A DNA stretch of 64,000 nucleotides, taken from positions 1-64,000 of the forward strand of contig JAEPMY010000004.1 in NCBI GenBank assembly GCA_017643685.1. The letters are read 5' to 3'. Below are positions 1 to 64,000 of the stretch, one piece after another. Under the pieces are notes generated by a model. That model made no database searches, was not told the DNA's origin, and worked only from the letters and a program-made list of their open reading frames with translations. The position numbers were made by a program, and so were the translations under genes. This DNA is from Sneathiella sp. (lineage in GTDB: Bacteria > Pseudomonadota > Alphaproteobacteria > Sneathiellales > Sneathiellaceae). Numbering within the stretch: position 1 is the stretch's first letter; every line of letters begins with the position of its first letter.

Positions 1-800
1 ATGTTACAAATGGCCTTCACCATATGAATGTTAGTCTGCTCTGCCCGACCACCAATCATATAGGTCTCTCCTGCAGTCCCTTTTGCCACAACCTTCTGAA
101 GAGCATCTGTATGGTCATGAACATACAGCCAATCACGAATGTTGAGACCATTTCCATAAACCGGCAACTCTCGTCCAGCCAATGCGTTTAGAATAATCAC
201 TGGCAGCAGTTTCTCCGGGAACTGATATGGTCCGTAATTATTGGAGCAATTGGTGACCAGAACCGGCAACCCGTAAGTTCTATACCAAGCCCTCGCAAGA
301 TGATCCGATCCCGCTTTGCTGGAGGAATAAGGAGAATTAGGATCATAAGGACTATCTTCACTGAAATAACCTTCAGCGCCCAGCTCTCCATAAACCTCGT
401 CCGTTGAGATATGCAAAAACCGGAAGCTAGCTTGCTCTCCATTTTCCAGCTCTCTCCAATATTCCAACGCGGCTTGTAGCATTGTAAAAGTGCCAACAAG
501 GTTGGTTTGGATAAAAGCGGCAGGGCCGTCAATAGAACGGTCTACATGACTTTCCGCTGCTAGATGATAGACGGTAGATGGGCGGTATTTATCAAACAGA
601 GACTTAACAGCTTCCATATCGCAGATATCAACCTGTTCGAAATGGTGATTTTCCGCGGCATTTATTTCCCTTAAATTTTCCAAACTTCCCGCATAAGTCA
701 GCTTGTCAATTGTCACAACCTGCTCATCACCTGATTTCACAAGATCTCGGACCAAAGCCGAGCCAATAAACCCAGCGCCGCCAGTTACAAAAGCGGTCAT
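1..800 (-). CDS. rfbB: dTDP-glucose 4,6-dehydratase (3' end cut by window edge)
   Basis: Open reverse frame from ATG at 800: [47 protein letters not shown]...[31 protein letters not shown]-binding GGAGFIG and RmlB signatures. Missing from the ORF track because it has no stop in the window. ATGA overlap with rfbC stop. Confidence 0.93.
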
Positions 801-1369
801 TTATCCCCTCCATACTGGAACAGCTTATCCTGGTCCTTAAACTTGGGCAGGATCTTGTCTTTGTCAGACAAATGCACTTCTTCTTCAGACAAGCCCCAGT
901 TAATTCCAAGATCCGGATCGTTCCAGATAATACCCGCCTCATTTTCCGGGCTATATCTACCGCTTACCTTATACAGAAACTCCACATTCTCGGTAAGTGT
1001 TACATAGCCATGCGCAAATCCTTTTGGCACCCATAGCTGACGCCAATTCTCAGAGGAAAGCTCCACAGCGACATGCAGACCGAAAGTGGGGGATCCCACC
1101 CGAATATCAACGGCAACATCCAAGACGGCTCCGCGTGTCACTCTAACCAGTTTTCCCTGTGCATGAGGGTCAGTTTGATAGTGCAATCCCCGAAGCGTTC
1201 CCTTCTCTGAACTAAAAGCATGGTTATCCTGCACAAATGCATCTGTTATCCCGGCTTTTGCGAAGTTTTGCGCATTCCAAACTTCAGAAAAGAAGCCTCG
1301 GCTGTCCCCAAATCTCTTAGGCGTGATGATAATCACATCCTTAATTGCCGTCTTTTCTATATCAATCAT
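797..1369 (-). CDS. rfbC: dTDP-4-dehydrorhamnose 3,5-epimerase
   Basis: [32 protein letters not shown]...GTLRGLHYQ; RmlC family. Start trimmed from ORF-track 1411 to ATG 1369. Confidence 0.93.
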
Positions 1370-1517
1370 GCCGCATCCCTGAAAACTGCGTTTTCTTTTA
1401 TTAATGCCCAAATATTACAGCGACCTTAACCCAAAGGTTGAAAATTTGTTAAGGAATTGATTTTACATATGTGTACTTATAAGTCGCTTACGCCCCATTT
1501 TTGGGTTTGGTTGAAAT

Positions 1518-2390
1518 ATGAGTAGTATTTGTGTGGACATCGTCTCAGACCGCACCGTCAGGGACGAGACTGGACTTCGAACTTATCGAGAAATTGATAA
1601 GCGATCACTACTGGTCGGTTCACTCCTAACACCAATCATTTTAGCCATCCTTATTTTACCATGGGTTCTGTTTTCGGATATGCCTCCATGGTGGCTTATT
1701 GCTTTTTGTCTCGTTTGGGGCTCAATTCTCTCATTTTTCCCATTAAATGCTTTAAAACGCTACCTCATTTCACGTCAAGAAACCTCTTGGCGCATCGGCT
1801 GGTCTGAAAACGGAATCTGGTGTCGTTTTCGCCCTCCTCACCTTGGAGGCTCCAATGCCCCTGCCAATAGCTTCGCTTTTATCCCAGCTCAGAATATTGA
1901 CTGGCTTCGCGTGTTGGATAAAACACATGAAATGACGCTTAACCTGAACCTCCAGAATAATGGAAAGAGTCCGAAATATCTCGAAATCGGTCTTAAAAAG
2001 CTGGACCTTTCCAGTTTGAGAGAAGCGCTCAAGGCCGAAAGAATTCGGATCCGTACCCACGCAACTTTTAATGCACCACTTTTAACACTCTCAGACGAGG
2101 GAACTTTACTTGTCTCTATTGAGCAACCTGAGGAGATTATCTCGCTCCTCCAGCCCCAATTTCAGGTACTGGAGGCAAAGATAACCCAGGGAAAGAAATT
2201 TCGGGATATGTCAGGCCCCGAAATGCATCAATATATCAAATCTCTAGTGGAGAGCGGAGATAAAGTCACCGCCATACGGGCTACCAGTGACGGCTTTAAA
2301 TGCACGCTCACGGAAGCTAACCGGTTTGTGGACGCACTTATAGTTGGTCAGGAAAGCCCACCTCTGCCACGTGGTGCAAGAAACAACTAA
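1518..2390 (+). CDS. hypothetical membrane protein with two N-terminal TM segments
   Basis: 290 aa ORF, hydrophobic stretches LLVGSLLTPIILAILILPWVLF and WWLIAFCLVWGSILSFFPL; followed by a terminator. Confidence 0.7.
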   Translation: MSSICVDIVSDRTVRDETGLRTYREIDKRSLLVGSLLTPIILAILILPWVLFSDMPPWWLIAFCLVWGSILSFFPLNALKRYLISRQETSWRIGWSENGIWCRFRPPHLGGSNAPANSFAFIPAQNIDWLRVLDKTHEMTLNLNLQNNGKSPKYLEIGLKKLDLSSLREALKAERIRIRTHATFNAPLLTLSDEGTLLVSIEQPEEIISLLQPQFQVLEAKITQGKKFRDMSGPEMHQYIKSLVESGDKVTAIRATSDGFKCTLTEANRFVDALIVGQESPPLPRGARNN

Positions 2391-2400
2391 TCCAAATCAA

Positions 2401-2426
2401 AAGGCCCGCTAAATAGCGGGCCTTTT
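2401..2426. terminator. bidirectional intrinsic terminator
   Basis: AAGGCCCGCT-AAAT-AGCGGGCCTTTT between convergent genes. Confidence 0.85.
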
Positions 2427-2430
2427 ATGA

Positions 2431-4110
2431 TTAACGGCTAATCGGTTTATATTTAATCCGCGTTGGCTCTATTGACTGAGCCCCCAAACGCCGCTTCTTA
2501 TCCTCTTCATAGGCCTCGAAGTTACCTTCGAACCATTCCACATGACTGTCGCCCTCATAGGCGAGAATGTGGGTGGCAATCCGGTCAAGGAACCAGCGAT
2601 CATGGCTGATCACGACCGCACAGCCAGCAAACTCCAGTAGAGCCTCTTCCAATGCACGAAGCGTATCCACGTCCAAATCGTTGGTTGGTTCGTCGAGCAT
2701 CAGGAAGTTAGCGCCAGATTTCAGCATCTTCGCCAGGTTAACACGGTTCCGTTCACCACCGGAAAGTTGCCCGACTTTCTTCTGTTGATCCGATCCTTTG
2801 AAATTAAAGCCAGACACATAAGCGCGGCTGTTAATCTCTTTCTTGCCCAGATAAATAATCTCATTTCCTTCGGAGATTTCTTCCCAGACGGTTTTATTTG
2901 GATCAAGTGTGTCTCGGTCCTGATCCACATACCCAAGCTTCACAGTTGGTCCAACGCGGAAATCCCCCTGATCAGGTTGTTCGTTACCAGTGAGCATTTT
3001 GAACAAAGTCGTTTTACCGGCACCGTTCGGACCGATAACCCCAACAATCGCCCCCGGAGGCAACTTAAAGTTCAAATCATCAATCAAAAGGCGATCGCCA
3101 TAGCCTTTAGCGACATGCTCAGCTTCCACAACCAAATCACCGAGGCGCGGACCGGCCGGAATAGTGATTTGCATATCATCCACACGCTTGTCGGTGTCCT
3201 GATTGAGCATATCTTCATAAGCTTTCAATCGGGCTTTGGATTTAGCCTGACGGCCCTTCGCCCCCTGACGCACCCATTCCAGCTCATGTTTCAATGTACG
3301 GCGGCGTGCATCTTCTGCTTTGCCTTCCTGCTCCAATCGCTTCTCTTTCTGGTCAAGCCAGCTGGAATAATTACCTTCCCAAGGAATACCATGCCCCCGG
3401 TCCAGCTCCAGGATCCAGCCTGCAACATTATCAAGGAAGTAGCGATCGTGGGTCACAGCCACAACTGTACCTGTATATTCGTGCAGGAAGCGCTCAAGCC
3501 ATGCGACGCTTTCCGCGTCCAGATGGTTGGTTGGCTCGTCAAGCAGCAGCATATCTGGTTTAGAGAGAAGCAAACGGCAAAGAGCAACTCGGCGTCGCTC
3601 ACCACCGGAGAGTTTCGTCACATCGGCATTGGATGGCGGGCAACGAAGGGCATCCATCGCGATCTCAACTTCGCGCTCCAGATCCCAAAGGTTCTGAGCA
3701 TCAATCTGTTCCTGAAGCTCTCCCTGCTCCGCGATAAGATCATTCATCTCATCATCGGTCAGTTCTTCTGCAAAGCGAGCAGAAATCTCATTGAATTTAT
3801 CAAGCAGAGCCTTTTTCTCGCCGACACCTTCCATAACGTTGCCAAGCACGTCTTTCTCTGGGTTCAATTCCGGTTCCTGTGCGAGGTAGCCAACTTTCAC
3901 GCCGTCGGCGGCCCAAGCCTCCCCCTGGAATTCGGTTTCGATACCGGCCATGATTTTTAGAAGGGTTGATTTACCCGCACCGTTCAGACCCAACACACCA
4001 ATTTTGGCGCCAGGGAAGAAACTCAGACGAATATCACGCAGGACCTGCTTTCCGCCCGGATAGGTCTTGGACAGACCATTCATCACATAGATATATTGGT
4101 AAGACGCCAT
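2431..4110 (-). CDS. ettA: energy-dependent translational throttle protein EttA (ABC-F)
   Basis: 559 aa, two ABC domains ([43 protein letters not shown]), begins [24 protein letters not shown]. Confidence 0.95.
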
Positions 4111-4192
4111 TTTTCGTCAAAACTCCGATAAAGAAAATTTGGTCTCTTTGTAGCCTGTCAGCGCCTTTTCTGCAATGACAGTCCGATCCTTC

Positions 4193-5155
4193 TTAAGGGA
4201 AAAGGTCCGGCGGCAGCAGACCCGTTTTAATCGCATAAATAAAGCCACTGACCGTCACAATTGACGACACCGTTGTGATCAGAATTGTGGCTGACGCTCT
4301 CTCAATCCAGACCCCATATTGTTGCGCCAAAACATAAACGTTCGTTGCGGTTGGCAACGCGGCCAGAAGAACCGCAGTGTAAAGCCAAATCGGATCAAAT
4401 TTACCAACCCAACTAAGCGTTACATACATCAACAACGGATGCAGGATCAAATTAGCCGGTACAATGTAACTCAGCTCCCCCGGAACGCGGCGCAGGGGAC
4501 GAAGTGCAAGACTGACCCCCATAGCGAACAATGCACATGGTGCTGCCGCCTGTGCCAAATACCCAATCAATTTCGAAATTGGTGCTGGTGGTGTGAATTC
4601 GAAGAAAGCCGCAATCACCCCTGCCATAGTTGCAATAATAAACGGATGGAAAAAAACACGCCGGGCAATTCCCAAGATCAAATCGGAGATTTTTTGTTTC
4701 TCCTCACCTGATATGGCCATCATTGTCGGTGCAATAATGAAATGCATGACATTTTCAAAACAGATAATCAGGGCAAGTGGAACCGCTGCCTGTTGGCCGA
4801 AAACGATGGTCGCTATGGCAGGTCCCATATATCCGATGTTACCATATGCCGCGCCGAGACCTTGAATAGTAGCAGCCGGAATTCGCTCCCTTAAAAGGGT
4901 AAGGCCAATTGCCAATACCAGTAAGAAAACGGCTAAGGTCGTAGAGAGGTTCGCCAGAATGAATTCCCAGCGAGCGAGCTCTTCAATCGGGGTTACCGAG
5001 ACCAGATTGAAAAATAATGCTGGCAATGCCGCATAAACAATAAAGGTATTAAGCCACCCCATAGCAGCTTCTGGCTGCTTGGTTATGCGGGCTGCCAAAT
5101 ACCCGATGAGGATCAACCCAAAGAGCGGAAGAACAAGTGCGGCAATTTCAGACAT
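4193..5155 (-). CDS. AEC family (auxin efflux carrier-like) transporter
   Basis: 320 aa, 8-10 TM, MSEIAALVLPLFGLILIGYLAAR and LPTATNVYVLAQQYG typical of the family. Confidence 0.85.
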   Translation of the reverse strand: MSEIAALVLPLFGLILIGYLAARITKQPEAAMGWLNTFIVYAALPALFFNLVSVTPIEELARWEFILANLSTTLAVFLLVLAIGLTLLRERIPAATIQGLGAAYGNIGYMGPAIATIVFGQQAAVPLALIICFENVMHFIIAPTMMAISGEEKQKISDLILGIARRVFFHPFIIATMAGVIAAFFEFTPPAPISKLIGYLAQAAAPCALFAMGVSLALRPLRRVPGELSYIVPANLILHPLLMYVTLSWVGKFDPIWLYTAVLLAALPTATNVYVLAQQYGVWIERASATILITTVSSIVTVSGFIYAIKTGLLPPDLFP

Positions 5156-5235
5156 AAATGGACCTGATTCCTGGAACGTTTATTCAAGTCCTAAAATGGA
5201 TCAGGAATCAGGTCAACGCTTATCAATGAACTGAT

Positions 5236-5475
5236 TTATTTCTCGGCTGAAGTTGGCTGAAAAGTGATCCCAACCAATATGAGGATCATACCGGGAGCCA
5301 CGATCAGAAGCGGTGCAATAATCGCTGGATAGCCAAAAGCATAAATGCAGAGCAGCCACACCATAACAACATTCAGAAGGAAATTAATCTTCGTGCTATC
5401 GGGACCTTCGATGGCTTCTTTCACAAAAAGCCCAAGGATCGGCACGAACCGAAGCAATGAAAAAAATTTGTCCAT
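5236..5475 (-). CDS. small hypothetical membrane protein
   Basis: MDKFFSLLRFVPILGLFVKEAIEGPDSTKINFLLNVVMVWLLCIYAFGYPAIIAPLLIVAPGMILILVG; start trimmed to internal ATG. Confidence 0.6.
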   Translation of the reverse strand: MDKFFSLLRFVPILGLFVKEAIEGPDSTKINFLLNVVMVWLLCIYAFGYPAIIAPLLIVAPGMILILVGITFQPTSAEK

Positions 5476-5583
5476 AATCCACCCACCAATACTTGTACGA
5501 GTGATCTGGATATATTTTATGCAATGATTGAGATCAATGACATCCGAGGCGTCATATCGTCGCACGGATCACCGCCTGCATAC

Positions 5584-5612
5584 AAAAAAGGGGAAAGGTT
5601 TACCCTTCCCCC
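5584..5612 (-). terminator. intrinsic terminator downstream of enoyl-CoA hydratase gene
   Basis: On minus strand GGGGAAGGGTAAACCTTTCCCCTTTTTT. Confidence 0.65.
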
Positions 5613-5639
5613 TTTCCCACTCCATCCATCTGTCTTGAA

Positions 5640-6443
5640 CTATTTTCCGTTAAAGACTGGAGCTTTCTTTTCGACAAAGGCCTTCGCTGCACCTTTGTGA
5701 TCTTCTGTGTCAAAACAGGTAATCATATGAACGGCTTCTGCATCAAGAACAGAATGCAAATCGCTATGCATTGCCTTATTCAGGTTCTTCTTCATATAAC
5801 CAAGTGCAATGGTTGGAAGAGACGCGATCTGGGCTGCCATTTCCTGAACAGCTGCTTCGTAATTTTCGGCCGGCACAGCCTTGTTAACGATCCCCATTTC
5901 TTCCGCCTCTGAACCTGTCATAACGCGAGCGGAGAAATATAGCTCCCGCGCTTTTGCCGTTCCGACCAACTGCGTCAGAAAATAAGATCCGCCGAAGTCG
6001 CCTGACAATCCGACCTTAGAAAAGGCAGTTGTCAATTTAGCCGTATCCAGCGCGATCCGCATATCGCATGCCAGTGCGATAGAAAACCCAGCGCCCGCAG
6101 CAGGCCCTGGAATGGCTGCAATAACCGGCTTTGGGAGTTCATGAATCATAGAGGTCACGCTCATGCGAAAGCGCAGTCCATCCACTTTCTGATTAAAGTC
6201 ATATGCGCCCGCGCCATCACCACTGGCTGCGGCTGCGAAACTTTTCACATCGCCGCCTGCACAAAAGGCACCACCTGCCCCCGTCAACACGATTGCCCGA
6301 ACCTTAGGGTCAGCCCCTAACCGCGGCAATGCTTCCATCAGGATTTTATACATTTCCTGCGTCAGCGCATTTCGGGACTGTGGACGGTTAAAGGTCAGCG
6401 TTGCGACCCCATTTTCAAAGCTTTCAAGGATATCTTGGCTCAT
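5640..6443 (-). CDS. enoyl-CoA hydratase/isomerase family protein
   Basis: Crotonase signatures NRPQSRNALTQEM, AGGAFCAGGDVKSFA, KPVIAAIPGPAAGAGFSIALACDMRIA. Confidence 0.9.
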   Translation of the reverse strand: MSQDILESFENGVATLTFNRPQSRNALTQEMYKILMEALPRLGADPKVRAIVLTGAGGAFCAGGDVKSFAAAASGDGAGAYDFNQKVDGLRFRMSVTSMIHELPKPVIAAIPGPAAGAGFSIALACDMRIALDTAKLTTAFSKVGLSGDFGGSYFLTQLVGTAKARELYFSARVMTGSEAEEMGIVNKAVPAENYEAAVQEMAAQIASLPTIALGYMKKNLNKAMHSDLHSVLDAEAVHMITCFDTEDHKGAAKAFVEKKAPVFNGK

Positions 6444-6542
6444 TTTTCCTCGCCTTTTTATTATTATCGTTCTGGATAAAGGGTATCCGCGCGGGCCAAG
6501 ACATCCAATAGAAATCTTATCCCCCGCGGATTTATCACACTT

Positions 6543-9500
6543 TTACTGCGCGGCTTCTTTAGTCACATCGCCGCTTCGAAAACGGTTCATAAGGCTATCC
6601 CACTCAGCCTCAGCCGCCTCTAAATGCCGCTCCTTCACATGGCCAAACCCGCGTATATGTTCAGGTACTTCTGCGATCTCCACCGCAAGGTTAAGATTCT
6701 CAGCGGAAAGCTTCGTCAGCATTTCTGTCATGTCGGCCTCATAACGAGCGATCAAAGCCACCTCTTTTTTCCGCTCTTCCGTTCTCGCAAATGGATCAAG
6801 GGCGGAGCCCCTTAGAAATTTGAATTTAGACAGCATTTTGAATGCTTTAAACATCCAAGGACCGAATTCCTGTTTGATCAGATGACCTGTCTCTCGATCT
6901 TTCTTCGCAAAAAGCGGCGGTGCAAGATGGAATTTGAGCTCATACTCTCCGTCAAAGCGGGCCAGAACTTTTTCTTCAAAACTGCCGTTCGTGTAGAGAC
7001 GTGCCACTTCATATTCATCTTTATATGCCATCAGCTTATAGAAATACCGGGCCGCCGCTTTTGTAAGCGCTAGTTCTGTATTTCCAATGGCCTGCTCCCT
7101 CGACCGAACCTGATCTACTAGCTTGCGATACCTCTTGGCGTATCTTCCGCTCTGGTAAGCGGTCAGTTCAGCCTCCCGGTGAGCAATCATTTCATCCAAG
7201 CTTTTGGGCTTTTCGATCACTTCCGCACTCTTGGCTGGTTTGGCAATGCTTGTGACGAGATCAAGCTGAACAGCGGCTTTCCGTCCCCATGCAAAGCTAC
7301 GTTTATTTGCTTCAATGGCAACACCGTTCAGTTCAATTGCCTGCTCAATTGAAGCAAGTGAAAGCGGGATAACACCTTTCTGGAATGCATATCCCAGCAA
7401 GAAGAGGTTCGCTGCAATGCTATCGCCCATCAAAGCCGTGGCAAGGGTGGTGCTATCAATAAACTCTGCCTGCTCCCGCCCGATGCTTTCTGCGACCAAT
7501 GATGTCATGGCATCGCGATCCATCGCCAGATCAGGCGCAAGGGTAAAGGCCGCAACAGGCACCACATGATCGTTAATGATCGCCCTTGTTCGCCCAAGTC
7601 CATATGTTGAAAGCGCATCAGCGCCAGCCGCCACAACCAGATCACAGCCAACAACCAGATCAGTTTGACGGTTTGGAATACGAGTACCGGACAGATCTTT
7701 CGCCTCGTTCGTTAAACGAACATGGCTCATCACGGCACCGTTTTTCTGCGCAAGTCCAGTTTGATCCAGAATAGTAGCCCCTTTGCCTTCCAGATGAGCT
7801 GCCATCCCAAGAAGAGCCCCGACCGTTACCACACCCGTTCCGCCAATACCCGTTACCAGAATATTATAACTACCGGAGATCGGCATCAGCTCTGGCTCAG
7901 GAACGCCCGCTGCCGGGTCATTAACGTCAATGTCGCTCGAAGTTACAGAAGGCTTTTCTGGTTTACGCAGTCCTCCCCCTTCAACGGTTACAAAGCTTGG
8001 GCAAAACCCTTTAACACATGAAAAATCCTTATTACAGCTAGACTGATCAATTTCTCTTTTCCGCCCGAACTCAGTTTCAAGTGGTTTAACGGAAACACAG
8101 TTAGAAGCGACGCCACAATCACCGCAGCCTTCACAAACAAGATCGTTGATGAAGGCCCGTTTTTCGGGGTCAGGGAATGTACCCCGTTTGCGGCGGCGGC
8201 GTTTCTCAGCTGCGCAGGTCTGATCGTAAATCAGGACCGTAACGCCTTCCACCTCTCTCAGATCACGCTGAACTTTATCGAGATCGTCACGGTGATGGAT
8301 TTGAACACCCGGTGCCCAATCCGCTCGGCTATCATATTTCTCTGGCTCGTCCGTAACGACGGCAATCTTTTTCACCCCTTCAGAATGAACCTGTTGGCTA
8401 ATTTGCCAAGGAGATAGTGGTCCATCAAATGGTTGCCCCCCCGTCATCGCGACGGCATCATTAAAGAGGATCTTATAGGTGATATTGACGTCTGCCGCAG
8501 CGGCGGCACGGATCGCCATCAAGCCTGAATGGTAATAGGTTCCATCGCCCAAATTCTGGAAAATGTGTTTTTCGTTGGTGAAAGGCGCTTGCCCGATCCA
8601 GTTGCTACCTTCAGCCCCCATATGGGTATAGGTTTCAGTCCTGCGGTTGGGCATGTAGACAGCCATCGTATGACAACCGATACCTGCCATTGCGCGGCTT
8701 CCCTCTGGCACATTGGTAGAGGAATTATGCGGACAGCCGGAACAGAACCAAGGACTTCGGGTCACAGAAGCTGGCGGACGCGTATTACCCGCGTCGTTGG
8801 CTTCCGCTATTGCCATGCCTTCTTTAATCTCAGGAGGTAAGTCCCGAAGCTTCAAACGAGAGGCAATAGCCTCTGCCACCTGTTTTGGCGTTAATTCCCC
8901 GTATGAAGACAGCAGGCGCTGTCCCTGATCATCTTGTTTTCCAACAATGCGCGGACGCGCAGGCATATCGTATAGAATACGCGCTGCCTGCTCTTCGATG
9001 AGGCCACGCTTCTCTTCAACGACCAAGATCTCATCCAGACCTTCTGCAAACTGCCGTAGACCTGTCGGCTCTACGGGCCAAGTGCACCCGACCTTATAAA
9101 CGGACAGACCAATTTGCTCTGCGAAACTCTCGGTTATTCCAAGATCAGCCAAGGCCTGTGTCACGTCCAACCAGGATTTACCCGTGGTCACAATACCAAA
9201 TTTACGCTGGGCACTATCCTGCGTGATACGATCGAGCTTGTTGGCACGTATAAACGCTTCAACCATCGGGAGCTTATGCTCAACCAAACGCCGTTCCTGC
9301 TCTACGGCTGGATCAGGCCAGCGCAGGTGAACACCACCTGCGGGGGCTTCAATCTCGGTTGGAATGCTAATCTGAACGCGGTCTGGTCCCACCTGAACCG
9401 TGGCTGAGCTTTCGACCGTATCGGTCAAACATTTCATTCCAACCCAACAGCCGCTATAGCGGCTCATCGCGATCCCATAAAGGCCAAAATCCAGATATTC

Positions 9501-10043
9501 CTGTACTGTTGCCGGGTTTAGAACCGGGATCATGGAGGCGGCCATGGCCTGCTCACTTTGGTGCGCAACAGTGGAGGATTTCGCCGTATGGTCGTCCCCC
9601 ATTAACACAAGCACACCCCCATTTTCAGATGTACCGGCCATATTTGCGTGCTTGAAAACATCACCGGAGCGATCAACTCCTGGTCCCTTGCCGTACCAAA
9701 TGCCAAACACACCATCATAATCTGACTGACCGGACAGATGCAGCTGCTGGGTTCCCCAAATACTGGTGGCTGCTAGATCTTCGTTGACGCCAGGTTGGAA
9801 ATGAATGTCGTTATTTTTCAGAAATGGTTTTGCTTTCCACAAGCTCTGATCGTAAAGCCCGAGCGGAGATCCCCGATAACCGGAAATAAACGCCCCGGTT
9901 TTCAAACCTGCAGCCGCATCCCGCTGACGCTGCATCATGGGCAGGCGAACCAGCGCCTGTGTGCCTGTGATAAAGACCTGACCTTCCTCAAGATCGTATT
10001 TATCATCCAATGTTACTTGGGTCTTTTCCATCTCTAGCCTCAC
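6543..10043 (-). CDS. indolepyruvate ferredoxin oxidoreductase family protein (fused alpha/beta type)
   Basis: 1166 aa; TPP domain GIGCHTMAVYMPNRRTETYTHMGAEGSNWIGQAPF, Cys-rich region CEGCGDCGVASNC, C-terminal gamma-like domain GIGGTGVVTVGALLGMAAHLEGKG. Confidence 0.92.
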   Translation of the reverse strand: MRLEMEKTQVTLDDKYDLEEGQVFITGTQALVRLPMMQRQRDAAAGLKTGAFISGYRGSPLGLYDQSLWKAKPFLKNNDIHFQPGVNEDLAATSIWGTQQLHLSGQSDYDGVFGIWYGKGPGVDRSGDVFKHANMAGTSENGGVLVLMGDDHTAKSSTVAHQSEQAMAASMIPVLNPATVQEYLDFGLYGIAMSRYSGCWVGMKCLTDTVESSATVQVGPDRVQISIPTEIEAPAGGVHLRWPDPAVEQERRLVEHKLPMVEAFIRANKLDRITQDSAQRKFGIVTTGKSWLDVTQALADLGITESFAEQIGLSVYKVGCTWPVEPTGLRQFAEGLDEILVVEEKRGLIEEQAARILYDMPARPRIVGKQDDQGQRLLSSYGELTPKQVAEAIASRLKLRDLPPEIKEGMAIAEANDAGNTRPPASVTRSPWFCSGCPHNSSTNVPEGSRAMAGIGCHTMAVYMPNRRTETYTHMGAEGSNWIGQAPFTNEKHIFQNLGDGTYYHSGLMAIRAAAAADVNITYKILFNDAVAMTGGQPFDGPLSPWQISQQVHSEGVKKIAVVTDEPEKYDSRADWAPGVQIHHRDDLDKVQRDLREVEGVTVLIYDQTCAAEKRRRRKRGTFPDPEKRAFINDLVCEGCGDCGVASNCVSVKPLETEFGRKREIDQSSCNKDFSCVKGFCPSFVTVEGGGLRKPEKPSVTSSDIDVNDPAAGVPEPELMPISGSYNILVTGIGGTGVVTVGALLGMAAHLEGKGATILDQTGLAQKNGAVMSHVRLTNEAKDLSGTRIPNRQTDLVVGCDLVVAAGADALSTYGLGRTRAIINDHVVPVAAFTLAPDLAMDRDAMTSLVAESIGREQAEFIDSTTLATALMGDSIAANLFLLGYAFQKGVIPLSLASIEQAIELNGVAIEANKRSFAWGRKAAVQLDLVTSIAKPAKSAEVIEKPKSLDEMIAHREAELTAYQSGRYAKRYRKLVDQVRSREQAIGNTELALTKAAARYFYKLMAYKDEYEVARLYTNGSFEEKVLARFDGEYELKFHLAPPLFAKKDRETGHLIKQEFGPWMFKAFKMLSKFKFLRGSALDPFARTEERKKEVALIARYEADMTEMLTKLSAENLNLAVEIAEVPEHIRGFGHVKERHLEAAEAEWDSLMNRFRSGDVTKEAAQ

Positions 10044-10111
10044 CTGTTCCTGATTTTTATCACCGGGGGCGGTCCGCTCAGACGCGTTTATTGGTGTAAT
10101 ACAAACAATAA

Positions 10112-10148
10112 GGGCGATGATGGCCTTTTGACAAGCCCATCATCGCCC
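10112..10148 (-). terminator. strong stem-loop downstream of liv operon
   Basis: GGGCGATGATGG ... CCATCATCGCCC perfect 12-bp stem; on the minus strand followed by TTATTGTTTGTATT. Confidence 0.65.
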
Positions 10149-10170
10149 CACACAAGTCTATGAATTAAGA

Positions 10171-10866
10171 TTAGACCTCGAGCCATTCCTTACGGATTTG
10201 CTCGTTAGCCTTTAGTTCATCGGGCGTTCCCTCATACACCATATGACCATGTCCCATTACATAGAGCCTGTGAGAAATCTTAAGCGCAATGGCAAGTTTC
10301 TGCTCAACCAGCAGAATGGATACCCCACGCTTGGCAATTTCTGACAATAGATCACCAACCTGCTCCACAATTTTCGGGGCGAGCCCCTCAGTTGGTTCAT
10401 CAATCATAATCAGGTCAGGATCACCCATAAGGGTGCGGCACATGGTCAACATCTGCTGCTCCCCGCCGGACAGAACCCCCGCATTCACATCTGCGCGGCG
10501 ACCGAGATTTGGAAACATGTCAAACATGTCATCCATTTTCCAGCGCCCCTGATCTTTCATATTTTTAATACCCAGAAGAAGGTTCTGGCGTACAGTCAAA
10601 CCCGGAAAGACATCCCGGTTTTCCGGAACATATCCAAGACCGCGATTAGCAACCTCATGCTCCTTCAAACCAGCGATTTCCTCTCCCCTAAATTTAACGG
10701 ATCCTTGTGGTGCAACCTCACCCATAATGGATTTAATCGTGGTTGACCGACCAACACCGTTACGCCCAAGCAGAGAAACGATTTCCCCTTCCTGAACATT
10801 AAAGGTTACGCCTTGCAGGATGTGACTCTTACCGTAGTAAGCATGCAAATCATTTACTTCAAGCAT
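10171..10866 (-). CDS. livF: branched-chain amino acid ABC transporter ATP-binding protein LivF
   Basis: MLEVNDLHAYYGKSHILQGVTFNVQEGEIVSLLGRNGVGRSTT; LSGGEQQML. Start trimmed to ATG 10866, overlapping livG. Confidence 0.9.
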   Translation of the reverse strand: MLEVNDLHAYYGKSHILQGVTFNVQEGEIVSLLGRNGVGRSTTIKSIMGEVAPQGSVKFRGEEIAGLKEHEVANRGLGYVPENRDVFPGLTVRQNLLLGIKNMKDQGRWKMDDMFDMFPNLGRRADVNAGVLSGGEQQMLTMCRTLMGDPDLIMIDEPTEGLAPKIVEQVGDLLSEIAKRGVSILLVEQKLAIALKISHRLYVMGHGHMVYEGTPDELKANEQIRKEWLEV

Positions 10867-11614
10867 GTTCAGCCTCCGCACCCAAATACGCTTCCTGTAC
10901 CGCTTTGTTATTACGGATATTCTCCGGTGTGTCTGTGGCAATGATTTCGCCATATACAAGCACGGAAATCCGATCAGCCAGATCAAACACCACGCCCATA
11001 TCATGCTCCACCATCACCAAGGTTTTGCCTTCTGTAATTTTACGGATCAGGGCAATTGCCTGATCTGTTTCAGAATGGCTCATACCCGCGGTTGGCTCAT
11101 CCAACATGATCACATCAGCACCACCAGCAGACGCAATCCCGATTTCCAGGGCGCGCTGTTCTGCGTATGTCAGAACACCTGCAGGTACATGCTGACGATC
11201 GGTCAGACCAATCTCGGCTAGAACTTCCTGTGTCCGTTCATTCAGCTCACGCTCGCGATCCACAAGATGCCAGAAGGAATATTTGTAGTCCTTCGACCAC
11301 ATGATCCCGCACCGAACGTTTTCAAAAACGCTCATCATTGGGAAAATATTTGTAACCTGAAAACTTCGAGAGAGCCCTTTGCGGTAAATCTCATACGGCG
11401 GAAGGTTACTGATCTCCTCACCGTTCAGTGAAACGCTACCGCCTGACAGATTGTAACGCCCGCTCACCAAATGGAAGAGAGTGGATTTCCCCGCCCCATT
11501 CGGCCCAATAATCGCATGGCGCTCCCCTTTTTCAATGTTCAGGTTCACACCACGGATAATCTCGGTAGGCCCAAAGCTTTTGCGAACTTCATTTAGAGAA
11601 ATTGCGATACTCAT
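10859..11614 (-). CDS. livG: branched-chain amino acid ABC transporter ATP-binding protein LivG
   Basis: 251 aa, [16 protein letters not shown], short LivG-type architecture. Confidence 0.9.
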   Translation of the reverse strand: MSIAISLNEVRKSFGPTEIIRGVNLNIEKGERHAIIGPNGAGKSTLFHLVSGRYNLSGGSVSLNGEEISNLPPYEIYRKGLSRSFQVTNIFPMMSVFENVRCGIMWSKDYKYSFWHLVDRERELNERTQEVLAEIGLTDRQHVPAGVLTYAEQRALEIGIASAGGADVIMLDEPTAGMSHSETDQAIALIRKITEGKTLVMVEHDMGVVFDLADRISVLVYGEIIATDTPENIRNNKAVQEAYLGAEAEHA

Positions 11615-12906
11615 TTTGCAGATCCTCCATCAGAAGATACAGGCGCATGTGCCTCTTCCCAAGCTTCACGGAATTGAGGTGCCTGGGATTTTGCGACAAA
11701 CCCGCCAACGACTGTAAAGACAACCATAATCACCCAAGGCAACACGGAATGAGTATCAAACTCAAGCCCTGCCAACGACATCATTGTCTGATCAGCTGGC
11801 ATAGACCGAACATGGTGAACCGTTTCCAGCAACCCGACCAATCCAATAAGGCAAATGATGGTTGGAATACCAATCCGCAAATACGGCATCAGCAACGGTC
11901 CCACCCGCTTCATCCGGATAACCGGCAAATGCATCGCCAGAATACCTGTCAGGCCCTGCGGCGCATACATAACCGTCAGAACGAACAACACGCCCACATA
12001 TAACTGCCAGATTTCCGTATAGTTACTCAGAAGGGTCTGCAGCAATGTGAAGACAACGGCACCAATGATTGGTCCGATAAAGAAGCCAACACCACCGATA
12101 TATGCCATCAGCAGAACGACACCCGATGTAAGAGCGTTCAGGTTTTCCTCAGTCACAATCTCAAAGTTGATCGCAAAAAGGCCTCCTGCAATACCCGCGA
12201 AAAAACCGGATGCGCAGAAAGAAATAAAACGAACTTTACGTTGGCTGTATCCGATGAACTCGGCACGTTCTTCATTGTCGCGAACCGCATTCGCCATACG
12301 GCCCATCGGCGTACGTGAGAACATATACATCAAGGCGATTGTGATGAATGCCCAGATAGCAATGAGGTAATAGACCTCCACATCTGTTGCATAATCAAAG
12401 CCCAGAACATTTGGGCCCATTGTTCGGTCACCACTCACCCCTTCTTCACCACCAAAGAAAGCGACGAAGATCAAAGAAGATGCTGCGACCAACTCACCAA
12501 TGCCAAGAGAAATCATCGCAAAAACCGTACCGGCACGACGGGTGGAGAAGCTGCCGATAATAACTGCGAAAATCAACCCAATGATCCCACCGAAAATCGG
12601 CACCAGAAACATTGGAAGGATGAAAATCTCATACTCGATGTAGTTCATAAAGTGAACGGACATAAACCCGCCGAGGCCGAAATAGACGGCATGGCCAAAG
12701 GAGAGCATTCCCCCTTGCCCCAGCAGCATATTATAGCTGAGTGCAAAGATGATAAAGATACCCATCAGGTTCATGGTGTAGACGGAAATCCCGCTACTGA
12801 AGATAAATGGCAGAATGATCAACAAAACTGCCAAGAAGATCCATGGCCGAAAGACCTTAAACAAAGAAGATCCGGGCGCGGACTGTGCACTAGAAATATT
12901 GCTCAT
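11611..12906 (-). CDS. livM: branched-chain amino acid ABC transporter permease LivM
   Basis: 431 aa LivM-type permease (MLLGQGGMLSFGHAVYFGLGG) with about 100 aa C-terminal extension containing further TM segments. Confidence 0.9.
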   Translation of the reverse strand: MSNISSAQSAPGSSLFKVFRPWIFLAVLLIILPFIFSSGISVYTMNLMGIFIIFALSYNMLLGQGGMLSFGHAVYFGLGGFMSVHFMNYIEYEIFILPMFLVPIFGGIIGLIFAVIIGSFSTRRAGTVFAMISLGIGELVAASSLIFVAFFGGEEGVSGDRTMGPNVLGFDYATDVEVYYLIAIWAFITIALMYMFSRTPMGRMANAVRDNEERAEFIGYSQRKVRFISFCASGFFAGIAGGLFAINFEIVTEENLNALTSGVVLLMAYIGGVGFFIGPIIGAVVFTLLQTLLSNYTEIWQLYVGVLFVLTVMYAPQGLTGILAMHLPVIRMKRVGPLLMPYLRIGIPTIICLIGLVGLLETVHHVRSMPADQTMMSLAGLEFDTHSVLPWVIMVVFTVVGGFVAKSQAPQFREAWEEAHAPVSSDGGSAK

Positions 12907-13853
12907 GTTTCACGCTTCCCGAAAAGACCAGTTGGACGGAAGATCAGGATGAGGACCAGCAACAGATATGGCAGCAACGGCGCTATCTGCGGCAATGACA
13001 AAGTCCAAAGATCCCGAAGGGCACTATCCGCATCTGTTGTGATGTTAAACAGCATCAACAGGTCATTCACGGAGTAGTCCAGCGCAATCGCGAAAGTCTG
13101 AAGCAGACCGATCAGCAGCGAGGCAACAAACGCCCCCACCAATGAGCCAAGACCACCAACAACCACAATCACAAAGACAATTGGCCCAAGAACAACAGCC
13201 ATGCCCGGGAATGTTCCAAGGGCAGGACCCGCGATCACACCCGCCACTCCGGCAAGAGCAGCACCAACACCAAACACACCCATGAAAACAAGCGGAACGT
13301 TATGTCCCAGCATCGCAGTCATATTCGGATGTGTAATCGCCGCCTGAATGATCAGGCCGATACGAGATTTCGTCAGGATTAACAAGAGCACCACAAAAAT
13401 ACTGATGGAGATTAGCAGCATAAAGGCTTTATAGGCAGGGAAGTCTTGTCCAAAGAAATTAAACAGGGCGAATTGAAGAACTTCTGGCTCTTGATACGCT
13501 TTTGTATCTTTACCCCAGATGAACTGGACAACTTCCTCAATCAGGAAGGCAAGACCAAAAGTAAAGATCAACTCGGCGACATGTCCCCAGCGGTGAACAT
13601 GGCGAAGACCATATCTTTCGACAACTGCGCCGACCAATCCAACAAGGATCGGGGCAAGAATGAGGCCGGGCCAGAAGCCAACATACGTACTGATCGTATA
13701 GGCAAAATAGGCACCTAACATATAGAAGCTGGCATGCGCGAAGTTAAGAACACCCATCATGGAGAAAATGAGTGTCAAACCGCTTGCCAACATGAACAGG
13801 AGTAACCCCGTCACGACTCCATTTAGAAGGGAGAAGAATAGCAATTCAAACAT
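12903..13853 (-). CDS. livH: branched-chain amino acid ABC transporter permease LivH
   Basis: 316 aa, SGLTLIFSMMGVLNFAHASFYMLGAYFAY. Confidence 0.92.
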   Translation of the reverse strand: MFELLFFSLLNGVVTGLLLFMLASGLTLIFSMMGVLNFAHASFYMLGAYFAYTISTYVGFWPGLILAPILVGLVGAVVERYGLRHVHRWGHVAELIFTFGLAFLIEEVVQFIWGKDTKAYQEPEVLQFALFNFFGQDFPAYKAFMLLISISIFVVLLLILTKSRIGLIIQAAITHPNMTAMLGHNVPLVFMGVFGVGAALAGVAGVIAGPALGTFPGMAVVLGPIVFVIVVVGGLGSLVGAFVASLLIGLLQTFAIALDYSVNDLLMLFNITTDADSALRDLWTLSLPQIAPLLPYLLLVLILIFRPTGLFGKRET

Positions 13854-13915
13854 AGGTTGAAGCTCTTACACAAGTTATGGAAATGGCAGATCTAACGTCT
13901 GCTTTGCTGAAATGC

Positions 13916-13941
13916 GAACTGCCCACCGAAGTGAGCAGTTC
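13916..13941 (-). other. intercistronic UUCG-loop stem-loop between substrate-binding protein gene and livH
   Basis: On minus strand GAACTGC-TCAC-TTCG-GTGG-GCAGTTC; no U-tract. Confidence 0.7.
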
Positions 13942-13958
13942 TAATTCGACATCCTGAC

Positions 13959-15203
13959 TTATTTTGGACGTTTCATTTTACAGGTAGTTGGCAGGGCTGT
14001 ATCAGCCGCAGCAACAGACATTTCAGTTTTCATGCCATAACCAGAGTTATCTGAATCGAAGGTGATGCCTTCATTTGTGTGAACAGATACATGGATAGGC
14101 TGGATCAATTGGTGATCCTCTGCACGCATGACAACATTCTCACCATGAAGTGTAGTGAACTCCATGCCTTCGAGCTGAGCTGCAACATCAATTGGCTTGG
14201 TGCTGCCCGCTTTTTCCATAGCTGCTGCCAGCATTCCGATTACGTTGGCAATACGGAACTGGGAAACATCTTTCTCAGGGAACTTAGCTTTAAAGGCTGT
14301 GTGGTAAGCTGAGTATTCTGGTGTGCTTGGTGGGTTCACAGGACCTTCGTGAACCAGACGGATTTTGTCTTTACCACCTTCACCAATCGTTTTGGTGATA
14401 CCGTCATTTGCAGCGTAGTAAGTGTAAATCGGGATATCAAGACCTGTGTCACCGATGGCTTTACCAAGGCCAACCATGTCCGCGCCCCAGTTACCAGTGA
14501 TAACTGCATCTGCGCCAGAGGCACGAATTTTCGTTGCATATGGTGTAAAGTCTTTCACCTTCCCGATTGGGTGCAATTCGTTACCTACGATTGTGATATC
14601 AGGGCGTTTCTGCTTCAGGAATGTCACAGCAGCTTTCGCAACCGCTTTACCGAAGGAGTAGTCTTGACCAATCAGGTAAACTTTCTTGATGTCGTCACGA
14701 ACTTTAATAACTTCTGTCAGGGCGTTCATTTTGATGTCAGCATTTGCATCAAAACGGAAGTGCCAGTAGTTACATTTTTCGTTTGTCAGCGCCGGATCAA
14801 CCGCAGAATAGTTCAAAAACAGAACACGGCTGTCTGGGTTACGACGGTTGTGCTTTTTGATCGCATCCGTCAGGGCGTTTGCCACACCAGAGCTGTTACC
14901 CTGAACGATATAATGAACATCTTCACCAATGGCCCGCTTCAGCTGAACCAGGCTTTCTTTAGGGCTGATCTTGTTGTCGTAAGGGACAATTTCGAATTTG
15001 ACGCCATCCAGAATGCCGCCTTTTTTGTTCACCAGTTCTTCTGCAGCAAACTGATACTGGGCCAAACCATTTGTTCCTGTGGAAGCAAACGGGCCGGATA
15101 GAGGGTCGATAAAGCCAATTTTTACAACATCAGCAGCCTGCACGGAAAAGGCAGACATAGTTGCGAACACGGCACCTGCGACAAATGTGGATTTAATAGT
15201 CAA
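13959..15203 (-). CDS. livK: ABC transporter periplasmic branched-chain (or aromatic) amino-acid-binding protein, probable TTG start
   Basis: Signal peptide LTIKSTFVAGAVFATMSAFSVQAADVVKIGFIDPLSGPFASTGTNG. GGGAGGAAAAATTG places RBS+TTG start at 15203; the ORF-track ATG at 15293 has a non-signal-like N-terminus. Confidence 0.88.
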   Translation of the reverse strand: MTIKSTFVAGAVFATMSAFSVQAADVVKIGFIDPLSGPFASTGTNGLAQYQFAAEELVNKKGGILDGVKFEIVPYDNKISPKESLVQLKRAIGEDVHYIVQGNSSGVANALTDAIKKHNRRNPDSRVLFLNYSAVDPALTNEKCNYWHFRFDANADIKMNALTEVIKVRDDIKKVYLIGQDYSFGKAVAKAAVTFLKQKRPDITIVGNELHPIGKVKDFTPYATKIRASGADAVITGNWGADMVGLGKAIGDTGLDIPIYTYYAANDGITKTIGEGGKDKIRLVHEGPVNPPSTPEYSAYHTAFKAKFPEKDVSQFRIANVIGMLAAAMEKAGSTKPIDVAAQLEGMEFTTLHGENVVMRAEDHQLIQPIHVSVHTNEGITFDSDNSGYGMKTEMSVAAADTALPTTCKMKRPK

Positions 15204-15706
15204 TTTTTCCTCCCATCGGAATTGATTTTCCCACTTACATACGCTTGGATCTGTATATTTATTATCCGGGAATAGAGTCCATTTTCGGAGCATCGATTGC
15301 CGTCGACGCCTCCTGACCCTAGTGTCGTTTTAATTTTCTCCCCGGTTTTAGCTCCAAGCTAAATTTAGTATAATTTTTAAAATAAAAAAAATTCAACCGA
15401 AAAATTGCGCTTTTCTAAAATGGCAAAATATTGTGCAAACGGCAATTTTGCCGATATTTTCAACATTTCTGCGCCTATAAAGACTGTTTTACGCCAAATA
15501 TTTTTTTCTACTCTAAATATCCAAACAATTGCCGCAGGAAGTGTGCATATTTTTTAAGCAAGAAACTGCCAATTATTTTAGATTTTTATTATGGAATTCA
15601 GACAAAAACCACTACCCCATACATTTCCGTTGAACGCAGGAACGCGAACCAATAGATTGACGAGGTAAGTTAATATTGGGTAACTCACCTACCAAGCCGG
15701 GTTTTT

Positions 15707-16111
15707 ATGAGAAAGCAGACAAAGAAAATTGCGCTTTTGGCGACCGGCTGGTTTTTCGTGGCTGTGGGTGCTATCGGAGTTGTTGTTCCCGTTCTGCCAA
15801 CAACACCTTTTCTATTGATTTCATTATGGGCATTTTCACAGTCATCTGAACGATTTCACGCTTGGCTTTTTAACCATCGCTATTTTGGGCCGCCCCTGCA
15901 AGAATGGGAAAAGCATGGTATCATCCCCTTAAGAGCAAAGATTGTCGCGTTATCCACAATGGCGGTCAGTGCGACTTTGGTCATCGTACTGACCGATACA
16001 CCAATGTACGGCCTTGCAGGGATGATTTCTCTCATGCTGATCGGGGCAGGTTTTATCTTAACCCGCCCCAGCAGACGCCCGGTTGAGGGCGCCGAAGAAG
16101 ACAGCCTTTAA
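15707..16111 (+). CDS. YbaN family (DUF454) membrane protein
   Basis: 134 aa; GWFFVAVGAIGVVVPVLPTTPFLLISLWAFSQSSERFHAWLFNHRYFGP. Confidence 0.9.
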   Translation: MRKQTKKIALLATGWFFVAVGAIGVVVPVLPTTPFLLISLWAFSQSSERFHAWLFNHRYFGPPLQEWEKHGIIPLRAKIVALSTMAVSATLVIVLTDTPMYGLAGMISLMLIGAGFILTRPSRRPVEGAEEDSL

Positions 16112-16114
16112 GCT

Positions 16115-17056
16115 CTAGAGCTTACCCAGTCTCTCATAGAGCAAACCGAAGAAGCGATCATGGTCCAGATCGTCGCACACGAAAGCGTTCGGTGTTTTTT
16201 CCTGAATATCCCACCAATCTGCCAAGGTTTGCCCCATGGTCAGTTCCGATGTGGTCTCAATCGCCAAATGAACATTACGTCCTTTAAAGATTTCAGGCTC
16301 AATCAGATAAGCAACGACACACGGGTCATGCAGCGGTCCCCCTTCAAAGCCGTAGCGCGTCATGTCAAACCGATTGAAATAATCAAGCATCCCGCCGCAT
16401 ACATTCCCGACAGGAGAGTTGAGGTCCTTAAATTTCTGAAGGCGCTCTGGCGTAACCAGCGCCTTATGCGTGACATCAAGCGGCATCATCACAAATGGGA
16501 CACCTGACGATAGCACAACCTCTGCGGCTTGCGGGTCAACATAGATATTGAATTCCGCTGCTGGCGTCGTGTTCCCAAATTCTTTCACCGCGCCGCCCAT
16601 ACAAACAACTTCACGGATTTTTGGAATAATGCGGGGCTCTTTCATCATGGCAAGGGCCACATTGGTCATTGGCCCGATGGGGCAAATAGTGATGCTTTTA
16701 TCGGCCGCCTTCATGCAGGTATCGACAATGAAATCAACTGCATGCTGAACCTGAAGCGGCATGGTTGGATCAGGTAAATCTGCCCCATCGATACCGGTTT
16801 TGCCATGTATCCATTCTGCCGTGACCAGTTTGCGCATCAAAGGCTGAGGGGCGCCGGCGAAAACAGCCATGTCCGCACGGCCTGCGACTTCGCATATCCG
16901 GCGGGCATTACTTTCTGTGAGGGACAGCGGAACATTCCCCGCCACCGTTGTAATCCCTAGCAGGTCAATTTCCTGTTCTGATGCCAATGCCAGCAGGATG
17001 GCAACCGCATCATCCTGACCTGGATCGCAATCGAGAATAACCGATTTTTTCTCCAT
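16115..17056 (-). CDS. nucleoside hydrolase
   Basis: MEKKSVILDCDPGQDDAVAILLALAS (DxDxGxDD motif), IU-nucleoside hydrolase family. Confidence 0.92.
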   Translation of the reverse strand: MEKKSVILDCDPGQDDAVAILLALASEQEIDLLGITTVAGNVPLSLTESNARRICEVAGRADMAVFAGAPQPLMRKLVTAEWIHGKTGIDGADLPDPTMPLQVQHAVDFIVDTCMKAADKSITICPIGPMTNVALAMMKEPRIIPKIREVVCMGGAVKEFGNTTPAAEFNIYVDPQAAEVVLSSGVPFVMMPLDVTHKALVTPERLQKFKDLNSPVGNVCGGMLDYFNRFDMTRYGFEGGPLHDPCVVAYLIEPEIFKGRNVHLAIETTSELTMGQTLADWWDIQEKTPNAFVCDDLDHDRFFGLLYERLGKL

Positions 17057-17104
17057 TTCGGCAATCTCTTACCATGCGGCGAAACTGTCAAGACAAGCTT
17101 GGTG

Positions 17105-18475
17105 CTAGCTAATTAATTCCTGCTCACCCGCAGCCTCTAAAACGTTCCGCAACTGTTTCAAGCCCATTTCCATACGCGGCAATGAACTCTCTCCCATTAG
17201 GCAAATTCTGACAAACGCAGCATTTTGCTGATTATTCAGCGAGAAACGATCTCCGCCAATTAGCTGTAACCCGGCATCTTGGCAGCGTTCCAGCATTTCT
17301 GTTAGCACAAGATTTGCAGGAACGGGGAGCCAAAGATGGGAAAGAAAAGGCTTTCCGCGCCTTTGATGATCTGGTAGCCAATTTTTAAGCAAAGAGCATG
17401 CTCTTTGATATCGTTGCTTGCCCTCTTCCCATAGGTCCTGCTGATGTCTCGAAATGATATTGCTGGAAATCAGTTGATTGGCAATATCCAGCAATATGGG
17501 CGATGTCATCCAGCTCATAGCTGTCATTCTGGTCGCCAGCTTTTTTATATATCGCTCCGCCGCCGCTATGTAGCCCACCCGGAGTCCCGGACTGAAAACC
17601 TTGGAAAAGCTGGTCAAAAAAATACCATGCTCTGGATCCAGTTCATAAAAGGTTGGTAGATCCCGATTGTGAAACGGGGCATACACCCCGTCTTCGATGA
17701 TCGGGATGTCATACTTTTTTGCAATCTCCACAATTTGCTGTCGGCGATGAAGCGGCAAGGTAGTGCCTGTTGGGTTATGATTAGTGGGCACTGTTACGAT
17801 CGCAGATATCAACCCTTTCTCGCAAATAGATGCCAAATGATCAGGTTTCATCCCCTCTTCGTCCATTTCCACCGTAAGGGTCTTCAATTTTTGCGCCTGT
17901 GCAGCCGCCTTGATACCAGGATATCCATAAGCTTCAATGGCAATACTATCTCCGGGATTACAAAGCGCCCCCAAAGACAAGAACATTGCGGATTGCGCCC
18001 CCTGGGTGACCATCAAATGCTCTTCAGGAATGGGGCCTGCCAGCCTCCCCACCCAACGCGCGCCCCAATATATATCCTGTTCCCGACCTCTACTGTCGAT
18101 GTAATCTCGATACCCATTTTGTGGGATTCGGTGGGAAAGATCAGAAATGAGGCGTTGAAAAGTGCCTTGTGCTGCGGGATGAAAGAACCGATTTAGCGAC
18201 AAATCAACTTTATCAGGGGCATCCAACTCTGCAACAGGCAGAAAGCGCACATTCCCATCTTCCGCACGTGCCGGAGGGGCGACAAATGTACCGCGGCCCA
18301 CATGGGCAGTCGTCAGGCCCCGCCGCTCCAACTCAGCATAAGCCCTGCTGACAGTACCGACACTGCATTTCAGATCCCAGGCCATATCGCGGTGGGTGGG
18401 AAGGCGCTCCCCCGCTTTCAAACTTCCATCCATGATCCTCTGGTCCAGCAGAGAGATTACGTCTTTTGTCTTCAT
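17105..18475 (-). CDS. MocR-type regulator (GntR HTH + class I aminotransferase domain)
   Basis: N-terminal GERLPTHRDMAWDLKCSVGTVSRAYAELERRGL, C-terminal PLP fold NHNPTGTTLP, TSFSKVFSPGLRVGY. Confidence 0.92.
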   Translation of the reverse strand: MKTKDVISLLDQRIMDGSLKAGERLPTHRDMAWDLKCSVGTVSRAYAELERRGLTTAHVGRGTFVAPPARAEDGNVRFLPVAELDAPDKVDLSLNRFFHPAAQGTFQRLISDLSHRIPQNGYRDYIDSRGREQDIYWGARWVGRLAGPIPEEHLMVTQGAQSAMFLSLGALCNPGDSIAIEAYGYPGIKAAAQAQKLKTLTVEMDEEGMKPDHLASICEKGLISAIVTVPTNHNPTGTTLPLHRRQQIVEIAKKYDIPIIEDGVYAPFHNRDLPTFYELDPEHGIFLTSFSKVFSPGLRVGYIAAAERYIKKLATRMTAMSWMTSPILLDIANQLISSNIISRHQQDLWEEGKQRYQRACSLLKNWLPDHQRRGKPFLSHLWLPVPANLVLTEMLERCQDAGLQLIGGDRFSLNNQQNAAFVRICLMGESSLPRMEMGLKQLRNVLEAAGEQELIS

Positions 18476-18501
18476 GTCGCTTTATTGTCCCAAGCACAAT
18501 A

Positions 18502-18556
18502 TATCAATTGATAGATACAATATCTCATTATTATATCAATTTCATTATATTGTATC
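18502..18556. promoter_or_regulatory. candidate MocR operator region in divergent promoter
   Basis: 12-bp perfect palindrome TATCAATTGATA (18502-18513) and 10-bp inverted repeat GATACAATAT (18514-18523)/ATATTGTATC (18547-18556). Confidence 0.6.
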
Positions 18557-18573
18557 AAATATTGAGAAGTACA

Positions 18574-19182
18574 ATGGAAGTTATTTTTCTAATCGCGCTC
18601 TTTGCCTTGACCATGACCGGATCCCCTGGACCTGCGAATATGATCTTAATGGCGTCGGGCGCCCGATATGGATACCGAAAAAGCGTCTTTTTATTGCTGG
18701 GTACTATGACGGGGTTTCTCGTTGTGGGTATCAGCGTTGCCGCAGGCCTTGGCGCATTATTCAGCCTTTTCCCAGCTTTGCGCTATACTTTCCTGGGGCT
18801 TTCAGCAGCGTATATGCTGTACCTTGCCTATAAGATTGCTTTTTCGGATCCATCCCTTGCGGGCAGCAAAGCCCGTATTGGCTATAAGTCCGGCTTGCTG
18901 GTCCATATCCTAAACCCGAAAGCTTGGGCCATGCTCATCGCGGCTTATTCCCAATTTTCGGCGCCTGGATGGACATCGCTACAGCAATTTATGGTGCTGC
19001 AGGTTATCTTCGGGATTGTCGGCTTCAGCTCAAACTCACTATGGATTCTAGCAGGCGATGCCCTCAATCGATTTGTGCAAAACACTGATACCCTTCGTGC
19101 CATTAACAAGGGATTGGCGGTACTGATGCTTGCAGTTGTGACTTATTCGGTTATTCAAAGCGGCCTGATTGACAAGCTTTAA
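18574..19182 (+). CDS. LysE/RhtB family amino acid exporter
   Basis: MEVIFLIALFALTMTGSPGPANMILMASGARYGYRKS; LysE GPGPN-like motif; divergent from MocR regulator. Start trimmed. Confidence 0.9.
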   Translation: MEVIFLIALFALTMTGSPGPANMILMASGARYGYRKSVFLLLGTMTGFLVVGISVAAGLGALFSLFPALRYTFLGLSAAYMLYLAYKIAFSDPSLAGSKARIGYKSGLLVHILNPKAWAMLIAAYSQFSAPGWTSLQQFMVLQVIFGIVGFSSNSLWILAGDALNRFVQNTDTLRAINKGLAVLMLAVVTYSVIQSGLIDKL

Positions 19183-21008
19183 ACGGCTTGTCGGCCAGGT
19201 GCAGAAATACGGCTGCGTGGGAAGGTGACAATACAAGTGGTTCCAACGTCCAGTACACTTTGCAATTCAAAATGCCCCTGATGCATTTCAACAATCAATT
19301 GAACCAAAGTAAGACCGATACCGGTTCCTTCATTGGTGCGGGCGTAAGAGGTTTGCGCCTGCCCAAAACGTGACAAGACCGTAGGGATATCCTTTTCCGC
19401 GATCCCAACACCCGTATCGATAATTTTAATTTGCAGCTCACCTGAGTTAAGAAGGCTGGCACGCACGCTAACGGCACCGCCCGGCTTTGTGAATTTAACC
19501 GCGTTGGAGATCAAATTCACAAAAATCTGTTTCAAACGAGTTTCATCCGCAATCATTGTGGGAAGGTCCGCAGGAACCTCCATATTCAAGCTGACCTCAT
19601 TTTGGTCTGCCCGCACCGACAGCATTCTAAAACTGCTTTGAACAACATCGTGTAGGCGCACTTCCCGCTCATATAGTTGCATTTGGCCGGCTTCAATCTT
19701 TGCCACATCCAAAATGTCGTTAATCACGCGCAACAAATGCTCGCCCGCTGAATGAATGTCGTTGGAATAGTCTTTGTAATTTTCATGACCCAACTTACCA
19801 AATGCCTCGGTTCGAAGAATTTCAGAGAAACCGATCACAGCATTTAAAGGGGTCCGAAGCTCATGACTCATGTTGGCCAAAAACTCTGATTTCGCCCGGT
19901 TGGCAAATTCAGCTTCTTCCTTGGCACGACGAAGATTAATCTCCGCCTTCATCCGTTCATCTACATTGGTGAAAGTGCCCTCATGGAAAAGGATTTCTCC
20001 CTCTTCATTCTTCACTGGATGAGCGTTGATCTCTCCCCAGATCAGCTCTCCATCCTTACGGCGCCAACGATGAACTTCTCCAATCAGCACTTGTCCCTTG
20101 GATAGCAAATCAATGTGCGTTTTCGCGGTGGCTTGATCCACATATACCAACTGACCGAGAGTTTTTTCCTCTGCCATCATTTCTGCAGGACTATCGAAGC
20201 AGAGGATGCTTGCCAATGCAGGATTACAATTCAGCAGCATCCCCTTCCTATCGATTTGCAACACACCTTCAGTGGCATTTTCAAAAAGACGCCTATAGTT
20301 GAGCTCACTTTTCCCGAGTGCCTTCAAATCCTGTTGGCGGCGAAATGCCATGTACAAGAATCCGATTGAAGAGAAAATCGCAAAACCCAAAACAATCATC
20401 ATGTGATTATAGAAACGATCAAGCCTTTGGATTTGGGTGTTCATCTGCTGAACAGAGACGTGGTGGCTATAATCCCTATCCAATTCGATCCGCTCGACCA
20501 ACAAATTCAAGCGCTTCAGGATTTGCTCCATGATTAGCTCTTGATTATCACGAAATCCAATTTTTTGAATGAGATTGATGAAGAGCAAATCTTCTTCCAC
20601 GAAATCCTTGAGAAGTGCAAATTCCTTCATCCGGCCCTCATGTTTATGATCAACGGCAAGGACCCGTTCAGCAGTTGCAATGTCGCCCTGAAATTTAATG
20701 AGTTTCTTTTCAAGCTGCAAAATGACCGACATGGATTCGTCTGGCGTCAGCTCTGCATAATCTTGAAACAAGATCACATAATCCTCAAAAACATTGAGAC
20801 TACGATCAAGGAATTCAGAAATGTAGATGTCAGGCTCAGGCAGTTCTTTTCGAACAACGTCCGACGTTGCTTTTGCATAGTAATAAAGCACACCGACAGA
20901 CAGGATCACAAAGAGCCCAAGTCCCCAGAATATAAAAAATCCCGGATCGCGCCCTTTCACCCTAGATCTCCAAATCGGATTTAGCTTTCGTACTCCCATA
21001 CATATCAC
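19179..21008 (-). CDS. membrane PAS-domain sensor histidine kinase
   Basis: MSHELRTPLNAVIGFSEIL H-box, N-box LISNAVKFTKPGG, GTGIGLTLV; N-terminal TM, PAS region. Confidence 0.92.
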   Translation of the reverse strand: MICMGVRKLNPIWRSRVKGRDPGFFIFWGLGLFVILSVGVLYYYAKATSDVVRKELPEPDIYISEFLDRSLNVFEDYVILFQDYAELTPDESMSVILQLEKKLIKFQGDIATAERVLAVDHKHEGRMKEFALLKDFVEEDLLFINLIQKIGFRDNQELIMEQILKRLNLLVERIELDRDYSHHVSVQQMNTQIQRLDRFYNHMMIVLGFAIFSSIGFLYMAFRRQQDLKALGKSELNYRRLFENATEGVLQIDRKGMLLNCNPALASILCFDSPAEMMAEEKTLGQLVYVDQATAKTHIDLLSKGQVLIGEVHRWRRKDGELIWGEINAHPVKNEEGEILFHEGTFTNVDERMKAEINLRRAKEEAEFANRAKSEFLANMSHELRTPLNAVIGFSEILRTEAFGKLGHENYKDYSNDIHSAGEHLLRVINDILDVAKIEAGQMQLYEREVRLHDVVQSSFRMLSVRADQNEVSLNMEVPADLPTMIADETRLKQIFVNLISNAVKFTKPGGAVSVRASLLNSGELQIKIIDTGVGIAEKDIPTVLSRFGQAQTSYARTNEGTGIGLTLVQLIVEMHQGHFELQSVLDVGTTCIVTFPRSRISAPGRQAV

Positions 21009-21170
21009 TTCAGCAATTGAACCACCGATTACGCCATTAACGCGGCTTTTCTCATAGTTCCGTTAAAACATTTCAATTTTACTAATATTTTGTAGTTGAT
21101 ACGTTTTTTACGCCACATTGGGTCTAAAAATTGCTAAAAATAAGCATGACGTTCAGATGAAAGGGAATAG

Positions 21171-21887
21171 ATGAAAATCTTGCTCCTACCGGGTCTTGAT
21201 GGAACAGGTCATTTATTCAGTCCGCTTGTTCAGCATTTACCCAAACAAAACTGCCAGATTATCCCGCTCCCAACATCAGGGGACCAATCATTTGATCACC
21301 AATTTCAGCATCTGAAAGATCACCTGCCTACAGATGATTTCATCCTATTGGCTGAATCCTTTTCAGGTCCAACCGCTGCAATGCTGGCAGCAAATCCCCC
21401 AGAAAATCTTAAAGGGATAATTTTCGTTGCAACCTTCTTAACCACTCCAAACCGCTTCCTAATTAAGGCCGCGATGACTGTCCCGGTCCCTAAATTGCTA
21501 AACCTGCCGGGCGCGAGGACGTTTCTTAAATATGGATTTTTAAGGCAAAATGAAGATGGAACAGATGAGGTACTGCTTCATCAAACACTGAAAATTCTTG
21601 ATCCGACCCTGATCCACAAGCGATTGATCGCCCTAACGCAGATCCCGAAATTTGATTTCCTCTGCCCCATCCCCGCACTGTATCTACGGGCCACTCACGA
21701 CACCATTGTGCCGGGCAATAAGCAAGCGGTCTTCCGACAGCATTTTCCCAACCTCACAACTAAACCGTTGCAAACCACGCACCTGATTTTGCAAACAAAG
21801 CCAAAACAATGCGCGCTGATAATCAAAGAGTTTATGAGAGAATTGGTGGGCCCGGCAGGACTCGAACCTGCGACCAGACCGTTATGA
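21171..21887 (+). CDS. alpha/beta hydrolase; C-terminus reads antisense into a tRNA gene
   Basis: MKILLLPGLDGTGHLFSPLVQHLP...LLAESFSGPTAA; ORF stays open into the tRNA, giving the tail VGPAGLEPATRPL. Confidence 0.7.
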   Translation: MKILLLPGLDGTGHLFSPLVQHLPKQNCQIIPLPTSGDQSFDHQFQHLKDHLPTDDFILLAESFSGPTAAMLAANPPENLKGIIFVATFLTTPNRFLIKAAMTVPVPKLLNLPGARTFLKYGFLRQNEDGTDEVLLHQTLKILDPTLIHKRLIALTQIPKFDFLCPIPALYLRATHDTIVPGNKQAVFRQHFPNLTTKPLQTTHLILQTKPKQCALIIKEFMRELVGPAGLEPATRPL

Positions 21888-21920
21888 GCGGTCGGCTCTA
21901 ACCAACTGAGCTACAGGCCC
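21844..21920 (-). tRNA. tRNA with CAU anticodon (probable tRNA-Ile2, lysidine type; elongator Met not excluded), CCA encoded
   Basis: GGGCCTGTAGCTCAGTTGGTTAGAGCCGACCGCTCATAACGGTCTGGTCGCAGGTTCGAGTCCTGCCGGGCCCACCA cloverleaf; 7-bp acceptor stem, GGTTCGAGTCC T-arm. Confidence 0.95.
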
Positions 21921-22077
21921 ACCGATGTGCCATGCGGCACAGGTTAAACGCTTATAAAGCGCTTCTGTGACTTATTACCCTGTCCCGAGAAGAGAAGCAA
22001 TTGGCTTCCTGAATATTTGGTGATTTTTTATATTCCCTGTAGGCTGAGCGAAACATAAAAAAAATAAGGGGAGGAAA

Positions 22078-22533
22078 ATGACCCAAATTAACTTCAAACG
22101 GCGCACCAACGGCCATCCTTATGCAAACATCATCCAACGATATTACGACGCCTGTAACACCGGTGATACGGACCTGTTTTTGGAGACGCTGCATCCTGAA
22201 ATGACCCACTATTATGTGGACGCAAAACCGACAGTAGGGCGCGATACACTGATTTCCCGCTGGAAGAAGAGTAACGAGTTGCTCAAAGCGTTCTGGACGA
22301 TGGATCACATCATTGTACAGGATAATGAAGCGGTTATTGAGTGGAGTATGGTCTGGACACCGCCAGACACCCAAAAGGAAGAAATCCTTCGCGGCACTGA
22401 ATGGTACATTTTCGACGGCGATAAAATTTTGGAAATCAGATCATTCCATAACAACCATCGCCGCGCATCCCCAGCTAATCGGGAGCTACAAGGCTATGAT
22501 TATGATGGTCGTGGATATCCTCAGCAGCCATAA
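22078..22533 (+). CDS. NTF2-like/SnoaL-like domain protein
   Basis: 151 aa, IIQRYYDACNTGDTDLFLETLHPEMTHYYVDAKPTVGRDTLISRW; RBS GGGGAGG. Confidence 0.75.
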   Translation: MTQINFKRRTNGHPYANIIQRYYDACNTGDTDLFLETLHPEMTHYYVDAKPTVGRDTLISRWKKSNELLKAFWTMDHIIVQDNEAVIEWSMVWTPPDTQKEEILRGTEWYIFDGDKILEIRSFHNNHRRASPANRELQGYDYDGRGYPQQP

Positions 22534-22562
22534 AAAAAAGCGGCCAGATGGCCGCTTTTCAT
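22533..22562. terminator. bidirectional terminator
   Basis: AAAAAAAAGCGGCC-AGAT-GGCCGCTTTT between convergent genes. Confidence 0.8.
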
Positions 22563-22578
22563 TTCTTGTTCCGAGACA

Positions 22579-24612
22579 TCAGGTATCCAGGAAGCTCCGC
22601 AGTTTACGAGAGCGGCTTGGATGCTTCAATTTACGAAGTGCTTTCGCCTCAATCTGACGAATACGTTCACGTGTAACGGAGAACTGCTGACCAACCTCTT
22701 CCAAAGTGTGGTCAGTGTTCATACCGATACCAAACCGCATCCGCAGGACCCGCTCTTCACGTGGCGTCAAAGATGCCAGAACGCGAGTTGTCGTCTCCCG
22801 AAGGTTAGACTGAATCGCAGCATCAAGTGGCTGAACCGCATTTTCGTCCTGAATAAAGTCACCAAGGTGGCTATCTTCCTCGTCCCCAATTGGGGTTTCA
22901 AGGCTAATCGGCTCTTTGGCGATTTTCATCACTTTGCGAACTTTCTCAAGCGGCATACCCAACTTGACAGCAAGCTCCTCAGGTGTTGGCTCCCGTCCAA
23001 TTTCGTGCAGCATCTGACGGCTTGTCCGAACCAGCTTATTGATCGTTTCGATCATATGGACTGGGATACGAATTGTCCGTGCCTGATCCGCAATGGAGCG
23101 AGTAATCGCCTGACGGATCCACCATGTCGCATAAGTGGAGAATTTGTAACCACGGCGATATTCAAACTTATCAACCGCCTTCATCAGGCCGATGTTACCT
23201 TCCTGAATAAGGTCAAGGAACTGAAGCCCGCGGTTTGTATATTTCTTCGCGATAGAAATCACCAAACGCAGGTTCGCCTCAACCATTTCTTTCTTGGCGC
23301 GGCTTGCTTCACGTTCGCCTGTCTGAACGGTACTTACGATGCGGCGGAATTCTGTCATTGGCATACCAAACTCAGAAGAAATCTTGATGATCTCACTCCG
23401 AATTTCGTTAATGCCCTCTTCCTCTTTATTGGTGAAGTCGGCCCAGCCTTTAGCTTTCAGCTTGGAGACTTTCTCAATCCATCCTGGCTCCAGCTCGGAA
23501 CCGAAGTAGTTTTCGAGGAAACTAGCCCGAGACACTTTGTGACGCTCTGCCAAGCGCAGCAGTTTGCCTTCAAGGCTCATCAAGCGGCGGTTAATACCGT
23601 ACAACTGGTCGACCAGCGCCTCGATGCGGTTGTTGGTCAAATGAACATCGTCCATCAACTTAACCAACTCACCTTTTAACTTTTCATACTTCTTCTCCTG
23701 CGCTTTTGGAATAACTTCATCTTCCAGCGCTGCATTCAGGCGAGCTTCCTGCAATTTATGGAGTTTCTTGTATGTTTTCGCAATCTCGTCAAAACGCTCA
23801 AAAACCTGTGGTTTCAGCGTTTCTTCCAAAGCAGCGAGAGACATGGTGTTTTCTTCGGCATCGTCACCATCGTCGTCATCGTCTTCTTCACGATTTACTG
23901 GATTGCCTTCTTCATCATACTCTTCTTCAGACTCATTCTCACTGTCGTCGTCATCAAGACCGGCCGCTGGAAGATCGTCTTCGCTTTCTTCATCATAGCC
24001 TTCTTGCAACGCTTTTTCAGCAGCGGCGCCAGCACCGTAAGTGGCGTCCAGATCAATCACATCACGCAGCAGAAGTTGCTCTTGCAACATCAACTCACGC
24101 CAGTTCAGGATCGCCCGAATAGTCAGTGGACTTTCACAGATCGCGCCGATCATCTTGCCGCGGCCAGCTTCGATCCGCTTGGCGATGGCAATCTCACCTT
24201 CACGAGAAAGCAGCTCAACGGTGCCCATTTCCCGCAGGTACATCCGCACGGGATCATCCGTCCGGTCACCAGTCGTTGTCGCCTTTTCTGGCGCTTTCTC
24301 TACCGGTGCATCGTTATCATCATCGTCGTCGTCATCGTCGTTGGAGTTACCAGCATCTTCGCCAGCTTCTTCATTTTCAACAACATTGATACCCATCTCT
24401 GATAGCAGCGACATGGTATCTTCAATTTGCTCAGATGACATCTGGTCTTGCGGCAAAACCTCGTTCAGTTCATCGAACGTGACGAAGCCTTTTTCCTTCG
24501 CCTTGGCCAGCATTTTTTTAACTGCCGCCTGCGAGGCATCAATCAAAGGGCTATCGGGAGCATCTTCTCTCTGATCAGTTGCTTCTGAAGCCTCTGCGCC
24601 TTTAAGTGCCAT
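22579..24612 (-). CDS. rpoD: RNA polymerase primary sigma factor RpoD
   Basis: [34 protein letters not shown], region 4 [41 protein letters not shown]. Confidence 0.97.
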
Positions 24613-24679
24613 ATAGATATTACTCCTGGGTTTCCGCTTTTCCGCCTTCCCCTAAGACGTAAAAGGGATCAATTCCTGA

Positions 24680-26569
24680 TTAAAAGCCGCTACTGCGACC
24701 AGATGCGACGCCATAACCGTCAAGATCCGCTTCATTCCCTTCGGCTTCGCGCAAAGCCTTCTGTGCCATTTTTAAGCGGTCGAGGTTTTCTGACGTCAAA
24801 TCTTCTCCTAATAATTTTTCCGCTAACTCAACTTCGTCTTGCAGCAGTTTCCGTTTTCGGCGCGCAAGTAGATGTCGCCACCCCTGACGTGCATCTTCGA
24901 ACGCTGCGTCTTTCCCTGCAAACCAATCCAGATCTCCCTGCGCCGATTTCTCGAGCTCACCAATCTGCTGAGAAAATCCTCGCTGGTTTAAGTGGTGCTT
25001 TAACCCCTCTTCGTCAAGATCTGATTCGGAAGAGGCAATTTCTATGATTGCACGATGCACCCTGTCAAGCGCTGGTGAAGTCAGGCGAAGTGCCGCAAAT
25101 TCATCAAACTCATTTTCGAGGATTTTTGGGTGATTTATCACGGTTAGAACCAATAAATCACCGCCGCGCCCGTCTCCGCCCCTCTGCGGATTTGAAGAAC
25201 GCAGTTGGCGTTTCTGACCATTAAATCCGCTTTGATTCGCGAATCGCTTATTTTGATTCGCTTTTTTATCCGATTTCTTAAAACCGGAATACGACTGCCG
25301 AGACTGCCGCCCCCACTCCCACAGACGGTTTTTGAAATAACGCTGATAATAATTTTGGACGGTCCCATCTTGAATTTGCGCAACCACCTGACCGAGCGAA
25401 GCCTCCAGCGCGGCTTTCTGCTCTGGCGTCTCAAGCGCGCGACCTTCCAATTCCCTCTCCCACAATAGATCAGAAAGTGGTTTCGCTTGAGCCAGCAAGT
25501 CTTGCATCGCTTGCGCCCCTTGGGATTTCAGCAAATCATCAGGATCCTGCCCATCAGGCAGTAAAACAAAACGAAGCGAATGGCCGGGTTTTAGCAACGG
25601 CAGCGCCCGCTCAGCCGCCCGTCCGGCGGCGCGAATACCGGCCGCATCACCATCCAGACATAAAACCGGCTCTGGAGCCATTTTCCAAAGGATCTGAAGT
25701 TGTTCCTCTGTGACCGCGGTGCCAAGTGGTGCCACCGCATGCTCAAACCCAAAAGAGGCGAGCGCAATCACATCCATATAACCTTCGGCCACGAGGATCT
25801 GCCCCGCGTCAAACGCCTTAGGCCGTGCGTTCGCCATGTTATACAGCACCCGCCCTTTATGGAATAAAGGCGTATCGGGGGAATTAAGGTATTTTGCGGG
25901 CGCATCGCCGAGCGCCCGTCCCCCGAAGGCAATTACACGGCCACGTGCATCCGTGATCGGGAACATGAGACGGTCTCGAAACCGATCATAAGTATCTCGC
26001 CCATCGTCAGGTTTAATAATGAGCCCAGCTTCAAGCAGCAACGCTTCAGGAATTTTCCGCGACAGCATGGCCTCTTTTAAAGCCGTGCGAGAATTAGGAG
26101 CAAATCCCAATCGAAAGAACTTCTGCGCCTCCAAATTCATTTGGCGGTTTTCAAGATATTGCCGCGCATGCAATCCGCTTTGAGTGGAAAGCTGGGCGGT
26201 GTACCATTGGGCGGCAGCTTCCATAACCTCATGAAGGGTCGCAGATTTTTCACGCCTGGCGCGTTCTTGCGGACGCTCCACCGGCATTTGCATCCCCGCC
26301 ATGTCGGCAAGACGCTCTATCGCTTCTCTGAAATTCAGGCCTTCGGTTTGCTTAACAAACTCGACCTGATCTCCATGTGCCCCGCATCCGAAGCAATGGT
26401 AGAAGCCTTTTTCCTCATTTACAGTGAAAGACGGCGTTTTTTCGTTATGAAATGGACATAAACCGCTAAACTCGCGCCCTTTTTTAACAAGCTTTGTTCG
26501 CCGTCCGATAAGCTCGCTCAGACTGACCCGATTTCTAATCTCATCCAGAAATTGTGGCGGGAAAGCCAT
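24680..26569 (-). CDS. dnaG: DNA primase
   Basis: Zinc finger CPFHNEKTPSFTVNEEKGFYHCFGCGAHGD; TOPRIM VAEGYMDVIALASFG. Upstream of rpoD as in the macromolecular synthesis operon. Confidence 0.97.
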   Translation of the reverse strand: MAFPPQFLDEIRNRVSLSELIGRRTKLVKKGREFSGLCPFHNEKTPSFTVNEEKGFYHCFGCGAHGDQVEFVKQTEGLNFREAIERLADMAGMQMPVERPQERARREKSATLHEVMEAAAQWYTAQLSTQSGLHARQYLENRQMNLEAQKFFRLGFAPNSRTALKEAMLSRKIPEALLLEAGLIIKPDDGRDTYDRFRDRLMFPITDARGRVIAFGGRALGDAPAKYLNSPDTPLFHKGRVLYNMANARPKAFDAGQILVAEGYMDVIALASFGFEHAVAPLGTAVTEEQLQILWKMAPEPVLCLDGDAAGIRAAGRAAERALPLLKPGHSLRFVLLPDGQDPDDLLKSQGAQAMQDLLAQAKPLSDLLWERELEGRALETPEQKAALEASLGQVVAQIQDGTVQNYYQRYFKNRLWEWGRQSRQSYSGFKKSDKKANQNKRFANQSGFNGQKRQLRSSNPQRGGDGRGGDLLVLTVINHPKILENEFDEFAALRLTSPALDRVHRAIIEIASSESDLDEEGLKHHLNQRGFSQQIGELEKSAQGDLDWFAGKDAAFEDARQGWRHLLARRKRKLLQDEVELAEKLLGEDLTSENLDRLKMAQKALREAEGNEADLDGYGVASGRSSGF

Positions 26570-26591
26570 TATTTACCTCTGTCCAAGGAAA

Positions 26592-26612
26592 GGGGCGAGG
26601 ATTATCTCGCCC
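26592..26612 (-). terminator. stem-loop downstream of YqeY gene
   Basis: GGGGCGAG-GATTAT-CTCGCCCC, on minus strand followed by TTTCCTT. Confidence 0.5.
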
Positions 26613-26624
26613 CAAGTTTCAAGT

Positions 26625-27083
26625 TCAAGCGCTCAGTGCTGCTTTGACCAGCCCGCTTGCTTTGGCAAAATCCATGCGTCCTGTGTATTTATCTTTCAGA
26701 GCGCCCATGGTTTTACCCATGTCTTTCAAACCTTCAGCACCAATCTCACCGATTGTGTTCTGAATGGCTTCTTTCATCTCGGCTTCATCAAACTGCTTTG
26801 GCAGGAAATCAGAGATGATTTCAATCTCGTCTTGTTCGGCCTGCGCCAGATCGTCCCGACCGCCTTCTTTATAGGCAACAATTGAATCTCTGCGTTGGCG
26901 CACCATAGTTGTGAGCATCTGAAGAATTTCAGTATCACTGATTCCTTCATCAGAGCCTCCCTCCCGTGCAGCAATATCACGATCGTGGAGCGTTGCTGAA
27001 ATCAATCTCAAAGTGGAGAGTTTCCGCTTATCTTTTGATTTCATGGCCTCTTTTAAAGAGTCCTTAAGTTGAGTACGTAGCAT
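26625..27083 (-). CDS. GatB/YqeY domain-containing protein
   Basis: MLRTQLKDSLKEAMKSKDKRKLSTLRLISATLHDRDIAAR; YqeY family, adjacent to dnaG/rpoD. Confidence 0.93.
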   Translation of the reverse strand: MLRTQLKDSLKEAMKSKDKRKLSTLRLISATLHDRDIAAREGGSDEGISDTEILQMLTTMVRQRRDSIVAYKEGGRDDLAQAEQDEIEIISDFLPKQFDEAEMKEAIQNTIGEIGAEGLKDMGKTMGALKDKYTGRMDFAKASGLVKAALSA

Positions 27084-27201
27084 ATTCCTACAAATTCGTT
27101 ATGAAACAAAGGAGCCATACTAACCGAAGCCATTCCGATAAGCAATCAAAATAATTTCCGTAAGTCATTGATTTTAAAGAGAAATTTACAACATCTATTA
27201 C

Positions 27202-27230
27202 TTGACGCTGAAACATCTTTCCCCTATTGT
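27202..27230 (+). promoter_or_regulatory. candidate sigma70 promoter of carAB
   Basis: TTGACG-17 nt-TATTGT, about 68 bp upstream of the carA ATG. Confidence 0.55.
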
Positions 27231-27297
27231 CGCGTTCCAATATTTCAATGGCGGAAGGAATGAGGTCCAGCGATTATCGCAGGGGGCCCCTATAGGC

Positions 27298-28473
27298 ATG
27301 TCTAAATCAAACTATGTATCACATATTCATGAACCACGGACAGCGACCGCAGTTCTGGTTCTGGCAGATGGCTCAGTCTTTCACGGATTTGGTATTGGTC
27401 GCGAAGGCGAAACTGTTGGGGAGGTTTGTTTCAACACCTCAATGACAGGATATCAGGAAAGTCTGACGGACCCCTCTTTTGCGGGGCAAATGATCACCTT
27501 TACATTCCCTCACATCGGTAACGTCGGATTTAATGACGAAGATGTTGAAACAAGTGGGGTTGCTGCAAACGGCCTGATCGTTAAAGCGGATATCACAGAG
27601 CCAGCCAACTGGCGAGCCGCCGGGCATCTGGACAGCTGGCTGAAAGATCGCGACCTGCTTGGGATTTCTGGCATTGATACACGACGATTAACACATGTCA
27701 TCCGCGAAAGCGGTGCCCCGAACGGCATCATTGCCCATAATAAAGAGGGCAAGTTTGATCTGGATGACCTCAAAAAGAAAGCTGCTGATTGGCCGGGGCT
27801 TGAAGGTATGGACCTTGCCATCAAGGTATCTTGCAAAGAGCCTTATAAATGGAACCAGACAAGCTGGGCCATCAAGGAAGGTTTTGGGGAACAAAGCGCA
27901 CCCAAACGGCATATCGTTGCCGTTGACTACGGGGTGAAGCGCAATATCCTACGGTGCCTGGCAGATCATGATTGTGACATTACGGTTGTCCCTGCAAACA
28001 GCAGCTTCGAAGACATTATGTCTCATAATCCTGATGGCATTTTCCTCTCCAACGGTCCGGGGGATCCGGCCGCAACCGGAGAATATGCAGTTCCAGTGAT
28101 TAAAAAATGCGTTGAAAGTGGCGTCCCAACTTTTGGAATTTGCCTCGGCCATCAGATGCTTGCCATTGCGGTCGGTGCGGAAACCATGAAGATGCAACAA
28201 GGTCACCGCGGCGCCAACCAGCCGGTTAAAGACATAACCACAAGCAAGGTTGAAATCACCTCCCAGAACCATGGATTTGTGGTGAAACGTGAGAGCTTGC
28301 CGGAAGGTGTAACCGAAACCCATAAATCTCTATTCGATGGAGTTGTGGAAGGCATTGCCCTTGATGGCAAACCTGTTTTCTCGGTTCAATATCACCCAGA
28401 AGCTAGCCCAGGCCCACAAGACAGTTATTACCTTTTCAAACGCTTTGTAGATATGGTGGACGCCAATGCCTAA
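27298..28473 (+). CDS. carA: carbamoyl-phosphate synthase small subunit
   Basis: [20 protein letters not shown]...[19 protein letters not shown]; start trimmed from 27202 to ATG 27298. Confidence 0.96.
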
Positions 28474-31400
28474 ACGTACCGACATCCAGTCCATTATGAT
28501 CATTGGTGCTGGCCCGATCATTATCGGCCAGGCCTGTGAATTTGACTATTCTGGAACTCAGGCCTGTAAGGCGCTGAAGGAAGAAGGCTATCGCGTTATC
28601 CTCGTCAACTCCAATCCGGCCACAATCATGACCGACCCGGAGCTGGCAGACGCCACATACGTAGAGCCGATCACCCCAGAAGTTGTTGCAAAAATTCTGG
28701 AAAAAGAACGCCCGGACGCAGTTCTGCCAACAATGGGTGGTCAGACAGCGCTAAACACGGCTCTTGCCCTTGCGGAAGATGGGACCCTTGACCGCCTTGG
28801 CGTTCAGCTAATTGGAGCCAATCAGGAAGCGATTGAGAAAGCGGAAGACCGTGACAAATTCCGTGTCGCCATGCGGAAAATTGGCCTCGACATGCCGACA
28901 AGTGGTATCGCCCACAGCATGGAAGAAGCGTGGAAGGTTCTGGAAGAAGTACATCTTCCCTGCATCATTCGCCCCTCTTTCACACTAGGTGGAACAGGTG
29001 GTGGCCTTGCATATAACCGCGAAGAGTTTGAAGCGATTGTAACCAGCGGTCTTGACGCCTCCCCAACAACAGAAGTGTTGATTGAGGAGAGTATCGTCGG
29101 CTGGAAAGAATATGAAATGGAAGTGGTTCGCGATAAAGCGGATAACTGCATTATCATCTGCTCTATCGAGAATGTGGACCCAATGGGCGTACATACGGGC
29201 GACTCCATCACCGTTGCCCCTGCCCTGACACTCACCGATAAAGAATACCAGATCATGCGGAACGCTTCTATCGCGGTCCTGCGTGAGATCGGCGTTGAAA
29301 CCGGCGGCTCTAACGTTCAGTTCGCGGTAAACCCTGAAAATGGTCGCCTGATTGTGATCGAGATGAACCCGCGGGTTTCCCGCTCCAGTGCACTGGCATC
29401 CAAAGCAACAGGTTTCCCAATTGCGAAAATCGCGGCAAAGCTGGCGGTTGGCTATACCCTTGATGAACTCGATAACGACATCACAGGCGTGACACCTGCC
29501 TCCTTTGAGCCGACCATCGATTATGTGGTTACCAAAATCCCGCGCTTCACTTTTGAGAAGTTCCCGGGCGCGGAAGCCATGCTTGGCACCGCGATGAAAT
29601 CCGTTGGTGAAGCCATGGCTGTTGGCCGGACATTCGCGGAATCCCTGCAAAAAGCTCTCCGCTCCATGGAGACAGGCTTGACCGGCCTAAACGAGCAGGA
29701 AATTGGCGAAGACAAACAGGGTATCCTGAGTGTTCTTGCGAAAAGTACACCGAACCGGATTCTCAATATCGCACAAGCATTCCGCCAAGGACTGGATTTT
29801 GAAGAGATCCGCGCTGCTTGTAAGTTTGAGCCTTGGTTCCTACATCAAATTGAAGCGCTCGTCGCTGCTGAAGATGCGGTACGTGAAAAAGGTCTGCCAA
29901 CCCACAAAGGTGGCATTCTAAGCTTGAAACGTATGGGCTTTTCTGACGCGCGCCTTTCCGAGCTAAGCGGGCAGAGCGAAGCGGATATTCTACGTATCCG
30001 GAACCAGTTGGATATTCACCCTGTCTATAAGCGTATTGACACTTGCGCGGGTGAATTCACCTCTAAAACGCCCTATCTCTACTCAACCTATGAAGGGAAT
30101 GAGTGGGATGCCCCTGTTTGTGAAGCGGACGTTAGCGATCGCAAAAAAGTTGCAATCCTTGGCGGCGGTCCAAACCGGATTGGTCAGGGTATTGAATTTG
30201 ACTATTGCTGTGTTCATGCCGCCTATGCGCTTGCTGATGCAGGTTACGAGACCATTATGGTCAACTGTAACCCGGAAACAGTATCAACAGACTATGACAC
30301 CTCTGATCGCCTGTATTTTGAGCCTCTGACCGTCGAAGACACATTGGAAATCCTGAAAAAGGAACAGTCCAAAGGCACACTTCATGGCGTCATTGTTCAG
30401 TTCGGTGGTCAAACACCATTGAAACTGGCTGCGGGCCTTGAAGCTGCAGGCATTCCAATTCTGGGAACATCTCCAGACGCAATTGACCTTGCAGAAGATC
30501 GGGAGCGCTTCCAGCAGCTTCTTCATAAACTGGATCTGATCCAGCCGAAGAATGGTATCGCCCGTTCAGTTGAGGAAGCCTTCGCGATCGCTGAAAAAAT
30601 CGGTTATCCAGTTGTGGTGCGCCCCTCTTACGTACTGGGTGGCCGGGCCATGGAAATCGTCCGGGATGGTAACGCCCTTGATCGCTATATGCGCGAGGCC
30701 GTGCAGGTATCAGGCGACACCCCCGTATTGGTCGATGGCTATCTACAAAATGCCATTGAGGTGGATGTAGATTGTCTGTGTGACGGCGAAGAGGTCTTTG
30801 TCGCAGGCATTATGGAGCATATTGAAGAAGCTGGTATTCACTCCGGTGACAGTGCTTGTTCTTTGCCGCCATACTCCTTGAAGGAAAGCACCATCGAGGA
30901 AATTACACGTCAGGCTAAAGCTTTGGCACTTGAACTGAACGTGGTTGGCCTAATGAATGTGCAGTTCGCGGTTAAAGATGATGTTGTCTACATCTTGGAA
31001 GTGAACCCTCGGGCCAGTCGGACGGTTCCATTTGTAGCGAAAAGCATTGATTACCCGATCGCTAAAATCGCCTCCCGCATTATGGCCGGTGAAAAGCTAC
31101 CGTCCTTTGGTCTGGAATACAAGAAACTGGATCATATCACGGTTAAGGAAGCCGTCTTCCCGTTCACCCGCTTCCCAGGTGTGGATGTGGTACTCGGCCC
31201 TGAAATGCGCTCCACCGGTGAGGTGATGGGCATTGATCGTGACTTTGCTTCCGCTTTCCTCAAATCTCAGCTGGCGGCAGGCGTTAAACTGCCAACAGAA
31301 GGAAAGGTGTTTATTTCCGTCAAAGATATGGACAAAACGCTGGTTCTGGACGCGGCTTCGAAACTGATTGAACTTGGTTTTGAGATCGTTTCCACATCTG

Positions 31401-31690
31401 GCACCGCCACATACTTGCAGGAGCAGGGTCTGGAAGTCCAGAAAGTCAATAAAGTGATGGAAGGTCGTCCGAATATTGTGGACTTGATGAAGAATGGTGA
31501 GATCGCCCTTGTCATCAACACCACAGAGGGTGCGCAAGCCCTTGCGGACAGCTATGACATCCGGCACACAGCCCTGATGATGAAGACACCATACTCCACA
31601 ACAGTGGCGGGTGCACGCGCCACTACACTGGCAATTGAAAAAATAAAAACAGGAACACTTGAAGTGAACCCACTTCAATCCTATTCTTAA
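28466..31690 (+). CDS. carB: carbamoyl-phosphate synthase large subunit
   Basis: 1074 aa [37 protein letters not shown]; overlaps carA by 8 nt. Confidence 0.97.
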
Positions 31691-31724
31691 TCCTTTGTGA
31701 GTTTCGATTAACCGACAACAGAAT

Positions 31725-31746
31725 GCCCCGGGGTAATTCCCGGGGC
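31725..31746 (+). terminator. stem-loop between carB and greA
   Basis: GCCCCGGG-GTAATT-CCCGGGGC followed by TTCAAATTT. Confidence 0.55.
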
Positions 31747-31788
31747 TTCAAATTTGATAACCCTAACGGGGATAGACAGAGATACTAC

Positions 31789-32262
31789 ATGGAAAGAATA
31801 CCAATTACGGCCACAGGCCACGCCAAGTTAGAAGCAGAACTTAAAGATCTGAAATCTAACGCACGTCCTCAGGTTATTCAGGAAATCGCCACGGCTCGTG
31901 ACCATGGCGACCTTTCTGAGAATGCCGAATATGACGCGGCGAAAGAAAAGCAGTCCCATATCGAGGGTCGCATTGCTGAGCTTGAAGACAAGCTGGGGCG
32001 CTGTGAAGTGATTGATGTAGCTGCCATGTCTGGACGCAACATTAAATTTGGCGCGACGGTTCTTTTGGTTGACGAAGATACGGATGAGGAAATCACCTAT
32101 CAGATCGTTGGCGATGATGAGAGCAACATTGAAGAAGGTCGCATCGCGATCTCTGCACCGCTCTCTCGTGCCCTGATCAATAAAGAGCAAGGCGACAGTA
32201 TCGAAGTGACGACGCCAGGTGGGTCAAAAGCCTACGAAATTCTGGATGTAAAATTCGTCTGA
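31789..32262 (+). CDS. greA: transcription elongation factor GreA
   Basis: [55 protein letters not shown]; start trimmed. Confidence 0.96.
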
Positions 32263-32282
32263 TAAATCTCTGGTCGGTATTC

Positions 32283-32317
32283 AAAAAAGCCCCGGAGGAA
32301 ACTCCGGGGCTTTTTTT
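32283..32317. terminator. bidirectional terminator greA / prpE
   Basis: AAAAAAGCCCCGGAG-GAAA-CTCCGGGGCTTTTTTT. Confidence 0.9.
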
Positions 32318-32323
32318 AATGTC

Positions 32324-34228
32324 TTATTGACCGTGAGGATATCCGACCAATTTCAGATCTGCCGTAATCTCATCAAGGATTGCAGGATCATCGATTGTCG
32401 CGGGGAAGCGGAACTCTTCGCCATCCGCGATTTTTCGCATAATAGCCCGAAGGATTTTTCCTGATCTGGTCTTAGGAAGCCGCTTTACAACAAGCACATG
32501 CTTAAAGGCTGCAACAGGGCCAATCATATGACGGACCCGCTCAATCAGTTCTTTGGCAATCTCACCGCCGTCGCGGTTCACACCAGCATTTAGAACAACA
32601 AAGCCAAACGGAATTTGACCTTTTAGCTCGTCCTTCACACCAATAACAGCGCATTCCGCGACATCTTTATGCCCAGCGACAACCTCTTCCATACCACCAG
32701 TGGAAAGACGATGGCCCGCGACATTAATAATGTCGTCTGTTCGCGCCATGATGAAAAGATACCCATCTTCATCAATATATCCAGCGTCTCCCGTTTTATA
32801 ATAACCGGGTACATCCTTCATATAGGATTTCAGAAAGCCACTATCGTTTTCCCAAAGCGTTGGCAGCGTACCCGGCGGGAGCGGCAATTTAACCGCAATT
32901 ACACCAATTTCCCCTTGAGGCATTTCATGAGACGGATCTTCTTCATCCACAATCCGAATATCATACCCAGGAACCGGGAGAGTTGGGCTTCCAAGTTTTA
33001 CAGGCTTAATCCCATACCCAGTACAGTTAGCCCCCATGGGCCAGCCTGTTTCTGTCTGCCACCAATGATCAAGCACCGGAACTTTTAGCGTATCTTGCGC
33101 CCAGATAATCGTGTCAGGATCAGCCCGCTCTCCGGCAAGGAACAACGTCTCAAAATTTGAGAGATCGTAATCATGAACCAGCTTGCCCTTAGGATCATGT
33201 TGCTTGATCGCCCGAAAAGCCGTTGGCGCAGTAAATAGAGCCCGCACTTTATGCTGCTCGATAACTCGCCAGAAGGTTCCCGCATCGGGGGTTCCAATGG
33301 GTTTTCCCTCGAACAAAATAGAAGTGTTCCCATGAAGAAGCGGTGCGTAAACGATATAGGAGTGACCAACCACCCACCCTACATCAGAGGCAGCCCAAAA
33401 GACATCACCGGGGTCCAGACCATACACGCCCTTCATTGACCAATGAAGCGCAACGGCATGTCCACCATTATCACGGACAACACCTTTCGGCATGCCTGTG
33501 GTTCCGGACGTATAAAGCACGTATAAGGGATCGGTTGCTGCGACAGGCACTGGGTCAATCGGGCCTGTCCGTTCGGACACTTCAGACCAATCGTGGTCCC
33601 GTCCGTCAATCATGCTCGCTTGACATTCCGGTCGTTGCAGAACCACAACATTTGCAGGCTTATGAGAAGATATTTCAATCGCTTCATCAAGAAGCGGCTT
33701 GTATTCCACAACGCGCCCTGGCTCCAGCCCACAAGAGGCCGCAAGGATCGCAACAGGTTTGGCATCATCAATGCGGGTTGCTAGTTCGTTAGCAGCAAAT
33801 CCACCAAACACAACTGAGTGGATAGCGCCAATGCGGGCACAAGCCAACATTGCAACAGCGGCTTCCGGAACCATCGGCATATAGATGATTACACGATCAC
33901 CTTTTTTAATACCCATCTGGTCCAAACCACCAGCAAAACGGGCAACAAGATCGGTCAATTCGGAATATGTGAAAGATTTGATCTGCCCCGTCATCGGGCT
34001 GTCGTAGATAAGAGCTGCCTGATCACCCCGGCCAGCTTCCACATGTCGATCAAGACAGTTATAACAAGTATTCAGCTCTCCGCCAGAGAACCATTTGGTA
34101 AAAGGGCTATTGCTGTCATCCAGCACTGTGTCCCATTTTTTATACCAAGAAATACCTTCTGCTGCGTCCCCCCAGAAACCTTCTGGATCTTTTAGCGAAC
34201 GCGCGTAATCCTCTTCATACGTCGCCAT
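32324..34228 (-). CDS. prpE: propionyl-CoA synthetase (acetyl-CoA synthetase family)
   Basis: 634 aa, YTSGTTGMPKGVVRDNGGHAVALHWSMKGVYG; PrpE-like; RBS GGGAGG. Confidence 0.88.
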   Translation of the reverse strand: MATYEEDYARSLKDPEGFWGDAAEGISWYKKWDTVLDDSNSPFTKWFSGGELNTCYNCLDRHVEAGRGDQAALIYDSPMTGQIKSFTYSELTDLVARFAGGLDQMGIKKGDRVIIYMPMVPEAAVAMLACARIGAIHSVVFGGFAANELATRIDDAKPVAILAASCGLEPGRVVEYKPLLDEAIEISSHKPANVVVLQRPECQASMIDGRDHDWSEVSERTGPIDPVPVAATDPLYVLYTSGTTGMPKGVVRDNGGHAVALHWSMKGVYGLDPGDVFWAASDVGWVVGHSYIVYAPLLHGNTSILFEGKPIGTPDAGTFWRVIEQHKVRALFTAPTAFRAIKQHDPKGKLVHDYDLSNFETLFLAGERADPDTIIWAQDTLKVPVLDHWWQTETGWPMGANCTGYGIKPVKLGSPTLPVPGYDIRIVDEEDPSHEMPQGEIGVIAVKLPLPPGTLPTLWENDSGFLKSYMKDVPGYYKTGDAGYIDEDGYLFIMARTDDIINVAGHRLSTGGMEEVVAGHKDVAECAVIGVKDELKGQIPFGFVVLNAGVNRDGGEIAKELIERVRHMIGPVAAFKHVLVVKRLPKTRSGKILRAIMRKIADGEEFRFPATIDDPAILDEITADLKLVGYPHGQ

Positions 34229-34307
34229 TCTTTACTCCTCCCGTAAAGCAACCGAATTGTGCATCCGAAAGTCACTTTGCGTGACCTTTTTATTATGCTG
34301 TGGAGAT

Positions 34308-34336
34308 AAAAAAAGCCGTGACAGGATCACGGCTTT
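34308..34336 (-). terminator. intrinsic terminator of trcR
   Basis: AAAAAAAGCCGTGA-CAGGA-TCACGGCTTT (T-tract on minus strand). Confidence 0.75.
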
Positions 34337-34361
34337 ATGTCGAGAAATTCACTCCCAACGA

Positions 34362-35126
34362 TCAATCGTTGGACTTGAACAAATTCTCAAAGTTCTTGAC
34401 CGCCTCTGCTTTCTCGCGATCTTTATCATCGTCAGAGCTCTTGCGCGAACCAAATACGGCTTCGGCTTCGGCCATCGGATCATATTCTTCTTCCTGCTGC
34501 ATTTCCTGCTTCTTGCGCTCATAAGCAGTCAAAGGAACAGAAGCGGCATCCGCGGCAACTGCTGCGGCAACTTCTTCCATCAGCTTATCCGTATTGTCTT
34601 CATCCCGAAGGTGAGCAGACTTCCGAACAACCTCATCCAGCTCCATCTGCGTACAGATGCCAAGACTAACTGGATCCCGAGGCTTAATGGCCTGTGTATT
34701 CCAGTGCGTCTTGTCCCGAACGGCGTTGATGGTTGTTTTGGTCGTACCCACCAGTTTACCGATTTGCGCATCCGACAGTTCCGGATGAAATTTCAAGAGC
34801 CAGGAAATCGCATCAGGACGGTCTCCACGACGTGACACCGGTGTGTAACGGCCACCACGGCGACGTGGCTGCGGGACATCTGCAACTGGCGTGCTAAGCT
34901 GAAGGCGAGCCGCCGGGTCTTTCTCACAGCGGCTGATTTCTTCCTGAGTAATCTGGCCTGAGGCAATCGGGCTTTGGCCAACAATACCTACGGCGACCTC
35001 ACCATCAGCGATCCCTTGCACTTCCAAGCTGTGCAGGCCGCAAAAAGCAGCGATCTGATGAAATGTCAGGCCCGTATTATCAATCAACCAAACGGCGGTT
35101 GCTTTTGGCATCAATGGTGTTGCCAT
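34362..35126 (-). CDS. trcR: DUF1013 / TrcR family cell-cycle transcriptional regulator
   Basis: MATPLMPKATAVWLIDNTGLTFHQIAAFCGLHSLEVQGIADGEVAVGIVGQSPIASGQLT-type sequence characteristic of DUF1013. Confidence 0.88.
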   Translation of the reverse strand: MATPLMPKATAVWLIDNTGLTFHQIAAFCGLHSLEVQGIADGEVAVGIVGQSPIASGQITQEEISRCEKDPAARLQLSTPVADVPQPRRRGGRYTPVSRRGDRPDAISWLLKFHPELSDAQIGKLVGTTKTTINAVRDKTHWNTQAIKPRDPVSLGICTQMELDEVVRKSAHLRDEDNTDKLMEEVAAAVAADAASVPLTAYERKKQEMQQEEEYDPMAEAEAVFGSRKSSDDDKDREKAEAVKNFENLFKSND

Positions 35127-35238
35127 TTTAACTCCTTAATAGATGGACGGTTCTATCCGTCCATCTGACTTTTATCTACCTGCATATATGGCGGAAAAAA
35201 GGCCCAAAGTCTAGGCTGTAAAACCTGAATAAAACGGT

Positions 35239-36243
35239 TTAAGCCCCAACTTCCAACACAATTTTCCCAATATGTCCGGAATCATCAATTCTCTCATGTG
35301 CTTTATTGGCTTGCTCCAGTGGAAAGACACTGTCAATGATCGGCTTCACCGTCCCTGCATTTAAAAGCGGCCAGACCTTTTCTTCAAGGCTTTTGCCGAT
35401 TGCAGCTTTCGATTCAATGGATTGAGGGCGAAGAGTTGATCCTGTAATCGTCAAGCGCTTCAGCATAACTGGTGCGAAATTGACCTCGGCAGTAGGGCCA
35501 CCAAGAAACGCGATATAAACAAGACGCCCCTCCACGGCGAGGGCTGAGATATTCCGCTGAATATATGATCCTCCGACCATATCGAGTATCAAATTAACGC
35601 CCTGACCACCGGTGAGCTCTTTCACAACTTCAACGTAGTCTTCAGTTTTGTAGTTAATACCACGCTCAGCGCCCAGAGCTTCAATCTCGCGACATTTTTC
35701 ATCTGTTGAGGCCGTAGCAAAGACCCGCGCCCCGAAAGCTTTCGCAAGCTGAATTGCAGTTGTTCCAATTCCGCTGGCACCGCCATGAACAAGGAATGTC
35801 TCTCCGCCCTGCAACCGGCCACGGTCAAACACATTTGTCCAAACCGTAAAATAAGTTTCCGGAACGGCAGCTGCTTTCACCATGTCATATCCGTCTGGCA
35901 CGGCAAGGCACTGAGCCTCCGGTGCGACACAATATTCGGCGTATCCACCGCCGGCAACAAGCGCACAAAGCGGATCTCCGACCTTAAGCCGAGTAACGCC
36001 AGGTCCAACGGCTGCAACCGTACCGGCAACTTCAAGGCCTGGAATGTCAGATGCCCCTGGCGGTGGATTGTATCCTCCCATTCGCTGTAATACATCAGGT
36101 CGGTTGACGCCAGCAGCGGCGACTTTGATCAGCACTTCGCCCTGCTTTGGCTCTGGCACCGGACGTGCACCAGGTACCAGATTTTCAGGACCGCCAAATT
36201 CCTTGATTTCGATGGCGGTCATCTCTTGCGGAAGGTCGCTCAT
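35239..36243 (-). CDS. NAD(P)H quinone oxidoreductase (zinc-independent MDR, PIG3-like)
   Basis: MTAIEIKEFGGPENLVPGARPVPEPKQGEVLIKVAAAGVNRPDVLQRMGGYNPPPGASDIPGLEVAG. Confidence 0.9.
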   Translation of the reverse strand: MSDLPQEMTAIEIKEFGGPENLVPGARPVPEPKQGEVLIKVAAAGVNRPDVLQRMGGYNPPPGASDIPGLEVAGTVAAVGPGVTRLKVGDPLCALVAGGGYAEYCVAPEAQCLAVPDGYDMVKAAAVPETYFTVWTNVFDRGRLQGGETFLVHGGASGIGTTAIQLAKAFGARVFATASTDEKCREIEALGAERGINYKTEDYVEVVKELTGGQGVNLILDMVGGSYIQRNISALAVEGRLVYIAFLGGPTAEVNFAPVMLKRLTITGSTLRPQSIESKAAIGKSLEEKVWPLLNAGTVKPIIDSVFPLEQANKAHERIDDSGHIGKIVLEVGA

Positions 36244-36360
36244 TATTTACTCCTGCGATCTGTTCTTTTTTATGTAATATCAGGCTTTCAAGAGAAAGGC
36301 TGCGCCGGGCCCGCTCTTAACGATTTATCGCGCGCTTTAAACATATTGAGGATCTTACAA

Positions 36361-36543
36361 ATGGCAAGTGACGAGGATGATTTTCCGATTCTGACTAATC
36401 AGGGGAAAAGCTTAGGCGATATGTCTATTGAGGAGCTAAATGAGTATATTGCATCCCTTAAGTCAGAGATAAACAAAGTAGAAAATGTCATCAACACGAA
36501 AAAATCGGCCAAATCCGCCGCTGATGACATTTTTAAATCCTAA
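36361..36543 (+). CDS. DUF1192 family small protein
   Basis: MASDEDDFPILTNQGKSLGDMSIEELNEYIASLKSEINKVENVI; start trimmed from ORF track. Confidence 0.8.
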   Translation: MASDEDDFPILTNQGKSLGDMSIEELNEYIASLKSEINKVENVINTKKSAKSAADDIFKS

Positions 36544-36626
36544 ATAAAAACAATTACTTGGGTATTGGGGTGTAATTACAGCAAGCATTCACAGTAATAC
36601 ATGGCATTATTTTTTATATACGTTAA

Positions 36627-36654
36627 TTGTAATTTAAGAAAATGCCCCTAAATT
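36627..36654 (+). promoter_or_regulatory. candidate promoter of dispersed CCUCCC sRNA
   Basis: TTGTAA-16 nt-TAAATT. Confidence 0.45.
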
Positions 36655-36660
36655 AATCAG

Positions 36661-36754
36661 TATCAGCCCGCGTCGGGCTGTCGATTGGAACCTTTCCAAT
36701 CTATTTGACGCCTCCCTGTTGACTTGAGCCGCCCACTTAGGCGGCTCTTTTTTT
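36661..36754 (+). ncRNA. candidate trans-acting sRNA (copy D): two hairpins, CCTCCCTGTT, intrinsic terminator
   Basis: CAGCCCG-CGT-CGGGCTG; GATTGG-AACCTTT-CCAATC; CCTCCCTGTT 36711-36720; terminator GAGCCGCC-CACTTA-GGCGGCTC-TTTTTTT. Shares CCTCCCTGTT-n(1-2)-ACTT-terminator with copies B and C. Confidence 0.75.
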
Positions 36755-37037
36755 GTCTGAATTTGTCAAGCAATGTTTTTTAACTTTACGTTACTAAATA
36801 ATGACATTCTCATCTTGACTTATGCACGTTTTCAGAGTTTTATTCATGCAACAGGTCAAGTTTGACAGGTTGAGGTATCAAAATAGAAGGGGGCGCTGAT
36901 AACTCGGCAGCCCCCTCATTTGTTTCTGCTACGTTATCTCTTTTCCACTTATTTCATGTGGATTCAGGCTGGACCAAATCGGTCCTGCAAGGTAGCTTTC
37001 CGCGCATAATTCAAAAAGTGTGAAGGGGAGCTGCTGA

Positions 37038-38354
37038 ATGGCCGATCCAAATTTTCTGAAATTCGATACATTAAGTCTGCATGCAGGCCAACGCCCAGAT
37101 CCTGTAACCGGGTCCCGCGCTGTGCCGATTTATCAGACGACCTCTTACGTGTTTCGGGATGCGGATCACGCGGCATCCCTATTTAACCTGGAAACAACCG
37201 GCCACATCTACAGCCGCCTCTCCAATCCAACGGTCGCTGTTCTGGAAGAGCGCCTTGCAAGCCTTGAGGGTGGTGTTGGTGCGATTTGCACAGCATCCGG
37301 GCACGCCGCTTTACACCTTGCTATCGTGACATTGATGAGTGCGGGCAATCATATCGTTTGCTCCCAATCTGTTTACGGTGGCACCTATAACTTCTTAAAA
37401 CACACAATGCCGCGTTTTGGCATTGAGACGACTTTTGTAAATCCTAGAGATCTGGACGCATTTAAAGACGCGATCAAGGAAGAAACGCGACTAGTCATTT
37501 CTGAAACCCTCGGCAATCCGGGGCTGGAAGTAACGAACATTCAGAAAGTCGCAGATATCGCCCATGCGGCAGATATTCCGCTGATGATCGATAACACATT
37601 CGCAACACCGTATCTGTGTCGCCCACTTGATCACGGCGCGGATTTGGTCATGCATTCGGCGACTAAATTCCTTGGTGGTCATGGGATTGCAATGGGCGGC
37701 ACTCTGATCGATGGCGGGCGTTTTGATTGGGAAAAAAGCGGGAAATTCCCAACGATGACCGAACCGTATGAGGGCTATCATGGCATTCAGTATGAAGAGG
37801 AGTTTGGCCCCCTCGCGTTCTTGATGCGTGCCCGTACGGAGGGCCTTCGTGACTTTGGCGCCTGCCTCAGCCCAACCAATGCTTTCCAGATTTTGCAAGG
37901 CGTCGAAACCCTCTCCATCCGCATGGAAAAACACGTGGCGAACGCTCGTAAAGTGATTGAGTTTCTTGCCTCGAACGACGCTGTTGAAAGTGTCTCTTCC
38001 CCTGAGCTAGAAAGTCACCTTGATCATGAACTTGCAAAAGAGCTCCTACCAAAGGGCTGCGGCTCTATTTTTAGCTTCACTGTAAAAGGTGGCCGCGAAG
38101 CGGGTAAGGCCTTTATCAGCCAGCTACAGGTTTTCTCCCACCTTGCCAATGTAGGAGATGCAAAAAGCCTGGTCATTCACCCGGCATCCACCACACACCA
38201 ACAAATGGACAAAGAGGCCTTGGAGAATGCAGGTATTTCTGAAGGCATGATCCGCCTTTCTGTTGGCATCGAAGACGTAGATGACTTGATCAAAGATCTT
38301 AAAGGTGGCTTACGCGCAGCTGCAAAAGTTGCTGAAAAAGCAGCAGCGGCTTAA
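37038..38354 (+). CDS. metY: O-acetylhomoserine aminocarboxypropyltransferase (sulfhydrylase)
   Basis: Cys/Met metabolism PLP family, LSLHAGQRPDPVTGSRAVPIYQTTSYVF, HSATKFLGGHG. Confidence 0.9.
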   Translation: MADPNFLKFDTLSLHAGQRPDPVTGSRAVPIYQTTSYVFRDADHAASLFNLETTGHIYSRLSNPTVAVLEERLASLEGGVGAICTASGHAALHLAIVTLMSAGNHIVCSQSVYGGTYNFLKHTMPRFGIETTFVNPRDLDAFKDAIKEETRLVISETLGNPGLEVTNIQKVADIAHAADIPLMIDNTFATPYLCRPLDHGADLVMHSATKFLGGHGIAMGGTLIDGGRFDWEKSGKFPTMTEPYEGYHGIQYEEEFGPLAFLMRARTEGLRDFGACLSPTNAFQILQGVETLSIRMEKHVANARKVIEFLASNDAVESVSSPELESHLDHELAKELLPKGCGSIFSFTVKGGREAGKAFISQLQVFSHLANVGDAKSLVIHPASTTHQQMDKEALENAGISEGMIRLSVGIEDVDDLIKDLKGGLRAAAKVAEKAAAA

Positions 38355-38367
38355 AGGGGGACACAGA

Positions 38368-39156
38368 ATGTATGTAACTGTAAAGAATACAAAGCTCTTC
38401 GCCGCGACAGGTGGGCAGCCATTTGATCCCGCAAAGCCAAACCTGATTTTCTTGCACGGAGCGGCGATGGACCACACCGCTTGGGCATTGCAGAGCCGTT
38501 ACTTTGCCCACCATGGATATAACGTCTTCGCGCTTGACCTGCCGGGGCATGGTAAAAGTGAAGGAGTAATCCCTGAAAGCATTGATGACATGGCCGATTG
38601 GGTTATTGCATTTATGGATGCTATGGATCTTAAAACCGCAGTATTAACTGGGCATAGCATGGGATCGCTGACCGCCCTATCTGCTGCAGGCCGTTATCCA
38701 GATCGCATTTCCAAACTGGTGATGATTGGCACCGCATTTCCAATGGTCGTGGGAGAATACTTCCTGAATAAGGCCAAGGATAACGATCCAGCGGCCTATA
38801 ACATGATGATTGACTGGTCTCATGCCCGCCCCTCTCACATGGGGGCTTCTGAGGTTCCCGGACTTTGGATGATTGGAAATGCGCTCCGCACTGTTGAAAA
38901 TGCAGGCGACAACACCCTATATCTCGGTCTTTCCCTTTGTAATGATTATAAGGGCGGTTTTGAGGCTGCTGAAAATCTAACCTGTCCGGTTCTCTTTATC
39001 CTTGGTGACAAGGACATGATGACGATGCCGCGCGCAGCGCAAAAGCTCATTGCGGCTATCGACGGATCAAAATCCGTGATGCTGGAGAATTGCGGACATA
39101 TGCAAATGATTGAAAAAGCAGATGATGTCCGCAACGCCATGCGGGAATTTCTCTAA
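38368..39156 (+). CDS. alpha/beta hydrolase
   Basis: FLHGAAMDHTAWALQSRYFAHHGYNVFALDLPGHGKS; GHSMGS nucleophile elbow. Start trimmed. Confidence 0.88.
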   Translation: MYVTVKNTKLFAATGGQPFDPAKPNLIFLHGAAMDHTAWALQSRYFAHHGYNVFALDLPGHGKSEGVIPESIDDMADWVIAFMDAMDLKTAVLTGHSMGSLTALSAAGRYPDRISKLVMIGTAFPMVVGEYFLNKAKDNDPAAYNMMIDWSHARPSHMGASEVPGLWMIGNALRTVENAGDNTLYLGLSLCNDYKGGFEAAENLTCPVLFILGDKDMMTMPRAAQKLIAAIDGSKSVMLENCGHMQMIEKADDVRNAMREFL

Positions 39157-39171
39157 AATTTGTGGGGCCGC

Positions 39172-39444
39172 TTACTCAACACCAATGCGTGGCGGCCCGC
39201 CTTTTGCAGCCTGACTTGGCCCAAATGCCTTATCCAAGATACGAGTGCTATCCTGAGCCAAGTTAATTGCATCCGTCAGCAGATTTAGAACACGCATATT
39301 GTTTTCTAGAACCTGCTGAGCCTCTGGGCGAATATCCTCGGTTATTTTGGTACAACGATGTAAAATATCCGCACGAACTTTTTGCAGGACATCTTCCAGC
39401 CGCTGACCTTCGGGATGCTCCTCTGTGACGAGAAAATGGGTCAT
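39172..39444 (-). CDS. hypothetical protein
   Basis: About 90 aa MTHFLVTEEHPEGQRLEDVLQKVRADILHRCTKI; RBS GGGAGG 4 nt from ATG. Confidence 0.65.
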   Translation of the reverse strand: MTHFLVTEEHPEGQRLEDVLQKVRADILHRCTKITEDIRPEAQQVLENNMRVLNLLTDAINLAQDSTRILDKAFGPSQAAKGGPPRIGVE

Positions 39445-39512
39445 TATTCCTCCCATTCGTGTTGAAACAACTTCTCGTCAATACAGCAATTCTTTATTAA
39501 TTTTTTGATAAT

Positions 39513-41132
39513 TTACAGGTTTTTCGCCCGCTCTCGAAGAACAAATTTCTGAACCTTACCCGTAGATGTTTTGGGGAGCTCATCAAAAACAACAGTCTTT
39601 GGGCATTTAAAATGCGCCATATTATCACGGCAAAAGGCAATGATATCGGCATCAGTTGCAGTAGCACCGTTCCGAAGAGTAACAAACGCGCAGGGTGTCT
39701 CCCCCCACTTATCATCTGGACGAGCAACAACCGCAGCCTCCAAAACAGCGGGATGCTTATAAAGAACACCTTCCACTTCAATCGTCGAGATATTCTCCCC
39801 GCCAGAAATGATGATGTCTTTTGACCGGTCCCGCAGTTCAAGATATCCATCTTCGTGGATCACCCCAAGGTCGCCTGTGTGGAACCAGCCGTCCTTAAGT
39901 GATTTTTCTGTTGTCGCTGGGTTCTTCAAGTACCCCTTCATCACCATGTTACCCCGCATCATCACCTCACCCATGGTGTTGCCATCACGCGTAACCGGCT
40001 TCATAGTTTCAGGATCCATCACATCAAGACCACCGAGTGCATGATAACGTACCCCTTGGCGCGCTTTCAAAGCGGCCCGATCCTCAACTGATTTCTCGTC
40101 CCATTCTGCCTGCCAATCACAATAAACCGCAGGACCATAGCATTCGGTCAGACCGTAAACATGTGTCACATCAAACCCAAGCTGATCCATCTCGGCAAGC
40201 ACCGCAGCTGGTGGTGGTGCCGCTGCAACCATCACCTTAATACCCGGATTTGCTTTCGCTTTATTTTCTGCCGTTGTGTTAATCAGCATGGACAGAACGA
40301 TTGGCGCCCCGCACATATGATCAACACTATATCGGCCCATCGCATCATAAATAGGATCTGCATCGACCTTCCGCAGGCATACGTGCGTCCCGCCGACAGC
40401 CGTAATCGTCCATGGGAAACACCAGCCGTTACAGTGGAACATTGGCAGTGTCCACAGATAGGTGGGATGCTTGCTCATCTGCCAAGTAAGCGTATTTCCA
40501 GATGCCGCGAGATAAGCACCGCGATGGTGATAGACAACCCCTTTGGGATCACCTGTCGTCCCAGATGTGTAATTAAGTGCGATAGCGTCCCACTCGTTTT
40601 CAGGGTTTCTCCACGCGTAATCAGGATCGCCCGTTTTCAGAAACGCTTCATAATCCATCTCACCGATAAGTTCACCACTTGTGGCACCCGGATCGTCAAT
40701 ATCAATGACAATGGGATCTACATTGGCAATTTTGACGGCATGCGCGATGACATCAGAATGCTCACGGTCTGTTAAAAGGAGCTTACATTCACCATGATCA
40801 AGAATGAAAGCAATTGTCTCTGCATCCAACCTGGTATTCAAAGCGTTCAATACAGCGCCGGTGACCGGCACCCCAAAATGCGCTTCCAACAATGCCGGAA
40901 TATTCGGAGCCATGACGGAGACAGTATCTCCTTTGCCAATGCCTCTTTTTTCAAGGGCACTCGCAAGACGCTTGGCCCGCTCAAAGAATTCTGAATAAGT
41001 ATAAGTCCATTCCCCATGGATCATTGCAACATGATCCGGATAGACGGCCGCAGAACGCGGAAGGAATGATAACGGAGTGAGCGCCTCAAAATTGGCCGGA
41101 ATTGCATCCAGTCCCAACTCATACTTATCCAT
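39513..41132 (-). CDS. acyl-CoA synthetase (AMP-binding, medium/long-chain type)
   Basis: 539 aa, NYTSGTTGDPKGVVYHHRGAYLAA, DRSKDIIISGGENISTIEVE. Confidence 0.92.
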   Translation of the reverse strand: MDKYELGLDAIPANFEALTPLSFLPRSAAVYPDHVAMIHGEWTYTYSEFFERAKRLASALEKRGIGKGDTVSVMAPNIPALLEAHFGVPVTGAVLNALNTRLDAETIAFILDHGECKLLLTDREHSDVIAHAVKIANVDPIVIDIDDPGATSGELIGEMDYEAFLKTGDPDYAWRNPENEWDAIALNYTSGTTGDPKGVVYHHRGAYLAASGNTLTWQMSKHPTYLWTLPMFHCNGWCFPWTITAVGGTHVCLRKVDADPIYDAMGRYSVDHMCGAPIVLSMLINTTAENKAKANPGIKVMVAAAPPPAAVLAEMDQLGFDVTHVYGLTECYGPAVYCDWQAEWDEKSVEDRAALKARQGVRYHALGGLDVMDPETMKPVTRDGNTMGEVMMRGNMVMKGYLKNPATTEKSLKDGWFHTGDLGVIHEDGYLELRDRSKDIIISGGENISTIEVEGVLYKHPAVLEAAVVARPDDKWGETPCAFVTLRNGATATDADIIAFCRDNMAHFKCPKTVVFDELPKTSTGKVQKFVLRERAKNL

Positions 41133-41165
41133 AATGTCCTCAATTAACCTAATTTTGTAAGAGAA

Positions 41166-41657
41166 TTACTCTTCTGCGCTACCTTCAAGATCCACCGGAA
41201 CGCCCGGAAGATGTTTCGACACCCGAATACCAAGAGATGTTTTCACATGCTCCACATTCGGGGCTGCTGTCAATTCGTGGGTCAGAAATTGCTGGTACGA
41301 ATCCCAGTCTTTCGCCACAACTTTCAGGATGAAATCACTGTCTCCTGCGAGCATGTAACATTCACGAACCATCGGCCATTCGCGGACTTTTTCCTCAAAA
41401 GCGTTAAGGTCTGGCTCAGCCTGACTATGCAGACCAACCATCGCAAAAACAGTTACCTTGAAACCAAGGCTTTCTGAGTTGAGTTGGGCATGATATCCCT
41501 CAATATACCCGGATTCTTCCAAAGCCCGAACCCGCCGCAGGCAAGGAGGAGCCGAAATTCCAGCATTTTTGGCCAGTTCCACATTAGTCGTGCGGCCATT
41601 TTCCTGCAGATCATGCAGGATGCGGCGATCAATATCGTCAAGTTTAACGCGCTGCAT
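41166..41657 (-). CDS. Lrp/AsnC family transcriptional regulator
   Basis: LDDIDRRILHDLQENGRTTNVELAKNAGISAPPCLRRVRALEESGYIEGYHA. Confidence 0.92.
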   Translation of the reverse strand: MQRVKLDDIDRRILHDLQENGRTTNVELAKNAGISAPPCLRRVRALEESGYIEGYHAQLNSESLGFKVTVFAMVGLHSQAEPDLNAFEEKVREWPMVRECYMLAGDSDFILKVVAKDWDSYQQFLTHELTAAPNVEHVKTSLGIRVSKHLPGVPVDLEGSAEE

Positions 41658-41792
41658 ACATTACCTCCAACAGTCACTTGCGCGCAATATTATTACAACG
41701 AAACGCTTAGGCCAAGAGGTTGCTTTGCATAATTTGTAAAATAATTACCTTGACCTTGCCTTTACGGGGTATTTAGTGCCAAAAACAGCCTC

Positions 41793-42791
41793 ATGAACAT
41801 CTCATCTTCTTCAAAATCGGAAAATGGCAATCATGATAGCCTCACCTGCTGGGTGGTTACAGATGGTAGCGCTGGCATGGAAAATCAGTGCATCGGCCTT
41901 GGCGAAGCGATGGGACTTACGCCCGTTATCAAACGGATCAAAACAAAAAAGCCGTGGAGATGGCTACCGCCACAACTCTGGCTCTCTCCCCTAGATAAAT
42001 TAAATGCAGAGGGCGATCCTTTAACCCCGCCCTGGCCAGATATATTGATCACTTGTGGACGTCAGGCCATCCCTATGAGCATGGCCATTCGCAAAGCTTC
42101 AAAAGGGGAAACTTTTACGGTTCATATTCAGACACCAAACGCCCATATTTCCAACTTTGATCTGATTGTCGTGCCAGAACACGACACATTGCGCGGGCCT
42201 AATGTGCTTGTTAGTCGTGGCTCTCTCACCCGGATAAACTATCAGAAACTGACAGAAGCAGTATCCGAGTTTAAACACAAACTGGGTAATTTACCATCAC
42301 CCATATTCACGGTTCTCATAGGTGGCCCGAACAAATGTTATAATGTAAATGCTGACACGATGAAGTCGCTATGTACACGCTTGGAAGCCTTACACGCCCA
42401 GCATGGCGGCCACTTTTTAGTTACGACATCTCGGCGAACTGGCAGAGAGAATGAAGCGATCTTAAAAGAGACGCTTTCCCGGCTGCCTCACACTCTGTGG
42501 GATGGCAACGGCCCCAATCCATACTTTGCTTATCTTGGAAAAGCAGACGCTATCATTGTAACAGCTGATTCGGTCAACATGGTCTGCGAAGCCGCAACGG
42601 CAGGCAAACCAGTTTTCGTCTTTGAACTGCCAGGCGGGAACCGCAAATTTAATTTCTTTCATAATGAAATGCGAAAGGCCGGTTACACCAAGCCATTCGA
42701 TGGTCAGCTAGAGTTTTGGACACCACCGCCCCTCGATGAGACAAACCGTATCGCAAAAAAAGTCACAGCTCTATGGAAACAGCCCAAATAG
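41793..42791 (+). CDS. mitochondrial fission ELM1-like family protein
   Basis: CWVVTDGSAGMENQCIGLGEAMGLTPVIKRIKTKKPWRWLPP; VTADSVNMVCEAATAGKPVFVFEL. Confidence 0.88.
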   Translation: MNISSSSKSENGNHDSLTCWVVTDGSAGMENQCIGLGEAMGLTPVIKRIKTKKPWRWLPPQLWLSPLDKLNAEGDPLTPPWPDILITCGRQAIPMSMAIRKASKGETFTVHIQTPNAHISNFDLIVVPEHDTLRGPNVLVSRGSLTRINYQKLTEAVSEFKHKLGNLPSPIFTVLIGGPNKCYNVNADTMKSLCTRLEALHAQHGGHFLVTTSRRTGRENEAILKETLSRLPHTLWDGNGPNPYFAYLGKADAIIVTADSVNMVCEAATAGKPVFVFELPGGNRKFNFFHNEMRKAGYTKPFDGQLEFWTPPPLDETNRIAKKVTALWKQPK

Positions 42792-42884
42792 CCACTCTGT
42801 TTCGCTGGGCTATTGCACTCATGGGCATGGCATATTAATTAACGAACTAACAGATCTATTCGCCAGCCCAGTTAGGAGCGAAAA

Positions 42885-43853
42885 ATGGCAGAAACATTTA
42901 AAACACCTACCCTGATCATTGGTTCTGGTCCTGCCGGATGTACGGCTGCCATTTACGCGGCGCGTGCGTCTTTAAAACCGATCATGGTTCATGGCATTCA
43001 GCCAGGTGGGCAGCTTACAATCACAACAGATGTTGAAAACTATCCTGGTTTTGCAGATCCTATTCAGGGCCCATGGCTTATGGAGCAGATGGAAGCACAG
43101 GCAAAGAATGTCGGCACTGAAATCCATCACGACGTTATCGTTGAACTTGATACATCCGTCCGACCATTTGTCGCAAAATCTGACGGCGGCAACACCTACA
43201 TTGCAGACACCGTAATCATTTCAACTGGTGCATCAGCAAAATGGCTCGGCCTTCCTGCGGAAGAGCAATATATGGGCTTTGGTGTGTCCGCTTGCGCAAC
43301 ATGTGATGGCTTCTTCTATCGCGGCAAAGAAGTCATGGTTGTCGGGGGCGGTAATACTGCGGTTGAAGAAGCGCTTTATCTGACCAACCACGCAGATAAA
43401 GTCACAATCATTCACCGCCGGGATAGCTTCCGCGCTGAAAAGATTCTGATCGATCGACTCAACAAAAATCCAAAAATTGAGGTGATCTGGAATACTGTTC
43501 TGGACGATATTGTCGGCGAGCAGCCTGCAGGTGTCACAGCGGCCCGTATTCGCAACGTAACCACAGACGACGTTCGTGATCTTCCGGTGCATGGCATCTT
43601 TATTGCCATTGGGCACAAACCAAATACCGACGTTTTCAAAGGTAAAATCGAGATGGATGAAGAGGGCTATATCACGACAGCCCCTGATTCCACCGCGACC
43701 AATATCCCTGGTGTTTATGCCTGCGGCGATGTCCAGGATAAAATTTACCGTCAAGCGGTAACAGCAGCAGGTACCGGCTGTATGGCTGCATTAGAAGCAG
43801 AACGCTTTATTGCTGAACATGAAGACGCAGCGGAAACTGTCGCCGCTGAGTAA
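42885..43853 (+). CDS. trxB: thioredoxin-disulfide reductase
   Basis: GSGPAGCTAAIYAARA; redox motif CATCDGFFYRG. Confidence 0.96.
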   Translation: MAETFKTPTLIIGSGPAGCTAAIYAARASLKPIMVHGIQPGGQLTITTDVENYPGFADPIQGPWLMEQMEAQAKNVGTEIHHDVIVELDTSVRPFVAKSDGGNTYIADTVIISTGASAKWLGLPAEEQYMGFGVSACATCDGFFYRGKEVMVVGGGNTAVEEALYLTNHADKVTIIHRRDSFRAEKILIDRLNKNPKIEVIWNTVLDDIVGEQPAGVTAARIRNVTTDDVRDLPVHGIFIAIGHKPNTDVFKGKIEMDEEGYITTAPDSTATNIPGVYACGDVQDKIYRQAVTAAGTGCMAALEAERFIAEHEDAAETVAAE

Positions 43854-43981
43854 CGTTTCCCATCCAAATTATCAGCGCCCTCTGGAAATTGCTGTCACAA
43901 ACGACTAACCTATGCGTTTATAGGGAGTTACAGAATAACAGAGGGCGCTAAAAAACGCCTGATCAAGGGAACAGGGACGGG

Positions 43982-44872
43982 ATGGATTGGGACAAATTGC
44001 GCATCTTCCATGCGGTCGCAGAAGCTGGCAGTTTTACACATGCTGGTGAAACTCTACATTTGAGTCAGTCTGCTGTAAGCAGGCAGATCAGTGCATTGGA
44101 AGAGAGCCTGAAGCTACCTCTTTTTCATCGACATGCACGTGGTCTACTGCTGACAGAGCAGGGGGAACTCCTGTACCGAACCGCGCATGAGATTTTTGCA
44201 AAGCTGGCCATGACAGAGGCCATGCTGGCCGATTCCAAAGAAAAGCCAACTGGCGAGATCAAAGTTACCTCAACTGTCGGGCTTGGCTCTAACTGGCTGA
44301 CCCCCCGGATCCGTGAATTTGTTGAATTATATCCAGATATCCGCGTTAATCTTATTCTGGCCGACCGGGAACTGGACCTCAGTATGCGGGAGGCAGATGT
44401 TGCTATTCGGCTCCGCCAACCTGTGCAGCCAGACCTGATTCAGCGAAAACTGGCAACCGTTCGGCACCACTTATACGCATCTGTTGAGTATGTCGAAAGA
44501 TATGGCGCACCTGCGTCACTTGAGGATCTACTGCAGCGGAATATTTTGATTTATGGTGACGAGGCACCCTCCAATATCGCCAATATCAACTGGATTATCG
44601 ATATCCTTAAAGAAATGGATCCGAACATTACCCCTGTTTTCAAGGTGAACAACGTCTACGGGTTGCTTCTTGCCATTCAAAGCGGACTTGGTATTGGAAG
44701 CCTCCCCGACTACATCACTGAGGGTCACAAGAATCTGGTGCGCGTCCTTCCAGAGGTGGAAGGGCCTGAGTTTGACACCTATTATGTCTATCCAGAAGAG
44801 CTCCGGAAATCTAAGCGTGTCACTATTTTTAGAGACTTTTTGATCCGAAAAGTGTCCGAGTCCAATTTTTAG
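43982..44872 (+). CDS. lsrB: LysR-family regulator of the LsrB/VtlR type
   Basis: MDWDKLRIFHAVAEAGSFTHAGETLHLSQSAVSRQISALEESLKLPLFHRHARGLLLTEQGELLYRTAHEI; sequence and trxB adjacency match the rhizobial LsrB/VtlR group. Confidence 0.82.
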   Translation: MDWDKLRIFHAVAEAGSFTHAGETLHLSQSAVSRQISALEESLKLPLFHRHARGLLLTEQGELLYRTAHEIFAKLAMTEAMLADSKEKPTGEIKVTSTVGLGSNWLTPRIREFVELYPDIRVNLILADRELDLSMREADVAIRLRQPVQPDLIQRKLATVRHHLYASVEYVERYGAPASLEDLLQRNILIYGDEAPSNIANINWIIDILKEMDPNITPVFKVNNVYGLLLAIQSGLGIGSLPDYITEGHKNLVRVLPEVEGPEFDTYYVYPEELRKSKRVTIFRDFLIRKVSESNF

Positions 44873-44923
44873 GCAACGTTTTTCATCATAATTTCATAAT
44901 GTTAGCTGAAATTGTATACAGCT

Positions 44924-44938
44924 ATGCATGAAGCGCAT
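44924..44938 (+). promoter_or_regulatory. LysR-type dyad upstream of sRNA A
   Basis: ATGC-ATGAAGC-GCAT (T-N11-A); centre 53 nt before candidate -10 TAAATA at 44984. Confidence 0.55.
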
Positions 44939-44993
44939 GCCCGCTTTGTCGATTTAATGCTACTACTCAATGTCATTTTTATCTAAATAACAA

Positions 44994-45157
44994 TTGTGCA
45001 AAGCAATAGACGCACAACTGGTTTTCCCAACAACCTCCCTTCTGTTGGTGAAATAGCTGTTTTGTTTCTCCCAGGCAAAACGGCCTTCATGTGAATAACA
45101 TGAAACTCCCTGTTAGTAGGCCAGCCTTCTCCCCCTCAAGGCTGGCCTTTACTTTTT
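44994..45157 (+). ncRNA. candidate AbcR-like sRNA A
   Basis: Hairpins TTGTGC/GCACAA; CCAACA-aCCTCCCttc-TGTTGG; GCTGTTTTG-tttCTCCCagg-CAAAACGGC; TTCATGT-GAATA-ACATGAA; CTCCCTGTTA 45106-45115; terminator GGCCAGCCTT-CTCCCCCTC-AAGGCTGGCC-TTTACTTTTT. 5' end inferred. Confidence 0.8.
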
Positions 45158-45237
45158 CCAGCTCTTTGAAAAACCTAGACTTGTTTGACGCACATCTATT
45201 CTTGCACTGCGTAATTTGCATGCTCTCGCCTTACGCT

Positions 45238-45252
45238 ATGCGTTAAGCGCAT
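45238..45252 (+). promoter_or_regulatory. LysR-type dyad upstream of sRNA B
   Basis: ATGCG-TTAAG-CGCAT (T-N11-A); GCTATGC[A/G]T[G/T]AAGCGCATG shared with the copy A element; 53 nt from candidate -10 TATATT 45298-45303. Confidence 0.6.
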
Positions 45253-45308
45253 GGGTGCACTGCAAAATATATGCTGGATAAAAGAAAGGCATTTGCCTAT
45301 ATTCCAAT

Positions 45309-45461
45309 CATCAACGCTGCACCGCAGCATTGATCGAATATCGACCCCCCTTATCGATATTCCGTTACTTGTTTTCCTCCCAGATACAAGTAACCGTATC
45401 ATCTTAGGATGATATACCTCCCTGTTAGACTTACCAGCCTCTTACGAGGCTGGTTTTTTTT
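45309..45461 (+). ncRNA. candidate AbcR-like sRNA B
   Basis: Hairpins ATCAAcGCTGC-ACC-GCAGCaTTGAT; GAATATCGA-CCCCCCTTA-TCGATATTC; GTTACTTGT-tttCCTCCCagat-ACAAGTAAC; TATCATC-TTAG-GATGATA; CCTCCCTGTT 45417-45426; terminator CCAGCCTC-TTAC-GAGGCTGG-T8. Confidence 0.85.
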
Positions 45462-45465
45462 GGCC

Positions 45466-45480
45466 ATGTTCAGGGCGCAT
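45466..45480 (+). promoter_or_regulatory. partial LysR-type dyad upstream of sRNA C
   Basis: ATGT-TCAGGGC-GCAT; 52 nt from candidate -10 TATCTG 45525-45530. Confidence 0.45.
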
Positions 45481-45535
45481 AGCAGATATTCCAGATTATG
45501 GGTTTAACAAAGATCGAGAGAGCATATCTGTAAGG

Positions 45536-45658
45536 TGTTCCGATGACCTCCCTATTTTATTGGAACAGCGGCCATGTTCCCTGTAAGGCCGCAGCCAACT
45601 TTGTTGGCAAACCTCCCTGTTAAACTTGCCGGCCTTTTAAAGGCCGGCGTTTTTTTTT
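45536..45658 (+). ncRNA. candidate AbcR-like sRNA C
   Basis: Hairpins TGTTCCGAT-gaCCTCCCtatttt-ATTGGAACA; GCGGCC-atgttCCCTGTaa-GGCCGC; GCCAAC-TTT-GTTGGC; CCTCCCTGTT 45612-45621; terminator GCCGGCC-TTTTAAA-GGCCGGC-G-T9. Confidence 0.85.
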
Positions 45659-46631
45659 ACATAAACAAACGCTCTCGCCCCAGATCTTTATATAGCGAAG
45701 CAACTTCTTCCTCATACCCATTATAGATTTGGGTCGGAATACGGTCTCCGGTCCGCAAATCTCGCTCTGTTGCCTGCGACCAGCGAGGATGACGCACCTC
45801 AGGGTTCACATTCGCCCAGAAACCATACTCTTTATCATTCAGTTTTTCCCAAAAACTGATCGGGCGTTCATCAGTAAAATGAAAACGGACAATAGATTTG
45901 ATCTGCTTGAAACCATATTTCCAAGGAACCGCAAGGCGCAAAGGCGCCCCATTTTGTTTTGGAAGAGGCTTCCCATACAACCCGGTCACAATGAAAGACA
46001 GGTCATGAGTTGCCTCTTCTATGGTGAGCCCTTCCCTGTACGGCCAGGGATACCAGAACTGTTTCTGACCTGGCGCAATGGAACTGTCCTGAAAGGTTTC
46101 CATGACAAGATACTTGGCGTTTGACTTTGGCTTCGCAAAAGCAACTAAGTCTTTTAACGCAAAGCCACTCCACGGCACCACCATTGACCATGCTTCGACA
46201 CAGCGATGACGGTAAATCCGCTCCTCCAACTGCATTTTGGAGAGAAGGTCATCTACATCGATATCCATCTCCTCCTCAACAAGGCCGTCAATTTTAACGC
46301 TCCATGGTCGAATTTTAAGTGCCTGAGCTGCTTCGGATATGCTTTTGTGAGAGCCAAACTCATAGAAGTTATTATAAGTCGTCGCTAGTTTTTCTGGCGT
46401 TAAAGGGCGTCCGCCTTCATACGCAGCGTTTCTTGCCACAGGATAAAGTGAGGCGGATGGATCTTCTGAGGCGGCAGCAAAGGCGGGATTTCCAAAACCT
46501 GCAAGCGCCGCCCCTGCAACACCGGCCAATCCCATTGCCTTCAAAATCTGTCGCCGATCTGTGTAAATCGCTTCTGGCGTGATAGCGTTTTCAGATAATT
46601 CCCAACGTTTCTTGAATTTGATCAGCATACT
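45657..46631 (-). CDS. msrP: protein-methionine-sulfoxide reductase catalytic subunit MsrP (YedY)
   Basis: Tat signal TDRRQILKAMGLAGVAGAALAG; IYRHRCVEAWSMVVPWSGFALKDLV molybdopterin fold. Confidence 0.92.
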   Translation of the reverse strand, partial: SMLIKFKKRWELSENAITPEAIYTDRRQILKAMGLAGVAGAALAGFGNPAFAAASEDPSASLYPVARNAAYEGGRPLTPEKLATTYNNFYEFGSHKSISEAAQALKIRPWSVKIDGLVEEEMDIDVDDLLSKMQLEERIYRHRCVEAWSMVVPWSGFALKDLVAFAKPKSNAKYLVMETFQDSSIAPGQKQFWYPWPYREGLTIEEATHDLSFIVTGLYGKPLPKQNGAPLRLAVPWKYGFKQIKSIVRFHFTDERPISFWEKLNDKEYGFWANVNPEVRHPRWSQATERDLRTGDRIPTQIYNGYEEEVASLYKDLGRERLFM

Positions 46632-46693
46632 TCTTTCCCGCTTTTGCAAAAAACTCCATTTTGAGAATGGAACGGCAGACAGATCAACTCAAG

Positions 46694-47797
46694 TCAAGTC
46701 TCCGTGAGGCTTACCAGGTGCGGCAATGTTACGCTTTCATCTGTTACGAAATCTCCGAAACTGACACCAACCATTTCAGGAATAAGAACAACCTCACCAG
46801 CTTCACCAGAATGAGCCGTTACAATTTCTGCACCCGAGAACTTATACATTTGCTCGCAACCACCTTGCCGAAGCGTCATACCTGCTTCCATCTCTCCCGA
46901 CCATATACGCAAGGCCTGCATTCGCAGATCCCCAAGAACACACCCTGTCGCCAACACTTGTGACACGCAGGCATTTGCGGGGGCTAAGATATGACGCTGC
47001 CTGATCGTGCCTTCGTTTTCCGGAACTTCATGGCGTAAAGCCTTTAAAAGCCGCCTAAGGCCAAATTTCTTCTCAGCGACGCCTAAAAATACCGGGACTA
47101 GCTTGCCCCTTACGACATCTTTTTTCAAAAGCGTAAATACAGCGTCATTCACAGGCATGACGTCATCCATGATATCTTCCATCAATGCGTCATCGTAATC
47201 TGCTAGAACTTCGAGAAGGGCTATTCGCATAATCCCTTTCTGCTCTGCTGCCTCGGGCGGCAATTCAATAACCTCGGTTGCCTCGCCTTCTTGATAGAGA
47301 AATGCCCTTTCAGAGGCTAGATCCACATACCCAGTGATCTCCTCTTTTTCAAGAATTGGTATTTGCCTCAATAGCAAATCCCGAAGAGAAGCCTCCTCCA
47401 ACCGACGAAATAGGTCGTGAACGCTACCGCCTAGCTGGTCAATTTTATCAACAAATAAAAAGGTCGGAATTTGAAGTTGCGCAAGAAGCTTCAAATATGG
47501 CTCTACCTGATCAACATCTCCAAGATCGGGGTCACAAAGGACAATTGCGCCGTCCACACCAGAGATCACCGAGGATAAAGTCGATAACTCTACGTCAATG
47601 CCGCCGTAATCGAGGATACAAAAATCCTCCTCCATAAATGGAATGTTTGAAACTTGAATGCCGTGCGTTGCGGACAGGCACTCAACCTCTCCAACACCAC
47701 ATACATATTGCATTGACCGCAAAAGCATATTTGTACTGGAACGATCCCGGCCCAGTAAAGCTACACTTCGCGCCCCCCTTTGACGCACCGAAGACAT
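46694..47797 (-). CDS. truncated EF-G-like protein with degenerate GTPase motifs
   Basis: 367 aa covering EF-G-like G domain and domain II only; P-loop position reads GRDRSSTN, DTPGH position reads DYGGID, NKxD-like VDKID kept. Confidence 0.75.
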   Translation of the reverse strand: MSSVRQRGARSVALLGRDRSSTNMLLRSMQYVCGVGEVECLSATHGIQVSNIPFMEEDFCILDYGGIDVELSTLSSVISGVDGAIVLCDPDLGDVDQVEPYLKLLAQLQIPTFLFVDKIDQLGGSVHDLFRRLEEASLRDLLLRQIPILEKEEITGYVDLASERAFLYQEGEATEVIELPPEAAEQKGIMRIALLEVLADYDDALMEDIMDDVMPVNDAVFTLLKKDVVRGKLVPVFLGVAEKKFGLRRLLKALRHEVPENEGTIRQRHILAPANACVSQVLATGCVLGDLRMQALRIWSGEMEAGMTLRQGGCEQMYKFSGAEIVTAHSGEAGEVVLIPEMVGVSFGDFVTDESVTLPHLVSLTET

Positions 47798-47936
47798 CCA
47801 ACACCTCCCACATTGTTGTTGTCTTTTTCCTACATGGTTTCCTCTTGCGCCAAAGATAGCAAGTAAAAACTACGCCACATGATGTAATTCCGCTAACCTT
47901 AAACACACCTTTTTGGATAAGCAGATGGTATAGCGC

Positions 47937-47969
47937 ATAAAAAAAGCGGCTGATAATCAGCCGCTTTTT
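47937..47969. terminator. bidirectional terminator
   Basis: AAAAAAAGCGGCTGA-TAA-TCAGCCGCTTTTTC. Confidence 0.85.
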
Positions 47970-47987
47970 CTTAGGAATTACTGTGAC

Positions 47988-49250
<1,263 letters not shown>

Positions 49251-49335
49251 CTACGCCTCTCTTATCCCTGTTTCAATAGGAGACCTGTAAATTTGCCTAA
49301 AAACTGCCTATTCGTTGGGAAATAGCAACAATCGG

Positions 49336-50250
49336 CTATTCATCTGGTGTTGACATGTATCGGCCCGGGTTTATTTGCGCCTCCTCAAAAAGCCATTCGC
49401 TGAAAGCCTGTATGTTTGGATCGCTACCCCTTTCGGGCGGATAGACAATGTAATAAGAGTAATTCCCGCGAAGTTCCATATCAAACGGCTTCACTAATCT
49501 TCCAGCAGCGAGATCTTCCGCAGCAAGCGTACTTCGGCCCAAGGCAACCCCCTGCCCTGCCATAGCGGCCATCAACAACATGGAACTATCATTGTAAGTA
49601 ACGCCCTTTTTAGGGTCGATTCCCTCAATCCCTGCCGCAGCAAGCCATGCTGCCCAATCAACCCGCATGTCATCATGGAGTAAAGTGTGATGCACCAAAT
49701 CCTGGGGCGTACGCAAAGGGTTGCGCCCCTCCAGCAGGCTTGGGCTGCAAACGGGAAACATAATATCTTCGTTCAATAGAAGTTCAGAATGAAGGCCCGG
49801 ATAATTACCGGAACCATAGCGGATCACCAAATCCACATCATCCCTTGCAAAATCAGTGAGATGATCCACGGCAGAAATCCGTACATCCATATCAGGGTAC
49901 TTGTCCCGAAAACGACTGAGACGAGGCAACAACCACCGCGCCGCGAATGAAGGCAAAGTGGAAACGGTAAGCGCACCGCCTGCCTCTCGTTTCAATATCC
50001 GCTCCGTGCCTGCGGACAACATTTCCAGCGATTCCCGAACAGTGATTAGATATGTTTGTCCGATTTCTGTTAAAATAACCGTTCTATTCAGTCGTTTGAA
50101 TAACGGTACACCCAGCCATTCTTCCAATCCTTTAATCTGATGACTTACCGCCGCTGGCGTTACATACAGCTCTTCTGCGGCTTTCGAAAAACTCAAATGC
50201 CGGGCAGCGGCCTCAAAGGCTCTCAACGAATTTAATGGCGGTAACTTCAT
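49336..50250 (-). CDS. LysR family regulator, GcvA-like
   Basis: MKLPPLNSLRAFEAAARHLSFSKAAEELYVTPAAVSHQIKGLEEWLGVPLFKR. Confidence 0.92.
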   Translation of the reverse strand: MKLPPLNSLRAFEAAARHLSFSKAAEELYVTPAAVSHQIKGLEEWLGVPLFKRLNRTVILTEIGQTYLITVRESLEMLSAGTERILKREAGGALTVSTLPSFAARWLLPRLSRFRDKYPDMDVRISAVDHLTDFARDDVDLVIRYGSGNYPGLHSELLLNEDIMFPVCSPSLLEGRNPLRTPQDLVHHTLLHDDMRVDWAAWLAAAGIEGIDPKKGVTYNDSSMLLMAAMAGQGVALGRSTLAAEDLAAGRLVKPFDMELRGNYSYYIVYPPERGSDPNIQAFSEWLFEEAQINPGRYMSTPDE

Positions 50251-50275
50251 GTTAATAATTCGGATTAGATTTTCT

Positions 50276-50302
50276 AAACGATACTATTAGTTTTTATCGT
50301 TT
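50276..50302. promoter_or_regulatory. candidate LysR operator in divergent LysR/DUF1127 region
   Basis: AAACGAT-N13-ATCGTTT perfect 7-bp inverted repeat. Confidence 0.5.
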
Positions 50303-50397
50303 GAATTCAACGTATTTTTTGAGCATTTATACATCATTGAAAACTGAACTGCATTTTCCCCTTAGGCAGTCGATTTTTTTTAAGAAGGAGTTTTCAA

Positions 50398-50625
50398 ATG
50401 GCTTACAAATCTTTGCACATTAGAAATAACAGTTTCTCAACTGGTGGCGCAAAATTCACAAAACGTGGTGTTGTAAGTTCTGCTCTGGAAACGCTGGTAA
50501 CATGGCAGGCTCGTGCATCAATGCGCCGCCAGATGGCCGATTTGGATCAATATAACTTAAAAGACATGGGCCTTACTGCCCATCAGGTCGAAGCAGAAAT
50601 TCAGAAACCTTTCTGGCAGGCCTAA
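50398..50625 (+). CDS. DUF1127 family small protein
   Basis: 75 aa; C-terminal [28 protein letters not shown] matches the YjiS/DUF1127 pattern; RBS AAGAAGGAG. Confidence 0.85.
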
Positions 50626-50696
50626 CACCCTTTCCCATGTTATCCGAAGTTTTCTGAAACCTTCCTGTCCTCGGCATTCTTTGGATAACGCCCAGC

Positions 50697-50734
50697 GAGC
50701 CCGGCCCCTTCCCAGGTCCGGGCTTCATTTTTTT
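50697..50734 (+). terminator. intrinsic terminator of DUF1127 transcript
   Basis: AGCCCGG-CCCCTTCCCAGGT-CCGGGCT-TCA-TTTTTTT; lies inside the ORF-track uvrB N-terminal extension. Confidence 0.75.
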
Positions 50735-50791
50735 GAACCACCTCCATATGATCTACTTGGCAACTTGATCAAAACCTCTTATAAGCAGCAC

Positions 50792-52945
50792 ATGGCCAAG
50801 AAGAACAAAACTGAAACATCTGAAAATTTTATCCCACACAGACCTGAGCGCCCTGAAAAATCAGAAGGCGGCATCAAGTTTGAGGTTGTGTCTGAGTTTG
50901 AGCCCGCGGGCGACCAGCCAGAAGCTATCCAGCAATTGGTCGAAGGCATGCAACAAGGGGAAAAGGATCAGGTTCTATTGGGGGTTACCGGTTCTGGCAA
51001 GACATTCACAATGGCCAAGGTCATTGAGCGAATGCAACGGCCTGCACTTATCTTGGCTCATAACAAAACGCTTGCCGCTCAGCTTTATGGTGAGATGAAA
51101 TCTTTCTTCCCAAATAATGCGGTCGAATATTTCGTCTCTTATTATGATTATTATCAACCTGAAGCTTACGTCCCGCGAACCGACACCTACATCGAAAAAG
51201 ACGCCTCAATTAACGAGCAAATTGATAGGTTACGCCACTCTGCCACGCGCGCCTTGTTGGAGAGAGATGACGTTATTATCGTCGCTTCAGTATCCTGTAT
51301 TTATGGTATCGGGTCCGTAGAAACCTATAGCGAAATGACACTGACGATCAAAAAAGGGGATAGGATCGATCGTCAGACGTTACTTAAAAATCTGGTGGAG
51401 ATTCAGTACCGGCGCAATGACGCCAGTTTCACCCGCGGCACCTTCCGCGCCCGCGGCGACACGGTTGAAATTTTCCCAGCTCACTATGAGGACCGCGCAT
51501 GGCGCCTCTCTCTGTTTGGAGATGAGCTGGAGGAAATCACAGAGTTTGACCCCTTAACAGGTGAGAAAAGTGGCAAACTTGACGAGATTCGCATCTATGC
51601 AAACAGTCACTATGTGACGCCTAAACCCACCTTGCGTCAGGCACAAATCAAAATTCGCGAAGAGCTTAAACAGCGCTTAGCCGAATTCGAAAGCCAGAAC
51701 AAACTTTTAGAGGCGCAACGGCTTGAGCAGCGCACCACATTTGACCTTGAAATGATGGAAGCAACCGGCTCCTGCGCCGGTATTGAGAATTACTCTAGGT
51801 ACTTATCTGGTCGTAATCCGGGTGACCCGCCACCAACCTTGTTCGAATACCTACCGGACAATGCAATGATCATGGTTGATGAGAGCCATGTGACAGTCAG
51901 CCAAATCGGTGCCATGTATAAAGGCGACGCAAGCCGCAAAAACACATTGGCTGATTTCGGCTTTCGCCTACCATCTTGCCGGGACAACCGTCCTCTCAAG
52001 TTTGAGGAATGGGACGCCATGCGCCCCCAAAGCGTTTTTGTTTCGGCAACCCCCGGACAGTGGGAACTTGAACATACTGGTGGTGTTTTTGCTGAACAGG
52101 TTATTCGCCCAACAGGCCTTGTCGACCCCCCATGCATCATTCGCCCTGTGGAAACTCAGGTTGATGATTTAATGGCAGAAGCGAAAGAATGCGCTGCCAA
52201 CGGACAGCGGGTTCTGGTCACAACACTCACGAAGAAAATGGCGGAAGATCTGACAGAATATTTCCATGAAAATGGGATTAAAGTCCGCTACCTGCATTCT
52301 GATATTGATACACTGGAACGAATTGAAATTATTCGAGATCTTCGCCTTGGCACATTCGATGTTCTAGTTGGCATTAACCTTCTGCGAGAGGGCCTCGATA
52401 TTCCAGAATGCGCATTAGTTGCTATTCTGGATGCAGATAAGGAAGGTTTTCTCCGCTCCGAAACGTCTCTTATTCAGACAATTGGACGTGCGGCCCGAAA
52501 TGCAGAAGGCCGCGTTATTCTATATGCCGATAAAATAACCGGCAGTATGGACCGAGCTCTTAAAGAGACCGAACGTCGCCGCGAAAAGCAAATGGCCTTT
52601 AATAAAGAGCATGGGATCACACCTGCGTCTGTTCGCAAAAACATCGGCGATATTATGGAGAGTGTCTACGAGCAGGACCACGTAACGGTGGATATGGGCG
52701 TCGATGGCAGCAACAATATGGTCGGGAATAACATGGCTGCCCATATTGAGGCGCTTGAAAAGAGAATGCAGGATGCCGCCGCTGAGTTGGAGTTTGAAGA
52801 AGCGGCGAAGCTTCGCGATGAGATACAAAAGCTGCAAAATAAAGAACTAGGAATTGGTGACACGAAAAAAGGGCAACCCCTTGGGCGCTCTCGTGCCGGC
52901 CGTGCAGGCACCGGCAAAGCATTAAGCGGACGCAGCAACCACTAA
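50792..52945 (+). CDS. uvrB: excinuclease ABC subunit B
   Basis: [41 protein letters not shown]; start trimmed to MAKKNKTE because the upstream extension overlaps a terminator. Confidence 0.97.
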
Positions 52946-53014
52946 CACGCGCCAAATAGGTTCATTATTTTTAAATAGACTCCCCTTATCGTTGCAGAAC
53001 TTAATTTCAAGGGG

Positions 53015-53962
53015 ATGAAGATGGGACGCATATTAAAGCTTACAGCGGCAGTCGCCTTGCTGAACCTAATCTGGATCGGTTTCAGTTACGCAAATTCAGA
53101 ATCCCCGATCAAACTTGATAATTGTCCCACCGTTCCTTTTGAAAAAGGTCGGATATTTGAAATCAACCAAAAGGGAAAACCATCTTCATATATTTTCGGC
53201 ACGATGCATTCAAAACACCCTGATGTGTTAAAGCTACCAACAGCAGCCGCGATTGCAATTACAGAAGTTCCGAAAATTGCCACTGAAGTCTCAATGAACG
53301 AACAGGCCCAATTGGAAGCTTTTAAGATGACCATCTTACCTGAGGGGCAAGATCTTTTTGAAATCATTGGACCCAAGCGCACAGACAAACTCAAGCAGGT
53401 ATTGGAAGAATATGGTCTGCCGGAACAGCTTATTCGTCGGCTCAAACCTTGGGCCGTCTCAACTCTTTTAGGTCAAAGCCCAGAGGAGTTAAGAGACACA
53501 ACAACACCGGTTTTGGATGGTATGATTCAAAATATCGCAGAAAAAACGGGACGCACGCACCTAGCGCTTGAAGATATCAATGAACAATTGTCGTTCTTCA
53601 ATAATATGTCCCCAGAATTTGAGCTGGAATTTTTGGATAGCACCCTAAATTCAGCCGGACTTTCCGATTACTATCGTGATCTTCTTCGTGAGAATTATCT
53701 TAAAGGAAACAACGGCATCATCTTCTGCGTGGCAATCGCGGTCGCTGCTTCCGAAAGCGAGAAGATGAAAAGCTTTATTCTGGACGACCTCCTAACAAAG
53801 AGAAACTATCGGATGGTCGATCGCATGTTACCCCACACAAAAGATGGGGTTTTTGTAGCAGTCGGCGCGGCGCACCTTCCGGGTGAAGAAGGGATTTTGA
53901 ACTTATTGAAAAAACAGGGATATCAGGTTAGGCGCTTATCAGGCGCAGTACCAGCGCAATAG
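53015..53962 (+). CDS. TraB/GumN family protein
   Basis: Signal peptide; SSYIFGTMHSKHPDVLKLP and VGAAHLPGEEGILNLLKKQGYQVRRL. Confidence 0.88.
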   Translation: MKMGRILKLTAAVALLNLIWIGFSYANSESPIKLDNCPTVPFEKGRIFEINQKGKPSSYIFGTMHSKHPDVLKLPTAAAIAITEVPKIATEVSMNEQAQLEAFKMTILPEGQDLFEIIGPKRTDKLKQVLEEYGLPEQLIRRLKPWAVSTLLGQSPEELRDTTTPVLDGMIQNIAEKTGRTHLALEDINEQLSFFNNMSPEFELEFLDSTLNSAGLSDYYRDLLRENYLKGNNGIIFCVAIAVAASESEKMKSFILDDLLTKRNYRMVDRMLPHTKDGVFVAVGAAHLPGEEGILNLLKKQGYQVRRLSGAVPAQ

Positions 53963-54103
53963 AATCTCAGGGAAAATCTGAAATTAATTTGCAAAAGACC
54001 TTTTACATCAAACAATGCGTGTCTATATACACTCAAATCTGACAAACCGGTAAGACAAGAGACAGGCAGATTATATGATGAACAAACGAGGCTATAAAAC
54101 GGC

Positions 54104-55084
54104 ATGATGTATTTACAGGTTGCCGCTGGTTTGGTCATTCTTCTTGTCTGCGGTGAATTGTTGGTTCGCGGTGCTGTTGCACTGGCCGAACGCTTTAATA
54201 TTTCCAAACTGATTATTGGCTTCACTATTGTCGCTTTCGGCACCTCTGCCCCTGAGCTGGTCGTTTGTGTTCAAGCCGCTTTGGAAGGCTCCGCCGGTAT
54301 CGCCATCGGTAATGTAGTTGGCAGTAACATCGCCAACATCCTTCTTGTTCTTGGGGCTCCTGCTCTTATTTACCCGCTAACTTTTGACCAGAAATCCGCC
54401 TTTCGGGATAGCTTGATTGTAGCGGGCGGTGCCTTCCTGTTCACGGCAATGGCTTGGATGGGGGTTATCGCTTTCTGGCAAGGCTTCGTTCTAACGGCGA
54501 CACTCGCCCTTGTAATTTATGCAGCCTATCGCCGCGCAAAATCTGAAGGGGAAGACGCCGCCGATGAAGCATTGGAAGAATATGAAGAGAATATGCCGAA
54601 GACCGCATGGGTCAGTAGTCTCTTTGTTCTTGTTGGTCTGCTGGGCCTCACCCTAGGCGCACGTTTGCTGGTTCATGGTGCCGTTGAAATTGCAACAGCA
54701 GCCGGTGTTTCCGAAGAAATCATTGGTCTAACACTTGTTGCACTTGGCACATCTCTGCCAGAGCTTGCGACGTCCCTAATTGCCGCTTTCCGTCGTCATG
54801 GCGATGTCGCGATCGGTAACGTGCTTGGCTCCAACCTATTTAATATTACAGGGATTATCGGCGTTACTGCGATGATCCAGCCGCTAGAATCACCCAGTCA
54901 GATCCTACATTTTGATGTTATGATTATGCTGGCAGCTTCCATTCTGCTGATTGTCCTGTTTTACTTCAAACGGCCAATTGGCCGTTCACTTGGCGCCTTC
55001 TTCCTTCTAGGCTATCTTGCCTATATTGCCTCTCAATTTTTTGGCATGTCAGGCGTCCAGTCGATGGCGGCACTTGCACAGTAA
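54104..55084 (+). CDS. calcium/sodium antiporter (CaCA family)
   Basis: Two alpha repeats: GFTIVAFGTSAPELVV...GNVVGSNIANILLVLG and GLTLVALGTSLPELATS...GNVLGSNLFNITGIIG. Confidence 0.94.
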   Translation: MMYLQVAAGLVILLVCGELLVRGAVALAERFNISKLIIGFTIVAFGTSAPELVVCVQAALEGSAGIAIGNVVGSNIANILLVLGAPALIYPLTFDQKSAFRDSLIVAGGAFLFTAMAWMGVIAFWQGFVLTATLALVIYAAYRRAKSEGEDAADEALEEYEENMPKTAWVSSLFVLVGLLGLTLGARLLVHGAVEIATAAGVSEEIIGLTLVALGTSLPELATSLIAAFRRHGDVAIGNVLGSNLFNITGIIGVTAMIQPLESPSQILHFDVMIMLAASILLIVLFYFKRPIGRSLGAFFLLGYLAYIASQFFGMSGVQSMAALAQ

Positions 55085-55111
55085 CTTTTAACCCTGCGTC
55101 AGGATTAAGGG

Positions 55112-55870
55112 ATGGAGAAACAGCAAAAAAACGTCCTTATCACCGGCGCAGGCAAGCGAATAGGTCGCAGCATAGCGCTAAAACTTGCCGGCGAAGGATG
55201 GAATATTGCCATACACTATCGTCACTCATTGGAAGAAGCTAAAAGCCTTCAATCTGAGGTAAATGCACTTGGGTGCGTGGCCTGCCTTCTACAAGCCGAT
55301 CTTGCGAAACCCGATGATGTCAGACGACTGTTCAAACAGGCAAAAGATGAGCTGGGTATTCTGACAGGTCTGATTAACAATGCCTCTTTGTTTGAACCTG
55401 ATGAGCTTGGTAATCTCACCGATGAAAGCTTTCAGGCTCACCTAGAGACCAACCTGCACGCCCCCCTTATCCTCACCGAGCAATTAGCAAAGCAAGAGGA
55501 CATCAAAGCCATCGGGGGTCATATTGTTAATATCGTAGACCAGCGAGTGCTCAACCTTCGTCCCGACTTTATGTCATATACACTCAGCAAGGCGGCTCTT
55601 TGGACACTCACGCAAACATCAGCAATGGACCTTGCCCCCTATATCCGGGTTAATGCAATCGGTCCTGGCCCCACACTTCCAAACAGCCGTCAATCTCAGG
55701 CTGCCTTTGATCGACAATTAGCTGGGGTTCCCCTCAAAAGAGGGGCGACTCCAGAAGAAATTGCAGAAGGCGTGCTGTTTCTGATAAACAGCAACTCTAT
55801 TACGGGTGAATTTATTGCAATGGATGGCGGACAGCACTTGCCGATCTCAACTGCCCGCGAGGAATATTAA
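55112..55870 (+). CDS. SDR family oxidoreductase, pteridine reductase (FolM/PTR1)-like
   Basis: VLITGAGKRIGRSIALKLAGEGWNIAIHYRHS (TGxxxRxG), adjacent to folB. Confidence 0.82.
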   Translation: MEKQQKNVLITGAGKRIGRSIALKLAGEGWNIAIHYRHSLEEAKSLQSEVNALGCVACLLQADLAKPDDVRRLFKQAKDELGILTGLINNASLFEPDELGNLTDESFQAHLETNLHAPLILTEQLAKQEDIKAIGGHIVNIVDQRVLNLRPDFMSYTLSKAALWTLTQTSAMDLAPYIRVNAIGPGPTLPNSRQSQAAFDRQLAGVPLKRGATPEEIAEGVLFLINSNSITGEFIAMDGGQHLPISTAREEY

Positions 55871-55871
55871 A

Positions 55872-56285
55872 ATGACATCTTCCGATCTGTCGAACGTAAT
55901 GCCCCTTCCAGGCTCTATTGAAGCCGTCAGCACGCATCAAATTTTCATCTCAGATCTAGTTCTGGATATGTCCATCGGAATCTATGATCACGAAAAAGCA
56001 AATGCCCAGCGGGTTCGCTTCAATATCGAGATCACGGCTCGTGATAGCCAAGCACCTTTGCAAGATGATTACCAAAATGTACTTTGCTATGAGGCAATCG
56101 TGAATTCCATCAAGTCACTCGTCGCGGATGAACATATTAACTTAGTGGAAACATTGGCAGAAAGAGTTGCCGATATATGCCTCAGCTCTAATCAAGCGGT
56201 AAAAGCATCAGTGAAAGTTGAAAAACTAGATGCCATCAAGGAAGCCGGTAGTGTTGGTGTACAAATAGTGAGAACAAAAGGATAA
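55872..56285 (+). CDS. folB: dihydroneopterin aldolase family protein
   Basis: IFISDLVLDMSIGIYDHEKANAQRVRFNIEI; start trimmed. Confidence 0.88.
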   Translation: MTSSDLSNVMPLPGSIEAVSTHQIFISDLVLDMSIGIYDHEKANAQRVRFNIEITARDSQAPLQDDYQNVLCYEAIVNSIKSLVADEHINLVETLAERVADICLSSNQAVKASVKVEKLDAIKEAGSVGVQIVRTKG

Positions 56286-56535
56286 CGTCTCATATATCAC
56301 TTATACGGCAAATATTTACGACTCAAGTCGCCTACTTGTACACAGCGCCTAAAAGCAACATAAAAATCTGCTACTTAAGTGAAAAAAAATGTGAAATTCT
56401 TTGGCAAGGCTCCTTGACAATCAATTTGTTCAATAAAATCAATATCTTAATTTTTTTGCACAAAAATTAGGCAGTTCGTTGAAAGGTAAGGGTTTTCCTC
56501 ACACAGGGCATTTAGTCACCCACTTACACACAAAG

Positions 56536-56544
56536 TTATCCACA
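56536..56544 (+). promoter_or_regulatory. perfect DnaA-box match
   Basis: TTATCCACA; one-mismatch boxes at 56336-56344 and 56454-56462; inverted partial GGTGGATAT follows. Confidence 0.5.
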
Positions 56545-56696
56545 GGATCGGTGGATATTGTCAAATTTCTGTAAAACAACAAACGGACGCTTGAATAAGA
56601 ACCCTAATGTTGCTTACTTCTAAGGAGGTTAGGCCCTGTTTTTGAATATGACTCTTCAAGAATGGCGCCAAGTGAACCCCGTAATTCAATAGGCAG

Positions 56697-58595
56697 ATGA
56701 CAGAATCAGTACAAGAAAAACAAGAATCACCGTTTCAGAGAGGCGCGGATGTTATCCGTAAGTTCCTGAAGACACTTCCCGCTGCCCCGGGAGTGTATCG
56801 AATGATCGATGAGAATGATCAGATCTTGTATGTCGGAAAGGCCAAAAACCTAAAAAACAGGGTGAGCAGCTACACGAAAGCTAACGGACAATCCACGCGA
56901 ATTATGCGCATGGTCTCCCTTACCCACGCGATGGAATTTGTCTCCACTCATACAGAAGTCGAAGCCCTGCTTCTTGAAGCGAATCTGATCAAGAAGCTTA
57001 AACCGCGATACAACATCATCCTTCGGGATGACAAATCCTTTCCCTATATCCTGATTACAGGGGATCATAAATGGCCTCAGATCACCAAACATAGAGGTAA
57101 GAGAAATCGTAAAGGGGAATATTTCGGACCCTTTGCGTCTGCCGGTGCGGTTAATGAAACCCTGGCGACATTCCAAAGGCTGTTTCCTCTTCGCTCTTGT
57201 TCCGACTCCGATTTTGAAACCAGAACACGCCCATGCCTTCAGTATCAAATCAAACGCTGTTCTGCTCCTTGCGTAGATCGGATCAGCTACGCCGACTATC
57301 AAGCCGTCGTACAGGAAGCGAGAGAATTTCTATCGGGAAAAAGTCACGTTATTCAACAAGCGCTGGCTGAGAAAATGCAAGCTGCGAGCGATGAGTTAGA
57401 CTTTGAACTTGCAGCTATTTATCGCGATCGCTTGAAAGCAATGGCACATATTCAATCGAAACAGACCATCAATCTATCTGATACGATTGAAGTTGATGTT
57501 ATTGCAGCACATCAGGAAGGAGGACAAACCTGCGTACAAGTCTTCTTTATCCGCTCCGGGCAAAATTTGGGGAACCGCGCCCACTACCCATCTCACAATA
57601 AAGATATGACATCTGACGAGGTTCTAGCAGCGTTCATCGGACAGTTCTACGACAGCAGGCCCGCTCCGCGTCAGATCTGGGTTAGTCACATGCCAGAAGA
57701 AGCTACCCTGCTGGAAGAAGCCCTCTCTATCAATGCTGGTCATAAGATCCAAATCAGCACCCCTCGCAGAGGTGACCGGCGAGAGATGCTCGATCATGCA
57801 ATTATGAATGCTAAAGGCGCATTGCAGAGAAAAATGGCTGAAAATGCTTCGCAGCTCAAGCATCTTAAAGCTGTCGGCGAGTTATTTGAGATGCCCAAAA
57901 TGCCAGAACGTATTGAGGCTTACGATAACAGTCATATTTCAGGCACACATCAAGTTGGCGCTATGATTGTTGCAAACCGCGACGGGTTAGACAAGAAAAG
58001 CTATCGGAAATTTAATATTAAAAATCTAGAACTGGCACCTGGCGATGACTACGGCATGATGCGCGAAGTTCTGACACGGCGCTTTACCCGCCTACAGAAA
58101 GAAGATCCTAACCGGATTGGCGAAGCGTCTGGTTCACGCGAGCAATGGCCTGACCTCGTACTCATTGACGGGGGTGCAGGACAGCTCTCAGCCGCTGAGG
58201 AGGTCTTTGATAACCTGCAAATCAGCAATGTAACACTTATTGGTATCGCCAAAGGACCGGACCGCAACGCAGGACGGGAAAGGTTCTTTATGAGAAACAA
58301 AGCCCCTTTCTCGCTGCCTGAGAAAGACCCCACCTTATATTTCTTGCAACGCCTTCGGGATGAGGTACACCACTTCGCGATTACGACCCACCGCGCAAAG
58401 CGGTCGAAAGCGATTGGTAAATCCCCACTAGATGAAATAGAGGGTATTGGTGGTAAGCGGAAAAAAGCCCTTCTTAATCGTTTTGGCTCTGCCAAAGGCG
58501 TTGCCGATGCGGCACTAGCTGACCTTGAGAATGTCGAAGGAATCTCCAAGCGGCTCGCAAAGGTGATATTTGACCATTTTCACGAAGAAAGATGA
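56697..58595 (+). CDS. uvrC: excinuclease ABC subunit C
   Basis: LPAAPGVYRMIDENDQILYVGKAKNLKNRVSSY; UvrC homology region and C-terminal HhH. Confidence 0.97.
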   Translation: MTESVQEKQESPFQRGADVIRKFLKTLPAAPGVYRMIDENDQILYVGKAKNLKNRVSSYTKANGQSTRIMRMVSLTHAMEFVSTHTEVEALLLEANLIKKLKPRYNIILRDDKSFPYILITGDHKWPQITKHRGKRNRKGEYFGPFASAGAVNETLATFQRLFPLRSCSDSDFETRTRPCLQYQIKRCSAPCVDRISYADYQAVVQEAREFLSGKSHVIQQALAEKMQAASDELDFELAAIYRDRLKAMAHIQSKQTINLSDTIEVDVIAAHQEGGQTCVQVFFIRSGQNLGNRAHYPSHNKDMTSDEVLAAFIGQFYDSRPAPRQIWVSHMPEEATLLEEALSINAGHKIQISTPRRGDRREMLDHAIMNAKGALQRKMAENASQLKHLKAVGELFEMPKMPERIEAYDNSHISGTHQVGAMIVANRDGLDKKSYRKFNIKNLELAPGDDYGMMREVLTRRFTRLQKEDPNRIGEASGSREQWPDLVLIDGGAGQLSAAEEVFDNLQISNVTLIGIAKGPDRNAGRERFFMRNKAPFSLPEKDPTLYFLQRLRDEVHHFAITTHRAKRSKAIGKSPLDEIEGIGGKRKKALLNRFGSAKGVADAALADLENVEGISKRLAKVIFDHFHEER

Positions 58596-58670
58596 TTTGA
58601 CTGCTTCCTCTCTGGCTAGTCACTGCATATACTCACCGAAAATCAGAGCTAGACCCACAGGACAACCGGC

Positions 58671-59237
58671 ATGTTATTTCGTCTGCCAAATCTGCTAACC
58701 CTCTCACGCATCGCAGTCATTCCGCTGCTACTGGCGTCATTCTATCTTCCGGGAGAAGCATCCAGTTGGGTTCCTTTAGGGCTGTTTATCGCAGCAGGGG
58801 TAACCGATTTTTTCGATGGCTACCTCGCCCGTCGCAATAAACAAACATCGAACCTTGGCCGTTTCCTTGATCCGGTCGCTGATAAACTGCTTGTCTCTGC
58901 CGCCATTCTGTTTCTTGTAGGTGTTGATCGTATTCAAGACTGGTCACTCATTCCGGCTGTTATTATCCTATGCCGAGAGATCATGGTCTCAGGCCTTCGG
59001 GAATACCTGGCCGAGCTTAGAGTTGGAATGCCCGTAAGCCGACTGGCTAAATGGAAAACCGCCGCACAAATATTCGCACTCTGCTTCCTTCTTGGTGGCC
59101 CTGCTGTGCAGGAGAGCTTTGATGCAATGCTTATTGGTCACCTCCTCCTTTGGGTGGCAGGCATTCTGACCATGTGGACCGGCTATGACTATCTGCGCCT
59201 CGGTCTGCAACATATGATGGCAGACGAAGGCAACTAA
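58671..59237 (+). CDS. pgsA: CDP-diacylglycerol--glycerol-3-phosphate 3-phosphatidyltransferase
   Basis: MLFRLPNLLTLSRIAVIPLL; CDP-alcohol motif DFFDGYLARRNKQTSNLGRFLDPVADK. Confidence 0.95.
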   Translation: MLFRLPNLLTLSRIAVIPLLLASFYLPGEASSWVPLGLFIAAGVTDFFDGYLARRNKQTSNLGRFLDPVADKLLVSAAILFLVGVDRIQDWSLIPAVIILCREIMVSGLREYLAELRVGMPVSRLAKWKTAAQIFALCFLLGGPAVQESFDAMLIGHLLLWVAGILTMWTGYDYLRLGLQHMMADEGN

Positions 59238-59240
59238 GCC

Positions 59241-59753
59241 ATGAAAGTGGTCGGCATTTCAGGCTGGAGCGGCAACGGGAAAACGACATTACTGGTTAAA
59301 CTTATCCCAGAGCTGACCAAACTTGGCTACCGGGTATCGTCCCTGAAACATGCGCACCACAATTTTGATGTCGACAAACCTGGTAAGGACTCCTATCGCC
59401 ATCGGGAAGCCGGTGCCGAAGAAGTGATGGTCGCCTCCGCCGCTAGGTGGGCGCTGATGCATGAAAACAGAACCGAGCAGGAACCTGATTTAAATGAGTT
59501 GATCAGCCATATGACACCTGTTGATATTCTGCTGGTGGAGGGTTTCAAACGCGAAGCTTTCCCCAAAATTGAGGTTTGGCGGAGTGACGAAAATGGACCA
59601 CCGCTACATCTAACAGACAAAAGCATCATTGCGGTTGCAACCAACAACCCGGATGTGACTACTAAACTACCTATTTTGAACCTTGATAACCCATCTGACA
59701 TCGCTGTGTTCATTGAAGAGAGGTTCTTAAAACCGGGAGCTTCTCATGGGTAA
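59241..59753 (+). CDS. mobB: molybdopterin-guanine dinucleotide biosynthesis protein B
   Basis: MKVVGISGWSGNGKTTLLVKLIPELTKLGYRVSSLKHAHH. Confidence 0.93.
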   Translation: MKVVGISGWSGNGKTTLLVKLIPELTKLGYRVSSLKHAHHNFDVDKPGKDSYRHREAGAEEVMVASAARWALMHENRTEQEPDLNELISHMTPVDILLVEGFKREAFPKIEVWRSDENGPPLHLTDKSIIAVATNNPDVTTKLPILNLDNPSDIAVFIEERFLKPGASHG

Positions 59754-60993
59754 GATCCCTAATGATTGCTTCGCCGCGCCAGAGGAAATGATTACAACGG
59801 AAGAGGCTATCGCCCAGATAAAACATTCCCTGTGTCCCGTTACAGAGATAGAAACTATTTCTCTTGATACTGCCGTTGGACGTATTCTAGCAAAAGACAT
59901 CAAAGCTCCCTGCTCTCTCCCCCCATTTAACAATAGCGCAGTCGACGGTTATGCATTCAAACTAACTGGCGACCATCAACCGTTACAATTAATCGGTAGA
60001 AGCGCCGCAGGTTCACCTTTCGGCAAACCTATTGAAGAGGGAGAATGCGTCAAAATCTTTACGGGTGCCATTATTCCAGACGGCGCAGATACTGTCGCCA
60101 TGCTTGAAGACTGCAAACTCGATGGGGAACTCGTCTCCCCGCCCCCTAATTTGCAAATAAACTCCAACATCCGAAAAGCTGGTGAAGACATTAATGAAGG
60201 GGAGACCGTCTTAAAATCGGGCACCCGTCTTCGTCCAATGGAGATCGCCCGCCTTGCAAGTCTCGGATATGCGACGGTAGCTGTCTTTCAAAAACTGAAA
60301 GTAGGTATTCTTTCCACCGGCGATGAGCTGACTGAACCTGGTAAACGTCTTGCAATTGGACAGATATACGATAGCAATAGATATCTCTTAAAGACTCTAT
60401 TCAAAAAACTCGGCGCTGAGGTCATCGATTTTGGTATCATTAAAGACAATCCAAAATCACTCCAACAAACGCTAAGCACAGCCGCTAAAAACTGCCACAT
60501 GATCATCTCATCAGGCGGCATTTCAACTGGCGATGAAGATCACGTCAAACAGTCCGTTCAAAAACTAGGTAAACTCGATTTCTGGCGTATCGCGATCAAG
60601 CCAGGCCGGCCTCTAGCGCTTGGAACAATTGATGATTCTGTCTTTTTAGGCCTTCCCGGCAACCCGGTCGCTGCACTGGTTTGTACGGTGAACTTTGGCT
60701 TCGCTATTGCCAATCGCCTCATGAGGGGTGATGCTGGGCGGCCTGTCCCAGGCGTGACCCTACCTGCGGCTTTTGAAATGGAGAAAAAAGCAGGTCGAAG
60801 AGAATGGTTGCGAGGGCGCTATATTACCACCCAGGACGGCATAACTGGCGTCAAAGCGTATCACTCTACGGGCTCTAGTTTGATTTCATCCCTCACTTGG
60901 GCCAACGGACTTATTGAAATCCCTGAAGAGATAACCGAAATTAAAGAAGGTATGCAGGTCCGCTTTATTCCATTTGGAGAGTTATTCGAATGA
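59746..60993 (+). CDS. moeA: molybdopterin molybdotransferase
   Basis: PPFNNSAVDGYAFK; STGDEL; GLPGNPVAALVC. Confidence 0.95.
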   Translation: MGKIPNDCFAAPEEMITTEEAIAQIKHSLCPVTEIETISLDTAVGRILAKDIKAPCSLPPFNNSAVDGYAFKLTGDHQPLQLIGRSAAGSPFGKPIEEGECVKIFTGAIIPDGADTVAMLEDCKLDGELVSPPPNLQINSNIRKAGEDINEGETVLKSGTRLRPMEIARLASLGYATVAVFQKLKVGILSTGDELTEPGKRLAIGQIYDSNRYLLKTLFKKLGAEVIDFGIIKDNPKSLQQTLSTAAKNCHMIISSGGISTGDEDHVKQSVQKLGKLDFWRIAIKPGRPLALGTIDDSVFLGLPGNPVAALVCTVNFGFAIANRLMRGDAGRPVPGVTLPAAFEMEKKAGRREWLRGRYITTQDGITGVKAYHSTGSSLISSLTWANGLIEIPEEITEIKEGMQVRFIPFGELFE

Positions 60994-61241
60994 AAATCCT
61001 ATATTTTGCATGGCTTAGAAGTGCCATTGGAATGCCAGAGGAAACGATTAATCTCCCAGAGGGGGTGAGAAGCTTACATCAATTGATCGAATGGCAAAAA
61101 GGTCGCGGGCCAGCTTTTGAGAAAGCTTTTGCAGATATGGACACAATTCGTATCGCGGTAAATCAGGAATATATAACTGATGACATTACCTTAACTGGCA
61201 ACGAAGAGATTGCGTTTTTCCCGCCAGTAACTGGAGGATGA
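60990..61241 (+). CDS. moaD: molybdopterin synthase sulfur carrier subunit
   Basis: 83 aa ending in PPVTGG (C-terminal GG). Confidence 0.93.
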   Translation: MKILYFAWLRSAIGMPEETINLPEGVRSLHQLIEWQKGRGPAFEKAFADMDTIRIAVNQEYITDDITLTGNEEIAFFPPVTGG

Positions 61242-61242
61242 G

Positions 61243-61701
61243 ATGATTACAGTCCAGCGCGAGGTTTTTGATACGGGTGCAGAAATCCGAAAAATGACCG
61301 CGGATCGCACTGATATAGGCGCTGTCGTCAGCTTCACCGGCCTTGTGCGAGACTTCAATGAAGGCAAAGGGGTACAAGCCCTTACCCTTGAGCATTATCC
61401 CGGCATGACAGAAAAGCAGCTCGCAAAAATTGAAGAAGAAGCTAATAGGCGCTGGAGGCTACAAGGCAGCCTGATTATTCACAGATACGGTCGCATGGAA
61501 GTAAGCGAGCCGATCGTTCTTGTTGTAACCGCCTCGGCGCACAGGGGGGATGCCTTTGCGGCTGCCGAATTTCTAATGGATTGGCTCAAAACCCAAGCTC
61601 CTTTCTGGAAACTGGAAGAAGATCCGGACGGCAGTACAGACTGGGTTTCAGAGCGCCAAAGCGATCTGGAAGCTGCTAATAAATGGCAGCAATCAGACTA
61701 G
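61243..61701 (+). CDS. moaE: molybdopterin synthase catalytic subunit
   Basis: GAVVSFTGLVRDFNEGKGVQALTLEHYPGMTEKQL; HRYGRMEVSEPIVLVVTASAHRGDAF. Confidence 0.95.
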   Translation: MITVQREVFDTGAEIRKMTADRTDIGAVVSFTGLVRDFNEGKGVQALTLEHYPGMTEKQLAKIEEEANRRWRLQGSLIIHRYGRMEVSEPIVLVVTASAHRGDAFAAAEFLMDWLKTQAPFWKLEEDPDGSTDWVSERQSDLEAANKWQQSD

Positions 61702-61704
61702 GCC

Positions 61705-63048
61705 TTAGTTGCGGCTTTGCCGTTTAACGATCCACTCCGCGGCTTGGCGATTTGCCTCAGCAATTTGCGCCGCAGTCATGCTTTTCTGCAAGATCGGATT
61801 CATTCCTTTTGCACCAACTTTACCACGGGCGGCCGAAATCAGTGACCATTTCAGCGCTGAAATTTCTATTCGTGCCTTTGCAATTTCCGCTTTCGCGGCC
61901 ACTGTATCAAGCGGCACAGATTTTGATGCTGCCAAAATCTCCTTAACCACGTCAGCGTCCATTCCATTTGAAATAAGCGGTGTGCGATTGGTAGGCATCG
62001 CGGTTTGAGATTGCGGCGCTGATGCAACGGCTTTCCCGGCACTTGCATTCTCAGCCGCCGCCGCTGTTTTAGGCTCAGCTTTTGCTGTCACTTGAGGTTG
62101 AGACGGCTGAACTGCTGGTTGCTGCACTTGTTGTTGTGGAGTTACGGGCTTTGCTACTTGCACTTCCGGGGTCGCCGCCGCCTTGGGCTGAGCCGTCGGC
62201 GTTACAGACGGTGTAGCAACAGATGGGGTCGGCGTTGCTGTCGCCGTAGTTGCTGCTGTAGTAGTACTGGTAACAGGTGCCAATGTCGTCGACGCAACCG
62301 AAGGCGCCGATTGAGAGCCACCGCCTTGTTGTTTTGCCTTAAGTTGCTGAAGGCGCAATTTTGCCGCTGCTAGTTTCAACTGGCGCTCACGCTCCGCCTG
62401 CTCATTCGCGAGCCGCTCATCTTCTGCCCTTGCCGCAGCATCCGCCGCTGCTTGACGTTTAGCCGCTTCAGCTTCGCGCTGTGCTGCTAGGATGGCGGCT
62501 TGACGGCTTTGCTCTTTAGCCTGCTCAGCGCGTTGTGCCGCGGCATCTCGCTGCGCCAATAGGGCTCTCTGTTGCTGCGCTCTGGCCTTAGCGGCGTCTT
62601 CTTCAGCTTTTTTACGAGCTGCAATCTGGGCTTCACGCTGCTTTACAAGCTGCTGATACTGTTCATCTGCAAGGCCAATATTTTTGCGATACCAACGGCC
62701 ATAAAGCTCAATTGCTTCCTGATTACCTTCTTCGACCTGTGTGTCGGTCATCAATGGGGTAATGCGGGTTAGAGCTTGCTGCGCAGTTGCAACACCTTGA
62801 GCCGCAGCAAGGCGATACCAAGCATAAGCGGAAACCATATTAATCTGCACGCCCGGAGCCCCTTTTTCATAGAGAACACCGAGATTATACTGTGCATCCA
62901 AATTTCCTTTTGCGCCCTCTTCCTGCCAAATGGAAATAGCTGTTTCAAAATCTTTATTCTGGTAGGCCTGAAGTCCTTTATCAAAACTTGCATAAGCCGC
63001 ATTGCCTGCCAGCAGACATGCCCCCAAAATCAACCCGAAACGCTTCAT
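61705..63048 (-). CDS. secreted Sel1/TPR repeat protein with coiled-coil and low-complexity Ala/Gln/Thr region
   Basis: MKRFGLILGACLLAGNAAYASFDKGLQAYQNKDFETAISIWQEEGAKGNLDAQYNLGVLYEKG; start trimmed. Confidence 0.8.
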   Translation of the reverse strand: MKRFGLILGACLLAGNAAYASFDKGLQAYQNKDFETAISIWQEEGAKGNLDAQYNLGVLYEKGAPGVQINMVSAYAWYRLAAAQGVATAQQALTRITPLMTDTQVEEGNQEAIELYGRWYRKNIGLADEQYQQLVKQREAQIAARKKAEEDAAKARAQQQRALLAQRDAAAQRAEQAKEQSRQAAILAAQREAEAAKRQAAADAAARAEDERLANEQAERERQLKLAAAKLRLQQLKAKQQGGGSQSAPSVASTTLAPVTSTTTAATTATATPTPSVATPSVTPTAQPKAAATPEVQVAKPVTPQQQVQQPAVQPSQPQVTAKAEPKTAAAAENASAGKAVASAPQSQTAMPTNRTPLISNGMDADVVKEILAASKSVPLDTVAAKAEIAKARIEISALKWSLISAARGKVGAKGMNPILQKSMTAAQIAEANRQAAEWIVKRQSRN

Positions 63049-63164
63049 CTTATCCCGCCGTTTTCCATAACTGCCTGAAAACCAGTCAGTACTTATTAGC
63101 TTGTCCAATGCCATCATCAATAGCGACTTTGAATGGTATGATAAAGGAAAAATAAGGCATAAAT

Positions 63165-63201
63165 GAAGACAGCCGCTTCACACAAGACGAAGCGGCTGAC
63201 A
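63165..63201 (-). terminator. stem-loop downstream of ilvE
   Basis: CAGCCGCTTC ... GAAGCGGCTG 10-bp stem. Confidence 0.5.
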
Positions 63202-63227
63202 AAATTTCAATATTCTAGTCCGAATTA

Positions 63228-64000
63228 TCAGGCAGCAGCCTTAGGGCGAACAGCCATATCGTAATCCGCAATCAAAGCTTTGCAGACCTCACCCGGTGTG
63301 AAACGATAGTTATCAATGGACTGAACGGGTGTCACCTCTGCCGCTGTTCCGGTCAGAAAACACTCGTCAAATTCCGCCAATTCTTCCGGCAGAATTGCCC
63401 GCTCAACAACTTCGAAACCACGAGCCCGCGCCAAATCAATAACTGTGCGACGCGTGATACCGTCCAAGAAGCAGTCAGGTGTCGGTGTATAAAGGGTTGT
63501 TCCTCGCGTGAAGAAAATGTTTGCACCTGTCGCTTCAGCAACCCGGCCACGATAATCCAACATCACCGCATCATCAAAGCCATCAGCTTCCGCCGCATGC
63601 TTGCTTAGCGTACAAATCATGTAGAGACCAGCCGCTTTAGATTCTGTCGGAATTGTCTCAGGTGATGGACGGCGCCATTTAGACAACTGAAGACGAATGC
63701 CTTTCATACGAGCTTCAGGTTCAAAATAACTCGGCCACACCCAACCAGCTACAGCAACATTGATTTTGTTTTGCTGAGCAGACACACCCATCATCTCACT
63801 ACCACGCCACGCAACGGGACGTAGATATCCATCAACGATCTGGTTTGCATTAACGGTTTCAACGCAGGCACGATTAATTTCTTCAACGCTCATACCAAGA
63901 TCAAATCCCAAGATCTTTCCGGATTTAATCAGGCGCTCACTATGCTCTGTCAGCTTGAAAATTTCGCCACCATAGACACGCACACCTTCAAACACGCTGC
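63228..64000 (-). CDS. ilvE: branched-chain amino acid aminotransferase (5' end cut by window edge)
   Basis: GSVFEGVRVYGGEIFKLTEHSERLIKSGKILGF; class IV aminotransferase; frame continues off the right edge. Confidence 0.9.
   Translation of the reverse strand, partial: SVFEGVRVYGGEIFKLTEHSERLIKSGKILGFDLGMSVEEINRACVETVNANQIVDGYLRPVAWRGSEMMGVSAQQNKINVAVAGWVWPSYFEPEARMKGIRLQLSKWRRPSPETIPTESKAAGLYMICTLSKHAAEADGFDDAVMLDYRGRVAEATGANIFFTRGTTLYTPTPDCFLDGITRRTVIDLARARGFEVVERAILPEELAEFDECFLTGTAAEVTPVQSIDNYRFTPGEVCKALIADYDMAVRPKAAA

Follow-up and report, generated by a model that had tools for sequence, protein, structure and literature searches.

Few CtrA-controlled base-pairing small RNAs (sRNAs) have been characterised, the main case being CcnA in Caulobacter. 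CcnA of Caulobacter crescentus has a CtrA-box promoter, a C-rich element that acts on G-rich ribosome-binding sites and a cell-cycle role, with the ctrA and gcrA mRNAs among its targets; it is 182 nt long, lies within the replication origin and carries a CCCC loop (PMC8959179). A homologue in Sinorhizobium was not clearly detected by its authors (PMC8959179). Other alphaproteobacterial sRNAs with related features are AbcR1 and AbcR2, Hfq-type RNAs with a C-rich anti-Shine-Dalgarno motif that adjoin lsrB and are driven by LsrB or RpoH1 (PMC8844928, PMC5461406), and EcpR1, which has a cell-cycle role, lies downstream of pleD/divK and uses a GC-rich loop seed and a ppGpp-dependent sigma-70 promoter (PMC4414408). 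In SorX and SorY of Rhodobacter (RF02784 and RF02651), a CCUCCCUGUU motif is followed by a terminator.

We analysed a window of 64,000 nt from Sneathiella sp., in which a sequence-only reading had described an sRNA-like element. By its match to the covariance model of Rfam family RF02356, this element is the Sneathiella orthologue of BjrC1505, an alphaproteobacterial sRNA family that is known but functionally uncharacterised. It resembles CcnA in its CtrA-box promoter, its C-rich motif suited to G-rich ribosome-binding sites and its predicted cell-cycle role, and differs from it in its inferred length of ∼94 nt and its CCUCCC seed, with no homology shown between the two. A C-rich anti-Shine-Dalgarno motif and a probable Hfq-type character are shared with AbcR1 and AbcR2; however, the Sneathiella sRNA has a CtrA box and lies in a trcR-rcdA-type region, and not beside lsrB. 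A LysR gene of the window (43952-44869) adjoins instead a separate array of sRNA-like units, considered below. The likeness to EcpR1 is that of an alphaproteobacterial sRNA with a cell-cycle role, here a predicted one, but position, seed and promoter differ, and the neighbours in the window are trcR, an oxidoreductase gene, a DUF1192 gene and metY, not pleD or divK. The element has the motif and terminator arrangement of SorX and SorY, whose models scored 26.8 and 30.4 bits against it, below their cutoffs of 46.6 and 111, respectively.

The RF02356 model matched positions 36626-36754 over its full length (1-140 of 140) with 67.5 bits, compared to a gathering cutoff of 50, and this was the only copy found in the Sneathiella sp. 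genome. The BjrC1505 layout of two hairpins, a GACGCCUCCCUGUU linker and a terminator is present in the element, and its three stems and seed correspond to those of the family; the stem sequences and the 5' segment diverge, but nothing essential differs. The anatomy proposed earlier, with hairpins, a C-rich motif and a terminator followed by T7, was borne out by the sequence, by a terminator scan and by the predicted fold of the 94-nt strand (-38.5 kcal/mol, z = -5.72), as stable as which was none of 200 shuffled sequences. The proposal of an sRNA with a CCUCCC motif was likewise borne out. The coordinates of the features are collected in the table.

Table. Features of the BjrC1505 locus in the Sneathiella sp. 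window and of neighbouring genes.
Feature	Position	Strand	Basis
trcR, transcriptional cell cycle regulator	34362..35126	-	PF06242, E 3.5e-63
DUF1192 gene, upstream	36361..36543	+	PF06698, E 2.4e-14
CtrA box TTAA-N7-TTAA, GTTAATTGTAATTTAA / TTAATTGTAATTTAA, overlapping the -35 position	36623..36637	+	exact match
Plausible -10 element TAAATT, 26 nt from box start	36649..36654	+	sequence, family consensus
Predicted mature sRNA, BjrC1505 family, ∼92-94 nt	36661..36754	+	RF02356 full-length match, fold z; 5' end inferred
Hairpin 1, CAGCCCG/CGGGCTG	36664..36680	+	predicted fold
Hairpin 2, GATTGGAA/TTCCAATC (GATTGG/CCAATC)	36683..36701	+	predicted fold
Putative anti-Shine-Dalgarno seed TTTGACGCCTCCCTGTT	36704..36720	+	conservation in 47 loci
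TTTGACGCCTCCCTGTTGACTTG between hairpin 2 and terminator	36704-36726	+	sequence
Predicted intrinsic terminator GAGCCGCC/GGCGGCTC + T7, GC-rich, probable Hfq tail	36726..36754	+	predicted fold, terminator scan
metY-like Cys/Met metabolism gene, downstream	37038..38354	+	PF01053, E 7.5e-136

BjrC1505 was found in 24 of the 26 genomes of the order and, under stricter filters, in 45 of 387 genomes across the class. Three genomes (G026, G201 and G340) gave two RF02356 matches each, and the pair in G340 was arranged in tandem, ∼200 nt apart. A stem could be formed at the place of hairpin 1 in 86/86 representatives with ∼56 different stem sequences, at that of hairpin 2 in 84/86 with ∼45 (GAGTGG/CCACTC in most Rhizobiales), and at that of the terminator in 86/86. 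The best stem was chosen for each sequence and no null model was applied, so that the diversity of sequences in the three stems supports, but does not prove, covariation. In 47 loci, nearly all of them retrieved with the covariance model, conservation was 91-100% at every position of the extended seed TGACGCCTCCCTGTT. Loci L002-L119 were retrieved with a pattern that contains the seed, and are therefore uninformative on seed conservation; they do provide independent evidence for the flanks upstream and downstream. CCUCCC lies in a weak loop of the predicted fold, and by analogy to other anti-Shine-Dalgarno RNAs we infer that the conserved GACGCCUCCCUGUU seed blocks Shine-Dalgarno sequences.

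Upstream of the inferred transcription start (∼36661-36663) lies the CtrA box, which together with the preceding G reads TTAA-N7-TTAAC on the opposite strand. A generic sigma-70 scan found no promoter at the element on the + strand. The promoter suggested earlier, TTGTAA-N16-TAAATT, stands in part: the element does appear to have a promoter of its own and TAAATT is a plausible -10, but the supposed -35, TTGTAA, is part of the CtrA box. Alignment of the family on the box gave a consensus in which a TA-rich -10 begins 26 nt past the box start, a spacing that places the 5' end of the box at about -39 from the inferred start. In Caulobacter, a full CtrA motif at -39 activates and one at -14 represses (PMC4287350), and by this rule the position of the Sneathiella box suits activation by CtrA. 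Activation is read here from the position of the box, and CtrA boxes can also mediate repression.

The box was exact in 24 of 24 Sneathiella loci, in which the flanking sequence was variable. Among 86 non-redundant relatives (<75% mutual identity), searched in a window from -110 to -60 of CCTCCC, 43 had an exact box compared to 0.36 expected from shuffles, and 81 matched it with no more than one mismatch, compared to 4.8 expected. Half-site spacings other than 7 occurred in at most 4 of the 86, and members of the Bradyrhizobium type showed the variant TTTA-N7-TTAA. Five of six control windows contained at most 1/86 exact boxes; the sixth (+60 to +110) contained 7, because a second box precedes rcdA. 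This second TTAA-N7-TTAA box was found between the sRNA terminator and rcdA in 26 loci (L015, L018 and L114 among them), 60-107 nt past the motif, mainly in Phyllobacteriaceae and Brucella plus L166. One further match of this kind, in L094, lay at +119 after CCTCCC. The genome encodes a CtrA orthologue (G000:C155:7450-8139) with 77% identity to Caulobacter CtrA, and an Hfq gene was also found in it; no clear CtrA orthologue was seen in three sRNA-carrying genomes (G120, G201 and G401), possibly owing to assembly gaps. Taken together, the comparative evidence strongly predicts that CtrA activates the sRNA promoter.

A same-strand DUF1192 gene lies upstream of the sRNA in 108/149 loci. In the window ∼118 nt separate its stop codon from the inferred 5' end of the sRNA, with no terminator between, as would be expected if the RNA were a fragment of the DUF1192 mRNA 3' UTR processed by RNase E. 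This origin was the one that the sequence-only reading had set against its own proposal, coupled to a C-rich tract that is not conserved. The tract is conserved, however, and the sRNA persists in the 41 loci without an upstream DUF1192 gene; in 39 of these the CtrA box (at most one mismatch) is also in place. We therefore consider a 3' UTR origin highly improbable, although read-through from DUF1192 may contribute to the sRNA. What is retained throughout is the unit of CtrA box, sRNA and terminator. In G047, a genome without an RF02356 match, the region upstream of rcdA contains a box, CCTCCCTGTA and a terminator.

Downstream, rcdA (PF07323, DUF1465), the gene of an adaptor for CtrA degradation, is the first gene on the same strand in 107 of 117 non-Sneathiella loci, or in 107/141 of all loci with enough downstream sequence. 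The oxidoreductase gene and trcR (a protein labelled DUF1013 and identified as TrcR) lie upstream in many loci, and the ancestral order seems to have been trcR, oxidoreductase, DUF1192, sRNA and rcdA. The location upstream of metY is thus incidental, as metY follows the sRNA in only part of Sneathiella and other genes do so elsewhere in the genus. The usual position directly upstream of rcdA, in the same direction, would also fit a 5' leader (attenuator) of rcdA that yields the short RNA as a by-product and persists in Sneathiella as a relic after rcdA had moved. In the four Sneathiella genomes measured (G002, G003, G006 and G016), 42-46 kb separate rcdA from the sRNA, and in the six genomes parsed the 300 nt upstream of rcdA contained no exact CtrA box. 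Box and sRNA nevertheless stay together, with seed, hairpins and terminator kept in 24 loci, and in 26 loci the second box separates the sRNA terminator from rcdA. A leader function is therefore quite unlikely.

The window contains three further sRNA-like units with a CUCCC motif, arranged in tandem at 45080-45656 (+) beside the LysR gene, a position that matches that of AbcR1/2 in S. meliloti. The element had been described as a fourth, dispersed copy of this array, which would make it a paralogue of AbcR type within the same stress and transport regulon. The CCTCCCTGTT sequence occurs three times in the window compared to 0.13 expected, namely in the element and in array copies B and C, and in all three it is accompanied by ACTT and a terminator. 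Element and array are also both weakly similar to the SorX/SorY models (the best model for the array units, SorX, gave 25-34 bits, below the same 46.6 cutoff), and start regions of livH in seven Sneathiella genomes fit the shared seed. However, the element reaches the RF02356 cutoff whereas no array copy exceeds 19.7 bits with this model, and the element has a single C-rich motif and a conserved GACG extension of its own. The neighbourhoods differ as well, and no CtrA box of this kind was found upstream of the array copies. The element is therefore not a fourth array copy and belongs to a separate, old family; we regard a common origin and regulon with the array as unlikely. The suggestion that its regulon differs from that of the array is probably correct, and CtrA can now be named as the candidate regulator.

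We consider it likely, though short of certain, that the element is a stand-alone BjrC1505 sRNA gene activated by CtrA, probably dependent on Hfq and with a translation-blocking seed of CCUCCC type. CtrA~P would bind the TTAA-N7-TTAA box in place of a -35 element and drive the sRNA. The sRNA level should consequently rise and fall with CtrA activity during the cell cycle, with synthesis in the CtrA-high phase. Transcription would end at the sRNA's own terminator, with a U-tail that should bind Hfq, and the exposed GACGCCUCCCUGUU would pair with ribosome-binding sites of GGGAGG type and block translation of several mRNAs. These later steps, namely Hfq binding and blocking of GGGAGG sites by the seed, are inferred by analogy to characterised anti-Shine-Dalgarno sRNAs. 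The CtrA box and the usual adjacency to rcdA predict a cell-cycle-controlled RNA regulator.

Duplexes between the seed and candidate mRNAs were compared with those of start regions in the window (median -14.1, 5th percentile -25 kcal/mol). The best seed duplexes with ctrA were ordinary (-13.9 to -18.4 kcal/mol in six genomes of the window's family, L169-L173 and L175), and those with gcrA (-9 to -19 kcal/mol in the six genomes parsed) were no better than with ordinary genes, so that the Sneathiella sRNA, unlike CcnA, shows no good pairing with these two mRNAs. Neither rcdA in Sneathiella (-12 to -17.5 kcal/mol) nor metY (-18.1 kcal/mol) stood out. A conserved target among cell-cycle mRNAs did not emerge, as the start regions of ctrA, gcrA and rcdA pair like those of ordinary genes. 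An exact 12-mer target, AACAGGGAGGCG, had few matches besides the sRNA among the rows listed, and these were at differing places between genomes. The cheR gene beside ctrA carries CAGGGAGG in its start region (-25.1 kcal/mol), and no cheR match to that pattern was seen among the loci read from the other searched genomes. The best-fitting candidate was livH, with -33 kcal/mol in two close species and -20 to -26 in five others (start regions L301-L307, all Sneathiella), where the Shine-Dalgarno regions fit the CUCCC seed. Since the core of this seed is also present in the array RNAs, livH cannot be assigned to BjrC1505, and it is a candidate target of the BjrC1505 sRNA, the array RNAs or both.

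Through this comparison, an as yet uncharacterised Rfam family gains a specific regulator candidate and a cell-cycle neighbourhood formed by trcR and rcdA. The RNA family itself is known; a link of BjrC1505 to CtrA and rcdA was not found in the literature searched, which did not take in the original family description, and an earlier mention is possible. A wider proposal, which we hold only tentatively and think somewhat less probable than its opposite, is that the CtrA cell-cycle circuit includes BjrC1505 as an RNA arm, broadly conserved across Rhizobiales and several further orders of Alphaproteobacteria. CtrA~P would turn on the sRNA and also rcdA, which often adjoins it, and while CtrA is high the translation of a set of mRNAs, with transport genes such as livH as candidates, would be reduced. 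The rcdA promoter region of S. meliloti is bound by CtrA, but rcdA expression does not respond to CtrA depletion there (PMC4433202). If S. meliloti has the sRNA, binding of CtrA at an adjacent sRNA promoter may account for this.

The leader before metY contains a GC-rich hairpin (GGGGGCGCTG ... CAGCCCCC) at 36888-36920 (+). No other Rfam match was obtained in the region at E<=1, and the hairpin is possibly a separate control element of metY.

Follow-up and report, generated by a model that had tools for sequence, protein, structure and literature searches.

Three tandem sRNA-like units downstream of lsrB in Sneathiella carry predicted LsrB/VtlR operators at a fixed distance from their −10 elements

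In Sneathiella sp., the ∼780 bases between a gene for an LsrB/VtlR-type LysR regulator and the convergent msrP gene hold three sRNA-like units (A, B, and C), each comprising a dyad on the 5′ side, a −10-like hexamer, hairpins that carry CCTCCC or CTCCC motifs, and an intrinsic terminator. On the combined evidence of conserved motifs and of parallels with characterized relatives, we consider it highly probable (about 0.87) that the elements upstream of A, B, and C are operators of this regulator, which would activate three paralogous anti-Shine-Dalgarno sRNAs. From published work on relatives, we infer protein binding, activation, where transcription starts, and how the sRNAs act on mRNAs. The DNA analyzed, referred to below as the window, comprises positions 1–64,000 of the forward strand of JAEPMY010000004.1 (assembly GCA_017643685.1).

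Results

The regulator gene (43982–44872, plus strand) encodes a 296-amino acid protein with Pfam HTH_1 and LysR_substrate matches. Its 5′ neighbor is trxB, encoding thioredoxin reductase (42885–43853, plus strand; TIGR01292, 414 bits against a cut-off of 343), and msrP lies convergent to it at 45657–46649 on the minus strand. A trxB gene accompanies the regulator gene in 30 of 30 and 71 of 80 related loci. When solved structures were compared, the best match to the regulator was 9HH1 (337 bits over the full length, E 8e-100; the next reached 112 bits, E 2e-31), which was deposited as A. tumefaciens LsrB (PMC11975290). Based on its trxB neighbor and its closest structure, the 43982–44872 protein is an LsrB/VtlR ortholog.

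The dyads that a sequence-only reading had placed upstream of the three units were found exactly there: ATGCATGAAGCGCAT at 44924–44938, ATGCGTTAAGCGCAT at 45238–45252, and ATGTTCAGGGCGCAT at 45466–45480. The form ATG-N6-GCGCAT, which this reading took to be shared by them, does match all three, but conservation does not extend to the GC that begins GCGCAT, the form in relatives being YGCAT. The left arm of dyad C is ATGT instead of ATGC. Taken bare, ATG-N6-GCGCAT is unspecific, with seven matches in the window against 1.05 expected and four of the seven lying outside the three sites. The extended ATG-N8-GCAT-N4-G-N3-T is found in the window at sites A, B, and C only (0.80 matches expected; at least three in 4 of 100 shuffles). 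As stand-alone search patterns, ATG-N6-GCGCAT and ATGC-N7-GCAT-N4-G-N3-T were rejected as too loose.

DNA 3′ of LsrB orthologs was gathered from 22 same-genus relatives, from other genomes of the class, and from 80 named records representing many families. A binding-site matrix was built from 59 sites beside LsrB orthologs at non-genus loci only, from a seed pattern that came from the published box and the dyad of the sequence-only reading, and was used to scan both strands of the 64-kb window (∼128,000 positions) as well as the retrieved loci. The matrix consensus is G-C-Y-ATGC-R-N5-Y-GCAT-R-G-C-T-G-N3-T-G-C. Because the window and the genus were absent from training, the ranking of the three sites by this matrix is a fair test. 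Operators B (ATGCGTTAAGCGCATGGGTGCACT, 45238–45261), A (ATGCATGAAGCGCATGCCCGCTTT, 44924–44947, the dyad plus its downstream half), and C (ATGTTCAGGGCGCATAGCAGATAT, 45466–45489), all on the plus strand, scored 32.2, 26.1, and 20.6 bits, respectively, and ranked first, second, and third of the ∼128,000 positions. Operator A itself also took the fourth rank, its palindrome being readable on the reverse strand as well (44911–44941, minus strand, 19.6 bits; no gene is evident in the divergent direction), and the next site scored 12.1 bits. The complete element exceeds the dyad first described, as ATGC-N7-GCAT is followed by N3-(T)G-N3-T(G) and conservation extends at least 9 bases downstream of the dyad. 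The observation of three sites is confirmed; it is correct and far above chance.

The element in the window unites two published partial motifs, with the central GCAT common to both. One is the AbcR1/VtlR box, GCAT-N3-TG-N3-T, at −61 to −49 of AbcR1 (PMC7486931, PMC8844928), the published VtlR motif in Brucella being CAATGCAGCCATGCA. The other is TGCA-N6-GCAT, an LsrB motif that lies at −72 of NfeR1 and is supported by EMSA and point mutations (PMC10746234). Operator B contains an exact GCAT-N3-TG-N3-T box at 45249–45261, which, relative to the start predicted at 45310, spans −61 to −49, and A and C are each one base off the published TG, with CG and AG, respectively.

The spacing originally given between the dyad center and the −10 hexamer, 53, 53, and 52 nt for A, B, and C, proved exact for TAAATA (44984–44989), TATATT (45298–45303), and TATCTG (45525–45530), all on the plus strand. 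Across 48 non-genus sites, a −10-like hexamer was present 51–54 nt past the dyad center in 62%, with a peak at 53 nt, against 5% on average elsewhere and 11% for shuffled sequences, so this spacing belongs to the whole lineage. The TATCTG of sRNA C is weak but is placed where the −10 of its relatives falls. With transcription predicted to start ∼12 nt past the 5′ base of the −10, the dyad center lies near −65, the usual position of a LysR recognition site, and the −35 regions of the three promoters are poor. A center near −65 combined with a poor −35 is the geometry of an activator, which argues against a regulator that binds these sites but represses, or that chiefly affects lsrB or the convergent msrP and not the sRNAs. 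LysR proteins can repress, and site A also scores on its reverse strand (19.6 bits), but LsrB/VtlR activates AbcR1, AbcR2, NfeR1, and DUF1127 genes in relatives, and we regard repression or another main target as very improbable. Activation of the three sRNAs is the reading that we prefer.

The predicted sRNAs A (44995–45154, start at about 44995), B (45310–45462), and C (45537–45657), all on the plus strand, stand in series between lsrB and the next gene and have fold z scores of −3.5, −7.9, and −6.0, respectively. CCUCCC loops (single-stranded anti-Shine-Dalgarno motifs) and terminator hairpins, both expected of AbcR sRNAs, are present in them; CCTCCC occurs in hairpins of sRNA B at 45376–45381 and 45417–45422, and in sRNA C at 45547–45552 and 45612–45617, with an intrinsic terminator in B and a terminator in C. 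The consensus fold of copy B from 14 genomes of the genus has compensatory changes in 13 of its 23 pairs. A covariance model of the 3′ part of copy B (R1) was built from B copies, so that the 110 bits scored by B itself (45364–45462) reflect its origin; the model also detects C (45568–45656, 55.7 bits, E 1.9e-09) and A (45056–45154, 43.9 bits, E 4.7e-07) in the window. Within the genus, R1 finds three copies in most genomes, all of them in the array except a few weak extras, and it matches, more weakly, at the same position of the locus in many other families. Judged by these matches, sRNAs A, B, and C are one homologous family that is conserved at this locus. A small conserved hairpin, GATGTTGC-N-GCAACATC, is found at the 5′ ends of many of the sRNAs in the genus and in other families (e.g. 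at loci L025, L044, and L059).

The homology of the three sRNAs and the 17 of 19 bases that are identical between operators A and B would also fit dyads that are alike merely through duplication of a promoter-sRNA unit, without selection as regulator sites. However, the site and its −10 spacing have stayed constant across 16 to 23 species and other families, even though the promoter and 5′ sequences in between diverged. We consider duplication without selection to be extremely improbable and retain the reading of the dyads as operators.

When the window and the genome were searched with Rfam RF02345 (ar15), no match above the gathering score was found, and none was found in 289 genomes of the class, with control genomes equally lacking a match, so that these negatives do not show ar15 to be absent; RF02345 does match Phyllobacterium (locus L102, 65 bits). 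Below threshold, SorX matched all three sRNAs and suhB matched B and C, and the window sRNAs reached the gathering score of none of SorX, suhB/mmgR, and ar15. Because the ar15 threshold was missed, the sRNAs are not filed as AbcR; by analogy, they probably work like AbcR. Elsewhere in the window, a BjrC1505-type sRNA (36626–36754, plus strand; RF02356, 67.5 bits) shows weak similarity in its 3′ part to the sRNA B model (25.9 bits) and has no LsrB-type site.

Within the genus, the operator precedes copy A at all 23 loci (in degenerate form at L017), copy B at all 22, and copy C at 16 of 22; the copy C site is decayed in some species and absent in others. Where it is missing, control of copy C by the regulator is not essential, as if C had been uncoupled from it. 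At loci L016, L018, L020, L021, and L023, the copy C operator is lost or decayed, yet the sRNA is retained downstream of lsrB. With a strict search pattern, 22 of 25 genus genomes yielded 27 sites, most of them at copy B, against 0 for the reversed control.

Operator-like sites also lie beside LsrB in most of the other lineages examined. Among 191 sampled genomes of the class, 12 strict sites outside the genus sit just downstream of lsrB, where an estimated ∼0.004 would be expected at random. A close LsrB relative is encoded in 107 of these genomes, and strict sites were found in 28 of the 107 compared with 7 of the 84 without one (Fisher p 0.002, ignoring shared ancestry). Outside the array, the best site in the same Sneathiella genome (locus L111, 25.3 bits) lies upstream of a gene for a DUF1127 small protein, and DUF1127 proteins are VtlR targets in Brucella (PMC12595884). 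An operator ∼190 nt before single-domain DUF1127 genes was found at L111 and in about eight cases in genus relatives, making these genes predicted targets, and a DUF1127 gene in another family (L214) has an operator with the same 53-nt spacing. No operator was found upstream of the longer, tandem-domain DUF1127 genes. A DUF1127-like stretch in the window (50488–50589, plus strand) scores below the family cut-off and has no operator upstream. A 22-bit site elsewhere in the genome (L151) was set aside, as it lies inside a coding gene.

These distributions bear on whether a LysR-type regulator other than LsrB mainly binds the sites, their position beside lsrB being incidental. The genome has 38 LysR-type matches, and T-N11-A is generic for the LysR family; against this, the sites match motifs proven for LsrB/VtlR, persist beside this one ortholog across the class, and co-occur with DUF1127 targets, and we judge another regulator improbable. 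The sequence-only reading had named the adjacent LsrB/VtlR-type gene as the regulator of the dyads, and this proposal is supported by the motif match, the class-wide linkage and spacing, the DUF1127 sites, and the co-occurrence.

A thiol switch has been reported for A. tumefaciens LsrB (PMC11975290). No cysteine was found in the 296-amino acid window regulator, a trait that it shares with 49 of 81 aligned relatives, and the positions that correspond to the conserved, redox-active C144 and C273 of rhizobial members (A. tumefaciens numbering) are 140 and 269. Among the 80 loci, only Phyllobacterium (L102) has this cysteine pair. Lacking cysteine, the window protein cannot operate the thiol switch of rhizobial LsrB. 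The redox cysteines characterize the rhizobial proteins that have been studied and not the LsrB/VtlR family as a whole.

Discussion

In the circuit that we propose, the regulator encoded at 43982–44872 would bind the T-N11-A dyad ATGC-N7-GCAT near −65 together with the adjoining GCAT-N3-(T)G-N3-T half. The bound regulator would recruit RNA polymerase to promoters with a fixed-distance −10 and a poor −35, and the three paralogous sRNAs would be switched on. By base-pairing of their CCUCCC loops to Shine-Dalgarno sequences, they may reduce translation of target mRNAs, as with AbcR sRNAs, a class marked by Hfq dependence and by repression of ABC-transporter mRNAs. The predicted regulon comprises the three sRNAs and a DUF1127 protein, under one full operator that now joins two published partial motifs.

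The LsrB/VtlR-to-sRNA switch has mainly been studied in host-associated Rhizobiales, and the present analysis places it across a far wider range of Alphaproteobacteria. LsrB was termed unique to Rhizobiales in a 2025 paper (PMC11975290) and is described elsewhere as conserved among Alphaproteobacteria (PMC7486931). We give even odds to a broader proposal, in which control by LsrB of CCUCCC-type sRNAs and DUF1127 through one fixed-distance operator would be an ancestral regulon of the Alphaproteobacteria and the cysteine redox switch a later addition. If the switch was added later, the ancestral regulator, with that of the window included, would answer to a different signal, probably a small ligand. 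Cysteine-based redox sensing as the original function of LsrB is called into question.

The system closest to that of the window is VtlR/LsrB with AbcR1 and AbcR2 in Brucella, Agrobacterium, and Sinorhizobium (PMC7486931, PMC8844928). The parallel with it drawn in the sequence-only reading stands for the trxB-lsrB-sRNA gene order, the GCAT-N3-TG-N3-T box at about −61 to −49, and the DUF1127-type targets, and anti-Shine-Dalgarno sRNAs with terminators are likewise common to both; it fails for the redox cysteines, which the window regulator lacks, and for the ar15 threshold, which its sRNAs miss. The window also differs in having three sRNA copies with an operator on all three, and its operator has a left ATGC arm that is absent from the published box. 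In S. meliloti, AbcR2 depends on RpoH1 and not on LsrB (PMC8844928), a state that copy C resembles where its operator was lost in the genus.

A second relative is LsrB-NfeR1 of S. meliloti (PMC10746234), which shares with the window TGCA-N6-GCAT (T-N11-A, at −72 in NfeR1) and an sRNA with several anti-Shine-Dalgarno motifs. LsrB is there an activator on a σ70 promoter, to which the window circuit may be likened; NfeR1 carries an NtrC repressor site too, and it is held to be distinct from AbcR1/2 (PMC10746234). To the Rfam families SorX and suhB, the window sRNAs are similar below threshold, suhB being in the clan of ar15. Taken together, these comparisons give good support to the window circuit as a variant of the known LsrB/VtlR-sRNA circuit.
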